Shown here: in pieces, positions 1 to 56,575 of the stretch
How the letters are laid out: the number at the start of each line of letters is the position of its first letter
Numbering within the stretch: the stretch's first letter is position 1
Assembly: GCA_030536575.1 (NCBI GenBank)
Contig: JAUNPS010000031.1
Span: 1-56,575 of the forward strand
Source: Eubacteriales bacterium
GTDB lineage: Bacteria; Bacillota; Clostridia; Lachnospirales; Lachnospiraceae
Direction of reading: 5' to 3'
Length of the DNA stretch: 56,575 nucleotides
Notes under the pieces: generated by a model
Database searches by the model: none
Told to the model about the DNA's origin: nothing
Seen by the model: the letters and a program-made list of their open reading frames with translations, nothing else
Position numbers and translations under genes: made by a program

Positions 1-50
1 AGACGAAATCTTCGTGTTTTAGAAAAACAAATAAAAGTTTAAGCGTCAGA

Positions 51-70
51 GCTGCCTGTTTACGGGCAGC
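51..70. other. Small hairpin at window edge
   Basis: A 6-bp GCTGCC/GGCAGC stem with an 8-nt loop lies just before the ispF promoter. It has no following T-run, so it is at best part of the end of an upstream transcript that lies outside the window. Confidence 0.3.
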
Positions 71-71
71 G

Positions 72-100
72 TTGCCCATGCGGACAAAGTATGCTATACT
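72..100 (+). promoter_or_regulatory. Putative sigma-70 type promoter of ispF
   Basis: TTGCCC and TATACT are separated by 17 nt. The predicted transcription start is about 25 nt upstream of the ispF ATG, with the Shine-Dalgarno sequence CAGGAGG just before the start codon. Confidence 0.55.
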
Positions 101-130
101 GGAGAAAATGACAAGAAACAGGAGGATAAC

Positions 131-664
131 ATGCGGGTAGGAATAGGATATGACGTCCACCGCCTCACCGAGGGCAGAAAGCTTATCCTGGGCGGTGTGG
201 AAATACCATACGAAAAAGGACTCCTGGGCCACTCAGACGCGGACGTACTGATCCACGCCATTATGGATGCGCTGTTGGGTGCAGCGGCCCTTGGAGACAT
301 TGGCAAACATTTTCCGGATACGGATCCGGCCTATGAAGGCATTTCCAGCATGGAACTGCTGAAGAGAGTAGGCCAGCTTTTAGAGGAACATAACTACGTG
401 ATCGAAAACATCGACGCCACCGTGATCGCCCAGCGCCCGAAACTGCGCCCCTACATGGAAGAGATGGAGCAGAACTTATGCGGCGCCCTTGGCATTGAGC
501 GGAACCAGCTGAACCTGAAAGCCACCACCGAAGAAGGCCTCGGCTTTACCGGTTCCGGCGAAGGCATGGCCGCTCAGGCGATCTGTATGCTGATGCCGCT
601 CCTTGATCTGGCAGATCTGGATCGGATGGGCGGATGCGGAGGGTGCGGCGGCTGTGGAAACTAG
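131..664 (+). CDS. ispF: 2-C-methyl-D-erythritol 2,4-cyclodiphosphate synthase
   Basis: Cytoplasmic MEP-pathway enzyme that cyclises CDP-methylerythritol 2-phosphate on the way to isoprenoids. The N-terminus [12 protein letters not shown] carries the zinc ligands Asp8 and His10, and His42 sits in [11 protein letters not shown]. The LGHSDADVL loop and the [15 protein letters not shown] substrate loop are also family features. The ATG is preceded by CAGGAGG. At 177 residues it is about 18 longer than usual: after the normal end (AICMLM) comes a tail finishing in Gly-Cys repeats (GGCGGCGGCGN). The DNA of this tail includes the probable ribosome binding site of the next gene, which overlaps by 11 nt, so the two genes are probably translationally coupled. 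The identification is secure; the role of the tail is unknown. Confidence 0.97.
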
Positions 665-1712
665 AGAGATCCGAAAGCTTCCTAGAAGGGAACACGACCG
701 CACCAGAGAACTCTACGAAACCGTATTTTCCGAGGACAGCCGGCAGTTTGTAGATTATTATTATGACCAGGTCGCGGACGAAAACGAGATTTACACCGTG
801 GAGGAAAATGGGACGATCTGTTCTATGCTCCACCTGAATCCCTATGCCGTCCACCTGGGGAGCCAGGTTTTTGACCTGCATTACATTGTAGCTGTAGCCA
901 CCAGGGAGGCGTACCGCCATCAGGGTATGATGAAAAGCCTTTTGAAGAAAGCACTGGAAGATATGCGGGAGCGGGAAGAGCCCTTTACCTTCCTGATGCC
1001 AGCGGATGCGGCGATTTATCAGCCTTTTGGGTTTACGTATATTTCGAAGCGGAATTACCGGGTCTTCGAACCCAAGGATTACCGGGGCTTACCTGCCCTG
1101 GAAAATTATCCGGCGACAATGGCGGACGTGCCGGATCTGGCCTGGATTTCCGAGCGGATCCTAAGCCAGGACTACGAGGTTTATACGAAGCGGACAGAAA
1201 CCTATTTCGCAAGACTTCTCGACGAGCAGGAAGCCCAGCGGGGAGAAGTGGTGATCCTTGCAGAGAACCGGGATCCGAAGGGCTATCTGGTCTACAGTGC
1301 GGAGGACGCCCATGTGGAAATCCGGGAACTGGCTGTGGAAAAGGGCTGTGAAGAGCGCGTAATGGGAGCTCTTGCGGACTGCTTTTTTTACGATGAAGGG
1401 GTAAAAATGTACGGCTTCCCGAAGAGCCTGGAGACCGAAGATACCATTGTAACTCCCTTCCTGATGGGAAGAATCGTCTGCCTTCCGGCTCTGGTAAAGA
1501 GCCTGCGCCGGGAGAACCCTGCAGAATTTTTCTTCCGGCTTACCGACGACCTGCTTCCGGAAAACAGCGGCTGTTACCGGTGCCGGATCGGGAAGGACGG
1601 CGGGGAGCTTGTGCGGCTGGATTTTTCGGAAGAGCTGGAAGCGGTGACGCCGGGAGCGCTTCTGGAAAGGCTGATTCCGCCAGATACGGTCTTTTTGCAC
1701 GAAGTGGTGTGA
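654..1712 (+). CDS. Eis-like GNAT family N-acetyltransferase
   Basis: About 352 residues, starting at GTG 654 ([10 protein letters not shown]). The GGAGGG at 638-643, inside the end of ispF, is the probable Shine-Dalgarno sequence. The frame stays open further upstream, but those codons only shadow ispF. The N-terminal half is a GNAT fold with the acetyl-CoA loop region around [17 protein letters not shown] (residues about 80-97) and a second motif at [15 protein letters not shown]. The length and the C-terminal half ([20 protein letters not shown] onward) fit the Eis type, which has tandem GNAT lobes and an SCP2-like C-terminal domain. Family members acetylate amines, including aminoglycosides in mycobacterial Eis; the substrate here cannot be told from sequence. 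Confidence 0.82.
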
Positions 1713-1718
1713 CGCTAG

Positions 1719-1747
1719 TTGACAAACGTTCGATTCTTTTATAGACT
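1719..1747 (+). promoter_or_regulatory. Putative promoter of the cysS-mrnC-rlmB operon
   Basis: A consensus TTGACA and TAGACT are spaced by 17 nt, between the acetyltransferase stop and cysS. The leader of about 40 nt is too short for a T-box, so cysS does not seem to be controlled by a tRNA-sensing leader here. Confidence 0.65.
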
Positions 1748-1792
1748 AAAAGGAAGCCGCCCCCAGGGCGAAAGAGAAGAGAGGAAAACAGG

Positions 1793-3199
1793 ATGAAGGT
1801 TTATAACACACTGACCAAACGAAAAGAAGAATTCGAACCGCTGGTTCCGGGAAAGGTAAGCATGTACGTCTGCGGCCCCACGGTTTATAACTATATCCAC
1901 ATCGGGAACGCCCGTCCGATGATCGTATTCGATACCGCCCGCAGATATATGGAGCACAAGGGCTATGAGGTCAATTTTGTATCGAATTTTACGGACGTGG
2001 ACGATAAGATCATTGCGAAAGCCATCGAAGAAGGCGTATCCGCCCAGGAGATCTCGGAGCGCTACATTGCCGAGTGCAAAAAGGACATGGCTGCTATGAA
2101 TGTAAAGCCGGCCACCACCCATCCCCAGGCCACCCAGGAGATTGCCGGGATGCTGGAGATGATCGAAGACCTGATTGAAAAAGGCTATGCCTATAATGTA
2201 AACGGAACCGTCTATTTCCGCACCCGGAAATTCAAAGAATACGGAAAACTCTCCCACAAAAATCTGGACGACCTCCGTTCCGGAAACCGCTCCCTCCTGG
2301 TGACCGGAGAGGATCAGAAAGAAGATCCCTTGGATTTCGTGCTCTGGAAGCCGAAAAAAGAAGGCGAGCCCTTCTGGGAATCTTCCTGGAGCGAGGGACG
2401 GCCGGGCTGGCATATCGAGTGCTCCGTGATGGCGAAAAAGTACCTGGGCGAGGAGATTGATATCCACGCAGGCGGCGAAGACCTGATTTTCCCGCACCAT
2501 GAAAATGAGATCGCCCAAAGCGAATGCTGCAATGGAAAGCCCTTCGCCAAATATTGGCTGCACAATGGCTTCTTAAACATCGATAACCGAAAAATGTCAA
2601 AATCCCTTGGCAATTTCTTCACCGTGCGCGAAATCAGCGAAAAATACGACCTGCAGGTACTGCGGATGTTCATGTTAAGCGCCCACTACCGCAGCCCGTT
2701 AAATTTCAGCGCCGAACTGATGGAAGCCTCGAAAAACTCCCTGGAACGCATCCGGAATGCCGTTTCGAACTTAAAGCATTTGCTGGAAAAAGCGCCGGCC
2801 GGAGAGATGACAGCGGAAGAAACAGCATTGCTCCCGGAACTGGAAAGCTTTGAGACGAAATTCGACGCCGCCATGGACGACGACTTTAACACCGCCGATG
2901 CGGTTTCCGCGATTTTTGAACTGGTACGCTTTGCGAACACCAGTGTAAACGAAACCAGCACGGCCGCCTTTGTACAGGCCGTATCCGACAAGATCGTGAA
3001 ACTTGCGGATGTCCTGGGCCTGATCGTTGTGACCGAAGAGGAGATGCTGGACGAAGAGATCGAAAAGCTGATCGAAGAGCGTCAGGCTGCCAGAAAAGCG
3101 CGGGATTTCAAGCGCGCGGACGCGATCCGTGATGAGCTTCTGGAAAAAGGCATCATCCTGGAAGATACCAGAGAAGGTGTGAAATGGAAGAGGGCGTAG
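1793..3199 (+). CDS. cysS: Cysteinyl-tRNA synthetase
   Basis: Class I aminoacyl-tRNA synthetase that charges tRNA-Cys in the cytoplasm. It has 468 residues, the normal length. The zinc ligand Cys27 is in MYVCGPTVYN, and the HIGH-type signature reads HIGN at 36-39. Further zinc-site residues are in WHIECSVMA and GGEDLIFPHHENE, and the KMSKS signature (RKMSKSLGNF) is near residue 267. The start is ATG after a Shine-Dalgarno GAGAGGA. The gene overlaps mrnC by 16 nt, the usual arrangement in Firmicutes. Confidence 0.98.
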   Translation: MKVYNTLTKRKEEFEPLVPGKVSMYVCGPTVYNYIHIGNARPMIVFDTARRYMEHKGYEVNFVSNFTDVDDKIIAKAIEEGVSAQEISERYIAECKKDMAAMNVKPATTHPQATQEIAGMLEMIEDLIEKGYAYNVNGTVYFRTRKFKEYGKLSHKNLDDLRSGNRSLLVTGEDQKEDPLDFVLWKPKKEGEPFWESSWSEGRPGWHIECSVMAKKYLGEEIDIHAGGEDLIFPHHENEIAQSECCNGKPFAKYWLHNGFLNIDNRKMSKSLGNFFTVREISEKYDLQVLRMFMLSAHYRSPLNFSAELMEASKNSLERIRNAVSNLKHLLEKAPAGEMTAEETALLPELESFETKFDAAMDDDFNTADAVSAIFELVRFANTSVNETSTAAFVQAVSDKIVKLADVLGLIVVTEEEMLDEEIEKLIEERQAARKARDFKRADAIRDELLEKGIILEDTREGVKWKRA

Positions 3200-3678
3200 G
3201 AAGCATGCTTTCGTCCATGAAGAAGACGTTCGGTTTTCCCGACCGGGATCTCCGGACGTATTCGCCTTTGACCCTGGCCTACATTGGAGATTCCATTTAT
3301 GACCTGGTGATCCGGACGCTGGTGGTGGAGAGCGGAAACTGTCCGCCCCAGAAGCTCCATAAAAAGGCCAGCAGCCTTGTGAAGGCTCAGGCCCAGGCGG
3401 AAATGATCGAACGCCTGCTTCCGTTTCTGACGGAGGAGGAGCAGCAGATTTACCGCCGCGGGCGAAATGCCAAGTCCTACACGATGGCCAAGAACGCCAC
3501 AATGCACGACTACCGGAAAGCCACCGGACTGGAAGCGGTCATGGGCTATCTGTATCTGAAAGATGAGACGGAGCGGCTGCTGGAGCTGGTGAAAATCGGG
3601 CTGGATGGGGCCGCTGCACAGGAGGACGCCTGTAAGAGTACGAAAGACACGGAAAGGGAGAACGAGCATGAGATATGA
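3184..3678 (+). CDS. mrnC: Mini-ribonuclease III
   Basis: RNase III catalytic domain without a double-stranded-RNA-binding domain; the family matures 23S rRNA ends. The catalytic Asp lies in LAYIGDSIYDL (residues 31-41), and the second acidic site lies in ATGLEAVMGYLYL. The RGRNAK segment near residue 97 is typical. It starts at ATG 3184 inside the end of cysS after AAGGTG; a later ATG at 3205 is possible. The tail after about residue 143 (ACKSTKDTEREN) is poorly conserved and overlaps the start of rlmB. Confidence 0.93.
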   Translation: MEEGVGSMLSSMKKTFGFPDRDLRTYSPLTLAYIGDSIYDLVIRTLVVESGNCPPQKLHKKASSLVKAQAQAEMIERLLPFLTEEEQQIYRRGRNAKSYTMAKNATMHDYRKATGLEAVMGYLYLKDETERLLELVKIGLDGAAAQEDACKSTKDTERENEHEI

Positions 3679-4408
3679 AGAACTGACGATCGAAGGGCGG
3701 AATCCGGTCATGGAAGCCTTCCGCTCCGGAAAGCCCATCGACAAGCTTTTTGTCCTGGACGGCTGCCAGGACGGCCCGGTGCGCTCCATTATCCGGGAAG
3801 CCAGGAAGCATGATACGATCCTGAATTTTGTCACCAGGGAGCGCCTGGATCAGATGTCGGAGACTGGGAAGCATCAGGGTGTGATCGCTTATGCGGCGGC
3901 CTACGAGTACGCGCAGGTGTCGGACATTCTGGAAAATGCGAAGAAAAAAGGGGAGCCTCCTTTTGTATTCCTGCTGGATAACATCGAAGATCCCCATAAT
4001 CTGGGCGCGATCATCCGTACCGCGAATCTGGCAGGCGCACACGGCGTCATCATTCCGAAACATCGGGCCGTGGGCCTGACAGCCACGGTGGCGAAGGCTT
4101 CCGCGGGGGCGTTAAACTATACGCCGGTGGCGAAAGTGGCGAACCTGGGGAATACGATCGAAGACCTGAAAAAAGAGGGGCTGTGGTTTGTCTGCGCCGA
4201 TATGGGCGGAGAAGTGATGTACCGTCTGAACCTGTCCGGGCCGATTGGCCTGGTGATTGGAAATGAAGGGAATGGCGTCAGCCGCCTGATTCGGGAGAAA
4301 TGCGACTACATTGCGTCGATTCCGATGAAGGGGGATATCGATTCCCTGAATGCGTCTGTGGCGGCAGGCGTGCTGGCCTACGAGATCGTCCGGCAGAGGA
4401 TGGGATGA
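3668..4408 (+). CDS. rlmB: 23S rRNA 2'-O-ribose methyltransferase RlmB (SpoU/TrmH family)
   Basis: SPOUT-class methyltransferase of 246 residues. An N-terminal substrate-binding domain begins with YEELTIEGRNPVMEA. The three SpoU motifs follow: NIEDPHNLGAIIRTA, GLVIGNEGNGVS, and IPMKGDIDSLNASVAAG, which together form the knotted SAM site. ATG 3668 follows AAAGGGAGAA. The family methylates a guanosine (G2251 in E. coli) in 23S rRNA, though paralogues act on other sites. It overlaps mrnC by 11 nt, giving a cysS-mrnC-rlmB translation operon. Confidence 0.93.
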   Translation: MRYEELTIEGRNPVMEAFRSGKPIDKLFVLDGCQDGPVRSIIREARKHDTILNFVTRERLDQMSETGKHQGVIAYAAAYEYAQVSDILENAKKKGEPPFVFLLDNIEDPHNLGAIIRTANLAGAHGVIIPKHRAVGLTATVAKASAGALNYTPVAKVANLGNTIEDLKKEGLWFVCADMGGEVMYRLNLSGPIGLVIGNEGNGVSRLIREKCDYIASIPMKGDIDSLNASVAAGVLAYEIVRQRMG

Positions 4409-4486
4409 GAGAACAGGCCGCGGGCAGTTTCACAGTGCGGCGGAAGTGGAATATTATGTAAAGACAGAACCGTTTCAGGTGATACT

Positions 4487-5044
4487 GTGTTTACGGTAAT
4501 TTTAGAAATATTGGTATTGGTTACGGCTGTGTCGGTGGATGCCTTCACAGCCGGTTTTGCATATGGGGTGAGCGGCGTAAGGGTGCCGTGGCGCTCCATT
4601 TTTGTTGTTGCAGGGGTTTCCAGCCTGACGCTCTGTGCGGCGCTGCTGGTCGGGAATGCGGCCGGGAGCTGGATTCCGGCAGGTATGGCGGATCGGGTCA
4701 GCTTTTTGATCCTGTTTTTGCTGGGGCTTTGGAAGCTGACGGATCAGGCCAGGCACCAGGAGGATCAGAGGGCGGATCGGAACCGGGATAAGGTTTTATC
4801 ACCAGGGGAGGCTTTGACGCTGGGGCTGGCGCTTTCTGTTGACAGTGTGGCGGCGGGAGTCGGGGCGGGGGTGATCGCGTTTCCGGTGTGGGAGACGCTG
4901 GCGGCTTCGTTTGTTATGGGGATTCTGGCGGTGTGGGGCGGATGGAAGATCGGGCGGACGGTTTCGCGGAAGATCCATTCGAATTTGTACTGGATCAGCG
5001 GGGTTTTGCTGCTGGTGCTGGCGTTTGGAAAGCTGGTAAAATAG
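4487..5044 (+). CDS. ytaF: YtaF-like sporulation membrane protein (MntP/YtaF family)
   Basis: A 185-residue integral membrane protein with about six predicted helices arranged as two related halves. Each half starts with a helix carrying a conserved Asp: VTAVSVDAFTAGFAYG near the N-terminus and LGLALSVDSVAAGVGAG after a hydrophilic central loop (QARHQEDQRADRNRDK). This two-fold layout is that of the MntP (manganese exporter) and YtaF family. The length, short loop and context favour YtaF, which is associated with sporulation. Start is GTG 4487 after AGGTGAT. The cargo is not certain. Confidence 0.75.
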   Translation: MFTVILEILVLVTAVSVDAFTAGFAYGVSGVRVPWRSIFVVAGVSSLTLCAALLVGNAAGSWIPAGMADRVSFLILFLLGLWKLTDQARHQEDQRADRNRDKVLSPGEALTLGLALSVDSVAAGVGAGVIAFPVWETLAASFVMGILAVWGGWKIGRTVSRKIHSNLYWISGVLLLVLAFGKLVK

Positions 5045-5105
5045 TGCGTTACCATGACGGTGTGTGGGCCGGACGGGCGCGGGGAGAGCCGAGCGGGTTC
5101 CCATT

Positions 5106-7832
5106 TCATCGGAGCAATTTTTTTAGCAGAATCAGGATTTCATGCGCTGCAAGGGGCATGGAGGCCAGGAAAATAAGCCCGCCCCACTGGGACAGTGACA
5201 GGCTGCAAGTGTCGAAAGCGCGGATGAAGGAAGGCACTTCCGTAACCAGAAGCTGTAAGAGGAATCCCACCGCAAAGGCGGCTAGCATCATTTTATTGGC
5301 GAGATGGTTCATGCGGAAGACCGACTTTTCCACATCCCGCATGCCGATAGCATGAAAAAGCTGGGAAATGCCGAGTACGGTAAAGGCATAGGTCTGGGAG
5401 CGCGCCAGAATCACGGGAGATTCCAGGAGCATTTTCAGGCCGGAAAGGGTGATCGGGAGGCAGCTTTTGCGCAGCATGTGAATGGGTAGCTGTAAAAAGG
5501 CCGCAATGCTGATGAAAGCGATCAGGAAACCATAAAACAGCGTGCAGGCCAGCCCGCCTCCGGCAAAAAGGCTTTCCTTTTTCGGCCTGGGCGGCTGATT
5601 CATGAAACTTTGCGGGTCATTCGCGTCGACGCCCAGGGCCAGAGCCGGGAGGGAGTCGGTGATCAGGTTAATCCAGAGGATGTGGCTGGGAGCCAGAGGC
5701 GCGGAAAAGCCCAGAACCACGGCAGCCAGCATGGTGATGATTTCGCCGAAGTTCGAGGACAGCAGGAAGAGAATGGATTTTTTGATATTCCCATAAATGC
5801 TGCGGCCTTCGGCGATTGCTTTTTCGATGGTGGAAAAATTGTCGTCGGTGAGAATCAGGTCGGAGGCGTTTTTGGCCACGTCCGTTCCGGCAAGTCCCAT
5901 GGCGATTCCGACGTCCGCCGCCTTCAAGGAGGGCGCGTCGTTGACCCCGTCTCCGGTCATGGCAACGATTTTCCCGGAGGCTTTTAAAAGGTTGACAATC
6001 CGGACTTTGTGCTCCGGAGATACGTGGGCGAAAACGCGGGCCTGACGCAGGGCCAGCGTGAGGGCCTGGTCGTTCATATGCGATAAATCTTCGCCGGAAA
6101 GGCATTCTTCCGGGCGGGCCGCGATGCCCAGTTCTTTGGCGATTGCCAGCGCGGTGTCCGGCTGATCACCGGTGATCATAATCGTGTCCACGCCGGCTTT
6201 TTTCAGGTTCTGAACCGTGACGCGTGCGCCGGGCCGGACGGGATCCCGCATGCCGACAAGACCCAGGAAAATCAGGTTCTGCTCGGTGGGAGCGCTGACG
6301 TTGGTGCGCATGCCTAAGGCCAGCAGGCGGAGGGCCTGGGAGGAGAGGTCTTTTTGGATGCGGCGGATGCGGTCTTTCTCGGCGGCAGTCAAAGGGAGGA
6401 TGTTTCCATCTTTATAGTAATGAGTGGAATGCGCCAGGAGGTCGCCGGGGGAGCCTTTGGTGTAGGAAACTGTACCGGAGGGGCCCCGGTGGAAGGTTGT
6501 CATCATTTTCCGGGAAGAGTCGAAGGGGAGCTCTGCGGTGCGGGGCATGCGTTTTTCTAGGGCAGGCCGGGTCAGATGATGTTTGGCGGCCATGTCGAGG
6601 AGGGCGAGTTCGGTGGGATCGCCGAGGCGGACGGAACCGGGGGCTTTGGCGGCGCGAGCGAGTTCACGGGGGTCAGAGTTTCCGGCGGTGCGAGCGAGTT
6701 CGCGGGCGCCAGGGTTCCCAGCGGCGCGAGTGGGTTCACGGGTGCCAGAGTTCCCGACGGTGTGAGCGGATTCGCGGGCGCCAGGGTTCCCAGCGGCACG
6801 GGAGATTTCGGCGTTGCCGGAGGCAAGTACTGCGTCGTTACAGAGGGTGAAGCCTTCGAGGAAACATTGGTCAAGCTCCGGGGAGAGTTCTTCCACACGG
6901 CAGAGACGCCCGGCGGTGTAGCAGGTTTCGACCGTCATGCGGTTCTGGGTCAGAGTTCCGGTTTTGTCGGAGCAGACAACGCTGACACAGCCCAGGGTCT
7001 CCACGCTGGGGAGCCGCTTGACGATGGTATGTACTTTCACCATGCGGGAGACACTGAGGGCCAGAACCATGGTGACGATTGCGGGAAGCCCTTCGGGGAC
7101 TGCGGCTACGGCCAGGGAAATGGCGGTGAGCAGCATTTCGAAAGTGTCCCGGTGCTGGCAGATTGCAAGAAAAAAGAGCAGGGCGCACAGCAGGAGCGAG
7201 AGGATTCCGAGAAGTTTTCCCAGGTCGGCCAGACGTTTCTGCAGGGGTGTGAGTTCTTCTTTGGACTGATTGATCAGGCGGGCAATTTTCCCGATTTCGG
7301 TATCCATGCCAATTGCGGTCACAATGCCTTCCCCGCGGCCATAGGTGACATTGGTGGACATGTAGGCCTTGTTTTTCCGGCGTGTGTCTTTTTCCACTGG
7401 GATGGATTCTCCGGTCAGGGCGGATTCTTCGATTTTCAGGCTGACGGCGGAGATCAGTTTCAGATCGGCGGGAACCTGGCGTCCGGCTTCCAGGTAGACG
7501 ATGTCGCCGACTTCCAGGTCGCGGGCGGGAATCTCGGTGGGGAGGCCGTCACGCCGGACAAAGGCTTTGGGACTTGTAAGGGTTTTCAGGGCGTCCAGGG
7601 CTTTTTGGGCCTTGCCCTCCTGGATGACGCCAATGACAGCGTTTACCAGAATGACGGTGAAAATGATGGCGGCGTCGCTGTATTCTTTCAGAAGGATGGA
7701 GATGGCAGCGGCGGCCAGAAGGATGTAGATTAAAGGATCATTGATCTGCTCCAGAAAGGACTGCAGGAAAGTCTTGGGCTTTTTTTCTTCGAGGACGTTC
7801 CGGCCCCGTGGGGAGGTGGTCGATGGATTCAT
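5106..7832 (-). CDS. Calcium-type (P2A) P-type ATPase, short N-terminus
   Basis: Membrane ATPase that moves cations, probably Ca2+, across the membrane. Visible motifs in order: LTGESIPVEK (actuator), VAAVPEGLPAIVTMVLALSV (TM4 ion site), DKTGTLTQNRMTVE (phosphorylated Asp), KGSPGDLL (nucleotide binding), MITGDQPDTALAIAKELG and MTGDGVNDAPSLKAADVGIAMG (hinge), then a C-terminal membrane domain. ATG 7832 has GGAAG 8 nt upstream; an in-frame GTG lies at 7841. Two oddities: the N-terminal cation-ATPase domain is reduced to about SPRGRNVLEEKK, roughly 30-40 residues shorter than relatives, and the nucleotide-binding domain holds a 12-residue tandem repeat (6654-6797). It may be functional or decaying. 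Confidence 0.88.
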   Translation of the reverse strand: MNPSTTSPRGRNVLEEKKPKTFLQSFLEQINDPLIYILLAAAAISILLKEYSDAAIIFTVILVNAVIGVIQEGKAQKALDALKTLTSPKAFVRRDGLPTEIPARDLEVGDIVYLEAGRQVPADLKLISAVSLKIEESALTGESIPVEKDTRRKNKAYMSTNVTYGRGEGIVTAIGMDTEIGKIARLINQSKEELTPLQKRLADLGKLLGILSLLLCALLFFLAICQHRDTFEMLLTAISLAVAAVPEGLPAIVTMVLALSVSRMVKVHTIVKRLPSVETLGCVSVVCSDKTGTLTQNRMTVETCYTAGRLCRVEELSPELDQCFLEGFTLCNDAVLASGNAEISRAAGNPGARESAHTVGNSGTREPTRAAGNPGARELARTAGNSDPRELARAAKAPGSVRLGDPTELALLDMAAKHHLTRPALEKRMPRTAELPFDSSRKMMTTFHRGPSGTVSYTKGSPGDLLAHSTHYYKDGNILPLTAAEKDRIRRIQKDLSSQALRLLALGMRTNVSAPTEQNLIFLGLVGMRDPVRPGARVTVQNLKKAGVDTIMITGDQPDTALAIAKELGIAARPEECLSGEDLSHMNDQALTLALRQARVFAHVSPEHKVRIVNLLKASGKIVAMTGDGVNDAPSLKAADVGIAMGLAGTDVAKNASDLILTDDNFSTIEKAIAEGRSIYGNIKKSILFLLSSNFGEIITMLAAVVLGFSAPLAPSHILWINLITDSLPALALGVDANDPQSFMNQPPRPKKESLFAGGGLACTLFYGFLIAFISIAAFLQLPIHMLRKSCLPITLSGLKMLLESPVILARSQTYAFTVLGISQLFHAIGMRDVEKSVFRMNHLANKMMLAAFAVGFLLQLLVTEVPSFIRAFDTCSLSLSQWGGLIFLASMPLAAHEILILLKKLLR
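6654..6797. repeat. 4 x 36-bp tandem repeat inside the P-type ATPase gene
   Basis: Four consecutive 36-bp units start at 6654, 6690, 6726 and 6762. On the minus strand each encodes a 12-residue unit like AGNPGARELART. The repeat keeps the reading frame and falls in the nucleotide-binding domain between the phosphorylation motif and KGSPGDLL. Related ATPases do not normally have this segment. Confidence 0.9.
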
Positions 7833-7993
7833 GGCGGGCACTTCCGGTCTTTTTTTTAATCCAAGCTTATGTGGAAAAAGGAAGGAATATTCCAGGTGGG
7901 ATTCGCCGGAACAGGTGGTGACAGGTGTGCGAAGAAATGGTAAAATAATGGTAAAAGAAGTGCGAAACCAGAGAAGAAAGGAGTGTCTGACTT

Positions 7994-8806
7994 ATGGGAA
8001 GAAAATGGAAACGCAGGATTTTGCTGGAAGCGGTTTTTCTGGCGGCAGCGGCGGGAACCGGCATGTCAGCATCGGCAGAGCAGGGAGCGGATTTTCCGTG
8101 GATGATCCGAGTGAACGGGGAGGTTTATGAATCGGATGGGGAAAAATCCTCTGTTACAGCCCGGTGCGGGATGATGGACGGAGAGATTTCGTCGGAAGTG
8201 GAAGCAGGAGAGGTTCCGGTACAGAATGATCAGTCGAATTTCGGAGTTGGATATGGGTATCAGTATCTGGACGGAGCAATTGACGTTTATATGCCGGAAG
8301 TAGACGAGGGGAGCTGGATTCGATTTGTGAAGGCAGACGGAGAGGGAACGGAGCTTTTCCTTGCGGATGCGCCAGCGTTTTCGCTTACAGATGCGCTTTC
8401 CAGCCGATATGATCCGTTTGAGGTGAAATCCGGAAATTATACGTGGAATTGTGCGGAAAATGGAGTGATGAAGGGGATACAGGCCTGCGGCGCGGCGCCG
8501 CTGGAAGAAGCGGAGATGGAAGCGGCCGCGAAACTAAAACTCCCGGATTATAATCGGATGGATTCCGTGACGTATACCTTTTCGACAGTGGTTGATCCGG
8601 ATGTGCTGACCGTCTCGGTGTGGAGCGCGGAGGCGATTGGAAAGACGGAGGAAAAGGCAGAGACGGAAGAGGTGTATGAGGGAGAAATGCCGATGCTGGA
8701 GCTAGAGGCCGGGAAGGTCTATTTGTTTCAGGCGGAGTGGCTGGAGGAGGCTTTTGAGGAGCGGGGATTTTTCGGAAAGGCGGATTATGTGCTGGTGACG
8801 GAATGA
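7994..8806 (+). CDS. Secreted protein of unknown function
   Basis: I do not recognise this family. The 270-residue product has a clear signal peptide: basic start MGRKWKRR, hydrophobic core, and a probable cleavage after SASA near residue 28. The mature part is acidic, with two Cys (in TARCGMM and QACGA, plus one in TWNCAEN) and alternating strands suggesting a beta-rich domain, for example VNGEVYESDGEKSSVTARCG. ATG 7994 follows AAGGAG by about 10 nt. It is divergent from the ATPase and ends 4 nt from the converging transporter gene. Confidence 0.7.
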   Translation: MGRKWKRRILLEAVFLAAAAGTGMSASAEQGADFPWMIRVNGEVYESDGEKSSVTARCGMMDGEISSEVEAGEVPVQNDQSNFGVGYGYQYLDGAIDVYMPEVDEGSWIRFVKADGEGTELFLADAPAFSLTDALSSRYDPFEVKSGNYTWNCAENGVMKGIQACGAAPLEEAEMEAAAKLKLPDYNRMDSVTYTFSTVVDPDVLTVSVWSAEAIGKTEEKAETEEVYEGEMPMLELEAGKVYLFQAEWLEEAFEERGFFGKADYVLVTE

Positions 8807-8810
8807 GGCT

Positions 8811-9728
8811 TTAGGGGTCGCTTTGGCGTTCCTTGGCGCGCCAGAGGACGAAGTCCCAGTGTTCGTTTTCGATGCGGGCAATCCGTTCGTAGTAGGCTTT
8901 CCTGCGTTTGGCCTGTTTTTGGCGGCGGATTTCCGAAACCTGATTGACGGCGACTCCGGCGGCGACAAGAAGACCGGCGAAAAATTCGCGTTCGTTCAGG
9001 GTACTGCCGCCGAGGAGATCGAGAAGGACTCCGCAGAAAAACTGGCCGCAGAAGCTCAGGAGCGTCAGGCGGTACGCCGGGATTTTCGGTACGAGGAAAT
9101 TGCATAGGGCGACGGTTCCGACGCCAAGGATACCGCCGCACCAAATTCGGAGGCGGAATGGGCCTGGGGCCGCTGTTTCCGGGATGGAAAACGCCAGCAG
9201 CAGGCAGACGGGCAGGCCGATTAGGTGATTGACCAGGGAACCCTGGAGGGCGCCGATCCGGTCTGCCAGACGGGCATTGACCGTTCGGGACAGGACGACG
9301 GTGAGTCCGGCGGCCGTGGAAAGCAGGACATACAGTCCTTTCTGAAGGGAGGAACGCTCGAACATGAGCGCGATTCCGGAAAGAGCGAGCAGGAGTCCTG
9401 TTATGCTGAGGGATTTGCCCGGATGCCGTACCATGCCGAACCAGCCAAATGTGTCGATCAGATAAGAAAAAACAAGCTGCGCAAACAGGCTCAGAGCAAG
9501 GATGCTCGTCAGGCTGATTTGGGAGAAGGCGAGATTGTCAAAGACGGTTGTCAGGACGCCGATGACGCCGCCGGTGAACATCCAAAGTGGAAGATTGCGG
9601 AGGGATGGAAAAGGCTTCTTTTGGAAAGCCAGCGTGGCAGCGGCAAATACGGAGCCGACGATATGGATGAACAGGGCTGCGTGGTAAGCGCCATATTGCG
9701 CGCTCAGTTCGCCGTTCATTTGGATCAT
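8811..9728 (-). CDS. DMT superfamily transporter (YdcZ-like), probably 5'-truncated
   Basis: Membrane protein with two related halves of about four or five helices each; the repeated segments include QGSLVNHLIGLPVCLLLAF and GGILGVGTVALCNFLVPKI. This fits YdcZ-type drug/metabolite transporters, which have no assigned substrate here. It ends in a basic cytoplasmic tail (RRQKQAKRRKAYYERI). The first Met (9728) sits inside what should be the first helix: reading upstream in frame gives GTILAVMIQMNGELSAQYG, so the normal N-terminal helix is cut. No good Shine-Dalgarno sequence precedes 9728. The neighbour Crp/Fnr gene is truncated at the same place, so a deletion is likely. Confidence 0.7.
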   Translation of the reverse strand: MIQMNGELSAQYGAYHAALFIHIVGSVFAAATLAFQKKPFPSLRNLPLWMFTGGVIGVLTTVFDNLAFSQISLTSILALSLFAQLVFSYLIDTFGWFGMVRHPGKSLSITGLLLALSGIALMFERSSLQKGLYVLLSTAAGLTVVLSRTVNARLADRIGALQGSLVNHLIGLPVCLLLAFSIPETAAPGPFRLRIWCGGILGVGTVALCNFLVPKIPAYRLTLLSFCGQFFCGVLLDLLGGSTLNEREFFAGLLVAAGVAVNQVSEIRRQKQAKRRKAYYERIARIENEHWDFVLWRAKERQSDP

Positions 9729-9746
9729 GACAGCGAGAATTGTTCC

Positions 9747-10313
9747 GTGCGGACGTATGCGTTTGGAGAGCGTGTGATTGCAGAGGGCTTACCAAGTGAA
9801 CGGCTGCTTCTGGTGGCTGGCGGGAGGGCCAAGGTGGGCGTGGATGCGCCCAATGGGAAGAGCGTGATTTTGTGCTTTTACATTTCCGAGGGATTAATGG
9901 GGGAGGCGGAGCTGTTTTCGGGAACGGATGTGGGAAGTACGTCTGTGACGGCTCTGGAAAATTTCCGGTGTATTGCGGTTCCTTTGCGGGAAAATCGAAA
10001 ATACCTGGAGGAGAATCTGACGTTTGTGCGGATTGCCGCGCAGGAACTGGCGAAGAAGCTTGTACAAAGCACGGAGCGGGTTGTGGAAAATACACTTTAT
10101 GGGGCGGAAGCAAGGCTTTGCCGTTATATTTTGGGGGCTTCGGAGAAGGGGGCTTTTCGGGATGTGATGACGGATGTGGCGTGTTCGGTGGGGGTGAGTT
10201 ACCGGCATTTGTACCGGATGATGGAGGGGCTGTGCAAGGAGGGGATTTTGGAGAAGACAGGGGCGGGATATCGGATTTGTGACAGGGAGAGGCTTTTGGG
10301 GAGACTTCGATAA
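9747..10313 (+). CDS. Crp/Fnr family transcriptional regulator, 5'-truncated
   Basis: The cyclic-nucleotide-binding-like barrel runs from YAFGERVIAEGLPSERLLLV through GEAELFSG, with a long helix at QELAKKLVQSTERVVENTLYG, and a winged-helix DNA-binding domain at DVACSVGVSYRHLYRMMEGL. The only in-frame start near the fold is GTG 9747 (MRTYAFGE), which lacks a convincing ribosome binding site. The usual first 15-25 residues are missing. Further upstream codons merely shadow the opposite transporter gene. The context (divergent DMT transporter) suggests it once regulated that transporter. It may be a pseudogene. Confidence 0.65.
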   Translation: MRTYAFGERVIAEGLPSERLLLVAGGRAKVGVDAPNGKSVILCFYISEGLMGEAELFSGTDVGSTSVTALENFRCIAVPLRENRKYLEENLTFVRIAAQELAKKLVQSTERVVENTLYGAEARLCRYILGASEKGAFRDVMTDVACSVGVSYRHLYRMMEGLCKEGILEKTGAGYRICDRERLLGRLR

Positions 10314-10337
10314 ATTTCAAAATTTTTCATTTTTTTC

Positions 10338-10365
10338 TTGCATTTTTGAAAAAAGGTGCTATAAT
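10338..10365 (+). promoter_or_regulatory. Putative promoter of tRNA-Ala
   Basis: TTGCAT and a perfect TATAAT spaced by 16 nt end 9 nt before the tRNA gene. Confidence 0.65.
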
Positions 10366-10374
10366 AAGGTTCAT

Positions 10375-10447
10375 GGGGCATTGGCGCAGCTGGGAGCGCG
10401 ATACGTTCGCAACGTATAGGCCGTGGGTTCGAATCCCATATGCTCCA
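10375..10447 (+). tRNA. tRNA-Ala (anticodon CGC)
   Basis: A 73-nt cloverleaf. The acceptor arms GGGGCAT and ATGCTCC pair with G3-U70, the alanine identity element, and the discriminator base is A. The anticodon stem ATACG/CGTAT encloses loop TTCGCAA with anticodon CGC. The T-loop is TTCGAAT. The CCA end is not encoded. It would read GCG codons. Confidence 0.95.
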
Positions 10448-10453
10448 CGCAGA

Positions 10454-10486
10454 AACGGATCGTCTAAAAGGACGGTTCGTTTTTTA
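10454..10486 (+). terminator. Intrinsic terminator after tRNA-Ala
   Basis: An 11-bp stem (AACGGATCGTC with GACGGTTCGTT, including G-T pairs) has a 6-nt loop and is followed by a T-run. Confidence 0.75.
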
Positions 10487-10565
10487 CTTTATAAGAAACA
10501 CCGTTTTATGATAAAACTGTAATACATTGCTCCTATAAAACAAAAAGCCCTCCGAGCTGGGTACT

Positions 10566-10582
10566 GAGCGCCAGTGGCGCTC
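10566..10582. repeat. Perfect 7-bp inverted repeat in intergenic region
   Basis: GAGCGCC-AGT-GGCGCTC lies in the roughly 250-nt non-coding stretch between the tRNA terminator and the TetR gene. Read on the minus strand it is followed after about 20 nt by a T-run, so it may help end the TetR transcript. I see no gene in 10487-10733. Confidence 0.45.
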
Positions 10583-10733
10583 GTTTAGCACCGACCAAAG
10601 CGGAGCGTAGAAGCACACTTTTGTTCTTGTTCCTTCTCTCTAAAAATTCCCAATATAACGGCAAAACCTTGTCTCTGCCCTATAAAGCGTATTTTCTATA
10701 ACTCACCAGACGAATCCGAAAGAATTGAGAAAA

Positions 10734-11318
10734 TTAGTTTTCATAATCGAGGGCTTTCAGAATTGTGGAAATGATCTGGCAGATACCGCTGACCTGGACT
10801 TCAGAGGGATGTTTCAGCCAGTAAGTATAGCCGGAAATGACGGCAGAAGCGGCCAGTTCCAGGATGAGACTGGCGTTATTGGCAGTGCGGTCGCGAAAGA
10901 GGCGTTCCCACAGGTGGTATTTGATGGCATCTTTCCATTTTTCGATGAAGCGGCAGTCAGGGTTGGCGACCAGCAGGGTGTAGAAGAGGACTTTGTTTTG
11001 GCCGATAAAATCCAGGGTTTGGGTGAAGAATTGAAGGTCTTCTTCTTCGCGGAGGGTGCGGTTCATGATTTGGTCGTTTTGCTGAACCAGGGCGGCGATC
11101 AGGCTGTTTTCGATTTCCAGCAGGATTTCGTCGGTGTTCTGGTAATAGACGTAAAAGGTGCTGCGGGCGATAAAGGCGTGACGGCAGAGTTCTTTTACTG
11201 TGAGTTCGGAAAGGGGACGTTCCTGTAAAAGGTCAATAAGGGCTTTTTGAAGGGCGGCCTGGGCGGGTGTACAGGCGGGGGCAGTTAATTTGCGGATGGA
11301 GCCGTAGGGGTTTTGCAT
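10734..11318 (-). CDS. TetR/AcrR family transcriptional regulator
   Basis: A 194-residue one-component repressor. The N-terminal helix-turn-helix is clear: ALQKALIDLLQERPLSELTVKELCRHAFIARSTFYVYYQNTDEIL (given here by its limits, residues about 20-65). The C-terminal helical ligand-binding part resembles the TetR_C_33/DUF1836-like clostridial regulators (FYTLLVANPDCRFIEKWK). ATG 11318 follows GAGGTGA. The promoter at 11344-11372 is strong. The neighbour on the same strand is an FMN-binding lipoprotein, which may or may not be a target. Confidence 0.85.
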   Translation of the reverse strand: MQNPYGSIRKLTAPACTPAQAALQKALIDLLQERPLSELTVKELCRHAFIARSTFYVYYQNTDEILLEIENSLIAALVQQNDQIMNRTLREEEDLQFFTQTLDFIGQNKVLFYTLLVANPDCRFIEKWKDAIKYHLWERLFRDRTANNASLILELAASAVISGYTYWLKHPSEVQVSGICQIISTILKALDYEN

Positions 11319-11343
11319 GGGAGTCACCTCGGTTTTTCTGCTT

Positions 11344-11372
11344 ATTATAGCAGTTTCACCGAGACTTCGCAA
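11344..11372 (-). promoter_or_regulatory. Putative promoter of the TetR gene
   Basis: On the minus strand, TTGCGA and a perfect TATAAT are separated by 17 nt, about 25 nt before the start codon. Confidence 0.65.
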
Positions 11373-11524
11373 GGATGCTGCTGACCACCGCGCCACCGCC
11401 AGGTTTTTCCGATAAGGTATGTTGGCCAGGCTATACCTGCCGAATCGCGGCAGCCAGGCTGACTGTTCCAGGACGTGTCGGTCAATGCCAATCCCGCCGA
11501 ACCAACGAAAGAACCCGCGTCCTT

Positions 11525-11905
11525 CTACCGCGACGCCGCTTCCAAACACCTCGCCACAGCATCCCGGATCCCCTCCGAAGTCACCGTCGCCCCGCTGACC
11601 GCATCCACCTCATAAGTCTGCGCTTCTACGATTGCGTCAGGAAGCTGTGCGATCGCAGCTCCGCCCAGATCGGGAGTCTCCGAATTTTCCCCAACGGTTA
11701 CACTGGCAATGCTGCCATTCTGAATGACGACCGTGACGTCAAAGTTGCCTTTTTTGCCTTTGGCTGTCTCGGTATAGGAGCCGTCCGTCCAGGTTCCCGC
11801 TGCCCCGATTTCGTAGGACTGCGCGTTTTTATCATTGGAAGTGCTGCATCCGGTAAGAAAAACCAGGCCTCCCGCAATAAGAAATAGAAAAGCTCGCTTC
11901 TTCAT
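11525..11905 (-). CDS. FMN-binding domain lipoprotein
   Basis: A 126-residue extracytoplasmic lipoprotein. The signal peptide MKKRAFLFLIAGGLVFLTGC ends in a lipobox, with Cys20 as the lipidation site. The mature part is a single FMN-binding domain with the flavinylation motif DAVSGATVTSEGIRDAV, where the Thr of SGAT is the expected site of covalent FMN attachment by ApbE-type transferases. Proteins like this carry electrons outside the membrane in Gram-positive anaerobes. No apbE or partner flavoprotein is in the window. ATG follows AGAAGGAG. Confidence 0.88.
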   Translation of the reverse strand: MKKRAFLFLIAGGLVFLTGCSTSNDKNAQSYEIGAAGTWTDGSYTETAKGKKGNFDVTVVIQNGSIASVTVGENSETPDLGGAAIAQLPDAIVEAQTYEVDAVSGATVTSEGIRDAVARCLEAASR

Positions 11906-12027
11906 AGTTTTTGTCGCTCCTTCTGTCCAAAAATCTTTTTACAAACATTTATAGGATAGCCGAAGGAAGGAGAAAAAGATACGACACAAACGGCGCTTAT
12001 GTCTAAATATTTATGTCTGGTATGCAG

Positions 12028-12303
12028 GAAACTGGCTGGGGCATGCCGCCGCCCACGCAGAGACGGTGGCTTATAGAGAGCGTAAAAGCGAAATGGGAAA
12101 CTGGCCAGGGCATGCCGCCGCCAGCGCAGAGACGGTGGCTCATAGAGAGCGTGAAAGCGAAATGGGAAATTGGCCTAGGGTATGCCGCCAGCGTGAAGAC
12201 AATGGCCCAAAGAGAGCACATGAAGGCGAAACGAGAAACTGGCTGGGGCATGTCGCCGCCCACGCAGAGACGGCGGCCCATAGGGAGCGCGAAACCTAAC
12301 CCG
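12028..12303. repeat. 4 x 69-bp imperfect tandem repeat (minisatellite)
   Basis: Four units begin at 12028, 12097, 12166 and 12235, each starting GAAACTGGC or a variant and containing GCATGCCGCCGCC and AGAGAGCG. Because 69 is a multiple of three, several frames stay open across it, but no frame has a convincing ribosome binding site. The last unit runs into the 3' end of the LysR gene. The stretch 11906-12027 holds only the lipoprotein leader. Confidence 0.92.
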
Positions 12304-13243
12304 GAAAATCGCCGGAATCCCCGCTGCATCGAAACCCGTCATGCCGTTTCAGCTCCTCCTCCAAATACTTCAAATACTTCTTCATCATATCCGTATGCTT
12401 ATGCTTCCGGCTGATCAGATACCCCACATGCACCGGCTCCACCGGCGCCCGAAAAGGCACCGCCACCACCTCCCCCGAAGCCGGAAGCTCCTCCGGCAGC
12501 ACCGGCCCGATACTGAAACAATCACTGTTTCGCAGAAACGAAAGCTTCGTCGCCCGGTCACTGACCGAAATCGTCTTTTCAGACAGCTCATGCAGTAGAA
12601 TCTCCTCCGTAAAATGGGAAGAAGCCCCTTCCTGGTCATAGATGACAAAGGGATAGGGCTCCAGCTCCGCAATCGTAAGCGCCGGTTTCCTGGCCAGCGG
12701 ATGGCCGCTCCGGATGAGAATCCGAAGCGGAAGGCTCCCGATTTCGCAGAAATCCAGATCATTGTCATCCAGGGCTTTCTGGATGACCGGCATATGGCTG
12801 TCATGGAGGCATACAATGCCGAGATCGCTCCGGTCGGCGGCAAGATCCTGAATGACGCTCTGCGTAGGGACTTCCCGCAGGGCGAAGTGGCAGCGTTCCG
12901 GGGCGAGGGCGTGAAACAGCCGATGAAAGGCCGCGGCGGCGAAAGGAAGGCGCTGGGCCGAGACGGAAAAACGGAGGGAAAGCAGGTCACGGTTCTGGTA
13001 GCGCTGTTTGAGAAAATCAGCCTGTTCGACGATCTCCCTGGCATGTTTCAGGAAATCTTCTCCTTCGGGGGTCAGGATGACACCGCGGTTGGTGCGCTTG
13101 AACAGGGTGATCCCCAACTCGGTTTCCGTTTCCTTGACGGCGAGGGAGAGGGCCGCCTGGGAGACATAGAGGCATTTCGCCGCCTCGGAAAAGGAGCGGT
13201 GCTGGGTGATTTCAATGATATATTTCATATTTTGAAGAGTCAT
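12296..13243 (-). CDS. LysR family transcriptional regulator, divergent from the malate/fumarate operon
   Basis: A 315-residue regulator. The N-terminal winged helix-turn-helix is MKYIIEITQHRSFSEAAKCL followed by SQAALSLAVKETETELG; a linker helix and periplasmic-binding-like effector domain follow (PLARKPALTIAELEPYPFVIYDQ). Start chosen at MTLQNM (13243). LysR regulators commonly control the divergent gene and respond to a pathway metabolite; malate, fumarate, oxaloacetate or succinate are candidates by position only. Its 3' end abuts the 69-bp repeats, which may have replaced the original C-terminal codons (SGDSGDFPG). Confidence 0.9.
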   Translation of the reverse strand: MTLQNMKYIIEITQHRSFSEAAKCLYVSQAALSLAVKETETELGITLFKRTNRGVILTPEGEDFLKHAREIVEQADFLKQRYQNRDLLSLRFSVSAQRLPFAAAAFHRLFHALAPERCHFALREVPTQSVIQDLAADRSDLGIVCLHDSHMPVIQKALDDNDLDFCEIGSLPLRILIRSGHPLARKPALTIAELEPYPFVIYDQEGASSHFTEEILLHELSEKTISVSDRATKLSFLRNSDCFSIGPVLPEELPASGEVVAVPFRAPVEPVHVGYLISRKHKHTDMMKKYLKYLEEELKRHDGFRCSGDSGDFPG

Positions 13244-13348
13244 AAGGCTTCCCGGCTTTCTAAAGTTTTTCATAGTTTATCACAAAGTTTCGGAATTGAA
13301 AAGCCTTGCTATTATATTTTTTAATATCCAGCCATAAGAAACTATTGC

Positions 13349-13377
13349 TTTACCAGCCATGCTCCCTATGTTATAGT
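13349..13377 (+). promoter_or_regulatory. Putative promoter of the mdh-hdr-flx-frd-fum operon
   Basis: TTTACC and TATAGT are spaced by 17 nt. The predicted start leaves a leader of about 108 nt before the malate dehydrogenase ATG. Confidence 0.55.
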
Positions 13378-13412
13378 AAACCTGATGAACAAGTTTTTCG
13401 GTTTTTCAGAAG

Positions 13413-13435
13413 TTTATAGGCGTTTGACCTATAAA
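13413..13435. promoter_or_regulatory. Interrupted palindrome in the operon leader (candidate operator)
   Basis: Perfect 8-bp arms TTTATAGG and CCTATAAA flank a 7-nt spacer, and the right arm runs into a T-run. It lies about 30-50 nt downstream of the predicted transcription start. It could bind a regulator (LysR or another) or act as a small attenuator. Confidence 0.5.
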
Positions 13436-13491
13436 TTTTTTTAAAACCCGATTGTTAAAAAATAAACAAATAAGAAAGGAAGGAACGTACC

Positions 13492-14442
13492 ATGAGCAGC
13501 AAAATTACCATTATCGGCGCCGGAAGCGTCGGCTCAACCATTGCCTACACATTATCCGCCAGCGATATTGCATCGGAAATCGTCCTGATCGATATCAATA
13601 AAGAGAAGGTTGCGGGAGAGGTCATGGATATCGAGCAGGGAACCTGTTTCCGCGACCCCATTTCCATCGTAGCCGGGGAATATGAGGATGCGAAGGATTC
13701 GGATATTGTGATCATTACTTCCGGCATTGCGCGCAAGCCCGGCCAGACCCGGATCGAGCTGACCCAGACGAACGTCAACATCTTAAAGAGCATTACGCCG
13801 GAGATCGTAAAGGCTGCGCCGAACGCCCTTTATATCATTGTGAGCAATCCGGTGGATATTATGACGTATGTCTTTACGAAAATTTCGGGACTGCCGGAGA
13901 GACAGATTATCGGCTCCGGGACGATTCTGGATACCGCCCGCCTGCGCTGCGGCCTGTCGGAACATTTCAAGATCGCGCAGAGAAACATTCATGCGTATGT
14001 GTTCGGCGAGCATGGGGATACGTCCTTCATTCCGTGGACAGGAGCTTATATTTCCGGCGTCAGTGTGGATGAATACTATGAAATCATGAAGAGTCAGGGC
14101 AGGACGGATGTGGAAAAGCTGGATAAGGAGGCTATGCTGACGTATGTGCAGAAGTCCGGCGGAAAGATCATTGCCAATAAAGGGGCGACGTTCTATGCGG
14201 TTTCCACGGCAGTCTGCCAGATCTGCAGAAGGCTTGTGGCGGCATCGGATTCGATGGCGACGGTTTCGACGATGATGCATGGGGAATATGGGATTGAAGA
14301 CGTCTGCCTCAGCATTCTGACGATCATCGGGCCGGATGGGGCGAAAGGCAAGGTGCCGATGCGCATGAACAAAGCGGAAATCGAAAAACTGCAGGCCAGC
14401 GCGCGGGCGCTCAAAGACGTCATTGCCCAGATTGAGTTATAG
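13492..14442 (+). CDS. mdh: Malate dehydrogenase on a lactate-dehydrogenase-like scaffold
   Basis: A 316-residue NAD-dependent 2-hydroxyacid dehydrogenase. The Rossmann motif GAGSVGSTIAYTL is followed by VLIDIN, whose Asp indicates NAD rather than NADP. The catalytic pair is DTARLR (Asp, Arg) and FGEHGDTS (His). The overall sequence resembles lactate dehydrogenase. However, the specificity loop reads GIARKPGQTR: Arg occupies the position that is Gln in lactate dehydrogenases and Arg in malate dehydrogenases. With fumarase and fumarate reductase downstream, the predicted reaction is oxaloacetate + NADH to malate. ATG follows AAGGAAGGAA. It is the first gene of the operon, with 28 nt to hdrB. 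Confidence 0.85.
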   Translation: MSSKITIIGAGSVGSTIAYTLSASDIASEIVLIDINKEKVAGEVMDIEQGTCFRDPISIVAGEYEDAKDSDIVIITSGIARKPGQTRIELTQTNVNILKSITPEIVKAAPNALYIIVSNPVDIMTYVFTKISGLPERQIIGSGTILDTARLRCGLSEHFKIAQRNIHAYVFGEHGDTSFIPWTGAYISGVSVDEYYEIMKSQGRTDVEKLDKEAMLTYVQKSGGKIIANKGATFYAVSTAVCQICRRLVAASDSMATVSTMMHGEYGIEDVCLSILTIIGPDGAKGKVPMRMNKAEIEKLQASARALKDVIAQIEL

Positions 14443-14470
14443 GAATTCGCATGTATAGAAAGGAAAAAAT

Positions 14471-15265
14471 ATGAAGTACAGCTATTATCCAGGGTGCACC
14501 CTACGCACCAAGGCGAAGCAGCTCGACACCTACGCCCGCGCTTCCGCCTCAGCCCTGGGCTTCGAACTGGAAGAAATCGAAAACTGGCAATGCTGCGGCG
14601 GCGTCTACCCCCTGGGCAGCGACGAAATCGCCACCAAATTATCCTCCGTCCGCGCACTTTCCGAAGCCAGAGACAAAAACCAGGAGCTCGTCACCCTCTG
14701 CTCCGCCTGTCACCACGTCATCAAACGCGTCAACGACGACATGAAAAACGTGGACGACATCCGCACCAGAGCCAACAACTACCTGAAACTGGACACTCCC
14801 TACACCGGCGAAACCACCGTCCTCCACTACCTGGAAGTCCTCCGCGACCGCGTCGGCTTCGACACCATCAAAGAAAAAGTGGTCAATCCCCTGAAGGGCA
14901 AAAAAATCGGCGCCTACTACGGCTGCCTCCTCCTTCGGCCGGGAAAGATCCTGGAATTCGACAATCCGGAAAACCCGCAGATCATGGAGGATTTCATCCG
15001 CGCCATCGGCGGCACCCCTGTGATCTATCCCTACCGGAACGAGTGCTGCGGCGGTTATATTTCCCTGAAAGAAAAAGAAATGTCCCAGACCATGAGCAGC
15101 AAAATCATGGACAGCGCAGAGGGCTTCGGAGCCGACATGCTCATTACCGCCTGTCCCCTGTGCCTGTATAACTTAAACAAGAGCGGAAACGGCAAGCTTC
15201 CGGTCTACTACTTCACCGAGCTTCTGGCAGAAGCCCTGGGTGTGAAAGAGGAGGTGACAGAGTAG
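14471..15265 (+). CDS. hdrB: Heterodisulfide reductase subunit B homologue (HdrB)
   Basis: A 264-residue protein made of two CCG domains. The first has Cys9 (YYPGCT), Cys41-Cys42 (QCCGG) and Cys77/Cys80 (CSAC). The second has Cys152 (YYGC), Cys192-Cys193 (ECCGG) and Cys228/Cys231 (CPLC). The spacings CX31CCX34CXXC and CX39CCX34CXXC match the signature that binds two noncubane [4Fe-4S] clusters in methanogen HdrB. There the clusters reduce CoM-S-S-CoB; clostridia lack that substrate, so another acceptor is used. Context suggests electrons go on to fumarate reductase. Codons are richer in C-ended forms than in mdh. It overlaps hdrC by 1 nt (TAGTG). Confidence 0.92.
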   Translation: MKYSYYPGCTLRTKAKQLDTYARASASALGFELEEIENWQCCGGVYPLGSDEIATKLSSVRALSEARDKNQELVTLCSACHHVIKRVNDDMKNVDDIRTRANNYLKLDTPYTGETTVLHYLEVLRDRVGFDTIKEKVVNPLKGKKIGAYYGCLLLRPGKILEFDNPENPQIMEDFIRAIGGTPVIYPYRNECCGGYISLKEKEMSQTMSSKIMDSAEGFGADMLITACPLCLYNLNKSGNGKLPVYYFTELLAEALGVKEEVTE

Positions 15266-15654
15266 TGGAAAAAGCAAAAAAACAGGTCGAAATGATCAAA
15301 GAGATCAGCGGAGTAAACCCCTTAAAATGCATGAAATGCGGAAAATGTTCCGCTACCTGCCCGTCCTTTAACGAAATGGATATCAAACCCCACCAGTTCG
15401 TCTCCTACGTGGTAAACGAGGATATTGAGGCGCTGGTAAATTCCAAATCCTTATGGAAATGCCTTTCCTGCTTTGCCTGCGTGGAGCGCTGTCCCAGAGA
15501 CGTAAAGCCCGGCAAACTCATCGACGCCGCAAGGCAGCTCGTGGTGCGCCAGAAAGGGCAGAACTATCTGACAGCCGATGAAATTCCGGAACTGCTGGAT
15601 CCGGAACTGCCGCAGCAGTTGCTTGTCAGCGCATTTCGCAGATACAGGAGGTGA
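15265..15654 (+). CDS. hdrC: Heterodisulfide reductase subunit C homologue (HdrC)
   Basis: A 129-residue soluble ferredoxin-like subunit with two [4Fe-4S] motifs, CMKCGKCSATCP (residues 22-33) and CLSCFACVERCP (near 67-78). It starts with GTG directly in the stop codon of hdrB, so translation is coupled. In characterised complexes HdrC links HdrA to HdrB. There is no membrane segment, which excludes the HdrE-type membrane complex. Confidence 0.92.
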   Translation: MEKAKKQVEMIKEISGVNPLKCMKCGKCSATCPSFNEMDIKPHQFVSYVVNEDIEALVNSKSLWKCLSCFACVERCPRDVKPGKLIDAARQLVVRQKGQNYLTADEIPELLDPELPQQLLVSAFRRYRR

Positions 15655-15659
15655 GTCTT

Positions 15660-17648
15660 TTGCAGAGGATTGGAGTGTTTGTCTGTCATTGCGGAAGCAA
15701 TATCGCCGCAACGGTAGACGTCAAAAAAGTAGTGGAAATCGCCGCCATGGAGCCTGGAGTCGTCCACGCGGAAGACTATCAGTACATGTGCTCGGAGGCC
15801 GGCCAGGCCAAAATCGCAGCAGCGATCAAAGAAAAAAATCTGACGGGGATCGTGGTATGTTCCTGCTCCCCGCGGATGCATGAAACCACCTTCCGCAAGG
15901 CGGCGGAGCGGGCGGGCTTAAACCCGTATATGGTGGAAATTGCAAACATCCGGGAACATTGCTCCTGGATTCACAAAGATATCGAAGAAGCCACGAAAAA
16001 AGCCGTGATCCTGGCAAGGGCCGCCATCGCGAAGGTGAATTTAAACGCCCCGCTGCATCCCGGCGAGAGCCGCGTGACGAAGCGCGTGCTGGTCATCGGA
16101 GGCGGCATTGCGGGCATCCAGACGGCCCTGGACATTGCGGACGCGGGCTACGAAGTGGATATTGTGGAAAAAACGCCCAGCATCGGCGGAAGAATGTCCC
16201 AGCTCGACAAGACGTTCCCGACCCTGGACTGCTCGGCCTGTATCCTGACCCCGAAGATGGTGGAAGCGGCCGCCCATGAGAAAATCACGATCTATACATA
16301 CAGCGAAGTGGAGAAAGTCAGCGGCTTCGTCGGCGATTTTACGGTAGATATCCGCAGGAAAGCCCGCAGCGTCGATATGGACAAATGTACGGGCTGCGGT
16401 GTCTGCCAGGAAAAATGTCCCTCCAAGAAAGCGCCCAGCGAATTTAACCGGGGCCTGAACACCCGAAGCGCCATTTATACGCCCTTCGCCCAGGCCATTC
16501 CGAACGTTCCGGTCATCGACCGTGAGCACTGCATTAAATTTAAGACCGGAAAATGCGGCGTCTGCGCAAAGGTTTGTCAGGCGGGAGCCATCGATTACGA
16601 CCAGAAGGACGAAATCATTACCGAAAAGTACGGAGCAATCGTCGTAGCCACCGGGTTTGACACGATCAAACTGGACAAATACGATGAATACGCCTACAGC
16701 CAGAGCAAGGACGTGATCACCTCTCTGGAGCTGGAGCGGATCATGAATGCGGCAGGCCCCACGAAAGGCCATCTGGAACGCCTCTCCGACGGCAAAGCGC
16801 CGAAGGAAATGGTCTTCATTCAATGCGTCGGAAGCCGCTGCTCGGACGACAGAGGAAAGAGCTACTGCTCGAAAATCTGCTGCATGTACACCGCAAAACA
16901 CGCAATGCTGATCAGAGATAAATATCCGGACGTCAATGTGACCGTGTTCTACATCGATGTGCGTACTCCCGGCAAGAACTTCGACGAATTTTACCGCAGG
17001 GCCGTGGAACAGTACGGCGTAAACTATATCAAAGGCCAGGTCGGGAAAGTCATTCCCCAGCCGGACGGCAAGCTGCTGGTGCAGGGCGTGGATCTTCTGG
17101 ATAACCGCCAGATCCTGAAAGAGGCCGACATGGTGGTTCTGGCGACGGCCATCGAGCCCGACCCGGACGTGCGCAAGATTGCTACCATGCTGACCGCAAG
17201 CATTGATACGAATAACTTCCTGACCGAAGCCCACGCAAAACTGCGTCCGGTGGAATCCCCCACGGCGGGCATCTTCCTTTCCGGCGTCTGCCAGGGGCCG
17301 AAGGATATCCCGGAGACGGTCGCTCAGGCCGGAGCGGCGGCGGTGAAGGCCATCGGGCTTCTGGCAAAGGACAAATTGCTGACAAACCCGTGTACGGCCC
17401 AGTCCGACGAACTTCTGTGCAACGGCTGTTCCGCCTGCGCGAATGTGTGTCCTTACGGCGCGATCAGCTATGAAGACAGACTGGTGAATGACCATGGAAT
17501 CCGCGAAACCCGCCGCATTGCCGTGGTAAACAACGCGTTGTGCCAGGGCTGCGGGGCCTGTACCGTGACCTGCCCGTCCGGAGCCATGGACTTGCAGGGC
17601 TTTTCCAACAGACAGATTATTGCGGAGGTGGATGCGATATGCCGATAG
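15660..17648 (+). CDS. hdrA: Heterodisulfide reductase subunit A homologue (HdrA), flavin-containing
   Basis: Core electron-distributing subunit of 662 residues. TTG 15660 was chosen because AGGAGG at 15646-15651 is 8 nt upstream; a GTG at 15651 falls inside that Shine-Dalgarno sequence. In order: a Cys-containing N-terminal domain (GVFVCHCGSN), FAD-binding GGGIAGIQTALDIA (about 147), ferredoxin CTGCGVCQEKCP (about 243), a second cluster motif CGVCAKVCQ (about 299), an unusual QCVGSRC...YCSKICCMY cluster site (about 388-407), and two C-terminal ferredoxins, CNGCSACANVCP (587) and CQGCGACTVTCP (628). The YCSKICC site resembles the FAD-proximal cluster of methanogen HdrA, the flavin of which bifurcates electrons. 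It overlaps the next gene by 10 nt. Confidence 0.93.
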   Translation: MQRIGVFVCHCGSNIAATVDVKKVVEIAAMEPGVVHAEDYQYMCSEAGQAKIAAAIKEKNLTGIVVCSCSPRMHETTFRKAAERAGLNPYMVEIANIREHCSWIHKDIEEATKKAVILARAAIAKVNLNAPLHPGESRVTKRVLVIGGGIAGIQTALDIADAGYEVDIVEKTPSIGGRMSQLDKTFPTLDCSACILTPKMVEAAAHEKITIYTYSEVEKVSGFVGDFTVDIRRKARSVDMDKCTGCGVCQEKCPSKKAPSEFNRGLNTRSAIYTPFAQAIPNVPVIDREHCIKFKTGKCGVCAKVCQAGAIDYDQKDEIITEKYGAIVVATGFDTIKLDKYDEYAYSQSKDVITSLELERIMNAAGPTKGHLERLSDGKAPKEMVFIQCVGSRCSDDRGKSYCSKICCMYTAKHAMLIRDKYPDVNVTVFYIDVRTPGKNFDEFYRRAVEQYGVNYIKGQVGKVIPQPDGKLLVQGVDLLDNRQILKEADMVVLATAIEPDPDVRKIATMLTASIDTNNFLTEAHAKLRPVESPTAGIFLSGVCQGPKDIPETVAQAGAAAVKAIGLLAKDKLLTNPCTAQSDELLCNGCSACANVCPYGAISYEDRLVNDHGIRETRRIAVVNNALCQGCGACTVTCPSGAMDLQGFSNRQIIAEVDAICR

Positions 17649-18082
17649 AAGCAAAAGAGGAATTCAGACCGAAAATTGTGGCGTTCTGCTGTAACTGGTG
17701 CAGCTACGCAGGCGCAGACCTGGCCGGCAGCAGCCGCCTGACCTACCCGGCCGACGTGAAAATCATCCGCGTGCCCTGTTCCTGCCGGGTGAATCCCATG
17801 TTCATTTTACGGGCCTTCGAAAAAGGGGCTGATGGGGTGATCTTATGCGGATGCCATCCGGGAGACTGCCATTACAGTACCGGAAACTATTATGCCAGAC
17901 GGCGTATGACCCTGCTGTTCTCCATGCTGGATTACATCGGCGTGGAAAACGGGCGTACCCGCGTGGAATGGGTATCCGCGGCGGAGGGTGTGAAATTCTC
18001 TGCGACGATGAACGAGTTCGTGGAAAAGATTTATTCCCTTGGGAAGAACGTCAGATTGGAGGATTTGCGATGCAGGAATTAA
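17639..18082 (+). CDS. flxD: MvhD/FlxD-like [2Fe-2S] electron-transfer subunit
   Basis: A 147-residue protein of the MvhD family, which connects HdrA to its electron input module. Characteristic Cys segments are FCCNWCSYAGAD near the N-terminus, VPCSCRVNP in the middle, and LCGCHPGDCHY; together they supply the [2Fe-2S] ligands. ATG 17639 lies within the end of hdrA, and the gene overlaps the next by 13 nt. In methanogens MvhD brings electrons from a hydrogenase. Here no hydrogenase is encoded nearby, and the NAD(P)H module downstream is the likely source. Confidence 0.92.
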   Translation: MPIEAKEEFRPKIVAFCCNWCSYAGADLAGSSRLTYPADVKIIRVPCSCRVNPMFILRAFEKGADGVILCGCHPGDCHYSTGNYYARRRMTLLFSMLDYIGVENGRTRVEWVSAAEGVKFSATMNEFVEKIYSLGKNVRLEDLRCRN

Positions 18083-19044
18083 TCAAGCGTGCGAAGGAAC
18101 TGCTGGCGGACGGAACCGTTGTCCGGGTTTTGGGCTGGAAAGCCGGAGACCTGCCTTACAATCCGGAGCCTGCGTACTTCGAAAAAGAGGAGGACTTCCG
18201 GGATTTCGTGTACAACGGATTCTGCGGGGCCAACTTGAGCAAATATATGATCGAAGCCTCCAAACTGGAGGGAAAAACCATGGTCTGTTTAAAGCCGTGC
18301 GATACCTACAGCTTTAACCAGCTTTTGAAAGAGCACCGGGTAGACCGGGAAAAGGCTTACATTGTGGGCGTGGGATGCAAGGGCAAGCTGGACATTGAAA
18401 AAATCAAAGCCCAGGGAATCAAAGGAATCCAGGCTATTTCCGGGGCGGAGCTTACGGATGCCGGGGATGTTCTGACGATCCAGACCCTCTATGGCGAGAA
18501 GACCTGCGCTTACGGGGATGCAATGCTGGAGCGCTGCCACGTCTGTAAGGGCAAGGAACACCGGATTTACGACGAAATCATCGGCGAATCCAAGGATACG
18601 AAGGACGCCGACCGGTTCGAAGAAGTGAAGAAGATCGAGGCAATGAGCCCGGAGGAGAAATTTGCCTTTTTCCAGAAGGAATTGAGCAAATGCATCCGCT
18701 GCAATGCCTGCCGGAACGTTTGTCCGGCCTGCAGCTGCCGCAAATGCGTCTTTGACAGCAACAAATTCGACAGCTCCCAGAAGGCCAACGCCGACTCCTT
18801 CGAAGAAAAAATGTTCCATATCATCCGGGCCTTCCATGTAGCGGGCAGATGCACGGACTGCGGCGAGTGCAGCCGGGTATGTCCCCAGGGAATCCCGCTC
18901 CATCTGTTTAACCGGAAGTTCATCAAGGATATTGACGAATTTTACGGGGAATATCAGGCCGGGGAGGACATTGAGGCAAAAGGGCCGCTGACCGACTTCA
19001 CCTTTGGAGACGTGGAGCCGAGTATTGTAGGAAAGAGGGGGTAA
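18070..19044 (+). CDS. Flx-type iron-sulfur subunit with FrhB-like domain (FlxC-like)
   Basis: A 324-residue protein. The N-terminal half resembles the coenzyme F420 hydrogenase/dehydrogenase beta-subunit fold (MVCLKPCDTYSFNQLL, AYIVGVGCKGKLDI). The C-terminal half has [4Fe-4S] motifs CIRCNACRNVCPACSCRKC (about residues 213-231) and CTDCGECSRVCP (about 260-271). ATG 18070 lies in the end of flxD. Such subunits pass electrons between the NAD(P)H module and HdrA. The exact Flx letter is my assignment by order (next to the MvhD-like gene) and could be swapped with the following gene. Confidence 0.85.
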   Translation: MQELIKRAKELLADGTVVRVLGWKAGDLPYNPEPAYFEKEEDFRDFVYNGFCGANLSKYMIEASKLEGKTMVCLKPCDTYSFNQLLKEHRVDREKAYIVGVGCKGKLDIEKIKAQGIKGIQAISGAELTDAGDVLTIQTLYGEKTCAYGDAMLERCHVCKGKEHRIYDEIIGESKDTKDADRFEEVKKIEAMSPEEKFAFFQKELSKCIRCNACRNVCPACSCRKCVFDSNKFDSSQKANADSFEEKMFHIIRAFHVAGRCTDCGECSRVCPQGIPLHLFNRKFIKDIDEFYGEYQAGEDIEAKGPLTDFTFGDVEPSIVGKRG

Positions 19045-19046
19045 GG

Positions 19047-20078
19047 ATGTATAAGATAGCGAAAGAAAATCTGTCCGCGCTCTTTGGGAAGATTGCCGAA
19101 AGCCGGGAACTGTATCTTCCGGTGAACATCAGCGGGCAGGCGAATTTTGCGGCCTGGAGCGAAGGGTCCGCCGTAGATCTGGATACGTTAAAGACCGTGA
19201 AATCCCCCAAGGACGCCTTCTTTCCCCAGAGCGAGAACCTCTACACGGTGAAGAAGGACGGAAAGAAGCTTTCCGTGGAGCCGGAAGCCTTAAAAGACCG
19301 GGATTTTGTGGTGTTTGGGATGAAAGCCTGCGACGTGCAGGGCATTCAGGTGCTGGACAAGGTCTTTCTGGCTGATCCGGTAGATACGTTTTATGCGGCG
19401 CGGAGAGCCCATGGAACCATTGTGGCGCTGGCGTGTCATGAGCCGGAGGAGACGTGTTTCTGCAAGGTATTCGGCATTGACTGCGCGGAACCCGCGGCGG
19501 ATGTGGCCGCCTGGATGGTGGACGGAGAACTTTACTGGAAGGCTCTGACGGAAAAAGGCGAGGCCCTGACGGAAGCGGTTCAGAGCCTGCTCACCAGCGC
19601 GGAGGGCGAAGAAGAAAAGATTGAAGAAGAGAAGAAAGCAATCCGCGCCATTGTGGAAAAACTTCCGTATTCCCATCTGTCCTTAGAGGGCTGGAACGGG
19701 GATTCGCTGAAGGAAAAATTCGATTCCCCTCTGTGGGAGGAACTGTATAAACCGTGCCTGGCCTGCGGGACGTGTACGTTCGTATGCCCGACCTGCCAGT
19801 GCTACGACATTAAAGATTATGACACCGGACACGGCGTGAAGCGCTACCGCTGCTGGGATTCCTGCATGTACTCGGATTTCACGATGATGGCCCACGGGAA
19901 CAACCGCACCAGCCAGATGCAGCGTTTCCGCCAGCGGTTCATGCACAAGCTGGTCTATTTCCCGGCCAACAACGACGGGATGTATTCCTGCGTGGGCTGC
20001 GGCCGCTGTGTGGAAAAATGTCCGGCAGCCTTAAACATTGTAAAAGTTATCAAGTCCTTTCAGAAAGAAGGTGAATGA
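19047..20078 (+). CDS. Flx-type 4Fe-4S subunit, sulfhydrogenase beta-like (FlxB-like)
   Basis: A 343-residue soluble protein starting 2 nt after its upstream neighbour. The N-terminal two thirds resemble the beta subunit of sulfhydrogenase/anaerobic sulfite reductase (FGMKACDVQGIQVLDKVFL, ALACHEPEETCFCKVFG). Two C-terminal clusters are CLACGTCTFVCPTCQC (about 243-258) and CVGCGRCVEKCP (about 316-327). A lysine/glutamate-rich linker (EEEKIEEEKKAI) separates the parts. It pairs with the following FAD/NAD(P)-binding gene as in HydBG and AsrAB. Confidence 0.87.
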   Translation: MYKIAKENLSALFGKIAESRELYLPVNISGQANFAAWSEGSAVDLDTLKTVKSPKDAFFPQSENLYTVKKDGKKLSVEPEALKDRDFVVFGMKACDVQGIQVLDKVFLADPVDTFYAARRAHGTIVALACHEPEETCFCKVFGIDCAEPAADVAAWMVDGELYWKALTEKGEALTEAVQSLLTSAEGEEEKIEEEKKAIRAIVEKLPYSHLSLEGWNGDSLKEKFDSPLWEELYKPCLACGTCTFVCPTCQCYDIKDYDTGHGVKRYRCWDSCMYSDFTMMAHGNNRTSQMQRFRQRFMHKLVYFPANNDGMYSCVGCGRCVEKCPAALNIVKVIKSFQKEGE

Positions 20079-20080
20079 GC

Positions 20081-20935
20081 ATGAGCGAATGTACCTGTCA
20101 CAAGAATTATACGCTGGATACGCTGATCCCGAAGGTGGGCGTGATTACGGATATCCGGGAGGAGACGCCGGATGTGAAGACGTTTCGGGTCAATGCGCCG
20201 GAGGGCGGAAAGCTGTTTGAACATATGCCGGGGCAATGCGCCATGCTCTGTGCGCCGGGCATCAGCGAAGGGATGTTTTCGATTACGTCGTCGCCGACGA
20301 ATAAGGAATATCAGGAATTCAGCATCAAAAAATGCGGGATTCTGACGGATTACCTGCACAGCCTGCAGGTGGGGGATGAGATTACCGTCCGCGGGCCTTA
20401 CGGGAATCATTTTCCGGTGGAAGAGGAGCTGAAGGGGAAGAACCTGCTGTTTATTGCAGGCGGGATCGGCCTTGCGCCGCTGCGTTCCGTGATTAATTAT
20501 GTGCTGGACAACCGGGAAAATTACGGGAGCGTGGATATTTTGTACGGTTCTCGTTCGGCGGACGATCTGGTGCAGTTAAAGGAGATTCAGGAAGTCTGGA
20601 TGAAGACCGAGGGCGTGAATGTGTATCTGACCATTGACCGGGAACAGGAAGGCTGGGACGGCCATGTGGGTTTCGTTCCGTCCTATTTAAAAGAACTGGA
20701 ATTTTCCACCGACAAGACGGCGCTGGTCTGCGGCCCGCCCATTATGATTAAATTCGTGTTGGCGGCGCTGGAGGAGATGGGTTTCAGCAAAACCCAGGTT
20801 TACACTACGCTGGAGCTTCGGATGAAATGCGGAATCGGGAAATGCGGCCGCTGCAACATTGGGGCGAAATATGTGTGCAAGGACGGCCCGGTGTTCCGAT
20901 GCGACGAGGTGGACGAACTTCCGGACGAGTATTAA
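20081..20935 (+). CDS. flxA: FAD/NAD(P)-binding oxidoreductase subunit (FlxA-like)
   Basis: A 284-residue ferredoxin-NADP reductase fold with a C-terminal iron-sulfur loop. The FAD-binding region includes MFSITSSPTN and the NAD(P) domain starts at LLFIAGGIGLAPLRSVI (about 122-138). The conserved CGPPIMI segment is near 222. The C-terminal CGIGKCGRC...C motif binds a [2Fe-2S] cluster, as in dihydroorotate dehydrogenase PyrK and AsrB. ATG 20081 has AAGGTG 7 nt upstream; an in-frame ATG at 20075 overlaps the previous stop but is too close to it. This is the likely NADH entry point of the complex. A 155-nt gap follows. Confidence 0.88.
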   Translation: MSECTCHKNYTLDTLIPKVGVITDIREETPDVKTFRVNAPEGGKLFEHMPGQCAMLCAPGISEGMFSITSSPTNKEYQEFSIKKCGILTDYLHSLQVGDEITVRGPYGNHFPVEEELKGKNLLFIAGGIGLAPLRSVINYVLDNRENYGSVDILYGSRSADDLVQLKEIQEVWMKTEGVNVYLTIDREQEGWDGHVGFVPSYLKELEFSTDKTALVCGPPIMIKFVLAALEEMGFSKTQVYTTLELRMKCGIGKCGRCNIGAKYVCKDGPVFRCDEVDELPDEY

Positions 20936-21090
20936 GCGGGAAGGGAGTTTCGGGAGGCACGGCGGAGGCCGCGAAAGCTGCCGGGAGATACTGGCGGGGG
21001 AAGCGTAATCCTGGCTGAACGGGCGCTCGAAGCCGCCGGAACGCAAAACATAAGTGACGAGAGAATCGAAAGAAAGGACTGGTAACGAAC

Positions 21091-21765
21091 ATGGAAAACA
21101 TGGTCAACGTATATTTTTTCGGTAAAAAATACAGCGTACCCGCAGATCTGACGATCATGACCGCAATGGAATACGCCGGCTACACCTTAAAGCGGGGCTG
21201 CGGCTGCCGCCACGGCTTCTGCGGCGCCTGCGCGACCATTTACCGGATCAAGGGAAAGAACGAATTAAAAACCTGCCTTGCCTGTCAGACCCAGGTGGAA
21301 GAAGGCATGTATGTGGCAAGCATCCCGTTTTTCCCCACAGACAAGCGCACCTATGACATTGAAGAGATTAAGCCGAACCAGCAGATCATGATGGAACTGT
21401 ACCCGGAAATCTATAGCTGCATCGGCTGCAATGCCTGTACGAAAGCCTGTACCCAGGATCTGAACGTGATGCAGTACATTGCCTACGCCCAGCGCGGGGA
21501 GCTGGAAAAATGCGCGGAAGAATCCTTCGACTGCGTAAGCTGCGGCTGCTGTTCCGTCCGCTGCCCGGCGGAAATTTCCCATCCGATGGTGGGCCTTCTG
21601 GCAAGACGCCTCACCGGAAAATACCTTGCGCCGGAGTCGAAGCACCTGACGAAGCGCGTGGAGGAGATCCATGCGGGGGCTTACGACGATTTGATCGAGC
21701 AGATCATGCAGAAGCCGATTACCGAAATGCAGGAACTTTACAACACCAGAGAGATTGAGAAATAA
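21091..21765 (+). CDS. frdB: Soluble fumarate reductase iron-sulfur subunit
   Basis: A 224-residue protein. The N-terminal [2Fe-2S] domain has Cys37, Cys39, Cys44, Cys47 and Cys62 (GCGCRHGFCGAC...TC). It is followed by ferredoxin motifs at Cys110-Cys120 (CIGCNACTKAC) and Cys148-Cys158 (CVSCGCCSVRCP). This is the layout of SdhB/FrdB and of the N-terminal part of methanogen TfrB. TfrB also carries a C-terminal HdrB-like CCG domain; here that domain is missing and a separate hdrB is in the operon. A short C-terminal extension follows. ATG follows AAAGGACTGG; 12 nt separate it from the flavoprotein gene. Confidence 0.87.
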   Translation: MENMVNVYFFGKKYSVPADLTIMTAMEYAGYTLKRGCGCRHGFCGACATIYRIKGKNELKTCLACQTQVEEGMYVASIPFFPTDKRTYDIEEIKPNQQIMMELYPEIYSCIGCNACTKACTQDLNVMQYIAYAQRGELEKCAEESFDCVSCGCCSVRCPAEISHPMVGLLARRLTGKYLAPESKHLTKRVEEIHAGAYDDLIEQIMQKPITEMQELYNTREIEK

Positions 21766-21777
21766 GGAGGGACAGCC

Positions 21778-23379
21778 ATGTTTACCCCAGAGATGATGGA
21801 ATCGATTAAAAAGGTGGAAGCCACCAGAGACGCGCGGATGGGGATGGAACCCCGGCGCATGACGGCTGAGGAAAAGGACACCCTCCTGAAAGCCTTCCAT
21901 CCGGACTACCGGGAAGACGGATTTGTGGAGATCCGGATCGGGCCGAACAAGGGACAGAAGGTTCCCACGGAATTAGGCCATCTTCTGCACTCCAACAGCC
22001 GTTTACTATTTGACAAAGTGGACTTAAATCAGGTAGACTATGATGTAGACGTGCTGGTGATCGGCGGCGGCGGAGCGGGTGCTTCCGCGGCCATCGAGGC
22101 CCATGAGGCGGGAGCGAAGGTCTGCATTGTGACGAAGCTTCGGATCGGGGATGCCAATACGATGATGGCCGAGGGCGGTATCCAGGCGGCGGACAAGGAG
22201 AACGATTCTCCGGTGCAGCATTATCTGGACGCCTTTGGCGGCGGCCATTTCGCCGCAAGGCCGGAGCTTCTGCGCAGGCTGGTCATGGAAGCGCCGGACG
22301 CCATCCAGTGGCTGAACAAGCTGGGCGTGATGTTCGACAAGGACGAAGAAGGGACGATGGTGACGACCCACGGCGGCGGAACCTCCAGAAAGCGGATGCA
22401 TGCCTGCAAGGATTATTCCGGTGCGGAGATCATGCGCACTCTGCGGGACGAGGTGCTGAACCGCCAGATTCCGGTGATCGAGTTCACCTCGGCGGTGGAG
22501 CTGATCAAGGATGAAAAAGGGCAGGTTGCCGGGGCGGTTCTGCTGAATATGGAGACGGACGATTACCTGGTGGCGAGAGCCAAGACGGTGATTATCGCGA
22601 CGGGAGGAGCCGGACGCCTGCATTACCAGAACTTCCCGACTTCGAACCACTACGGGGCTACCGCGGACGGCCTGGTGATGGGCTATCGTGCCGGAGCGCC
22701 GCTTCTGTATCAGGATACGATCCAGTACCACCCGACGGGTGTCGCGTACCCGGCGCAGATTTACGGTGCGCTGGTGACGGAGAAGGTGCGTTCCCTGGGA
22801 GCCATGCTGGTCAATGTGGACGGCGAAGCGTTTATGCATCCGCTGGAGACCCGCGACGTGGCTGCGGCTTCGATTATCCGGGAATGTACGGCCAGAGGAA
22901 AAGGCGTTACGACGCCTCTGGGAAGCGGCGTGTGGCTGGATACCCCGATGATCGAGCGGATCGGCGGGGAAGGAACCATTGAAAAGCGGATTCCGGCTAT
23001 GCTGCGGATGTACATGAACTATGATATCGATATGCGCAAGGTGCCGATCCTGGTTTACCCGACCCTGCATTATCAGAACGGCGGCCTGGAGATCGGCGGC
23101 GACGGTTTTACGAAGGTGATCGATAACCTGCTGGTGGCCGGAGAGGCCGTTGGGGGAATCCACGGAAGAAACCGTCTGATGGGAAATTCCCTGCTGGATA
23201 TCATTGTTTTCGGACGCAATGCAGGAAAGGCCGCTGCGGCGAAGGCGAAAGACGTAGAGCTTGGCGCCATGACCCTTTCCCACATCGAGGACTATGCGAA
23301 GGAACTGGAGAGCGCCGGAATCGTCTCCGACGACGTTTCCCCGCTGCTTCTGCCGAAATATGCCCGTCATGAGAGATAA
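21778..23379 (+). CDS. frdA: Soluble fumarate reductase flavoprotein subunit, short form
   Basis: A 533-residue FAD enzyme that would reduce fumarate to succinate. The FAD motif VLVIGGGGAGASAA is near residue 92, after an unusual N-terminal extension of about 90 residues. Catalytic landmarks are QYHPTG, the Arg/Asp of ETRDVAAAS, and GGIHGRNRLMGNSLLDIIVF. At the position of the covalent-FAD His of membrane FrdA/SdhA (RSHT) this protein has DANT, so FAD is probably non-covalent. The long C-terminal domain of FrdA is almost absent, with only about 45 residues after the GRNAG motif. No membrane anchor genes follow, so the enzyme is cytoplasmic. Related flavoproteins include aspartate oxidase, but the neighbours favour fumarate reductase. 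Confidence 0.85.
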   Translation: MFTPEMMESIKKVEATRDARMGMEPRRMTAEEKDTLLKAFHPDYREDGFVEIRIGPNKGQKVPTELGHLLHSNSRLLFDKVDLNQVDYDVDVLVIGGGGAGASAAIEAHEAGAKVCIVTKLRIGDANTMMAEGGIQAADKENDSPVQHYLDAFGGGHFAARPELLRRLVMEAPDAIQWLNKLGVMFDKDEEGTMVTTHGGGTSRKRMHACKDYSGAEIMRTLRDEVLNRQIPVIEFTSAVELIKDEKGQVAGAVLLNMETDDYLVARAKTVIIATGGAGRLHYQNFPTSNHYGATADGLVMGYRAGAPLLYQDTIQYHPTGVAYPAQIYGALVTEKVRSLGAMLVNVDGEAFMHPLETRDVAAASIIRECTARGKGVTTPLGSGVWLDTPMIERIGGEGTIEKRIPAMLRMYMNYDIDMRKVPILVYPTLHYQNGGLEIGGDGFTKVIDNLLVAGEAVGGIHGRNRLMGNSLLDIIVFGRNAGKAAAAKAKDVELGAMTLSHIEDYAKELESAGIVSDDVSPLLLPKYARHER

Positions 23380-23396
23380 CCAGTTGTGACGGCGGG

Positions 23397-23426
23397 GCGG
23401 GTATTCCCGGAAAAGGGGATGCCCGC
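23397..23426 (+). other. Stable hairpin between frdA and the fumarase genes
   Basis: A 12-bp stem (GCGGGTATTCCC with GGGGATGCCCGC, with G-T pairs) and loop GGAAAA, without a T-run, lies 17 nt after the frdA stop. It could act as an mRNA processing or stabilising element that sets relative expression. Confidence 0.5.
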
Positions 23427-23461
23427 AGGCCGCCGGATGCGAAAAAGAAGGAGTGAGAGCG

Positions 23462-24304
23462 ATGCGCGAAATAGAAGTAAGCCGGATTACGGATGTAGTC
23501 GAAAAGCTTTGTATTGCGGCAAACGAGCATTTACCGGAGGATGTGAAGGGCGCGATCCGTTCCTGCCGGGCCTGTGAGGACGGGGAGATTGCGAAGGGCG
23601 TGCTGGACAATATCATCGAGAACTTCGAGATTGCGGATGCGGAAAATGTTCCCATCTGCCAGGATACCGGGATGGCCTGCGTGTTCCTGGAAATCGGCCA
23701 GGATGTGCACCTGACGGGCGGAAATCTGGCGGATGCGGTGAATGAGGGCGTCCGCAGAGGGTATGATAAGGGCTATCTGCGCAAATCCGTTGTGAAAGAC
23801 CCGATCCGCAGAGGAAACACCGGGGACAATACGCCGGCGATGATTTATACGGAGATTGTACCGGGTGAAAATGTGAAAATTACCGTGGGGCCGAAAGGAT
23901 TTGGAAGCGAAAATATGAGCGCGATCCGGATGTTTAAACCCTCAGCCGGACTTCAGGGAATCAAGGATTTCATTCTGGAAACCGTGGAGACTGCGGGCCC
24001 GAACCCATGTCCTCCGATGGTAGTGGGCGTCGGAATCGGCGGAACCTTTGACAAGGCGGCGCTGCTGGCGAAGAAGGCGCTGATGCGGCCCATCGATTCT
24101 TCGAACCCGGATCCCTACTATGCGGATCTGGAAAAGGAGATGCTGGGAAAGATTAATGAACTTGGCATTGGGCCCCAGGGATTTGGCGGAAGGACGACGG
24201 CCATTGGGCTGAACATCGAGACGCTTCCGACCCACATTGCGGGGATGCCCTGCGCGATTAATATCAACTGCCACGTGACCCGTCACAAAACGGAGGTGAT
24301 CTGA
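23462..24304 (+). CDS. Class I (Fe-S) fumarate hydratase, alpha subunit
   Basis: A 280-residue N-terminal half of two-subunit class I fumarase, interconverting malate and fumarate with an oxygen-labile [4Fe-4S] cluster. Cluster-ligand Cys residues are expected in [13 protein letters not shown] (about residue 60) and [22 protein letters not shown] (about 180). The [18 protein letters not shown] segment is also typical. ATG 23462 has AAGGAG 8 nt upstream; GTG 23453 is in frame but poorly placed. The C-terminus has INCHVTRHK. Tartrate dehydratase subunits are related; the operon argues for fumarase. Confidence 0.92.
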
Positions 24305-24305
24305 G

Positions 24306-24869
24306 ATGGAAAAGCATATTACGCTGCCTTTAACGGAAGAACTGGCGAAAACGCTCCATGCCGGGGATACGGTGTATCTGACCGGAACGATTTATACGTC
24401 CCGTGACGCGGGGCATAAGAGAATGTGCGAGGCCCTGGCCAGGGGAGAGGAGCTTCCCTTTGATCCCACGGATGCGACGATTTATTATGTGGGGCCGACG
24501 CCGGCGAAGCCCGGACAGGTGATTGGGTCTGCGGGGCCAACGACCAGCGGGCGGATGGATGCTTATGCGCCGACGATGATGGCGGTTGGCGCGAGGGGCA
24601 TGATCGGAAAAGGAGCCAGGCTGCCGGAAGTGGTGGAGGCCATGAAGAAGTATTCCGGGGTTTATTTTGGGGCGATTGGCGGGGCTGGGGCCCTGCTGGC
24701 GAAGTGTATTAAGAAGGCGGAGCTGATTGCTTATGAGGATTTGGGGGCAGAGGCTTTGCGGAGGCTTTATGTGGAGGAGATGCCTTTGGTGGTGATTATT
24801 GACAGCGAGGGCAGGAATCTGTATGAAGAGGGAAGAGCGGCTTATCTGGCGGCCCGGAAATCGGAATAA
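24306..24869 (+). CDS. Class I (Fe-S) fumarate hydratase, beta subunit
   Basis: A 187-residue C-terminal half of class I fumarase, one base after the alpha gene. Family motifs are GDTVYLTGTIYTSRDAGHKRM, YYVGPTPAKPGQVIGSAGPTT, and IGKGARLPEV...GGAGALLAK. It forms the complete enzyme with the alpha subunit. Last gene of the operon, followed by a hairpin terminator. Confidence 0.93.
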   Translation: MEKHITLPLTEELAKTLHAGDTVYLTGTIYTSRDAGHKRMCEALARGEELPFDPTDATIYYVGPTPAKPGQVIGSAGPTTSGRMDAYAPTMMAVGARGMIGKGARLPEVVEAMKKYSGVYFGAIGGAGALLAKCIKKAELIAYEDLGAEALRRLYVEEMPLVVIIDSEGRNLYEEGRAAYLAARKSE

Positions 24870-24883
24870 GAAGTGTTTTGGAG

Positions 24884-24914
24884 ACGGCGCAGTGTTTTTG
24901 CTGCGCTGTTTCTG
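24884..24914 (+). terminator. Putative terminator of the malate/fumarate operon
   Basis: A 9-bp stem (ACGGCGCAG with CTGCGCTGT) and an 8-nt loop are followed by a T-rich stretch (TTTCTGTATTT), 15 nt after the fumarase beta stop. Confidence 0.65.
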
Positions 24915-25036
24915 TATTTCCGCGGACAGTGAATAAAAAAGAATATGGGACAAATCAGGAAGAATAGGGATGCATTTTTGAAAGGGACATGATAGAATAA
25001 GGGCAGAGAACAGGATGGAAGGAGGTTCGCAGCCGT

Positions 25037-25492
25037 ATGGGACTTTCTGTATGGACGGAAAGAAGAGAACTCCTGCTTCGCTTTCAGAAGGAATTGTTGG
25101 ATAAGTTTCCGGAAGAAGATTACAATGTATTTGTTTTCGGAAGTTTTGTCCGCAGCGATTTTCGGGAAGGGCAGAGTGACATTGATATGATTGTTTATTG
25201 TAACGACACAAAAAAACAGTATGCAATCCATGAATTTTGTGAGAATTTTTTTGAGGAGCAGGGACTGAGCTCGGATGTATTAAATTATTATTATATACCG
25301 GATGCTTATGTCTATGCCGTCGGGATTTTAAATTCTATAAAGCTGACGGACTTCTATCCGCAAAGACTGAAGGATGAACTTTATCTCATTGCAAGAAACT
25401 ATGGATTTCATCGACGGGAACAGGAAGTTCAAAGAAGGTACTTGAACTGGGATTATCTGATAGGCAGAAAAAGGGCGATGGAAAGGAGGTAG
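25037..25492 (+). CDS. MNT-type minimal nucleotidyltransferase (probable antitoxin)
   Basis: A 151-residue nucleotidyltransferase fold protein. The active-site motif is GSFVRSDFREGQSDIDMIV near residues 37-55, that is GS-X11-DxD (the usual spacing is X10). ATG follows GGAAGGAGG. The gene is followed 6 nt later by a HEPN protein. In characterised pairs the MNT enzyme attaches AMP units to a Tyr in the HEPN toxin and so silences it. Whether it acts that way here is inferred from the motif pair. It may instead be a stand-alone nucleotidyltransferase. Confidence 0.8.
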   Translation: MGLSVWTERRELLLRFQKELLDKFPEEDYNVFVFGSFVRSDFREGQSDIDMIVYCNDTKKQYAIHEFCENFFEEQGLSSDVLNYYYIPDAYVYAVGILNSIKLTDFYPQRLKDELYLIARNYGFHRREQEVQRRYLNWDYLIGRKRAMERR

Positions 25493-25498
25493 GCTTAA

Positions 25499-26059
25499 AT
25501 GGTCGACATACCAAAAGAGATCGAGCAGTATGGTTTTCGGATTGAAACGGAACCGCATGAGGTTGAAAAAACCGTGGGGAGAAACCTGATTATCCTGGCG
25601 GAGCAATGTGAGAAGCTTTTGGACTGCTATGAGATGTATGCGTCCAGCACGGAAGAACGGTTCCGCGATGTGGCACTGGAAGCGATGAACAGCTATTTGA
25701 ACCATATCACCCAGGCGTTCCGGGATATTATGGCATATATCCTGATTAATGACGGCGCTTCGGCATACAGCGAAAGTCTTTCGTTTTATGTGGCGAAGTA
25801 TTTTACGCTGGATATCAATTGTACGCCGGAAGCGGAAAAGGCAGTAAATTTTTTGAATAGGAGAAATGATCTGGTACATGATTATTTTAATATTTCAAAG
25901 CGAAACTATGAGCTAGCCAGGGCCGTGGCAAGCTATGGGGAAGGATTCCGGCAGATGGCGGAGAGCCTGAAAGAATACTGCTATCTCCATTATACGGGAC
26001 TTAAAATGGATGATGATATCAAAAAAACGATTTCTGGCAGAAAGCCGAAAACAAAATAG
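25499..26059 (+). CDS. HEPN domain protein (probable HepT-like toxin)
   Basis: A 186-residue all-helical protein. The segment NRRNDLVHDYFN near residue 121 contains RNDLVHDY, an exact RX4HXY motif. That motif is the ribonuclease site of HEPN toxins, and its Tyr is the residue modified by MNT partners. At 186 residues it is longer than the usual 130-150, with extra N- and C-terminal helices and a basic tail (ISGRKPKTK). ATG 25499 follows GGAGGTAGGC. It is co-transcribed with the MNT gene and ends at a strong hairpin. Confidence 0.75.
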   Translation: MVDIPKEIEQYGFRIETEPHEVEKTVGRNLIILAEQCEKLLDCYEMYASSTEERFRDVALEAMNSYLNHITQAFRDIMAYILINDGASAYSESLSFYVAKYFTLDINCTPEAEKAVNFLNRRNDLVHDYFNISKRNYELARAVASYGEGFRQMAESLKEYCYLHYTGLKMDDDIKKTISGRKPKTK

Positions 26060-26064
26060 TATTG

Positions 26065-26092
26065 CAAAAGGGCTGGACTTCCAGCCCTTTTG
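26065..26092. terminator. Bidirectional terminator
   Basis: A perfect 12-bp stem (CAAAAGGGCTGG with CCAGCCCTTTTG) and 4-nt loop lie between the converging HEPN gene and the minus-strand gene at 26098. A- and T-runs in the arms suit both directions. Confidence 0.85.
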
Positions 26093-26097
26093 CCGTC

Positions 26098-26625
26098 TCA
26101 GACTTCCAGAATCTTCCCCAGCTCCTTCTCATACCTGCAATACTTCCCATGCTCCGAAAGAAACGGCGAATACGTCCCCTTCCGCACATCCTTCACATAC
26201 ACAATCCCCGTCGCAATCATATACACCAGCGAAAACTTCTCACTCAGGCTGGAAATCCACTCATACGTCTTCGCCTTCCCATTTTCCGCCATAATCAGGC
26301 TGTAACCGCCCTCGCAGGGCTCCAGGCGGAAGTAAACCTTTTCCTTCCCGCGCCGTCCCTCCGGCGCATACACCTCGCTGCTGATATAGGACGAAAAATG
26401 CTCTTGTAAAAAACGGCGGTAGGATTCCTGGGTAAGCCGCTCGCCGGTCTCCTCCAGGAAAATCCCGTCCCCGCGCTCGATGCGTGTCCGGATGGTCTTT
26501 AAAGCGTCCACCGCGCTGTTGATAAAGGAAATGCTGCTGTAAGTCAGCCCTTCCTTTAATGTATCCACCAGGCTATTCGTCAGCGTCTGGCAATGCAGTA
26601 CCTCTTCATGCAGCTTTTGATCCAT
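26098..26625 (-). CDS. Unrecognised cytoplasmic protein (DUF3877-like N-terminus)
   Basis: A 175-residue protein with no signal peptide or membrane segment. I cannot name the family with confidence. The N-terminus (NSLVDTLKEGLTYSSISFINSAVDAL) resembles that of the protein at 35079 (NNVIDTLKEGQIKLGYSPET). The rest is alpha/beta with several aromatic residues (EGGYSLIMAENGKAKTYEW). ATG 26625 follows GAAGGAGG. Upstream codons that keep the frame open lie in the promoter region and are not coding. Confidence 0.65.
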   Translation of the reverse strand: MDQKLHEEVLHCQTLTNSLVDTLKEGLTYSSISFINSAVDALKTIRTRIERGDGIFLEETGERLTQESYRRFLQEHFSSYISSEVYAPEGRRGKEKVYFRLEPCEGGYSLIMAENGKAKTYEWISSLSEKFSLVYMIATGIVYVKDVRKGTYSPFLSEHGKYCRYEKELGKILEV

Positions 26626-26718
26626 CACAATTCCTCCTTCGCATAGACAGTTCCCATTTTCCTCATTATACCAAATTTCTCTGGAAAAGAATAGTAAATT
26701 TTTATCCCCCAGGGAGGC

Positions 26719-26747
26719 TTGTGGGAGGTTTTGGCGCATGGTATACT
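26719..26747 (+). promoter_or_regulatory. Putative promoter of the ABC transporter operon
   Basis: TTGTGG and TATACT are spaced by 17 nt, about 72 nt before the substrate-binding protein start. Confidence 0.5.
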
Positions 26748-26819
26748 TTAGAGCATAAAACGGCGCAGTTTTTGAAAGTACAGAAAACAAGAGAAGTACC
26801 CCTACGAGGAGGAACCGAA

Positions 26820-28409
26820 ATGAAGAAAAAGAACATCATCCGTTTTTTCAGCACATTAGCCATAACCGCATCTTTGCTTGCGGCGAGTGCACTGTTTGTA
26901 AGCGCAGATGCAGAGAACCAGGACGTAGTTGTGACCATGCCCCTGACAAGCGAACCCACCTCCGGCTTCGACCCGGCATACGGCTGGGGCGCGGGAGAGC
27001 ACGTCCATGAACCCCTGATCCAGAGCACCCTGGTGCGTACAACCAAAGACCTGGAAATCGAAAACGACCTGGCCACGGAATATAGCTGCAGCGACGACGG
27101 CCTGACCTGGACGGTCACAATCCGAGACGACGTCAAATTCACCGACGGCGAACCATTGACCGCCTCCGACGTAGCCTTCACCTACAACACCTGCCGGGAC
27201 GCCAGCTCCGTAAACGACTTCACGATGCTGAAAGAAGCCGTCGCCATCGACGACACCACCGTAGAATTCCACATGAACGAGCCGTATTCGATTTGGCCCT
27301 ACACCATGGCCATCGTCGGCATTGTGCCGGAGCACGCCTATGACGAAAACTACGGCCAGAACCCCATCGGCTCCGGGCGCTACATCCTGAAGCAATGGGA
27401 CCGCGGCCAGCAGGTCATCTTCGAAGCCAACTCGGACTATTACGGCGAAACCCCGAAAATCCAGAAACTGACCGTCCTGTTCATGGAAGAAGACGCAGCC
27501 CTCGCGGCGGCCATGGCCGGTCAGGTAGACGTGGCCCATACGGCGGCCATGTACAGTGAGCAGACCATTGACGGCTACAGCCTTCTGGCAGTCGAGACCG
27601 TAGATAACCGCGGATTTAACCTGCCGACCACGGAACCGGAAGAAATCGACGGCATTACCTATGGCAATGCATTGACCTCCGACGTCAATGTGCGCCGCGC
27701 CATCAACCTGGCCATCGACCGGGAAGAAATGATCGAAAACGTCCTGAACGGCTACGGCACCGCGGCCTACAGCGTCTGTGACAAAATGCCCTGGTACAAC
27801 GAAGAAGCCGTTACCGAATATGATTTAGACGCCGCGAAAGCCCTGATGGACGAAGCGGGCTGGGTGGAAGGCTCGGATGGCATCCGGGAAAAAGACGGCG
27901 AGAAAGCGGAGCTTACCCTGATGTTCGCAAACGGCGACTCCGTCCGCCAGGCTTTGGCAGAGGACACCGCCAACCAGCTTCGGGAGCTCGGCATTTCCGT
28001 AAAAACAGAGAGCGTTGGCTGGGACACCGCCTACGACCGTGCCCAGTCTGACCTGCTGGTCTGGGGCTGGGGCGCCCATACTCCCATGGAACTCTATAAC
28101 CTTTACCACACCAACGGCGATACCGGCCTGGCCGAGTATTCCCCGTATGCAAACGAAACCGTGGATCAGTACATGGACGTAGCCTTACAGTGCAGCGACC
28201 TGGAAGAATCCTATGAGCTCTGGAAAAAGGCCCAGTGGGACGGCACCACGGGAATTACGCAGGAAGGAGACATTCCCTGGATCTGGCTGTGCAACATCGA
28301 CCACCTGTACTTTGTCCGGGACGGCCTGCAGGTCGCAGACCAGAAGCTTCACCCCCACGGGCACGGCTGGTCCATTGTAAACAACATCGACGAATGGGAA
28401 TGGGAATAA
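26820..28409 (+). CDS. Peptide/nickel-type ABC transporter substrate-binding protein (family 5)
   Basis: A 529-residue extracytoplasmic solute-binding protein that opens a five-gene transporter operon. The N-terminus MKKKNIIRFFSTLAITASLLAASALFVSADA (quoted only as a region) is a signal peptide with a type I cleavage site after SADA. Unusually it has no lipobox Cys. Family 5 features include TWTVTIRDDVKFTDGEPLTA, GSGRYILKQWDRGQQVIFEA and VRRAINLAIDREEMI. The C-terminus is His-rich (LHPHGHGWSIVNNID), which recalls nickel or metal-chelate binders, but the ligand is not certain. ATG 26820 follows GAGGAGGAA. Confidence 0.88.
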   Translation: MKKKNIIRFFSTLAITASLLAASALFVSADAENQDVVVTMPLTSEPTSGFDPAYGWGAGEHVHEPLIQSTLVRTTKDLEIENDLATEYSCSDDGLTWTVTIRDDVKFTDGEPLTASDVAFTYNTCRDASSVNDFTMLKEAVAIDDTTVEFHMNEPYSIWPYTMAIVGIVPEHAYDENYGQNPIGSGRYILKQWDRGQQVIFEANSDYYGETPKIQKLTVLFMEEDAALAAAMAGQVDVAHTAAMYSEQTIDGYSLLAVETVDNRGFNLPTTEPEEIDGITYGNALTSDVNVRRAINLAIDREEMIENVLNGYGTAAYSVCDKMPWYNEEAVTEYDLDAAKALMDEAGWVEGSDGIREKDGEKAELTLMFANGDSVRQALAEDTANQLRELGISVKTESVGWDTAYDRAQSDLLVWGWGAHTPMELYNLYHTNGDTGLAEYSPYANETVDQYMDVALQCSDLEESYELWKKAQWDGTTGITQEGDIPWIWLCNIDHLYFVRDGLQVADQKLHPHGHGWSIVNNIDEWEWE

Positions 28410-28416
28410 CGACTAG

Positions 28417-29409
28417 ATGAAGAAAAATTTACTGCTTGCTGGCAAAAACCTGATCCGGATGCTCCTGCTCCTGATCGCGGTCAGCATCGTAACCTTTGCG
28501 CTGGTAAGCGCATCCCCCATCGACCCGCTCCAGGCCAATGTGGGGCAGGCGGCCTTAGGCTCCATGAGCGAGGCCCAAAAAGAAAAACTCCGTTCTTACT
28601 GGGGCGTGGATACGCCCCCGGTGGAACGCTATTTAAACTGGGCGAAGGATATGCTGAGAGGGGACATGGGAACGTCCCTTCTCTACCGTCAGCCCGTGAC
28701 TACGGTAATCTCTGTGAAACTGGCCAATTCCCTGTTCCTGATGGTGCTGGCCTGGATCATCTCAGGGATTTTTGGCTTTTTCTTAGGCGTCCTTGCGGGC
28801 GTGTACCGGGGAAGGCTTCCGGATAAGATCATTCGCGGGTATTCGCTGGTGATGGCCAGCACTCCGGCGTTCTGGCTGGCCCTCCTTTTGCTGATCATCT
28901 TCAGCGTGTGGCTGAAAATCCTCCCCATTGGCCTGAGTGTGCCAATCGGCGTGGAAGCCAGCGGCGTCACCTTTCTGGACCGCGTCCGCCATGCCATTTT
29001 GCCGGCATTGACGTTAAGCATTACCGGAGTTTCGAACATTGCCCTGCATACCAGGGAAAAAATGATCGACATCCTGGAAAGCGATTATGTGCTGTTCGCG
29101 CGGGCAAGGGGCGAAAGCGTCCGCGGCATTGTCCTGCGTCATGGCCTGCGCAATGTCCTTCTGCCTGCCATGACCCTCCAGTTTGCCTCCATCAGCGAAA
29201 TTATCGGCGGTTCCGTGGTAGTGGAGCAGGTGTTTTCCTATCCGGGGCTGGGGCAGGCGGCGGTGGCGGCCGGAACCGGAAGCGACGTGCCTCTTTTGAT
29301 GGGAATCACGCTGATCACGGCGGCAATCGTTTTCTTCGGCAACTTCCTTGCCAATACGCTCTACGGCGTCATCGACCCGCGCATCCGGAAAGGGGGGCAG
29401 AGGGAATGA
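28417..29409 (+). CDS. ABC transporter permease (DppB/NikB family)
   Basis: A 330-residue integral membrane subunit with about six helices. The EAA-type coupling loop is SDYVLFARARGESVRGIVLRHGLRN (region near residue 224). The N-terminal helix and long outer loop (VDTPPVERYLNWAKDMLRGDMG) are typical of the DppB/NikB family. The start is 7 nt after the binding-protein stop, and the stop overlaps the next permease (ATGA). Confidence 0.93.
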   Translation: MKKNLLLAGKNLIRMLLLLIAVSIVTFALVSASPIDPLQANVGQAALGSMSEAQKEKLRSYWGVDTPPVERYLNWAKDMLRGDMGTSLLYRQPVTTVISVKLANSLFLMVLAWIISGIFGFFLGVLAGVYRGRLPDKIIRGYSLVMASTPAFWLALLLLIIFSVWLKILPIGLSVPIGVEASGVTFLDRVRHAILPALTLSITGVSNIALHTREKMIDILESDYVLFARARGESVRGIVLRHGLRNVLLPAMTLQFASISEIIGGSVVVEQVFSYPGLGQAAVAAGTGSDVPLLMGITLITAAIVFFGNFLANTLYGVIDPRIRKGGQRE

Positions 29410-30221
29410 ACCAGAGACAAAAGGCGAAAATCCTGTTCGCTTTCTCGGCGGCCTTCCTGATCGCGGTGGCCGTTGCCGGCGTGTTCTGCCATGACGCGGC
29501 CATGGTGACGGATTTTTCCAGAAAAAATCTGGCTCCCTGCCTGAAGTATCCCTTCGGGACGGACTGGCTTGGCAGAAATATGTTTTACCGCACCCTGACC
29601 GGGCTTTCCATGAGTATCCTGATCGGCGTCTGTGCGGCGGGGGTCAGCGCGGTGATGGCCCTGATCCTGGGGATTGCGGCAGCGACCCTGGGGAAAAAGG
29701 CGGATTCGGTCATCAGCTTCCTGATCGATCTGGTGATGGGAATCCCGCATATTCTGCTGCTGATCCTGATTTCCTACGCAATGGGAAAAGGGCTGAAGGG
29801 CGTGATCGTCGGCGTGGCGCTGACGCACTGGACGTCCCTGGCGCGCCTGATCCGCGCGGAGGTCATGCAGTTAAAGGAGAGCGAATACATTCAGATTGCA
29901 GCAAAGCTGGGGCACAGTAAGCTGGAAATCGCGGTGAAGCACATGCTTCCGCATCTCCTGCCGCAGTTCCTGGTGGGACTGGTCCTGATGTTTCCCCATG
30001 CGATCCTGCACGAGTCCAGCATTACCTTCCTGGGCTTCGGACTGTCCTCGGAGCAGCCGGCCATCGGCGTGATCCTGTCCGAGAGCATGACGTATCTGAT
30101 CATGGGGAAATGGTGGCTGGCGCTGTTTCCGGGGCTGGCGCTGGTGCTGACGGTTGGGCTGTTCGATCTGGGCGGGAATGCCCTGCGGCGGATTCTGGAC
30201 CCGAACAGTGTCCACGAATAG
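29406..30221 (+). CDS. ABC transporter permease (DppC/NikC family)
   Basis: A 271-residue second permease. After one N-terminal helix, the conserved GTDWLGRNMFYRTLTG segment leads into five more helices. The coupling loop is SEYIQIAAKLGHSKLEIAVKHMLPH. ATG 29406 overlaps the previous stop. An open frame continues further upstream on the same strand but shadows the first permease and has no start signal. Confidence 0.93.
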   Translation: MNQRQKAKILFAFSAAFLIAVAVAGVFCHDAAMVTDFSRKNLAPCLKYPFGTDWLGRNMFYRTLTGLSMSILIGVCAAGVSAVMALILGIAAATLGKKADSVISFLIDLVMGIPHILLLILISYAMGKGLKGVIVGVALTHWTSLARLIRAEVMQLKESEYIQIAAKLGHSKLEIAVKHMLPHLLPQFLVGLVLMFPHAILHESSITFLGFGLSSEQPAIGVILSESMTYLIMGKWWLALFPGLALVLTVGLFDLGGNALRRILDPNSVHE

Positions 30222-30232
30222 AGGAGGATTTT

Positions 30233-31207
30233 ATGAGCTGTACGGGAAAACATCATATTCTGGAAATTGACGAGCTGTCGGTTTCGTTTTTGCAGTATGA
30301 GAATAACCGGAGCAGCCGCCAGATTTTGCTTCCGGTGATCTCGAAACTGTCGGTTTCGGTTCACGAAGGCGAAATTGTGGCGGTTGTGGGCTCCAGCGGT
30401 TCCGGGAAGAGCCTGCTGGCCCATGCGATCCTGGGACTCCTTCCCTACAATGCGCAGGTTTCCGGGGACATGTATTTCGAAGGGGAACTTCTGACGGAAA
30501 CGCGCATTAAGGAGCTGCGGGGAAACCAGATTGCGTTCGTCCCCCAGAGCACCACGTACCTGGACCCGCTGATGACGGTGGGCGAGCAGGTGCGGGGCAA
30601 AAGGCGGGATGCCGGGCGGCAGAAGAAACAGCGCGAACTGTTTGCGCGGTACGGACTCGGCACGGAAGTGGATAAAAAATATCCCTTCGAATGCTCCGGC
30701 GGAATGACCCGGCGCGTGCTGCTGTCTACGGCACTGATGGGAAATCCCAGGCTGATCATCGCGGATGAGCCGACGCCGGGGATGGATCTGGCGCTGGCGA
30801 AAAAGTCCATGGAAGATTTCCGGGCGTTTGCGGATGAGGGGAACGGCGTGCTGCTGATTACCCATGACATTGAGCTGGCGCTGGAAGTGGCGGACCGGAT
30901 CGGGGTCTTTTATGCCGGGATGACGGTGGAGGAGACGCCGGTGGCGGATTTTGCCTCGGAGGAAACGCTGCGGCATCCGTATACGAAAGTGCTTTGGAGG
31001 GCGCTTCCGCAGAACGGGTTTACGCCGCTTCCGGGGGTGCAGCCCTATGTGAAGGATATGCCGAAAGGCTGTCCCTTTGGGCCGCGGTGTGAATTTTATA
31101 CGGAGAAATGCCAGGGCGAGATTCCAATGCAGCGCGTCGGCTGCGGAACCGTCCGCTGTGTGCGGTACAAAGGCGAGCCGCTGGCGGTGACAGGAGGAAG
31201 AGCATGA
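30233..31207 (+). CDS. ABC transporter ATP-binding protein (DppD/NikD family)
   Basis: A 324-residue ATPase. Walker A GSSGSGKSLL (about 51-60), Q-loop FVPQS, signature ECSGGMTRR, Walker B LIIADEPTPGMD and switch His in LLITHDIE are all present. The C-terminal oligopeptide-type extension has Cys-containing KGCPFGPRCEFYTEKC. ATG follows GAGGAGGA. It overlaps the partner ATPase by 4 nt. Confidence 0.93.
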   Translation: MSCTGKHHILEIDELSVSFLQYENNRSSRQILLPVISKLSVSVHEGEIVAVVGSSGSGKSLLAHAILGLLPYNAQVSGDMYFEGELLTETRIKELRGNQIAFVPQSTTYLDPLMTVGEQVRGKRRDAGRQKKQRELFARYGLGTEVDKKYPFECSGGMTRRVLLSTALMGNPRLIIADEPTPGMDLALAKKSMEDFRAFADEGNGVLLITHDIELALEVADRIGVFYAGMTVEETPVADFASEETLRHPYTKVLWRALPQNGFTPLPGVQPYVKDMPKGCPFGPRCEFYTEKCQGEIPMQRVGCGTVRCVRYKGEPLAVTGGRA

Positions 31208-31800
31208 TTCTGGAAGGGCGAAATCTTACATTTTCCTATGGAAAGCCGGAGGAGGCGGTGTTTGCCAATGTGAACCTTCAGGTGGAGAGCCATGAACGGG
31301 CGGCGCTTCTGGGGCCAAGCGGCTTTGGGAAGACGACGCTGGCGCGGGTGCTGGCGGGCTATTTAAAACCCCAGACGGGAGAAGTCCTGCTGGATGGGAA
31401 GCCGCTGCCAAAGAAGGGATACTGCCCGGTGCAGATGATCTGGCAGCATCCGGAGAAGGCGGTGAATCCGAAGCTTCGGATGCGGGAGACGCTGGCGGAC
31501 GGCCAGCAGGTGGAAGAGCGGATCGTGCGGGCGCTGGGGATTGAGGAGGACTGGATGAATCGGTATCCCCAGGAACTTTCCGGGGGAGAGCTGCAGCGGT
31601 TCTGCATTGCGCGGGCGCTGGGGCGGGGAACGAAATTTCTGATCGCGGATGAAATCAGTACGATGCTGGATCTGATCACTCAGAGCCAGATCTGGAACTT
31701 CCTGCTGGAGGAAGTGCGGGAGCGGGAGATCGGACTGCTGGTGGTGTCGCACAGTGAGCCGCTGCTGGAGCGGGTGGCGACGCGGAGAATTCGATTTTAG
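31204..31800 (+). CDS. ABC transporter ATP-binding protein (DppF/NikE family, short)
   Basis: A 198-residue ATPase with Walker A GPSGFGKTTLA, signature LSGGELQRF, Walker B FLIADEIS and switch His VVSHSE. It is shorter than the usual 250-330 residues of this family because it lacks the C-terminal oligopeptide extension; NikE-type proteins are often short. The usual Pro after the catalytic Glu is Ile (ADEIST). Last gene of the transporter operon. Confidence 0.9.
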   Translation: MILEGRNLTFSYGKPEEAVFANVNLQVESHERAALLGPSGFGKTTLARVLAGYLKPQTGEVLLDGKPLPKKGYCPVQMIWQHPEKAVNPKLRMRETLADGQQVEERIVRALGIEEDWMNRYPQELSGGELQRFCIARALGRGTKFLIADEISTMLDLITQSQIWNFLLEEVREREIGLLVVSHSEPLLERVATRRIRF

Positions 31801-31919
31801 CATATAATCCATGGAAACATACTTTTTATGCATGATAAGACATGCCATCCTGGTATTAGACAGAAGCGGCCGAAATGGTGTATCATAAGGGCAAAGAAAA
31901 AGAACTGGAGGTATACATC

Positions 31920-32342
31920 ATGGATATGGAACAGATGAAAAAAGATTTAGGCGGCGGAGCCGTTTTTCCATTAGGCGGCGAAAACACCGCATACGCGCAG
32001 TATTTCACAGGCGAATGCTACTTAAACATGCTGACGACCGAGCGCGTCCCCATCGGCCTGGTCACCTTTGCCCCCGGAACGATCAACGCCTTCCACATTC
32101 ACCACAAAGGCGGCCAGATCCTCCTGGTCACAGGCGGCCGTGGATGGTATCAGGAAAAAGGGAAGCCAGCCCGCGCCCTGAAAGCCGGAGACGTGGTCAA
32201 TATCCCGCCGGAAGTGGAGCACTGGCACGGTGCGGCGAAGGACAGTTGGTTCCAGCATCTGGCCATTGAGGTTCCGGCGGAAGGGGCATCCGGCGAATGG
32301 CATGAATTTTTAGCGCCGGAGGAATATGAAAAATTAGGATAA
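31920..32342 (+). CDS. Cupin domain protein
   Basis: A 140-residue single-cupin protein. Metal-ligand His residues are in FHIHHKGGQ (first cupin motif) and IPPEVEHWHGA (second motif). The sequence fits small cupins annotated alongside carboxymuconolactone decarboxylases; the substrate is unknown. ATG 31920 follows CTGGAGGTA. It sits 19 nt before a GH3 gene and may be co-transcribed with it. Confidence 0.87.
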   Translation: MDMEQMKKDLGGGAVFPLGGENTAYAQYFTGECYLNMLTTERVPIGLVTFAPGTINAFHIHHKGGQILLVTGGRGWYQEKGKPARALKAGDVVNIPPEVEHWHGAAKDSWFQHLAIEVPAEGASGEWHEFLAPEEYEKLG

Positions 32343-32361
32343 GAAAGCAGAGGAATCAACT

Positions 32362-34914
32362 ATGAAGTTACGGAAAAGAGGATTCACCGGGACGCTTTCC
32401 CCGGAGGAAAGCAGACGGGAAAAGGAACACCGCGTACTGATTCGCCGGGCGGCTGCCGAAAGCATCGTCCTTTTGGAAAATGACGGAACGCTGCCTCTGA
32501 AAAAGGGCGCGAAAATTGCGCTGTACGGCGCGGGCGCACGCTATACGGTGAAAGGCGGAACGGGTTCCGGTTCGGTCAATAACCGGAGCAATGTCACCAT
32601 TGACGAAGGCCTGCGCAACGCCGGATTTTCGATCACAACGGACGCCTGGCTGGACGATTACGATCAGCGGTATGCGGCAGCAAGAGAGGCATGGATCGCC
32701 AAAATCTATGAGCTGGCCGGAGAGCCGGGAGATCCGGAGGAACTGTACCGGGCGCATGCAAGCAATCCGCAGGCCGCGCCCCTTGGCGCGCCGATCACGC
32801 CGGAATCCAAAACCGACACCGACACGGCAATTTATGTCATCAGCCGGATTTCCGGGGAAGGCGCTGACCGGAAAGCCGAAAAAGGCGACTATTACCTTTC
32901 CGATGCGGAATTCGATACATTGCAGGAAATCACCGCGGTTTATGAGAAGACCATAGTAGTTCTGAATGTGGGCGGTGTGATGGATGTTTCTTTCATGGAC
33001 AAGCTGCACATTTCCGCACTGGTGTATCTGTCCCAGGCGGGCATGGAGGGCGGCAATGCGCTGGCAGACGTCCTTTCCGGACGAGTAAACCCCAGCGGAA
33101 AACTGACCGACACCTGGGCTTACGCCTACGAAGACTATCCCAGCAGCGCGAATTTCAGCCATAATAATGGAAATATCATCGAAGAAAAATATACCGATGG
33201 AATCTATGTGGGCTACCGTTATTTCGATTCGTTTCAGGTTAAGCCGCGCTATCCGTTTGGCTACGGCCTCTCTTATACGACGTTTGCATACGAGACAACG
33301 GACGTGACATTGGAAGGAAAGAAAGCTTCCGTGTCCATCCGCGTAAAAAATACCGGAACGGTGCCAGGCAGGGAAGTGATCCAGCTCTATGCCGCATGCC
33401 CCAGCGGCCTGCGGGCGAAAGAGCAGAAACGGCTCGTGGCTTTTGGAAAGACCGGCCTTCTGGCTCCGGCCGCCCAGGAAACGCTTTGCCTGGAATTCGA
33501 CCTTTCCCTGCTGGAATCCTACCACACCGGAAAAGCCGCTTATTATATGGAAAAAGGCAGTTATTATCTCCTGGCTGGCACTTCGGCCGCCAGTGTGACG
33601 ATGGCCGCGCGCCTGACTCTGGAAGAGACAGTTTGGACGGAAACGCTGACGAACATCTGTCCGCTGCTGGATGCCTTAAAAGAAATCCAGCCTTCGAAGG
33701 AGCGCATTTCCTTATGGGAAAAGGCAATGGAGGAGGAATCTCAGAAGAGTCAGGTTCCCTCTTTGGCAATGGATGCGGAGTCTTTGAAGAGAGAACCGCT
33801 TTCCGACACACCGCAGGAAGATTTTGCGGAAGACCTTGTGAAAAAACTGACGCTTGAGCAGAAAGCAACACTTGTCTGCGGAAGGCCGACCTGGGGAAGC
33901 AAGGAAATCATCGGCGCGGCGGCTGTTTCGGTTCCCGGAGCTGCCGGGGAGACCACGCCCAGTCTGGAAGAGGAATACGGGATCGGAAGCATCATCCTGG
34001 CCGACGGTCCTGCCGGAATCCGTATCACCGCAGTCTATGAAGAGAATCCGGAAGACGGCAGCCTTTACGGGATGACCCGCTATCAGTCTTTGGAAAACCG
34101 GTTCTTTGGAAAAGAATTCCGGCATGAAGAGGCGATTCCGCATTATCAGTATTGTAGCGCGATTCCGGTCGGGACGCTGCTGGCCCAGAGTTTCGATCTG
34201 AAGCTTTTGGAGGAAGTGGGCGAACTGATTGGACGGGAATTGCAGGAATTCGGCATTACGCTGTGGCTGGCTCCCGGTATGAACATTCACCGGAATCCCC
34301 TCTGCGGCCGGAATTTCGAATATTATTCCGAAGATCCGCTGGTGAGCGGCATGATGGCCGCGGCTCTGACGCTGGGCGTTCAGAAATTGCCCGGCATCGG
34401 AACGACGATCAAGCATTTCGCCTGCAATAACCAGGAAGAGAACCGCCGCGGCGTTTCCAGTATCGTATCAGAGCGCGCCCTGCGGGAAATCTACCTGAAA
34501 GGGTTCGAAATTGCCGTAAAAGCCGCAAAGCCCATGGCAATTATGACTTCTTATAATAAAATCAACGGCGTCCACACTGCAAACAGCTACGACCTGTGCA
34601 CGACTGCTGCCAGGAAGGAATGGGGCTTTACGGGCATTATTATGACGGACTGGACGACCACGAATACGGACGGCGGTTCCTCGGCGGCCAAATGCATTGC
34701 CGCGGGCAACGACCTTGTCATGCCCGGAAACCTGTCTGACGTTCAGGAAATCTGCGAAGCGGTTCGAAAGGAGAATGACCAGTCCCTGGATGAGAAGGAT
34801 CTGGATGCGTGCGCGGCACGTATGATCCGCCTGATCCTGGCCTCGAATATCTATGAAGACGCGGAAAGCTATCTGGAAGGGAAGGAACTCCTTCCCTGCA
34901 TGAGGCAGAAATAA
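32362..34914 (+). CDS. Glycoside hydrolase family 3, domain-permuted
   Basis: An 850-residue cytoplasmic enzyme (no signal peptide), probably a beta-glucosidase or beta-xylosidase. The order is the reverse of classical GH3. The alpha/beta-sandwich domain comes first (AAAESIVLLENDGTLPL, residues about 30-47, ending with FGYGLSYTTF near 298), then a fibronectin III-like domain (VSIRVKNTGTVPGREVIQLY). The TIM-barrel catalytic domain is last, from VKKLTLEQKATLVCG near residue 494. The nucleophile is the Asp of GIIMTDWTT near 756, and KHFACNNQEENR is the usual substrate-site segment. This arrangement is known from Ruminococcus albus enzymes. A strong hairpin follows the stop. Confidence 0.93.
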   Translation: MKLRKRGFTGTLSPEESRREKEHRVLIRRAAAESIVLLENDGTLPLKKGAKIALYGAGARYTVKGGTGSGSVNNRSNVTIDEGLRNAGFSITTDAWLDDYDQRYAAAREAWIAKIYELAGEPGDPEELYRAHASNPQAAPLGAPITPESKTDTDTAIYVISRISGEGADRKAEKGDYYLSDAEFDTLQEITAVYEKTIVVLNVGGVMDVSFMDKLHISALVYLSQAGMEGGNALADVLSGRVNPSGKLTDTWAYAYEDYPSSANFSHNNGNIIEEKYTDGIYVGYRYFDSFQVKPRYPFGYGLSYTTFAYETTDVTLEGKKASVSIRVKNTGTVPGREVIQLYAACPSGLRAKEQKRLVAFGKTGLLAPAAQETLCLEFDLSLLESYHTGKAAYYMEKGSYYLLAGTSAASVTMAARLTLEETVWTETLTNICPLLDALKEIQPSKERISLWEKAMEEESQKSQVPSLAMDAESLKREPLSDTPQEDFAEDLVKKLTLEQKATLVCGRPTWGSKEIIGAAAVSVPGAAGETTPSLEEEYGIGSIILADGPAGIRITAVYEENPEDGSLYGMTRYQSLENRFFGKEFRHEEAIPHYQYCSAIPVGTLLAQSFDLKLLEEVGELIGRELQEFGITLWLAPGMNIHRNPLCGRNFEYYSEDPLVSGMMAAALTLGVQKLPGIGTTIKHFACNNQEENRRGVSSIVSERALREIYLKGFEIAVKAAKPMAIMTSYNKINGVHTANSYDLCTTAARKEWGFTGIIMTDWTTTNTDGGSSAAKCIAAGNDLVMPGNLSDVQEICEAVRKENDQSLDEKDLDACAARMIRLILASNIYEDAESYLEGKELLPCMRQK

Positions 34915-34920
34915 AAACTG

Positions 34921-34961
34921 AAATTTGGCTCCTGGCGTATGATACCAGGAGCCAAAATTTT
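34921..34961 (+). terminator. Terminator after the GH3 gene
   Basis: A 12-bp stem (TTTGGCTCCTGG with CCAGGAGCCAAA) and 9-nt loop, followed by ATTTT. Confidence 0.85.
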
Positions 34962-35078
34962 GGGATGCGCGGAGAATTTCGAAAGCGCGCGGGGCTTTTC
35001 TTTTTCCGGGATTCGTATTATAATCCGGTTATCCGGGAACAGGATTTTAGAATCCGGATCAGAAAGGAGAACCGCAGA

Positions 35079-35621
35079 ATGCTTGCAGAAAAATATAGAG
35101 AACTGGAAAACAATGTGATCGACACGCTGAAGGAAGGGCAGATTAAGCTGGGCTATAGCCCGGAAACGGTGCGGCTGTATTATCCGCTGGAGTCCCTGAA
35201 TCGGTTTTTGAAAGAAGAATGCACGGTGGAGCAGATGGAGGAACGGCTGGCGGAGTTTGCGGCAGGGGTACGCGGGACGCTGGGGGATATGAAGATTTCC
35301 CATAAGGGTTCCCGGTTTTGTCTGGCGATCCCGCCCGAAGGGATGAAGTATGTGCATGCGCATACGGAGGAAGGGGAGTTTCTGGTTTCGTTTATCCGGA
35401 CGATCGAGAAGCATGACTGTACGATTGAGAAGCTTTTGGAGGTGTTTTCCAGGGATTCGAAGAAGGTGCATGTGGAAGAGATGCGGGATGGGGAGTTTGA
35501 CTATTTGGTGTACTTTGAGGATGGGATACCGGACGGGTATCGGTATTGCATTACGGAGGAAGGGTGCCATATGACGTATCATCGGTTTTCAAAGGAGGAT
35601 TATGAGGAGTTTGGGTTTTAG
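35079..35621 (+). CDS. DUF3877-like protein
   Basis: A 180-residue cytoplasmic protein of unknown function. I match it to the DUF3877 group from memory of the N-terminal pattern VIDTLKEGQIKLGYSPETVRLYYP (split here by its limits). The C-terminal half contains KKVHVEEMRDGEFDYLVYFEDG. ATG 35079 follows AGAAAGGAGA. It shares the DTLKEG N-terminus with the protein at 26098, so the two may be distant paralogues. Confidence 0.65.
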   Translation: MLAEKYRELENNVIDTLKEGQIKLGYSPETVRLYYPLESLNRFLKEECTVEQMEERLAEFAAGVRGTLGDMKISHKGSRFCLAIPPEGMKYVHAHTEEGEFLVSFIRTIEKHDCTIEKLLEVFSRDSKKVHVEEMRDGEFDYLVYFEDGIPDGYRYCITEEGCHMTYHRFSKEDYEEFGF

Positions 35622-35667
35622 AAAAGCGTGAGAACAGTGCGGCCGCATTATACGGCCGCTTTTTTCA

Positions 35668-37635
35668 TTACGGAAACAGGAACGAATTCTCCGGATACCG
35701 ATCCAGAATCGCCGCTTTTTGTTCCTCCGTACAGAATAGATACCGCAGTCCGGGAATCTTATCAAGCCCTTCATAGCTTTCGCATTCCGAACCGTAAATC
35801 TGAAGGGTTTCCAACGCATCCAGCGAAGCAAGCCCGGAAAAATCCTCGATGACCAGGTACACCAGGTCCAGGCTTTTGAGATTCGGAAGGTCGGGGGAAC
35901 CGGCCTGAAAGACGGTTTCCTGGTCGGCGGAGAAAAACAGCGTTTCAAGGTTCGGGAAGCAGGACAGGCTGTCCAGGGGCAGGTTATGCGAGTGGTGGAC
36001 GGACAGTTCCGTGATCGGCAGTCCCTGAAGATCGCTCAGGATTGCAGGCGTCAGCGAATCCAGGATCAGGTTCTCAAGGTACGGAAGATTTTGAAGTTCC
36101 GAGTAGTCCGAAAGATCCTGCTGGATGAGGTTCAGTTCTTTGATCCGGCAGGTTTCCAGGCCGTTTAAGGAGGTGATCCCGGTGGCGCTGATATTCAGAT
36201 TTTCCAGGTTCGGAAGCGTGGCCAGAACTTCCGTGTCGGAAATTTCCAGGGAAGCCAGGTTCAGCGAGCGGATGGAAGCATTTCCAAGGAGGGGTGAAAG
36301 ATCCGTAAGCGGATTATAGCCCAGCCCCAAGTGGGTAATGCTTGTATCTTTCAGGAGCGAAAGATCAGAAATCTGCTGGCGGTAGAGGCTTAAGGAGGTC
36401 AGGTTCGGCATGGCGAGGAGGTCTTCCAGGGAAGTAATCGGCCCGTCTTGCAGGTAGAACCCGGCATTTCGGGTTTCGTCGTCGTAGAACCAGGGGTAAT
36501 CGCCTTTAAACCAGATTTCGCTGTCGTCGTTGTAAATCTGCAGCCCGCAGATGTTCAGGGAGGTGATCTTCTTCAGGTCGCCGTAGGTGACCGGGGTATC
36601 CCAGAGATTCAGCCGGGTGCGGACAGCCTCCTCGATCATTGGCTCGGCAAAACGGTATTCTGCGGAATCGGAAAGGACGGTTTCCGAAGAGTCCCAGGGA
36701 AAGCGCCGCAGTCCATCTGTGAAAAAGAAAACAGCGAAAAGGAATGCCAGCACGGCAAACAGCAGGAAAAGCTTCCGGCGGCGGGAAGGGCTGGCAGAGC
36801 GGCTGCGGGCAGGCGGATGGACCGCGCCCGGATAGCGGACGGCCAACAGGTCGGGAAGAAGCTCCCCGGCGGTCTGATAGCGCTCGGCCGGGTCGAACAT
36901 CGTTGCTTTCCGAATGATGGCCTGGAGTTCCGGAGAGAGGTCGGAAAGGACCGTGTCCGTGACTTCGTATTCCCCGGTGATGCAGTAGAGCAGCAGGATC
37001 CCCAGGGAATAGAGGTCGCTGCGGATGTCGGTCTGGTGGTAGCCAAACTGCTCCGGCGGCGCGGTGAGCCGGGTTCCCATGACCATGGTATCGCTGCGTT
37101 TTTCGGTCTGGTAAAACCGGGAAATCCCGAAATCAATAAAATGGCAGATGCCTTCCCCGTCTACCACCACATTCTGGGGCTTAATGTCCCGGTGGATGAG
37201 GGGCGGATTTAAGCCGTGGAGGAAGGAAAGCAGTTCGGTGAGGGAGATGATATAGCCCAGGGCCTGGGAAACCGGGAGCCCGGGCTTTTTGTAATTCGTT
37301 TCGCACAGTTCTTCCAGGGTCTTTCCTTTTATGTAGGTGCGGATATAGTAAGCGGTATCCTGGTGGGTGTCCAGATAGACCGGCCAGGGGAAGGTGTCCG
37401 TCAGGGGCGCTTCCGAGGTCATATGGATGAATTCCAGAATCCGTTTTTCGTTGGCCAAAAGTTCGGAAAACACCGGGTCGCTGGAGGTCTTCAGGAGGAA
37501 GAGCCGCCCGGTGCTTTTCTCACTGAGCAGATAGGTGGCGGCCTGCTCGGAGTATTTCAGGCAGGAGTCTACCTGGTAGGTTTCGGCGAGTTCGGACGGG
37601 AGCGCCCAGGAATCTTTTTCGAAAAATGCTGTCAT
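35668..37635 (-). CDS. Membrane Ser/Thr protein kinase with extracellular leucine-rich repeats
   Basis: A 655-residue bitopic sensor kinase. The N-terminal kinase domain (about 15-270) has the ATP Lys in FLLKTS, the catalytic loop HRDIKPQN near 147, the DFG motif in HFIDFGISRF, and activation-segment end APPEQFG. A basic stretch (RSRSASPSRRRK) precedes one transmembrane helix (LFLLFAVLAFLFAVFFF, about 289-305). The outside part is leucine-rich repeats (LTSLSLYRQQISDLSLL, LENLNISATGITSLNGL and similar) to the C-terminus. The ATG overlaps the stop of the upstream helix-turn-helix gene. The fusion suggests sensing of an extracellular ligand; the targets are unknown. Confidence 0.9.
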   Translation of the reverse strand: MTAFFEKDSWALPSELAETYQVDSCLKYSEQAATYLLSEKSTGRLFLLKTSSDPVFSELLANEKRILEFIHMTSEAPLTDTFPWPVYLDTHQDTAYYIRTYIKGKTLEELCETNYKKPGLPVSQALGYIISLTELLSFLHGLNPPLIHRDIKPQNVVVDGEGICHFIDFGISRFYQTEKRSDTMVMGTRLTAPPEQFGYHQTDIRSDLYSLGILLLYCITGEYEVTDTVLSDLSPELQAIIRKATMFDPAERYQTAGELLPDLLAVRYPGAVHPPARSRSASPSRRRKLFLLFAVLAFLFAVFFFTDGLRRFPWDSSETVLSDSAEYRFAEPMIEEAVRTRLNLWDTPVTYGDLKKITSLNICGLQIYNDDSEIWFKGDYPWFYDDETRNAGFYLQDGPITSLEDLLAMPNLTSLSLYRQQISDLSLLKDTSITHLGLGYNPLTDLSPLLGNASIRSLNLASLEISDTEVLATLPNLENLNISATGITSLNGLETCRIKELNLIQQDLSDYSELQNLPYLENLILDSLTPAILSDLQGLPITELSVHHSHNLPLDSLSCFPNLETLFFSADQETVFQAGSPDLPNLKSLDLVYLVIEDFSGLASLDALETLQIYGSECESYEGLDKIPGLRYLFCTEEQKAAILDRYPENSFLFP

Positions 37636-38087
37636 GAAAATTCCTCTTTGTACAGTGGCAGTTCTTTGATTTTCAGCAGGAGGTCGTTGGCCTGCTGCAT
37701 GGTGTATTTTTTCTCGATGGAAAAGATGATGGCGGCGTCCCGGCGGACTTTGGGGTAGAGGGAGCCTTGCTGACCGATGCGCAGAAGCTGGTTGGTCTCG
37801 GTCAGGGTGGCCGGGATGGAGAGACAGATGCGCAGGATGATGTTGCGTCCAGGCGTCTTCTGGCCGCTTAAAATATGGTAGAAGTAGGAGCGCTCGATGC
37901 CGCAGCGGCTGATGACGTCTTTGGCGGAGGCGTGGTGCTTCTCCATGATATCATATAAGTAGTGGCAGAAAACAGGCTCTTCTTCATGATCGTGAAACGA
38001 TTCGGTGATTTCGGAGAATTGGCCGGACTTTTTGATGATGGAAAGAAGCTGGGAAGTCGTCAGGCTGCTTTTTCTTTGGTTTTTCAA
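37632..38087 (-). CDS. Helix-turn-helix protein paired with the kinase
   Basis: A 151-residue protein with a central XRE-like helix-turn-helix: SAKDVISRCGIERSYFYHIL (about 54-73), then SGQKTPGRNIILRICLS. It starts with TTG 38087 after CAGGAGG about 10 nt upstream. The ATGA overlap with the kinase gene shows a two-gene operon. It may be the kinase target or its regulator. A C-terminal helical tail (MQQANDLLLKIKE) may mediate contacts. Confidence 0.78.
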   Translation of the reverse strand: MKNQRKSSLTTSQLLSIIKKSGQFSEITESFHDHEEEPVFCHYLYDIMEKHHASAKDVISRCGIERSYFYHILSGQKTPGRNIILRICLSIPATLTETNQLLRIGQQGSLYPKVRRDAAIIFSIEKKYTMQQANDLLLKIKELPLYKEEFS

Positions 38088-38111
38088 TGAAGATCAACCT
38101 CCTGTTTTTGG

Positions 38112-38122
38112 GTATGGCATAC
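38112..38122. promoter_or_regulatory. Palindrome near the helix-turn-helix gene promoter
   Basis: GTATG-G-CATAC is a perfect palindrome just downstream (minus direction) of a TATACT-like -10 at 38132-38137. It is a candidate operator for autoregulation. Confidence 0.35.
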
Positions 38123-38306
38123 GATGTCCTTAGTATATCATAGGGCGGAAGGATGAGACAATCCATTCGGTTTTTTTATTTGAAAAAGTCTTCTGGCGGG
38201 ACACCAAAACGGAGAAGCAGGCCGGTATAATCAAGATATCAGAGCGGCTGGAAACATGTGGCAATGTGGTTCCATGCGATTATGCCTGAGAGACAGGAGG
38301 ATGCTT

Positions 38307-41300
38307 ATGAGAAGAAGGACAGCGGCGTTTGTGATGGCGTTTGTGATGGCGGTCGGGCAGGTGGCCGGGGCGGGAAGCGTGGCCGCGGCAGAGACGGACG
38401 TGGTGGAGTCGGAGATGGCCCGGCAGGGAACGGAACGGACTGAGACGGACGGAATGGAGGCGGCTGAGCCAGAGCAGGCGGAGAATGAGGTGCCGGGAAC
38501 GGATGAGGCGCCAGACACGGCCAAGACGACGGAACCAGAGCAGGCGGAGAATGAGGCACCAGACACGGCCGAGGCGACGGAGCCAGAACAGGCGGAGAAT
38601 GAAGCGCCGGGAACGGATGAGGCGCCAGACACGGCCGAGGCGACGGAACCAGAGCAGGTGGAGAATGAGACGCCGGATGCAGCCGAGGCGATGGAAGCGG
38701 AAACACCGGGACAAACCGAGGACGAGGCGCCGAATACGGCGGAAGCGACGGAAACGGAGAGCGAGACGCCGGGTACGGCCGAAGCGATGGAAACAGAGAG
38801 CGAGACGTCAGATACGGCCGAAGCGATCGAAGCAGAGACACAGGATATGGCTGAAGTGACCGAACCAGAGTCGGCGGAACCGGATGAGACGGCGACAGAG
38901 AACGCGGCAGAGACGACCGAAGCGGCTGAAACCGAGACGCCAGCCGAGGCGGAGACAGACGAAATGGAAGCCGCGGAAACCGAAACGTCAGACACTGAGG
39001 AAACACAAACAGAACCGGAAAGCCAGCCGGAGACGGAAACAGAGGAAGCGGAGCCTACCGCAGCCGAGGCGGCCGAGCCGGAAGATGCGGAAACCGAAAG
39101 CAACGATGGAATAATGCTGCTTTCCTTAGAGGACGAGCAGGATTATGAACTGTCTGTAGAGGAAGAAATCGCCAGCCAGAGTGGGACGCTGGACGAATTA
39201 GACTACAGAATTTGGATCGATAGCTCACGCGGTGAGAATATCCGGCTCTATCCAACCGAAGAATTCACGGTTTCTCTGAACGCGGAAAATCTCGATGACG
39301 AAACCGCATATGAAATCCAATGGAGCCTGGGAACCGGAGAAGAAGAAAGCGCCTATTATACCATTTCGGAAGATGGCCGCGAAATTACATTGAACGGAGC
39401 AGCATTATCAGAAACCTATGAACCGTATACGGAATTTCAGCTCTGTGCCGAAGTCATCGCAGGCGGAGAAGCCGTCTCCGAAGCATCGGCAACCATCCAA
39501 CTTCGCGAAGAAATCTACGATTACCAGATTCCAAACCAGGAACCGGGTGAGCGCAGCATTCTTCCGGGCGATGATCTTTGGATTTCTTCTGAACTGAATT
39601 GCTATGTGGAAAATCCGGAGTACCCGAATGGCGAAAACCTTTCGGTAACGATCACAGACATCGAAATTCTGGGACAATACACCTGGGACGGCGAAGAAGC
39701 GGATATTATAGCGCTCGACCAATACGAAGGAGAGGGTTGGAACATCCGCGGGGAGAACTACGGTTATGCAAAACTGAAACTTACGTATACTTCCGTCAAT
39801 GAGGAGGAAGGTTCCCTGACTTATGGAGACGCCGAAGACGAAGAATTCTGTATTTCCGTTTTGGGCGATATCTACACGCTGTCCTGGGATTTCCCGAACG
39901 ACCAGAGCGATATGCTGACCAACAGCACGATGACCGTGGGAAGCAGCCTGTTCCACAGCTATCTGGAAAATGGAACGATCCAGGGAGAAGAAATCACCGA
40001 TTATAAATTGTATGTCGACAGCTACGACGAGGAATTGCTGACTCCGGAAATCAGTGAAGACGAGGCGCAGCAGGTATCGATCACTTCAAACGATCAGGAA
40101 GCAGACACCTGTATTTCAGTAAGCGCATTGCTCCCGGATGAAAACGGAGAATATAATGCGGTAACGAGCGCCAATCTTTACGTAGGTATCCACAGCGGCT
40201 ATTACGGGATAGAATGGACTCCGCTGGGAGAAGGCGTAGAACTTGGAGAAACACTGGATTTAAATCAGGTTAATCCAACCGTATATTTTTATTCGACAGA
40301 TTCTTCAGAACCCGAAAGAGTCGAAAATGTCCGTTACCGGATCGAATACGATGAACTCGCCTGGCTTGAACAGGAAAGCGAATCCGAAATCCCGCCCCTC
40401 CTGCGCAGAGGCAACTGGGCAACCGGCGTCAACCTTATTGCAGAACTGCAGGAAGTCGACGAAGAGGGGAACCCATCTCTTGATGAAGACGGGAATGAAA
40501 ACTGGTACGAAATTTGCAGACGCGAGTACCGTGTGGATGACATGGGCTACTGGACAGATTTCGCCCTCAGCTATGGCGGCGAGAATGGAGTCTATATCTA
40601 TACCGACAAGCCGGTAGAAGTATGGTTCGAACAGGCGGAAGGCAGCTGCGAATTCCCGGAAGACTGTACCGTTACGTGGGAAGTCCATGATGAAGACGGA
40701 GAAGAATTAACCTATGCTTCTTTCGAGAAGGACGGCGACAAGCTGATTCTGACAGCCAATCCAGGATATACGGGCAAGAATGTCCATATCCGCGGCACCA
40801 TTTGGTACGAAGGCAACGACATTAACACAAACGAACTGGATATCGAAGTCCGGGATGCGGGCTGCGAATATGCTTACCAATATACGGACACATTGGCGCA
40901 GCTTCCAAACCAGAATCTCGGCCTTGAAAAAACGTTCGAAGCCGAAGTGCATAACGCGGAGTATCCCTATGGTGAGAACTTTGAAGTATCCATTACCAAT
41001 GTAACCGTTGAAAATAACCCGGAAGACGGCGCGGAAGACGCAGTTCTCCTTCAGGAACGGGAAGACGGAAGCGGCTGGGATCTGATCATGAATACCTTTG
41101 GCCACGCCGTTGTGACCCTGGAGCACGAAGACGTTCTCAATGCAGGACTTACGCAGGAATTTACGTTTGAGATTTGGGTAACCGGCGACGTATACGGCCT
41201 CAATCTTTCCTCCAATACCGGAACCAGCCAGCTTCTTCCGGGAAATACCCTGGAACTGACCGCAGATGTCTGGTGGCAGAGCTACGACGAAGAAAACGGC

Positions 41301-44300
41301 GAGTACAGCCAGGACACTTCTGATTTCCGTGTGGAATGGAACGTGGAATCCGGCGAAGAGGCTATTGACATTCTGGAAGACACGGAAGATCCGCGGATCT
41401 TTGCCATTCAGGCGAAAGAAGATAGGAACGGCTGGGACGTTCACATTGAAGCCAGGGCTTATGACACGGATGAAAATGAAGTGGCATACGCAGACTTCTG
41501 GATCGAAATCCGGGATGGGTATCATCAGCTCATTGTGGAGGTCGATGAAAACCTTCCGGTAGGGATGACGGGAGAAATTACGCCGCATCTTCTGTGGTTT
41601 GACGGCGAGAATCCTGACGGGACCGAAATCGAAAACGCGGTTTACCGCTGGGATGCGCTTGACGAAGAAGGTATGGAAATCCGGGATGCGGACGGAACCC
41701 TGATTACCTTTGACGAGGACGGAACTCTGATGGGAAATGCACCCTTCACAGTCACAAGGCTTGTTCCGTGGGAAGTTGGGGGCTATTTGCAGGCCGGGAT
41801 GTATAACAGCGAGGAAGATTGTTTCGAATTCCTGTCAGGGTGCGAAGTAAATCTGAACGGTTTGGATTATTCCGTTTACTTCGAGAACCTGTACATGGAC
41901 GGTTATACCTGGGTATTCTCCGATGAGACCCTGACAATTAGCCTGAATACGGACAACCTTGCGGATAAAGAGAATGTCACCCTCGAATGGAAAGTCGGTT
42001 ATTTCAACGAGGAAACCGAAGAAATCGAAAGCGTATGGACGGAAGGGGATTATTGGAGCGCAGACGATGCGGGCATTACCCTGAATGGGGCGGCCTTTGC
42101 GGAGGAAGGAGTCACGAATTTCAATCTTTGCGTAATCGTAAAAGCGGGCGATATCGTTGTGGACACGCCGGCGATCGGCGTGGGCGTATTTGAATCGGAA
42201 GAAAGCTGGGATGCGTTCATACAGCTCCTGCCAGACGACCCGGCGATTTCTTACCAGAATAAAGAGATGAGCTATTACCTGAAAAACGGCGCGTTCCCAT
42301 ACGGACAGGAATTTGTGCTTACTATTGAAAATCTGGAAAGCAGCAATGAAGAAGCCGTTACCTGCCGGGAGGAAGACGGGATGTGGAAGATTTCCGCATT
42401 GCCCGAAGGAATCGGCCAGGAAGCGACGCTCACTTATACGGTTTCCTGCGAAGAACTGGAAACCTTTACCCTGGAACAGACGATCGAGGTCGTTGCGGAG
42501 AAATATGTGCTGCAAGTATATTCCAAAACGGACAGCGACTGCATGCTTCCAGGCGCTTCGATGGATCTCGGGGCGTACCTTTTCCGGGGAATCTATCAAG
42601 AGGAAATATCCTGGGAAAAGATAGATGCGGGCAGTTATCAGCTCAGCTATGAGTATGATGCGGAGATGGTAACGGTAGATGAAAATGGAACCGTGACTGC
42701 GCGGGAAGACGCGGAAGGCGTGACGGGAATCCATGTGTTAGCCGCGAGTCTTTCGGAAGAAACGCCGTATCAGGCAGAAGGCTGGATGACGGTCTATGTG
42801 TTCAGCGATTATTATGCAATGTCGGAGGAGCTGGTTCGGGTTCAGCCCGGGGACGTCCTTTCGATTACAGATGTACCGAATGTATTGAAGCATTATACGC
42901 TGGATACGCCGGAGGGCGAGGTTGTGGAAGACAAGGTGCTCCGGTTCGGAGAGCCGGGCGATACGGAAAGGCTGGCGCGCAATGCGGATGGGACGGAGCT
43001 TACGATTTTGGAAGACGGCGTGACGGCGGAGAACAGTCCGTGGTATACTGGAATTGATCTGTATGCGTTGGAGGACGCGGAGGATGAAAATTCAGTTCTT
43101 TGTTGGGGCTGGTGCAATATCCTGATCTGCGCGCATGCGTGGGACGAAGGTGAAGTGACGCAGGCGGCGACGTGTACGGAAAACGGAGTCAAGACGTATA
43201 CCTGTATGCAATGCGGTGAGACGAAAACGGAAAGCATTGCCGCAACGGGCCACAGCTACAGTACAGAATGGACGATCGACAAAGCGGCAACATGTACGGC
43301 GACCGGAGAGAAATCCCACCATTGTACCGTATGTGGAGCTAAGACAGATGTAACCACGATAGAGGCGACTGGCCACGACTGGGATTCAGGAAAAGTAACA
43401 AAAGCTGCCACGTGTACAGAAACCGGACTCAAGACGTATAACTGTATGCAATGCGGTGAGACGAAGACGGAAAGCATTGCTGCAACAGGCCACAGCTACA
43501 GTAGCACATGGACAATCGATAAAGCGGCGACATGTACGACAGCAGGCGAAAAGTCTCACCATTGTACGGTATGCGGAGCTAAGACAGATGTAACCACGAT
43601 AGAGGCGACTGGCCACGACTGGGATGCCGGAAAAGTAACAAAAGCTGCGACGTGCACAGAAACGGGAGTCAAGACGTATACCTGTACGCAATGCGATGAG
43701 ACGAAAACGGAAAGCATTGCGGCGACGGGTCACAGCTACAGTACAGAATGGACGATAGACAAAGCGGCGACATGTACGGCGGCCGGAGAGAAATCCCACC
43801 ATTGTACCGTATGTGGAGCCAAGACCGATGTAACCACAATAGCGGCGACCGGCCATAGCTGGGATTCTGGAAAAGTAACAAAAGCGGCAACGTGTACAGA
43901 AACGGGAGTTAAGACGTATACATGCACGCAATGCGGCGGAACGAAAACGGAAAGCATTGCGGCGACAGGTCACAGCTACAGTACGGAATGGACGGTAGAC
44001 AAAGCAGCGACGTGTACGACAGCAGGCGAGAAGTCCCACCATTGTACAGTATGCGGAGCCAAGACCGATGTAACCACAATAGCGGCGACCGGCCACACCT
44101 GGAGCGCCTGGACGGAATCCAGCCCAGCCACCGTCTTCGCACCCGCAGAAAAAGAGCGGAAATGCACCGTCTGCGGTGAAACCGAAACAGCAGCCGAAGG
44201 CAAAAAACTGACCCCGACCCTCCAGATTTCTCAGACTACTCTGACGATGGAACAGGGGAAAACGGTCACAAACGTGAAAGTCACAGGCCTGGCCGCGGGC

Positions 44301-44951
44301 GACTCCATTGCCTCCTGGAAATCGAGCAGCACAAGCATTGTCACCGTGAAAGGAAACGCCGACGGAACCTGCACAATCACCTCAAAGAAAAAAGCAGGAA
44401 CCGCCACCATCACCATCACCCTGGCAAGCGGCCTGAAAGGTACAGTTACCGTCAAAGTAAACGCCGCCAAAACCACGTCGGTCAAACTGAACAAGACGAA
44501 ACTGAGCCTCCAGAAGGGCAAAACCGCCACCTTAAAGGCAACGGTCAAGCCGTCCACAAGCACGGAGAAAGTAACGTACACCTCTTCCAATAAAAAGATT
44601 GCCACCGTTACCTCCAAAGGCGTTGTGAAGGCCGTCAGCCCCGGCACCGCGAAAATCACGGTAAAATCCGGAAGCAAAAAAGCCGTATGTACCGTGACCG
44701 TAACCGGAATCAAAACCAAGAAGATTACCAACGTGAAGAAAACCATTACTTTAAAGAAGGGCAAGAGCGTCACCTTGAAGCCGAAGTTAAGCCCCTCCGG
44801 AAGTACGGAAAAAATCACCTATAAATCTTCGAACAAAAAGGTAGCAACCGTCTCCTCCAAAGGCAAAATTTTAGCCAAGAAGAAAGGAACGGCCGTGATT
44901 ACCGTGACCTCCGGAAAAGTTTCCGTGAAATGCACGGTAAAAGTAAAATAA
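38307..44951 (+). CDS. Giant secreted Ig-like repeat protein
   Basis: A 2214-residue surface or secreted protein. ATG 38307 has AGGAGG 6 nt upstream, and the signal peptide ends near VAAA (about residue 28). Regions in order: an acidic Glu/Ala/Thr-rich segment with EPEQAENE-type repeats (about 35-265); a long region of beta-rich modules in which a unit containing PNGENLSVTITD / PYGENFEVSITN / PYGQEFVLTIEN recurs at least three times; four 80-residue Cys/His repeats (about 1612-1930) with CxQCGETKTES and CTVCGAKTDVTT; and three Ig-like (BIG_2) domains to the end. I see no LPxTG motif or C-terminal membrane helix, so anchoring is unclear. It is divergent from the kinase operon. Confidence 0.88.
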   Translation: MRRRTAAFVMAFVMAVGQVAGAGSVAAAETDVVESEMARQGTERTETDGMEAAEPEQAENEVPGTDEAPDTAKTTEPEQAENEAPDTAEATEPEQAENEAPGTDEAPDTAEATEPEQVENETPDAAEAMEAETPGQTEDEAPNTAEATETESETPGTAEAMETESETSDTAEAIEAETQDMAEVTEPESAEPDETATENAAETTEAAETETPAEAETDEMEAAETETSDTEETQTEPESQPETETEEAEPTAAEAAEPEDAETESNDGIMLLSLEDEQDYELSVEEEIASQSGTLDELDYRIWIDSSRGENIRLYPTEEFTVSLNAENLDDETAYEIQWSLGTGEEESAYYTISEDGREITLNGAALSETYEPYTEFQLCAEVIAGGEAVSEASATIQLREEIYDYQIPNQEPGERSILPGDDLWISSELNCYVENPEYPNGENLSVTITDIEILGQYTWDGEEADIIALDQYEGEGWNIRGENYGYAKLKLTYTSVNEEEGSLTYGDAEDEEFCISVLGDIYTLSWDFPNDQSDMLTNSTMTVGSSLFHSYLENGTIQGEEITDYKLYVDSYDEELLTPEISEDEAQQVSITSNDQEADTCISVSALLPDENGEYNAVTSANLYVGIHSGYYGIEWTPLGEGVELGETLDLNQVNPTVYFYSTDSSEPERVENVRYRIEYDELAWLEQESESEIPPLLRRGNWATGVNLIAELQEVDEEGNPSLDEDGNENWYEICRREYRVDDMGYWTDFALSYGGENGVYIYTDKPVEVWFEQAEGSCEFPEDCTVTWEVHDEDGEELTYASFEKDGDKLILTANPGYTGKNVHIRGTIWYEGNDINTNELDIEVRDAGCEYAYQYTDTLAQLPNQNLGLEKTFEAEVHNAEYPYGENFEVSITNVTVENNPEDGAEDAVLLQEREDGSGWDLIMNTFGHAVVTLEHEDVLNAGLTQEFTFEIWVTGDVYGLNLSSNTGTSQLLPGNTLELTADVWWQSYDEENGEYSQDTSDFRVEWNVESGEEAIDILEDTEDPRIFAIQAKEDRNGWDVHIEARAYDTDENEVAYADFWIEIRDGYHQLIVEVDENLPVGMTGEITPHLLWFDGENPDGTEIENAVYRWDALDEEGMEIRDADGTLITFDEDGTLMGNAPFTVTRLVPWEVGGYLQAGMYNSEEDCFEFLSGCEVNLNGLDYSVYFENLYMDGYTWVFSDETLTISLNTDNLADKENVTLEWKVGYFNEETEEIESVWTEGDYWSADDAGITLNGAAFAEEGVTNFNLCVIVKAGDIVVDTPAIGVGVFESEESWDAFIQLLPDDPAISYQNKEMSYYLKNGAFPYGQEFVLTIENLESSNEEAVTCREEDGMWKISALPEGIGQEATLTYTVSCEELETFTLEQTIEVVAEKYVLQVYSKTDSDCMLPGASMDLGAYLFRGIYQEEISWEKIDAGSYQLSYEYDAEMVTVDENGTVTAREDAEGVTGIHVLAASLSEETPYQAEGWMTVYVFSDYYAMSEELVRVQPGDVLSITDVPNVLKHYTLDTPEGEVVEDKVLRFGEPGDTERLARNADGTELTILEDGVTAENSPWYTGIDLYALEDAEDENSVLCWGWCNILICAHAWDEGEVTQAATCTENGVKTYTCMQCGETKTESIAATGHSYSTEWTIDKAATCTATGEKSHHCTVCGAKTDVTTIEATGHDWDSGKVTKAATCTETGLKTYNCMQCGETKTESIAATGHSYSSTWTIDKAATCTTAGEKSHHCTVCGAKTDVTTIEATGHDWDAGKVTKAATCTETGVKTYTCTQCDETKTESIAATGHSYSTEWTIDKAATCTAAGEKSHHCTVCGAKTDVTTIAATGHSWDSGKVTKAATCTETGVKTYTCTQCGGTKTESIAATGHSYSTEWTVDKAATCTTAGEKSHHCTVCGAKTDVTTIAATGHTWSAWTESSPATVFAPAEKERKCTVCGETETAAEGKKLTPTLQISQTTLTMEQGKTVTNVKVTGLAAGDSIASWKSSSTSIVTVKGNADGTCTITSKKKAGTATITITLASGLKGTVTVKVNAAKTTSVKLNKTKLSLQKGKTATLKATVKPSTSTEKVTYTSSNKKIATVTSKGVVKAVSPGTAKITVKSGSKKAVCTVTVTGIKTKKITNVKKTITLKKGKSVTLKPKLSPSGSTEKITYKSSNKKVATVSSKGKILAKKKGTAVITVTSGKVSVKCTVKVK
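38461..38700. repeat. Low-complexity coding repeat in the giant protein gene
   Basis: Repeats based on GAGCCAGAGCAGGCGGAGAATGA (encoding EPEQAENE) alternate with GCGCCAGACACGGCC (APDTA). The GA-rich bias keeps the opposite strand open over this stretch as well. Confidence 0.8.
43141..44100. repeat. 4 x 240-bp tandem repeat encoding Cys/His-rich modules
   Basis: Four units of exactly 240 bp (43141, 43381, 43621 and 43861) are nearly identical at the DNA level, mostly differing at third positions. Each encodes 80 residues with two half-repeats: one containing CxQC and GHSY, one containing CTVC and GH. The near-identity suggests recent duplication or gene conversion. Confidence 0.95.
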
Positions 44952-44960
44952 AACAACAGA

Positions 44961-44995
44961 AAGCGTCGGCAGAAACAGTCTCTGCCGGCGCTTTT
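44961..44995. terminator. Terminator between converging giant protein and GH127 genes
   Basis: A 12-bp stem (AAGCGTCGGCAG with CTGCCGGCGCTT, one G-T pair) and 9-nt loop with TTTT on the plus side and A-rich sequence on the other, so it may serve both genes. Confidence 0.8.
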
Positions 44996-45002
44996 CCCAA
45001 TC

Positions 45003-46889
45003 TTAGTATTCCCAAATCCAAACCTTCATTTTCCCAATCTCCCGATTCCCCCATGCATAGTATGGAACCGCCGTAAGAACCGCCGGTTCTGCTTTCGGCC
45101 GCTGAAAAGAATACAGGCTGTCAGACGGCGCAAATTTCCACGCCGGAACCTTTAAAATATTGACATTTCCAATCCGTTCATCCTGGATGGAAACAGAATG
45201 AATATCGCCAATTCTGGAAACAGAAAACTGGTTCAGATCCCCATTGTCGCAGTCTTCAAAACAGTAAACGAGCGGGCCGGCCATGATCGCGCATTTTCCT
45301 TCATCCGCATGCACCTTCGGATTCGCATACATTTTGGATGGCGTCAAGTCAAACTGAACAGAAACTGTATCGCCGTCAACTAAATTTTCGAGAAGGACAT
45401 ACTGATTGCCCAGCCGGTATCTGCGGGAGGAACCATTGACCGCAACAGAGGTGAGCGGACTCCATGCAGACATGCGGACGGCGAACGTTATCTTTTTCGC
45501 ACTGGAAATGTGATAGGTAACAACGCCGTCATACGGATACCCCGTTTCGGTCGTGATTGTAGTCTGCGCATCCGGCCGGTATTCTCCACTGATAAACAAA
45601 TCGGAATACAGAATCTCACCATCTTCATGCCACGCATAGCGGTTCAGGGACGCGAGCAATCTCGCCTCATTCGGCGGACAGCAGGCACAGGCATGCCATT
45701 TCGGCCGTTTGGCATAGACATGCTGAAGCCCTGGCAGTTTCTTGATGTAGGCAGGGTCGGCTTCCAACGGGTTCGTATAGAAAAAGCGCGTTCCATCCCT
45801 CTGAACCCCGGCAAGAACGGTATTGTAAAGGGCGAGCTCCATCACATCGGCATATTTCGCGTCGTGGGTCAGCTCCAGCATTGCTTTCGCAAAGAAAATA
45901 AGCCCAATGGCGGCGCAGGTCTCACTGTACGCGGTGCTGTTAGGCAGGTCATAATCCAGGGTAAACGCTTCGCCAGCCTCCGCGGAAGAGCCGATTCCGC
46001 CAGTAAGGTACATGCGTTTGTTTACTATGCTGTCCCACATCCGCTCGCAGGCGGCGGTCAAAGTCGGATCGTTGGTTTCTTTCGCCGTCATGGCCATCCC
46101 GGTATAGAGATAGACCGCCCGTACCGCATGGCCAACGGCATTCTGCTCTTCCCGCACCGGATGCGTAACCTGCGTATAATCGGTATTCTGCGGGTTCATA
46201 TTCCAGAGAGACCAGCCGGATTTTTGGCGTTCCTCCGCAAAAAAGTTCGGATTCGTCCCACGCACGTCAATAAAATGCTTCGCAAGCGTCAGATAGCGCG
46301 CATCTCCTGTCACACGGTACAGCCTGACAAGGGCAAGTTCAATTTCCGGATGTCCTGCGACGCCTTCCCGTTTTTCCGTGATAAACAGCCGGTAAATCAG
46401 ATCCGCATTTTTCCGGACAATCGAAAGCAGCTCTTCCTTGCCCGTCGCCTCGTAGTAGGCCACCCCTGCCTCGATCATGTGGCCCGCGCAGTATAATTCA
46501 TGGCATTCCTGCAGGTTCTGCCAGCGCTTTTCCGTATTCTGCGCAATAAAATACGTGTTCAGATAGCCGTCCGGCTGCTGCGCCCGGCCAATCAGGGCAA
46601 TGATCTCGTCTGCCTTTTTCTCAAGCGCTTCATCCGGGTTCACCATCAGCGAATACGCGACTGCCTCCAGCCACTTTGCCGTGTCGCTGTCCTGGAAGAC
46701 CTGGCCGTAGAACGCGCCGTCACTCTCCCCGGCGGCAATCCGGAAATTCTCAAAGGAATGGCTCTTTTCGATGTCGGGGTCGTCCAGGCTATCATTTAAG
46801 ACCTCGTACTGATAGGGAAGCATGACCTTGCCGACCAGTTCCTGGTAGTAGCTCCAGAACGGATCGTTGATTTGAAATTTGTTCTTCAT
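45003..46889 (-). CDS. GH127 family beta-L-arabinofuranosidase
   Basis: A 628-residue cytoplasmic glycosidase (no signal peptide) expected to release L-arabinofuranose from beta-linked arabino-oligosaccharides. The catalytic zinc-thiolate site is visible: Glu and Cys in YSETCAAIG (about 320), and the CCPPN motif in HACACCPPNEARLL (about 401), the first Cys of CC being the nucleophile in characterised GH127 enzymes. The helical toroid region and C-terminal beta domains have normal length. ATG follows ACAGGAGGAA. The AraC gene lies divergently 108 nt away. Substrate specificity within GH127 could differ. Confidence 0.93.
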   Translation of the reverse strand: MKNKFQINDPFWSYYQELVGKVMLPYQYEVLNDSLDDPDIEKSHSFENFRIAAGESDGAFYGQVFQDSDTAKWLEAVAYSLMVNPDEALEKKADEIIALIGRAQQPDGYLNTYFIAQNTEKRWQNLQECHELYCAGHMIEAGVAYYEATGKEELLSIVRKNADLIYRLFITEKREGVAGHPEIELALVRLYRVTGDARYLTLAKHFIDVRGTNPNFFAEERQKSGWSLWNMNPQNTDYTQVTHPVREEQNAVGHAVRAVYLYTGMAMTAKETNDPTLTAACERMWDSIVNKRMYLTGGIGSSAEAGEAFTLDYDLPNSTAYSETCAAIGLIFFAKAMLELTHDAKYADVMELALYNTVLAGVQRDGTRFFYTNPLEADPAYIKKLPGLQHVYAKRPKWHACACCPPNEARLLASLNRYAWHEDGEILYSDLFISGEYRPDAQTTITTETGYPYDGVVTYHISSAKKITFAVRMSAWSPLTSVAVNGSSRRYRLGNQYVLLENLVDGDTVSVQFDLTPSKMYANPKVHADEGKCAIMAGPLVYCFEDCDNGDLNQFSVSRIGDIHSVSIQDERIGNVNILKVPAWKFAPSDSLYSFQRPKAEPAVLTAVPYYAWGNREIGKMKVWIWEY

Positions 46890-46914
46890 GCGAAAAATTC
46901 CTCCTGTTTTTGGA

Positions 46915-46942
46915 TTGACTTTCTGCTTTAATTATGTATAAT
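46915..46942 (+). promoter_or_regulatory. Putative promoter of the AraC-family gene
   Basis: TTGACT and TATAAT are spaced by 16 nt. The -10 overlaps the -10 of the opposite GH127 promoter. Confidence 0.6.
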
Positions 46943-46963
46943 ACGATCAAAATGTAAATGCAA
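46935..46963 (-). promoter_or_regulatory. Putative promoter of the GH127 gene
   Basis: On the minus strand, TTGCAT and TATACA are spaced by 17 nt. It shares its -10 region with the plus-strand promoter, so only one polymerase can bind at a time. Confidence 0.6.
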
Positions 46964-46997
46964 AAATTACAGTAAAAAGGTGAAAAAAAGTAAGATT

Positions 46998-47762
46998 ATG
47001 AAATTTGATTTTTCAATCCCCCTGGAATTTCTTTTCAAAGGCTGTTTTCAGGCACCGGACGAAAACTGGGTGCACATGAGCCGGGAAATTGACAGCTATG
47101 AAATTTTTTACGTCACGAAAGGAACCCTGTACATTTCGGACGACGAAACGGATTATACGGTTGGAACGGGAGAATATCTGGTCACGCCGCCGTGTAAAAA
47201 CCAGCACGGATGGAAAGCATCCCCATGTGAATTTTATTATTTTCACTTCTATGCGGAGGAAAAAGGAGCCGCATTTCCGCAGTACGGAACTTGTAAGAAT
47301 CTCGATCTGATTGAAAAATATTACAGCCTGCTGTCAGACAGCGGGAGCAGGCAGGAGACGGACAGCCACCTCATTGCAATCCTGTTGGAAGAGCTGAGAA
47401 ACGGCGATACCCACGAGATGCGGGAGACCTTTTCCGAGACCTGCCGTTCCATCCAGTCCTATGTAAAATTCGCTCAGTCGGAGCGGCTGCGCGTTTCCTT
47501 TCTTTCAAAAAAGTTCGGATACCATGAAAAATACCTTTCCCAGAGCTTTAAAAAAGAAATGGGGATTCCGCTGAAACGGTATCTGAAAGAGGAAATTATC
47601 AGCCGGGCGAAACATATGCTTATTCACACGGATCTGCCCGTTGCAAAAATCGGCGAACAGCTTGGATACTGCGACGCCCACAGCTTCTCCCACATTTTCA
47701 AAAATGACGTGGGCGTTTCCCCGAAAGAATACCGCCGGAAAAATAGGCTTCCATTTGAATGA
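46998..47762 (+). CDS. AraC family transcriptional regulator
   Basis: A 254-residue regulator with an N-terminal cupin-like sensing domain (VTKGTLYISDDETDYTVGTGEYLVTPP, given by its limits) and two C-terminal helix-turn-helix motifs (VSFLSKKFGYHEKYLSQSFKK and VAKIGEQLGYCDAHSFSHIFKN). It ends in the family signature VSPKEYRRK. The start is uncertain: ATG 46998, or GTG 46980, which adds six residues; neither has an ideal ribosome binding site. It is divergent from GH127 and probably activates it in response to an arabinoside. Confidence 0.9.
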   Translation: MKFDFSIPLEFLFKGCFQAPDENWVHMSREIDSYEIFYVTKGTLYISDDETDYTVGTGEYLVTPPCKNQHGWKASPCEFYYFHFYAEEKGAAFPQYGTCKNLDLIEKYYSLLSDSGSRQETDSHLIAILLEELRNGDTHEMRETFSETCRSIQSYVKFAQSERLRVSFLSKKFGYHEKYLSQSFKKEMGIPLKRYLKEEIISRAKHMLIHTDLPVAKIGEQLGYCDAHSFSHIFKNDVGVSPKEYRRKNRLPFE

Positions 47763-47806
47763 AAATCTGTTAGAATAGAAGAAATGACACAAAGGAGAGG
47801 AAGTAC

Positions 47807-48736
47807 ATGCAGTATTTGATTATTGGAGCAGGCGGCACTGGCGGGTGCCTGGCCGGATATTTGGCGAAAGCCGGAAAAGAAGTGACATTGATTGCCAGAG
47901 GCGCGCATTTGGAGGCGATTCAGGCCAATGGGCTGACGATCGAGCGCCTGCACGATACCTTACAGACCCCGGTAGAAGCGATGACAGAGCAGGAATATAT
48001 CCGCCAAGAGCGGAAGGCCGACGTAATTTTCGTATGTGTGAAAGGATATTCGCTGGAGTCGGTTTACGGTCTGCTGGAAAAAGCATCCCATGCGAAGACG
48101 GTGATTATTCCGATTTTGAATATTTATGGAACCGGGGAGAAGATTGCGAAGGTATTTCCGGATTTGGAGGTGCTGAACGGGTGCATTTACATTGCAGGAG
48201 AGCGGGTGCGGCCCGGCGTGCTGAAGCTGAGCGGAGATATTTTCCGGATTGTTTACGGGCGCACGGACGGGGATACCGGGAATCCGGTTTTCCATCAGAT
48301 TGCGCGGGATCTGGAAGAGAGCGGGATTCTGCCGATCTTGTCGGAAAATGTCCGCAGGGATACGTTTCAGAAGTATTCCTTCGTGTCGCCGATGGCCGCG
48401 GTGGGGGCGTACTGCGATTCGAATGCCGGGGACGCGAAAAGACCCGGAGAAGTTCGCGAGATGTTTATTGCCTGTATCCGGGAAATCGACGCGCTGGCCA
48501 ATGCGATGGGAATTCCGTTCACGGTCGACATTGTGGAGACGAATCTGAAAATCATGGATGACCTCGCGGATGCGTGTACGGCTTCTATGCAGAAAGACTT
48601 GGCGAGGGGCGGCGAGACGGAGATGGACGGGCTGATTTTTGAGGTGGTGCGCATGGGAAGGCAGTATGGCGTGCCGGTTCCTACTTATGAAAAGATTGCG
48701 GCGAAATTTGGGTTTGCGGCAGGTGAAGAAAAATGA
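47807..48736 (+). CDS. Ketopantoate reductase family protein (PanE/ApbA-like)
   Basis: A 309-residue NAD(P)H-dependent reductase. The dinucleotide motif is LIIGAGGTGGCLAGYLAKAG at the N-terminus, and the ApbA C-terminal helical domain includes YSFVSPMAAVGAY (with the usual Lys replaced in position by QKYS) and SMQKDLARGGETEMDGL, the typical SSMxxDxxxGRxTExD region. True PanE makes pantoate; many paralogues act on other 2-keto acids, and no pan genes are nearby. ATG follows AAGGAGAGG. It overlaps the next small gene by 4 nt. Confidence 0.87.
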   Translation: MQYLIIGAGGTGGCLAGYLAKAGKEVTLIARGAHLEAIQANGLTIERLHDTLQTPVEAMTEQEYIRQERKADVIFVCVKGYSLESVYGLLEKASHAKTVIIPILNIYGTGEKIAKVFPDLEVLNGCIYIAGERVRPGVLKLSGDIFRIVYGRTDGDTGNPVFHQIARDLEESGILPILSENVRRDTFQKYSFVSPMAAVGAYCDSNAGDAKRPGEVREMFIACIREIDALANAMGIPFTVDIVETNLKIMDDLADACTASMQKDLARGGETEMDGLIFEVVRMGRQYGVPVPTYEKIAAKFGFAAGEEK

Positions 48737-48912
48737 AGAAGAGCAGCTGCGAGACATGCGCCTATTTCATGTATGATGAAGAATATGAGAGTTATGTGTG
48801 TGACCGGAACCTGGATGAAGACGAGTATGGGCGGATGATGGCGGACAGCCATTATAATTGCCCGTATTATCGGAACGGGGATGAGTATGCGGTGGTGCGC
48901 AGGCAGTTGTAG
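48733..48912 (+). CDS. Small four-Cys protein, DUF6472-like
   Basis: A 59-residue protein that starts in the stop codon of the PanE-like gene (ATGA). Cys6 and Cys9 (SCETC), Cys23 (YVCDRNLDEDE) and Cys43 (YNCPYYRNGDEY) could bind one zinc or iron. The pattern CxxC, NLDEDEY, CPYYR, DEYAVVRRQ matches what I remember of the DUF6472 family in Lachnospiraceae. Function is unknown. Confidence 0.75.
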   Translation: MKKSSCETCAYFMYDEEYESYVCDRNLDEDEYGRMMADSHYNCPYYRNGDEYAVVRRQL

Positions 48913-49000
48913 AAGATGCAAACCTGCGCCCGGCGGCTTTTGATTATTGATAAAATTTATTAATAGAAGGAAAATACTGGAAAGCTTATCCGGAAAAAGC

Positions 49001-49006
49001 TATAAT
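49001..49006 (+). promoter_or_regulatory. Probable -10 element of the metal-ATPase cluster
   Basis: A perfect TATAAT lies about 36 nt before the first ATG at 49043. The -35 region is weak (TGGAAA at 17-nt spacing), which would suit an activated or induced promoter. Confidence 0.4.
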
Positions 49007-49042
49007 GAAAAGAATCAGAATTGGCACAAGGAGGAATCACAG

Positions 49043-49122
49043 ATGAAACAGCATAATTCTGGTCATGGGCCATGGTAGTATGTTTTATTATGGTAATGTA
49101 CACGGGACATAAGCACAAATAA
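49043..49122 (+). pseudogene. Possible His-rich microprotein gene, frameshifted
   Basis: ATG 49043 after AAGGAGGAATCAC encodes MKQHNSGHGPW and stops at 49078. In the -1 frame, from 49072, MVVCFIMVMYTGHKHK runs to 49122. Joining the two by one frameshift gives a short membrane helix flanked by His residues, a plausible metal-associated microprotein at the head of the ATPase cluster. It may be a real mutation, programmed shift, or chance. Confidence 0.35.
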
Positions 49123-49136
49123 GAGGAGGAATCACC

Positions 49137-49457
49137 ATGTTTGAATGCTTAAAAGACATTGACTTAAAGAAAACCGGTATTTTCGGCGCAGGCGTATTAT
49201 TTGGAACCGCCGGCATTAAACTTTTATCCAGCAAAGACGCAAAGAAATTCTACACTGTCTGTACGGCTGCCGTGCTGCGCGCCAAAGACTGTGTGATGAA
49301 AACCGCCGCCGCCATCCAGGAAAACGCAGAAGATATCTACGCAGAAGCCCAGCAGATCAACAAAGAACGCGCCGCCATGGAAGAATTCTACGACGAAGAA
49401 CCGGAAGCGGACGAGGCTGCGGAAGACGAAGGATCGGCCGAAGCAGTAACAGAATAA
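49137..49457 (+). CDS. DUF6110-like small membrane-associated protein
   Basis: A 106-residue protein. The N-terminal segment KKTGIFGAGVLFGTAGIKLLSSKDAKKFY contains one hydrophobic helix (limits given). A helical middle (CTAAVLRAKDCVMKTAAAIQENAEDIYAEA, two Cys) and an acidic tail (DEEPEADEAAEDEGSAEA) follow. I recall this family as DUF6110, found next to heavy-metal P-type ATPases. ATG follows AAGAGGAGG. It probably assists metal handling by the ATPase; this is inferred from position. Confidence 0.7.
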   Translation: MFECLKDIDLKKTGIFGAGVLFGTAGIKLLSSKDAKKFYTVCTAAVLRAKDCVMKTAAAIQENAEDIYAEAQQINKERAAMEEFYDEEPEADEAAEDEGSAEAVTE

Positions 49458-49531
49458 AACCGGATTCGGACACCTGCGGATTTCTGCGGGTGTTTTCCAT
49501 TTTTGATTCTGACCGGAAAGGAAAAGGCGAT

Positions 49532-51634
49532 ATGAAATTTCAGATCAAACACGAAATCAAAGGACGCATCCGCATCCACGTCATCCAAAAACGCATGATG
49601 CTTCGGGAGGCGGATTTGCTGGAATACTATTTAAGCAGCCAGCCCGGCGTCACCTCTGTGGCCGTACACGAACGCCTGCAGGATGCCGTGATCCGTTACG
49701 AAGGAAGCCGCGGACAGCTTATCGGAGCCCTGCGGAAATTTCACTATGAAACCGCAGAAGCGCCGGAAACGTTTTTACAGAATTCCGGCAGAGAACTGAA
49801 CGATCAATATTGGGAGCGCCTGGTAAATAGAGTCGTACTTCACATCGGAAACAAACTTTTCTTACCCTACCCAATCCAGGCCGCGGCAGCCGCGGTAAAA
49901 TCCGTCAAATACCTCTGGCACGGCCTGCAGACCCTGGCCAAAGGGAAGATTGAGGTGCCTGTCCTGGATGCGACCGCCATCGGCGTCTCCATGGTGCGCG
50001 GCGATATCAAAACCGCCGGCTCGATCATGTTCCTGCTGGGAATCGGCGAAATCCTGGAAGAGTGGACACATAAAAAGTCCGTGGACGACTTGGCCAGAAG
50101 CATGTCCCTGAATGTGGAAAAAGTCTGGCTGCTTCAGGACGGGCAGGAAATTTTAGTCCCGGTTACTCAGGTGCAGGCAGATGACCTGGCAGTTATCCAC
50201 ATGGGAACCGTTATCCCCTTCGACGGCACGGTAGAAGACGGGGAAGCTATGGTCAACCAGGCCTCCCTCACCGGCGAACCCTTACCGGTACAGAAGCGCA
50301 CCGGAAGCTCCGTCTACGCCGGAACCGTCCTGGAAGAAGGCGAACTGACTATCCGGGTCAAGGAAGTGGGCGGCTCCAGTAAATTTGAGAAAATTGTCAC
50401 CATGATCGAGGAGTCTGAAAAATTGAAATCCTCCCTGGAAGGCAAGGCCGAGCACCTGGCTGATAAGCTGGTGCCCTACACTCTGGCCGGAACCGGGCTG
50501 ACCTACCTTCTGACGCGCAATGTCACAAAAGCGCTGGCCGTTCTGATGGTGGACTTCTCCTGCGCTTTAAAGCTTGCCATGCCTATTTCCGTCCTGTCGG
50601 CGATCCGCGAGGCAAGCCATTATCAGATTACGGTGAAAGGCGGACGCTATCTGGAAGCGGCTGCAGAGGCCGCGACGGTCGTTTTCGACAAGACAGGGAC
50701 GCTGACCAAAGCACAGCCCACCGTTGTGGAAGTCATTTCCTTCGGAAAGGAAAGTCCGGACGAAATGCTGAGGCTTGCGGCCTGCATGGAAGAACATTTC
50801 CCCCATTCCATGGCGAAAGCCGTTGTGGATGCGGCGAAGAAAAAGAAACTGGTACATGAAGAAATCCATTCGAAAGTGGAATATATGGTTGCCCATGGCA
50901 TTTCTACGACTGTGGAAGGCAAAAAGGCGGTGATCGGCAGCTATCATTTCGTCTTTGAAGATGAAAAATGTACCCTGCCGGAAGGGACGCAGGAGAAATT
51001 CGACGCGCTTCCGGCGGAATATTCGCACCTGTATCTGGCCATTGAAAATGTGCTGGCGGCTGTGATCTGCATCGAAGACCCGATTCGGGAGGAGGCCAAA
51101 GATGTGGTGGCTGCGCTGAAAAAGGCCGGGCTGGAAAAAGCCGTGATGATGACCGGGGACAGCGAACGGACTGCCCGCGCCATTGCCGAAAAAGTCGGGG
51201 TGGACGAATATTATTCGGAAGTCCTTCCGGAAGACAAGGCGAAATTCGTGGAGAGCGAAAAGGCGAAAGGACGGAAAGTCCTGATGATCGGGGACGGGAT
51301 CAATGATTCTCCGGCGCTGTCGGCGGCTGATGTGGGAATTGCCATCAGTGACGGGGCGGAGCTGGCGAGGGAAATTGCAGATGTTACGATCAGCTCGGAA
51401 AATCTGTATGAACTTGTGGTACCGAAAGAGATCAGCAGCCGCCTGATGAAGCGGATTCAGAAAAATTATCGGATGATTGTAGGCATTAATACGGGATTGA
51501 TCCTTCTTGGCGTAGGAGGCGTGATTCAGCCGACCACCTCGGCCCTGTTCCACAATACTTCCACGCTGCTGATCAGCCTGAAAAGTATGCAGAATCTTCT
51601 GCCGCAGGAGACTGCCTGTAAGAAAGGAGCATGA
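49532..51634 (+). CDS. Heavy-metal P1B-type ATPase with atypical metal site
   Basis: A 700-residue cation pump. The N-terminus (FQIKHEIKGRIRIHVIQKRM, then YYLSSQPGVTSVAVHERL) looks like a heavy-metal-associated fold without the CxxC. Catalytic motifs are SLTGEPLPV, FDKTGTLTKAQPT, the HP site in EEHFPHSMAKAV, MMTGDSERTARAIA and MIGDGINDSPALSAADVGIA. Where most P1B pumps have CPC or SPC, this one reads VDFSCALKLAMP, so only one Cys remains. ATG 49532 was chosen for its Shine-Dalgarno spacing. It overlaps the next gene. The metal is not certain. Confidence 0.9.
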   Translation: MKFQIKHEIKGRIRIHVIQKRMMLREADLLEYYLSSQPGVTSVAVHERLQDAVIRYEGSRGQLIGALRKFHYETAEAPETFLQNSGRELNDQYWERLVNRVVLHIGNKLFLPYPIQAAAAAVKSVKYLWHGLQTLAKGKIEVPVLDATAIGVSMVRGDIKTAGSIMFLLGIGEILEEWTHKKSVDDLARSMSLNVEKVWLLQDGQEILVPVTQVQADDLAVIHMGTVIPFDGTVEDGEAMVNQASLTGEPLPVQKRTGSSVYAGTVLEEGELTIRVKEVGGSSKFEKIVTMIEESEKLKSSLEGKAEHLADKLVPYTLAGTGLTYLLTRNVTKALAVLMVDFSCALKLAMPISVLSAIREASHYQITVKGGRYLEAAAEAATVVFDKTGTLTKAQPTVVEVISFGKESPDEMLRLAACMEEHFPHSMAKAVVDAAKKKKLVHEEIHSKVEYMVAHGISTTVEGKKAVIGSYHFVFEDEKCTLPEGTQEKFDALPAEYSHLYLAIENVLAAVICIEDPIREEAKDVVAALKKAGLEKAVMMTGDSERTARAIAEKVGVDEYYSEVLPEDKAKFVESEKAKGRKVLMIGDGINDSPALSAADVGIAISDGAELAREIADVTISSENLYELVVPKEISSRLMKRIQKNYRMIVGINTGLILLGVGGVIQPTTSALFHNTSTLLISLKSMQNLLPQETACKKGA

Positions 51635-51636
51635 GT

Positions 51637-52011
51637 ATGGGGATAGCAGATCTGATTATTACTCTGGTATTGGTATGCATTTGTATTTATTCGGTGATCA
51701 GCTACCGAAAGAAGGTATCGAACGGCTGCTGCGGGACCGGGAGCGATGCGGAGAAGAAAGTCCGCGTGAAAGATAAAAATAAGTCCCATTATCCGTACAG
51801 CGTCCGGGCTGGCGTGCGGGGAATGACCTGCAGCCACTGTAAAGCCCGTGTGGAGAATGCCCTGAACGAAATCGAAGGCGTCTGGGCTACCGTGAATTTG
51901 GAGGACAATTCTGTGCTGGTGCGAAGCAAACAGCCGCTTCCGGAAGGGGAGCTGCGAAGTGCGGTTGCCGGGGCAGGGTATGCGGTGACGGATGTAAAGA
52001 ATGTTTCATGA
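51637..52011 (+). CDS. Membrane-anchored heavy-metal-associated (HMA) domain protein
   Basis: A 124-residue protein with an N-terminal transmembrane helix (ADLIITLVLVCICIYSVIS), a basic, Cys-containing stretch (KKVSNGCCGTG) like FeoB-associated Cys-rich membrane proteins, and a C-terminal HMA domain with GMTCSHCKARVENAL. It may deliver metal to the ATPase, whose own N-domain lacks CxxC. ATG 51637 has AAAGGAG 7 nt upstream; ATG 51631 is too close. Confidence 0.87.
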   Translation: MGIADLIITLVLVCICIYSVISYRKKVSNGCCGTGSDAEKKVRVKDKNKSHYPYSVRAGVRGMTCSHCKARVENALNEIEGVWATVNLEDNSVLVRSKQPLPEGELRSAVAGAGYAVTDVKNVS

Positions 52012-52018
52012 GATGAGG

Positions 52019-52047
52019 AATCCCCGGCAGTTACGCCGGGGATTTTT
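52019..52047 (+). terminator. Terminator of the metal-ATPase operon
   Basis: A 10-bp stem (AATCCCCGGC with GCCGGGGATT), 6-nt loop and TTT, just after the HMA-protein stop. Confidence 0.85.
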
Positions 52048-52137
52048 ATGAGGGCAATCAGCCGGGCAGGCATGTGAGCATGAACCTTTGGCGAATGCCG
52101 CGGTCATGGGCGGTGGCGCCGCTGCCTGGGAAAGCGC

Positions 52138-52479
52138 TTAACGCTCGTCGCAGGTCGGGTTTTCAATCAGGGTCGCCACCATAAATTCGTGTTTATGGCC
52201 TGCATCCGTAGTCGTCACATCCTTCAGGAAATGGACGTGGCGTCCGCAGCCAACGTCGATGGCTTTGGAGGAAGTCCCGCAGAATTTGTGGGTGTGGCCG
52301 TCGCAGGAATCCGTGGTGAAGGCGATTTCGTGGACGTGGCTTTCGTCACAGGGGATGGCTTCCCCGGAGACAGTGGCGAACCGATGGTTATGGGCGAAGT
52401 CACAGCATCCGGAAATGCGGGTGCTGCCCTGGACTTCGTGAACGTGCTGCTTGGGCTGGCAGGAATGTCTTTCTTCCAT
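52138..52479 (-). CDS. ymaF: YmaF-like His-rich repeat protein
   Basis: A 113-residue protein with six HxH-type motifs at intervals of about 15-20 residues: HVHEVQGST, AHNHRF, HVHEIAF, HTHKFCG, HVHFLKD and HKHEFM. Cys residues accompany them (SGCCDF, PCDES). The pattern matches the YmaF family; metal binding is likely. ATG follows AAGGAG. Its place beside the metal ATPase operon fits a role in metal homeostasis, but the family is uncharacterised. Confidence 0.82.
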   Translation of the reverse strand: MEERHSCQPKQHVHEVQGSTRISGCCDFAHNHRFATVSGEAIPCDESHVHEIAFTTDSCDGHTHKFCGTSSKAIDVGCGRHVHFLKDVTTTDAGHKHEFMVATLIENPTCDER

Positions 52480-52659
52480 GATTGTATGCTCCTTGTGAAA
52501 CTACCAGTTTATGAGTTACAATAATAGAATATGACTGGATGGAAGTTTTGTGCATGCCGCGGAGCAGAACGTCCGCGGGAAAGCATCCCGGAATCTTTTC
52601 AGACAGTTGAAATTTGCCCGATGCCTGTTTGAACGCGGCAGCGGAGTACGAATGCCCGC

Positions 52660-52688
52660 TTTACAAATTCTGCGGTATCCACTATAAT
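52660..52688 (+). promoter_or_regulatory. Putative promoter of the WYL regulator
   Basis: TTTACA and a perfect TATAAT are spaced by 17 nt. Confidence 0.65.
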
Positions 52689-52713
52689 TTTCCTGAAATA
52701 AGGAATGAGAGAA

Positions 52714-53640
52714 ATGAGTATGAAAATTGACCGAATACTGGAAATCATTATCTATCTGCTGAACCACGACCATGTCCCGGCAAGCTGCCTGGCCGAACGC
52801 TTCCAGGTATCCGTCCGAACCATTCAAAGGGATATGGTCAGCATCTCTTCGATTGGAATCCCGGTGTATGCGGATGCCGGGAAAAATGGAGGCTATTCGA
52901 TTCTTCCAAATTATAAAATCAAAAATACGACGATCTGCGATGCGGAACAGCAGCTCATCATCCATGCATTGCAAAGTCTTGCAACCTCTTATACCAATGA
53001 TACGCTGAATACGCTGATCGAAAAATATAATGCGATCATCGAAAAGAAAGGCGGCCAAAAAGTATTTTGGGATTTCAGTGTGACCAAAGAAAATCAGCAG
53101 GTTCAGGATACGAATGAATCCCTGGAGCAGGCCATTTGTCAGAAAAACTATATTTCTTTTGATTACCGCAATGCGAATGGCGAACAGTTTCATCCAATCG
53201 TACAGCCTTTGGCGATCCATTACAAATGGTATGCCTGGTACTTGTTTGCTTACGAAGAAGCCCGTCAGGATTATCGGACATTTAAGGTAGCGCGGATGGA
53301 ACATCTTGTCGTAGAAAATAGACATTTTCGACAGGAACACGGCAGCATTGAAGAACGAATGAAAGAATCGGAGCAGGCCTATTACCAAACCTGCATTCCC
53401 ATTGAGGTGCAGTTTTCGCCGCAGGAAGCCGGACTGATCAAAGAGTATTTTCCGGATTGTTCGATAGAAAAAGTCAATGAACACATGGAACGGATCTTTA
53501 TCCATGTTCCTGCAAAAGAACGGTTGTGGAAAGCGCTTCTTTTAAGTTTCGGAAATAAGGTGACGGTCGTAGGACCGGATTCCTATCGAAACGAGTTAAT
53601 CAAAACAGCCCAGGATTTTTTAGCAAATTACGACATCTAG
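52714..53640 (+). CDS. YafY/WYL family transcriptional regulator
   Basis: A 308-residue regulator. The N-terminal winged helix-turn-helix reads RILEIIIYLLNHDHVPASCLAERFQVSVRTIQRDMVSIS (limits given). The central WYL-type domain includes ISFDYRNANGEQFHPIVQPL and WYAWYLFAYEEARQDYRTFKVARM, and a C-terminal WCX-like part follows. ATG 52714 is 9 nt after AAGGA; Met codons at 52705 and 52720 are alternatives. It is 53 nt upstream of the MFS gene, its likely target. Confidence 0.9.
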   Translation: MSMKIDRILEIIIYLLNHDHVPASCLAERFQVSVRTIQRDMVSISSIGIPVYADAGKNGGYSILPNYKIKNTTICDAEQQLIIHALQSLATSYTNDTLNTLIEKYNAIIEKKGGQKVFWDFSVTKENQQVQDTNESLEQAICQKNYISFDYRNANGEQFHPIVQPLAIHYKWYAWYLFAYEEARQDYRTFKVARMEHLVVENRHFRQEHGSIEERMKESEQAYYQTCIPIEVQFSPQEAGLIKEYFPDCSIEKVNEHMERIFIHVPAKERLWKALLLSFGNKVTVVGPDSYRNELIKTAQDFLANYDI

Positions 53641-53693
53641 CTGTCGCGGACTTTTTGTATAATAAGAAAAAAGTCTGGGAGGTTCGTTGCTCA

Positions 53694-54977
53694 ATGAAAA
53701 AAATTTCCGGCCGAAAAGCGTTCACAATCTTATTCGCAGGACAGACCGTTTCACAACTCGGAACAAACATGACCAGTTTTGCACTGGTCATCTGGGTATA
53801 TACCCAAAAGAACCAGGTTATGGCTTCCTCTTTCCTCACCGTTTGCAGTATGATCCCCTATCTTCTTGTAAGTCTGGTTGGCGGTGCGGTTGTCGACCAC
53901 ACAAATAAGAAAAAGGTCATTTTGATTTGTGATTCGGTCGCTGCTCTTTGTTCCTTTGCGCTTTTAAGCTGTTACCAAAGCGGCATTTTAGAATTCTGGA
54001 TGCTCTGCACGGCAAATATCATCAGCGGCTTTATGAATGCATTTCAAAATCCGGCATCCCAGGTGGCCGTATCTTTACTGATAAAACCGGAAGACTATGT
54101 GAGAGTCGGCGGAATACAGTCGGTGGTCGGTTCGGCAGTTGGAATCCTGACGCCCGTTCTGGCGGCCGGACTTTTGAGCTTCGGCGGATTAGGGCTTGTA
54201 ATCCTGGTGGATTTGGGGACATTTTTGTTTGCATTTATTACTCTGTTGCTTTTTGTAAGAATACCGGATGTCCGGAAGGAGACACGCATAACGTCTTTCC
54301 GGGAAATTCTCGGAAGTATCCGGGAAGCCTTTTCCTTTTTACAGGAAAATCAGGGTATTTGCCTGCTGCTCTTCATGTACAGCGTGCTCGAATTTCTGGG
54401 CGCAATGTCGTTTGACAGCATGTACTCCCCATTGCTTCTTGCCAGAACCGGCAACCAGGAAATGGCCGTCGGGATCGTGTCAGCCTTTATGGCGGCGGGC
54501 TGTATGGCCGCCAGCCTGCTCCTTGCGTTTCGGAAACAGCCCGAAAAGAAGCTGCCTGTTATGTATTTCGGGAGCTTTCTGTGTCTTGCCGGAATTGCGT
54601 TGTTTGGAATGGGGAGAACGATCCCCCAGTGGTGTGTGATTGCATTTGCGGGATGTTTTGGTTCTCCGATTTATGCAACTTATCAGACGGTTCTGCTTCG
54701 GGAAAAAGTTTCGGTTGCTATGCAGGGAAGAATTTTTTCCCTGCAGGGAATGATTACAGGAATGCTCTCTCCGCTCGGATATCTGGCGGGGGCATTCCTG
54801 GCTGACCGCATTTTTGAACCGTTTATGCAAAGGAATGGAAAAATACAGGCGTTTTTCTCCCGCCTGGTTGGAACGGGAAACGGTTCCGGAATGGGACTGC
54901 TTTTTGTCGCAGCGGGAATCAGTGGAATCCTTCTTCTCAGTATTTTGAGCCGGAATCCGAAAATTAAGGAGCTGTGA
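53694..54977 (+). CDS. MFS transporter (macrolide-efflux-like)
   Basis: A 427-residue transporter with about twelve helices. The N-terminus FAGQTVSQLGTNMTSFALVIWVYTQ and the loop GGAVVDHTNKKKVILICD (the MFS motif A region) match the MefA-like exporters that expel drugs or small metabolites. The second half includes FAGCFGSPIYATYQTVLLREKV and RIFSLQGMITG. ATG follows GGGAGG by about 11 nt, and TATAAT lies at 53658-53663. The substrate is unknown. Confidence 0.88.
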   Translation: MKKISGRKAFTILFAGQTVSQLGTNMTSFALVIWVYTQKNQVMASSFLTVCSMIPYLLVSLVGGAVVDHTNKKKVILICDSVAALCSFALLSCYQSGILEFWMLCTANIISGFMNAFQNPASQVAVSLLIKPEDYVRVGGIQSVVGSAVGILTPVLAAGLLSFGGLGLVILVDLGTFLFAFITLLLFVRIPDVRKETRITSFREILGSIREAFSFLQENQGICLLLFMYSVLEFLGAMSFDSMYSPLLLARTGNQEMAVGIVSAFMAAGCMAASLLLAFRKQPEKKLPVMYFGSFLCLAGIALFGMGRTIPQWCVIAFAGCFGSPIYATYQTVLLREKVSVAMQGRIFSLQGMITGMLSPLGYLAGAFLADRIFEPFMQRNGKIQAFFSRLVGTGNGSGMGLLFVAAGISGILLLSILSRNPKIKEL

Positions 54978-55005
54978 ATCCTTTTTCGGCGAATCACGCA
55001 TCCAT

Positions 55006-56505
55006 TTAATTCGACTGCTGGTAATAACTGAAGAAATCCGCCATTTTCGTCACTGCTTCTTTCAGCACTTCAATCCGAGGCAGATAAACCACCCGGAAAT
55101 GATCCGGCTGTTCCCAATGGAAGCCTCCGCCATGGATCAGCAGGATCTTCTTGTCACGCAGCAGATCCAAAGCAAATTTCTCATCATCTTTGATATGGAA
55201 CCGTTCGATATCGAGTTTCGGGAACATGTAAAACGCGGCTTTCGGCTTTACGCAGGTAATGCCGGGAATTTCCGTCAGTGCCTGGTAAATGTATTCCCGC
55301 TGTTCGTAAATCCTTCCGCCAGGCACCAGGTAATCGTTCACACTCTGATGGCCGCCAAGGGCTGTCTGGACAATGGACTGGGCGGGGACATTCGAGCAGA
55401 GACGCATATTCGAAAGCATTTTGACGCCTTCGATATAATCCCGGGCAATGCGTTTATTGCCGCTGAAGATCATCCAGCCAATCCGGAATCCGGCGATCAT
55501 ATGCGACTTGGAAAGGCCGCTGAATGTGACGCAGAATAAATCCGGAGCCAGAGACGCAATGGAAATGTGCTCCCCGCCGTCCATGACCAGGCGGTCATAA
55601 ATTTCATCGGAAAAAAGGATGAGCTGATGTTCCCTGGCAATATCGACAATCTGCTGCAAAATCTCTTTTGGATAAAGCGCGCCCGTCGGATTATTCGGAT
55701 TAATGATGACAATCGCTTTTGTCCGGTTCGTAATTTTTTTCCGGATATCGTCCAGGTCAGGATACCATTCCGCCTGTTCGTCACAGATATAGTGAACCGC
55801 TTTGCCGCCCGCAAGGGTCGCGCAGGCAGTCCACAGGGGATAATCCGGGGAGGGGATCAGGATTTCGTCGCCGTCGTCCAAGAGGGCGGACATGCAGATG
55901 TTGATGAGTTCGCTGACGCCGTTTCCGGTGTAGATATCGTCCATGGAAACGTTTGGGATTTCCTTTAGCTGGGCGTACTGCATGATGGCTTTGCGGGCGG
56001 AGAACAGGCCGTTGGCGTGGGAATAGCCCTCGCATTCGGTTAGCTGGCGCTGCATGTCGGAGATGACTTCGTCCGGGGTGCGGAAGCCAAAGGGTGCAGG
56101 GTTTCCGATGTTCAGTTTCAGAACCTGCATGCCGGCGTCTTCCATTCGGGCGGCTTCGTCTACCACGGGGCCGCGGACGTCATAGAGTACATTGTCCAGT
56201 TTCGTTGATTTTTTGAATTCCCGCATTGTATTTCCTCCTGATTGGTTGTTTTGGATGGGGGTCTTGCCTGGTGATCCGTCGGGTGGGGTAGTGCCTTTCA
56301 GCCAGTTTTCATCGACTTGCAGGGATTCTGCGAGGAAATGAAGGATGTCTGGGCGGGGGATGGTTTTGCCGCTGACGTATTGGCTGATATGGCTTTTGCC
56401 GAGTTTGATGTTTTGGGCGGATGCGAGGCGGACGAGGTCGATTTGTTTCTTGCCTTGGGTTTCCATGGCGGTTTTGAGCCTGTCGGCGAAGGTTTCTTTT
56501 GACAT
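55006..56505 (-). CDS. XRE DNA-binding domain fused to an AlaA-like aminotransferase
   Basis: A 499-residue fusion. Residues 1-75 are an XRE helix-turn-helix (FADRLKTAMETQGKKQIDL, GKSHISQYVSGKTIPRPDIL). A Pro/Gly/Asn-rich linker (TPPDGSPGKTPIQNNQSGGN) leads to a complete PLP-dependent fold-type I aminotransferase from about 94. Its landmarks are YTGNGVSELI, NPNNPTGALYP, SDEIYDRLVMDG and the PLP Lys in FSGLSKSHMIAGFR. The closest known type is AlaA (pyruvate to alanine). An internal ATG at 56226 has AGGAGG (56234-56239) 7 nt upstream, so a stand-alone 406-residue enzyme may also be made. Confidence 0.9.
   Translation of the reverse strand: MSKETFADRLKTAMETQGKKQIDLVRLASAQNIKLGKSHISQYVSGKTIPRPDILHFLAESLQVDENWLKGTTPPDGSPGKTPIQNNQSGGNTMREFKKSTKLDNVLYDVRGPVVDEAARMEDAGMQVLKLNIGNPAPFGFRTPDEVISDMQRQLTECEGYSHANGLFSARKAIMQYAQLKEIPNVSMDDIYTGNGVSELINICMSALLDDGDEILIPSPDYPLWTACATLAGGKAVHYICDEQAEWYPDLDDIRKKITNRTKAIVIINPNNPTGALYPKEILQQIVDIAREHQLILFSDEIYDRLVMDGGEHISIASLAPDLFCVTFSGLSKSHMIAGFRIGWMIFSGNKRIARDYIEGVKMLSNMRLCSNVPAQSIVQTALGGHQSVNDYLVPGGRIYEQREYIYQALTEIPGITCVKPKAAFYMFPKLDIERFHIKDDEKFALDLLRDKKILLIHGGGFHWEQPDHFRVVYLPRIEVLKEAVTKMADFFSYYQQSN
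56234..56239 (-). promoter_or_regulatory. Internal Shine-Dalgarno sequence for the aminotransferase part
   Basis: AGGAGG on the minus strand, 7 nt before the in-frame ATG at 56226 (MREFKKSTK), at the linker of the fusion. Confidence 0.7.
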
Positions 56506-56516
56506 GGCGGCCTCCG

Positions 56517-56568
56517 AAAGTTCAATTTTATAGGAGGGATTATAACATGGAAAATGGAAAAGTTCAAT
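56517..56568. promoter_or_regulatory. Direct repeats around the promoter (candidate XRE operator)
   Basis: AAAGTTCAAT occurs twice, at 56517-56526 and 56559-56568, 42 bp apart (four helical turns). One copy overlaps the -35 and the other lies between -10 and start codon. Confidence 0.6.
56539..56567 (-). promoter_or_regulatory. Putative promoter of the XRE-aminotransferase gene
   Basis: On the minus strand, TTGAAC and TATAAT are spaced by 17 nt. Confidence 0.65.
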
Positions 56569-56575
56569 ATAAAGT

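Follow-up and report, generated by a model that had tools for sequence, protein, structure and literature searches.

A twelve-gene operon in a Lachnospiraceae genome that probably encodes a soluble, bifurcating NADH:fumarate reductase

We analyzed a window of 56,575 nucleotides—the whole of the DNA stretch under study—from a Eubacteriales bacterium of the family Lachnospiraceae. Judged from its sequence, one operon in this window probably encodes a soluble, bifurcating NADH:fumarate reductase. The nine genes of its core, hdrBCA-flxDCBA-frdBA, are passed on together as a block within the class. A first-pass annotation had read the operon as a system for NADH-driven soluble fumarate respiration; as a whole, this interpretation was partly supported.

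Operon Organization

All twelve open reading frames named in the first-pass annotation were present on the + strand between positions 13492 and 24869, in the order given there:

13349..13377, +, candidate sigma-70 promoter, weak (9 of 12), by consensus match only
13452..13469, +, Rex operator-like site TTGTTAAAAAATAAACAA, 22 bases 5' of the mdh start codon
13492..14442, +, mdh, LDH-fold protein, probable malate dehydrogenase, 316 aa
14471..15265, +, hdrB, two CCG sites
15265..15654, +, hdrC, two 4Fe-4S motifs
15651..17648, +, hdrA, full-length flavin subunit, 665 aa
17639..18082, +, flxD (MvhD-like), 147 aa, PF02662, start taken as 17639
18070..19044, +, flxC, Fe-S subunit, 324 aa
19047..20078, +, flxB, sulfhydrogenase-beta/AsrA-like Fe-S subunit, 343 aa
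20075..20935, +, flxA, FAD/NAD(P)-binding subunit, 286 aa, PF00175, PF00970, PF10418
21091..21765, +, frdB, 224 aa, C39/C44/C47/C65 and two CxxCxxCxxxC motifs
21778..23379, +, frdA, flavoprotein, 533 aa, N-terminal extension of about 88 aa
23453..24304, +, fumA, alpha subunit of class I fumarase, possibly starting at ATG 23462
24306..24869, +, fumB, Fe-S hydro-lyase subunit of the class I fumarase beta type
24889..24909, +, terminator-like stem 3' of fumB, by consensus match only, such matches being no commoner than in shuffles

The genes had been described as mostly overlapping, a slight overstatement: five junctions overlap (by 1, 4, 10, 13, and 4 bases), while six do not (gaps of 28, 2, 155, 12, 73, and 1). 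On the + strand, the 155 bp gap between flxA and frdB gave no match to a promoter or terminator consensus. Gene fusions joining the modules, which would have pointed to contact between them, were sought, and none was found. Every step from oxaloacetate to succinate is encoded within this one cluster, for which the first-pass annotation predicts a single transcript.

Hdr and Flx Subunits

HdrB, HdrC, HdrA, and FlxD, FlxC, FlxB, and FlxA were confirmed as seven subunits with conserved cluster motifs, and the FlxA family encoded in the operon bears out the NADH-type donor module. The same seven subunit types make up FlxABCD-HdrABC of Desulfovibrio vulgaris, reportedly described by Ramos in 2015 as an NADH dehydrogenase/heterodisulfide reductase; unlike that set, the one found here adjoins frdBA, with no DsrC-type gene among the twelve. 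HdrA residues 6–663 align with HdrA of the solved HdrABC structures (5odc, 692.5 bits); the gene is interrupted by a stop in 2 of 54 genomes (G231, G421). The eight cysteines of HdrC are invariant (70/70). The best NCBIfam matches of HdrB, both under cut-off, were the SdhE anchor (146.9 bits) and HdrB (131.8 bits); with the SdhE cut-off at 500, the protein does not qualify as SdhE of the class E 8-methylmenaquinol:fumarate reductase (SdhABE). The HdrA2 profile spans HdrA and FlxD; the available text of PMC5296606 describes HdrA and MvhD as fused in HdrA2 of Methanosarcina acetivorans, whereas they are split here, and its HdrA2B2C2 uses F420H2 as donor and heterodisulfide as acceptor.

The Flx and Hdr proteins might be a mere wire to FrdAB, forming a non-bifurcating NADH:fumarate reductase that reduces no ferredoxin and loses the energy; we regard this as unlikely. 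Such a wire has a precedent in HdrABC-MvhD-MetFV of Moorella thermoacetica, for which part of PMC8578096, citing Mock 2014, gives diaphorase activity and no reduction of ferredoxin; the presence of HdrA is thus no proof of ferredoxin reduction. The Blautia luti model in PMC12773636 likewise assumes a plain NADH-dependent fumarate reductase. A wire would hardly need a full-length HdrA; the cysteines of the HdrA CxxCxxCxxxC motif are invariant (71/71), and HdrA goes with FrdA in 52 of the 54 genomes that have it.

FrdA and FrdB

FrdA retains H318, T334, E335, R359, H431, and R466, the catalytic His/Thr/Glu/Arg/His/Arg set that it has in common with quinol:fumarate reductase (complex II). These six residues and N127 are identical in 96/96 sequences; N127 stands where quinol:fumarate reductase has the histidine that binds FAD covalently, which is missing. 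PF02910 was not detected in FrdA. The predicted structure (pTM 0.73, mean pLDDT 68, with low values near the active site), for which 1kf6 was the best match, only agrees with the FrdA/SdhA fold. In FrdB, twelve motif cysteines are invariant (90/90), and the last motif holds four of them, which we take to differ from the [3Fe-4S] pattern of quinone-type FrdB; its predicted structure was poor (mean pLDDT 57) and was left out of the evidence.

The fumarate reductase had been proposed to work without a membrane quinone, which agrees with the lack of anchor genes among the twelve and of UbiA-family matches in the genome. A UbiA-type quinone prenyltransferase had no match in this genome, which is 90.7% complete (controls 14/14); among quinone genes, the search covered the UbiA family. 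Across the sample of the class, UbiA is present in 7/54 genomes with FrdA vs 132/337 others, the 7 counting against a quinone-free setting. Membrane quinol:fumarate reductase was rejected on three grounds: the missing anchor gene, the missing FAD histidine, and the absence of a detected UbiA-family protein.

L-aspartate oxidase was also rejected for FrdA: Gly199 occupies what we take to be the place of a Glu of NadB, and the NadB of the genome, over its cut-off, is encoded elsewhere (contig C8). A 669-aa flavoprotein of the FrdA fold, encoded on contig C52, falls under every NCBIfam cut-off.

The closest profile to FrdA in NCBIfam was TfrA (333.8 bits; the cut-off of 718 was not reached). Methanogen TfrAB is a thiol:fumarate reductase using a dithiol, and the likeness extends to TfrB, parts of whose profile are split among FrdB (19–166), HdrC (118–220), and HdrB (415–486). 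The HdrB-like domain is fused in TfrB and a separate protein here, FrdB having no CCG domain. A two-enzyme arrangement seems to us improbable, in which FlxABCD-HdrABC would reduce a disulfide, either of a small molecule or of a protein, and FrdAB would act as a thiol:fumarate reductase with the resulting dithiol. It accords with the retention of both CCG sites in HdrB, whose ten cysteines are invariant (72/72) as in disulfide-reducing Hdr, and with the reduction of DsrC postulated for D. vulgaris Flx-Hdr in part of PMC5296606. Against it, FrdB (224 aa) lacks the HdrB-like domain of TfrB (profile of 488 positions), and a carrier gene is absent among the twelve.

Hdr systems are reversible in principle, and the complex could run backward, succinate and reduced ferredoxin jointly reducing NAD+ (electron confurcation). 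This we consider very improbable: E. coli FrdA without the covalent FAD link retains fumarate reduction and loses succinate oxidation, and N127 replaces the linking histidine here; the Rex-like site and the mdh and fum genes also fit an NADH sink. Least probable of all, and scarcely credible, is that FrdA acts on another enoate and reduces fumarate only secondarily. Gly199 does replace a Phe of E. coli FrdA, and no enzyme that has been tested is close to this subfamily (219 bits to the nearest relative of solved structure), but all six carboxylate-binding and proton-transfer residues are kept and the block includes fumarase and malate dehydrogenase genes.

Malate Dehydrogenase and Fumarase

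The first gene had been called malate dehydrogenase, a reading that Arg81 fits and the family cut-offs do not. The protein passed the NCBIfam cut-offs for L-lactate dehydrogenase (NF000824, 339.4 vs 339; TIGR01771, 327.7 vs 303.55) and reached none for malate dehydrogenase, so automatic annotation would name it LDH. Arg81, invariant in 44/44 aligned relatives, stands at what we take to be the specificity position, with Gln in LDH and Arg in malate dehydrogenase. Because 1y6j, one of two aligned LDHs, likewise has Arg there, this residue is good but not final evidence. The LDH reading was put aside on Arg81, Gln being absent, and the gene probably encodes an LDH-fold malate dehydrogenase.

FumA (NF004885, 418.6 bits vs a cut-off of 276) and FumB (NF005310, 284 vs 238) both scored over their family cut-offs. 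In 4/72 core-complete loci, class I fumarase is replaced by a class II enzyme encoded between mdh and hdrB, a swap that also speaks against another enoate as the substrate of FrdA; this count leaves out L164 and L165 (38–39% like the reference, unconfirmed).

Proposed Mechanism and Energy Conservation

In the preferred bifurcating scheme, Mdh and FumAB would convert oxaloacetate via malate to fumarate, as their families suggest. A search for PEP carboxykinase that covered the ATP type gave no match in the genome. NADH would pass a hydride to FlxA, and FlxB, FlxC, and FlxD would relay the electrons to the FAD of HdrA, following the HdrA2/Flx precedent. HdrA would then split the pair, sending one electron via HdrC and HdrB to FrdB and the FrdA flavin for fumarate and the second to ferredoxin; HdrB would have the place that the fused HdrB-like domain has in methanogen TfrB and SdhE has in class E fumarate reductases. 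The overall reaction would be 2 NADH + fumarate + ferredoxin(ox) -> 2 NAD+ + succinate + ferredoxin(red), with a calculated standard free energy of about -49 to -33 kJ/mol if the ferredoxin potential lies between -420 and -500 mV.

Elsewhere in the genome, Rnf genes lie in a row, with C, D, G, E, and A over the family cut-offs and RnfB just under (239.3 vs 252). Rnf would convert the reduced ferredoxin into an ion gradient, whereby fumarate reduction would save energy without a quinone.

Distribution of the Gene Block

Among 391 sampled genomes of the class, the present one included, FrdA was found in 54, HdrA in 54, and both in 52; the genomes are related, and these co-occurrence counts are not independent. 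The two genes share a contig and strand in 46 genomes, with 3942–4196 bp between them in 45; in the genome G325 they are adjacent, but the gene order differs. The nine-gene order was intact in 55 of 80 named loci. Of the other 25, the block is cut by a contig edge in 24, and one (L032) is complete with HdrA in two reading frames. This conservation is far beyond chance.

We inspected 24 FrdAB relatives from outside the class, and 15 of them lacked clear Hdr genes in their vicinity; FrdAB therefore has no general need of Hdr and is also a portable module. In two relatives (L168, L169), frdBA adjoins hdrBC in a stretch without hdrA.

Regulation

The site TTGTTAAAAAATAAACAA upstream of mdh has one mismatch to TTGTTAANNNNTTAACAA, which we take to be the Rex operator consensus. 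Rex is an NADH/NAD+ repressor, and the genome has a Rex gene over the family cut-off. Rex-like sites with no more than two mismatches precede 26/54 related operons vs 5/256 other upstream regions; upstream of 20/54 related operons there was none within three mismatches. These data suggest that Rex probably releases the operon at high NADH.

Comparison with Known Systems and Implications

Among the products cross-fed in the gut, succinate is a main one. The idea of a bifurcating fumarate reductase is not new: the hypothesis was published in 2020 for the 'succinate operon' of Pseudoclostridium thermosuccinogenes, as the available text of PMC7282089 sets out. According to this text, that operon combines two fumarate reductase genes (CDQ83_RS03320-25) with fumarase and seven Flx-Hdr genes; the same content, adjacent, was found here. 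In P. thermosuccinogenes, a thermophile that is not among the 80 loci and was compared by its published gene layout, the operon opens with fumarase, and mdh is not among the genes named. Sulfur-oxidizing gammaproteobacterial symbionts of tubeworms place fumarate reductase amid flx-hdr genes (tfrAB-korABCD-flxABCD-hdrABC), and direct electron transfer was proposed; the setting differs in being the reverse TCA cycle (PMC6315080, in part). The literature searched, with preprints and most subscription papers outside it, held no biochemical proof of a bifurcating fumarate reductase. Beyond this prior art, our analysis adds the spread among gut Clostridia, block inheritance, the Rex site, and the quinone-free setting.

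In Blautia luti MSK.16.34 (L094), the nine-gene block occurs together with fumAB and the same Rex-like site. Because this genome encodes a second Sdh-like flavoprotein too, accompanied by an SdhB-like gene (L136), the activity measured cannot be ascribed to either. The terms Hdr and Flx are absent from the main text of the B. luti study (PMC12773636).

We tentatively propose, with slightly less than even confidence, that quinone-free fumarate respiration by a nine-subunit soluble, Rex-switched, Rnf-coupled, bifurcating NADH:fumarate/ferredoxin complex is the standard succinate route in many gut Clostridia, yielding about 0.56 ATP per fumarate (assuming 2 H+ per ferredoxin pair and 3.6 H+ per ATP, values in the available text of PMC12773636). 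If so, the energy balances published for gut bacteria that make succinate, e.g., B. luti, would be too low, and one soluble complex would replace a membrane quinone chain. The surplus of ferredoxin would supply the hydrogenase, the use of which that text called unexpected. Ferredoxin formation would tie energy yield, H2 output, and acetogenesis to succinate in Clostridia, a tie left out of at least one current model (PMC12773636, as available). Because the gene block is conserved, the enzyme can easily be located and tested.

Organization and gene content of the operon

The operon is real and conserved. Family searches bore out the twelve same-strand genes named by the first-pass annotation; its description of them as mostly overlapping held for 5 of the 11 junctions, the other six being without overlap.

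13492–24869, + strand: LDH-fold malate dehydrogenase (mdh), HdrB, HdrC, HdrA, FlxD (MvhD-like), FlxC, FlxB, FlxA, FrdB-like, FrdA-like, class I fumarase alpha and class I fumarase beta, in this order
11525–11905, − strand: small lipoprotein-like ORF, of FMN-binding type by eye, with no NCBIfam match

The largest intergenic gap (155 bp, 5' of frdB) contained no + strand promoter or terminator consensus; the operon is likely transcribed as a single unit. The product of the first gene was over the L-LDH cut-offs of NCBIfam. Its specificity position was occupied by Arg81, with Arg in 44/44 aligned relatives; we take Gln to denote LDH and Arg to denote MDH in this fold. In solved structures, the same position holds Arg in the "LDH" 1y6j and Gln in 4m1q.

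Hdr/Flx and fumarate reductase subunits

The best reading of the operon, unproven and in our judgement somewhat favored, is a soluble bifurcating NADH:fumarate reductase with ferredoxin as the second acceptor. HdrA residues 6–663 aligned with HdrA of solved HdrABC complexes, and the HdrA2 profile match ran on from HdrA into FlxD. Ten cysteines in two CCG sites of HdrB were kept in 72/72 sequences. Pieces of the profile of TfrB (a methanogen thiol:fumarate reductase subunit) were distributed across FrdB, HdrC, and HdrB, a pattern that a split TfrB/SdhE-like electron path would be expected to leave.

The closest solved relatives of FrdA were SdhA/FrdA, and its structural model (pTM 0.73) matched E. 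coli FrdA (1kf6) best. In alignment with E. coli SdhA, FrdA, and NadB, the protein keeps H318, T334, E335, R359, H431, and R466, while N127 occupies the place of the FAD-binding histidine of SdhA/FrdA and Gly199 that of Phe; all eight residues were identical in 96/96 aligned members. Of these members, 91 have Glu at position 132 (E132) and the other 5 have Gln. FrdA has an N-terminal extension of ~88 aa, and a domain search found no PF02910 domain in it. In FrdB, a motif of 2Fe-2S type is accompanied by two CxxCxxCxxxC motifs, kept in 90/90; in a quinone-type FrdB, a [3Fe-4S] site would be expected.

Distribution and inheritance

Among 391 Clostridia genomes, including that containing the window, FrdA (E ≤ 1e-60) was found in 54 and HdrA (E ≤ 1e-130) in 54, with both in 52; G130 and G416 had FrdA without HdrA, and G082 and G092 the reverse. 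The two genes lay on one contig and strand in 46/52 genomes and on different contigs in 6/52. Their spacing was 3942–4196 bp in 45 of the 46, and in the remaining one (G325) frdBA preceded hdrBCA-flx. HdrA contained a stop in G231 and G421. Identity to the window in G103 was 89% for HdrA but 76% for FrdA, a disparity that most genomes do not show and that may reflect recombination inside the block.

In a set made up of the window's genome and 60 relatives, 7 genomes had FrdA, and the order hdrBCA-flxDCBA-frdBA was found in all 6 FrdA-bearing relatives. A comparative search for the gene order recovered the whole nine-gene core in 55 of 80 named loci; of the others, L032 was complete but had HdrA split between two ORFs, and a contig edge interrupted the remaining 24. 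Since these 80 were the closest of 549, frequency is measured by the class sample (54/391) and not by them. The whole block was present in named isolates including Blautia luti, B. schinkii, B. glucerasea, Clostridium asparagiforme, Mordavella massiliensis, and Porcincola intestinalis, and many record titles named gut, rumen, or faecal samples.

A phylum sample of 398 genomes gave 39 FrdA matches in 38 genomes at 54–65% identity with the N-terminal extension kept; 14 further matches (≤41%) began later in the protein. Neighborhoods were inspected for 24 of the 39: hdrBCA with flxDCBA was found in 4, other HdrA-containing sets in 3, and hdrBC only in 2, while 15 had no clear Hdr genes within the inspected stretch (L183 among them, with a weak HdrC-like match). 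For 9 of these 15, the neighbors were read. They included pyruvate carboxylase (L160, over cut-off; L163, by eye), a malic enzyme-like gene with fumarase (L170, below cut-off; L166 and L179, by eye), an NrfH-like cytochrome (L174, below cut-off), and membrane genes (L175 and L180, by eye); L167 had no informative neighbors. Judged from gene neighborhoods, FrdAB is a portable module whose fixed Hdr partnership is not universal, since its neighbors vary and 15/24 loci were without clear Hdr genes. Given these different neighbors outside the class, the electron donor of FrdAB seems to differ between lineages.

Substrate

The core was complete in 72 of 96 loci. In these 72, mdh was present in 43 and class I fumarase was in reach in 56; neither fumarase class was found in 10, and both together in none. 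In L019, L020, L134, and L135, class I was missing and a class II fumarase lay between mdh and hdrB (two of the four were scanned, both over cut-off); L164 and L165 had a candidate distant class II relative (38–39% identity). The exchange of a fumarase for one of unrelated type is good evidence that fumarate would be the substrate. An AspT/YidE-type transporter, a candidate succinate exporter, was in reach of frdA in 45/96 loci (e.g., L028:4116-5285) and absent from the window's operon.

Energy metabolism of the genome

Rnf genes were encoded in a row, with C, D, G, E, and A over family cut-offs and B just below. No UbiA-family protein was found in the genome (90.7% complete); one was present in 14/14 control genomes. 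In the class sample, UbiA occurred in 7/54 FrdA genomes vs. 132/337 others (P = 1e-4, an overstatement because the sampled genomes are related). NadB was the sole other FAD_binding_2 match >100 bits. A 669-aa flavoprotein of SdhA/NadB fold (L190:2298-4307, contig C52) scored 88 bits, below all NCBIfam cut-offs. At L188:3996-7497 (contig C93), an RnfC-like protein of 654 aa (over cut-off) was encoded beside a MetF-like gene, whose match fell below cut-off, and a 206-aa gene resembling MetV by eye, as in acetogens.

Relation to earlier reports

The bifurcating reading was already known as a hypothesis; the present analysis adds the spread in gut Clostridia, block inheritance, a putative Rex site, the finding of no quinone prenyltransferase, a non-covalent FAD signature, fumarase replacement, and FrdAB portability. 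PMC7282089 describes a "succinate operon" in Pseudoclostridium thermosuccinogenes whose fumarate reductase is termed unique and coupled to ferredoxin, with expression ~4-fold up at low CO2 (not significant for every subunit). Succinate was almost abolished there by H2, as expected if ferredoxin needs re-oxidation; an opposite effect of Na2S was termed confusing. PMC6315080 proposes direct tfrAB/flx-hdr coupling in symbionts.

For B. luti, PMC12773636 assumes a plain NADH fumarate reductase and reports 504 mU/mg with reduced methyl viologen, together with frdAB transcripts. This activity is no proof for the frdBA block, because a second Sdh-like cluster in the B. luti genome (G446, contig C95, L136) is a rival source. 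That cluster encodes a 518-aa SdhA-like flavoprotein, whose nearest models, those of B. subtilis SdhA, were matched below cut-off. It also encodes an SdhB-like protein that exceeds the TIGR00384 cut-off and a protein of 179 aa, membrane-like by eye, with no NCBIfam match.

Regulation

13452–13469: Rex-like site, one mismatch
13400–13448: inverted repeat, 21 nt at 81% complementarity with a 7-nt loop, flanked by a candidate promoter and the Rex-like site
12296–13273, − strand: LysR-type gene, divergent, adjoining the operon
12027–12294: tandem repeat (period 69, 3.9 copies) adjoining the LysR-type gene

Rex senses NADH/NAD+, and a Rex gene over cut-off was present in the genome. At ≤3 mismatches, the window gave 3 Rex-like matches vs. 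1.25 expected, so the one-mismatch site alone stands out. Rex-like sites (≤2 mismatches) lay upstream of 26/54 related operons (0.58 expected from shuffles) and in 5/256 of the remaining upstream regions at these loci (Fisher 4e-18, uncorrected for kinship); upstream of 20/54, none was found within 3 mismatches. The LysR-type gene, whose matches to LysR models were all below cut-off among those shown, is a possible second regulator of the operon.
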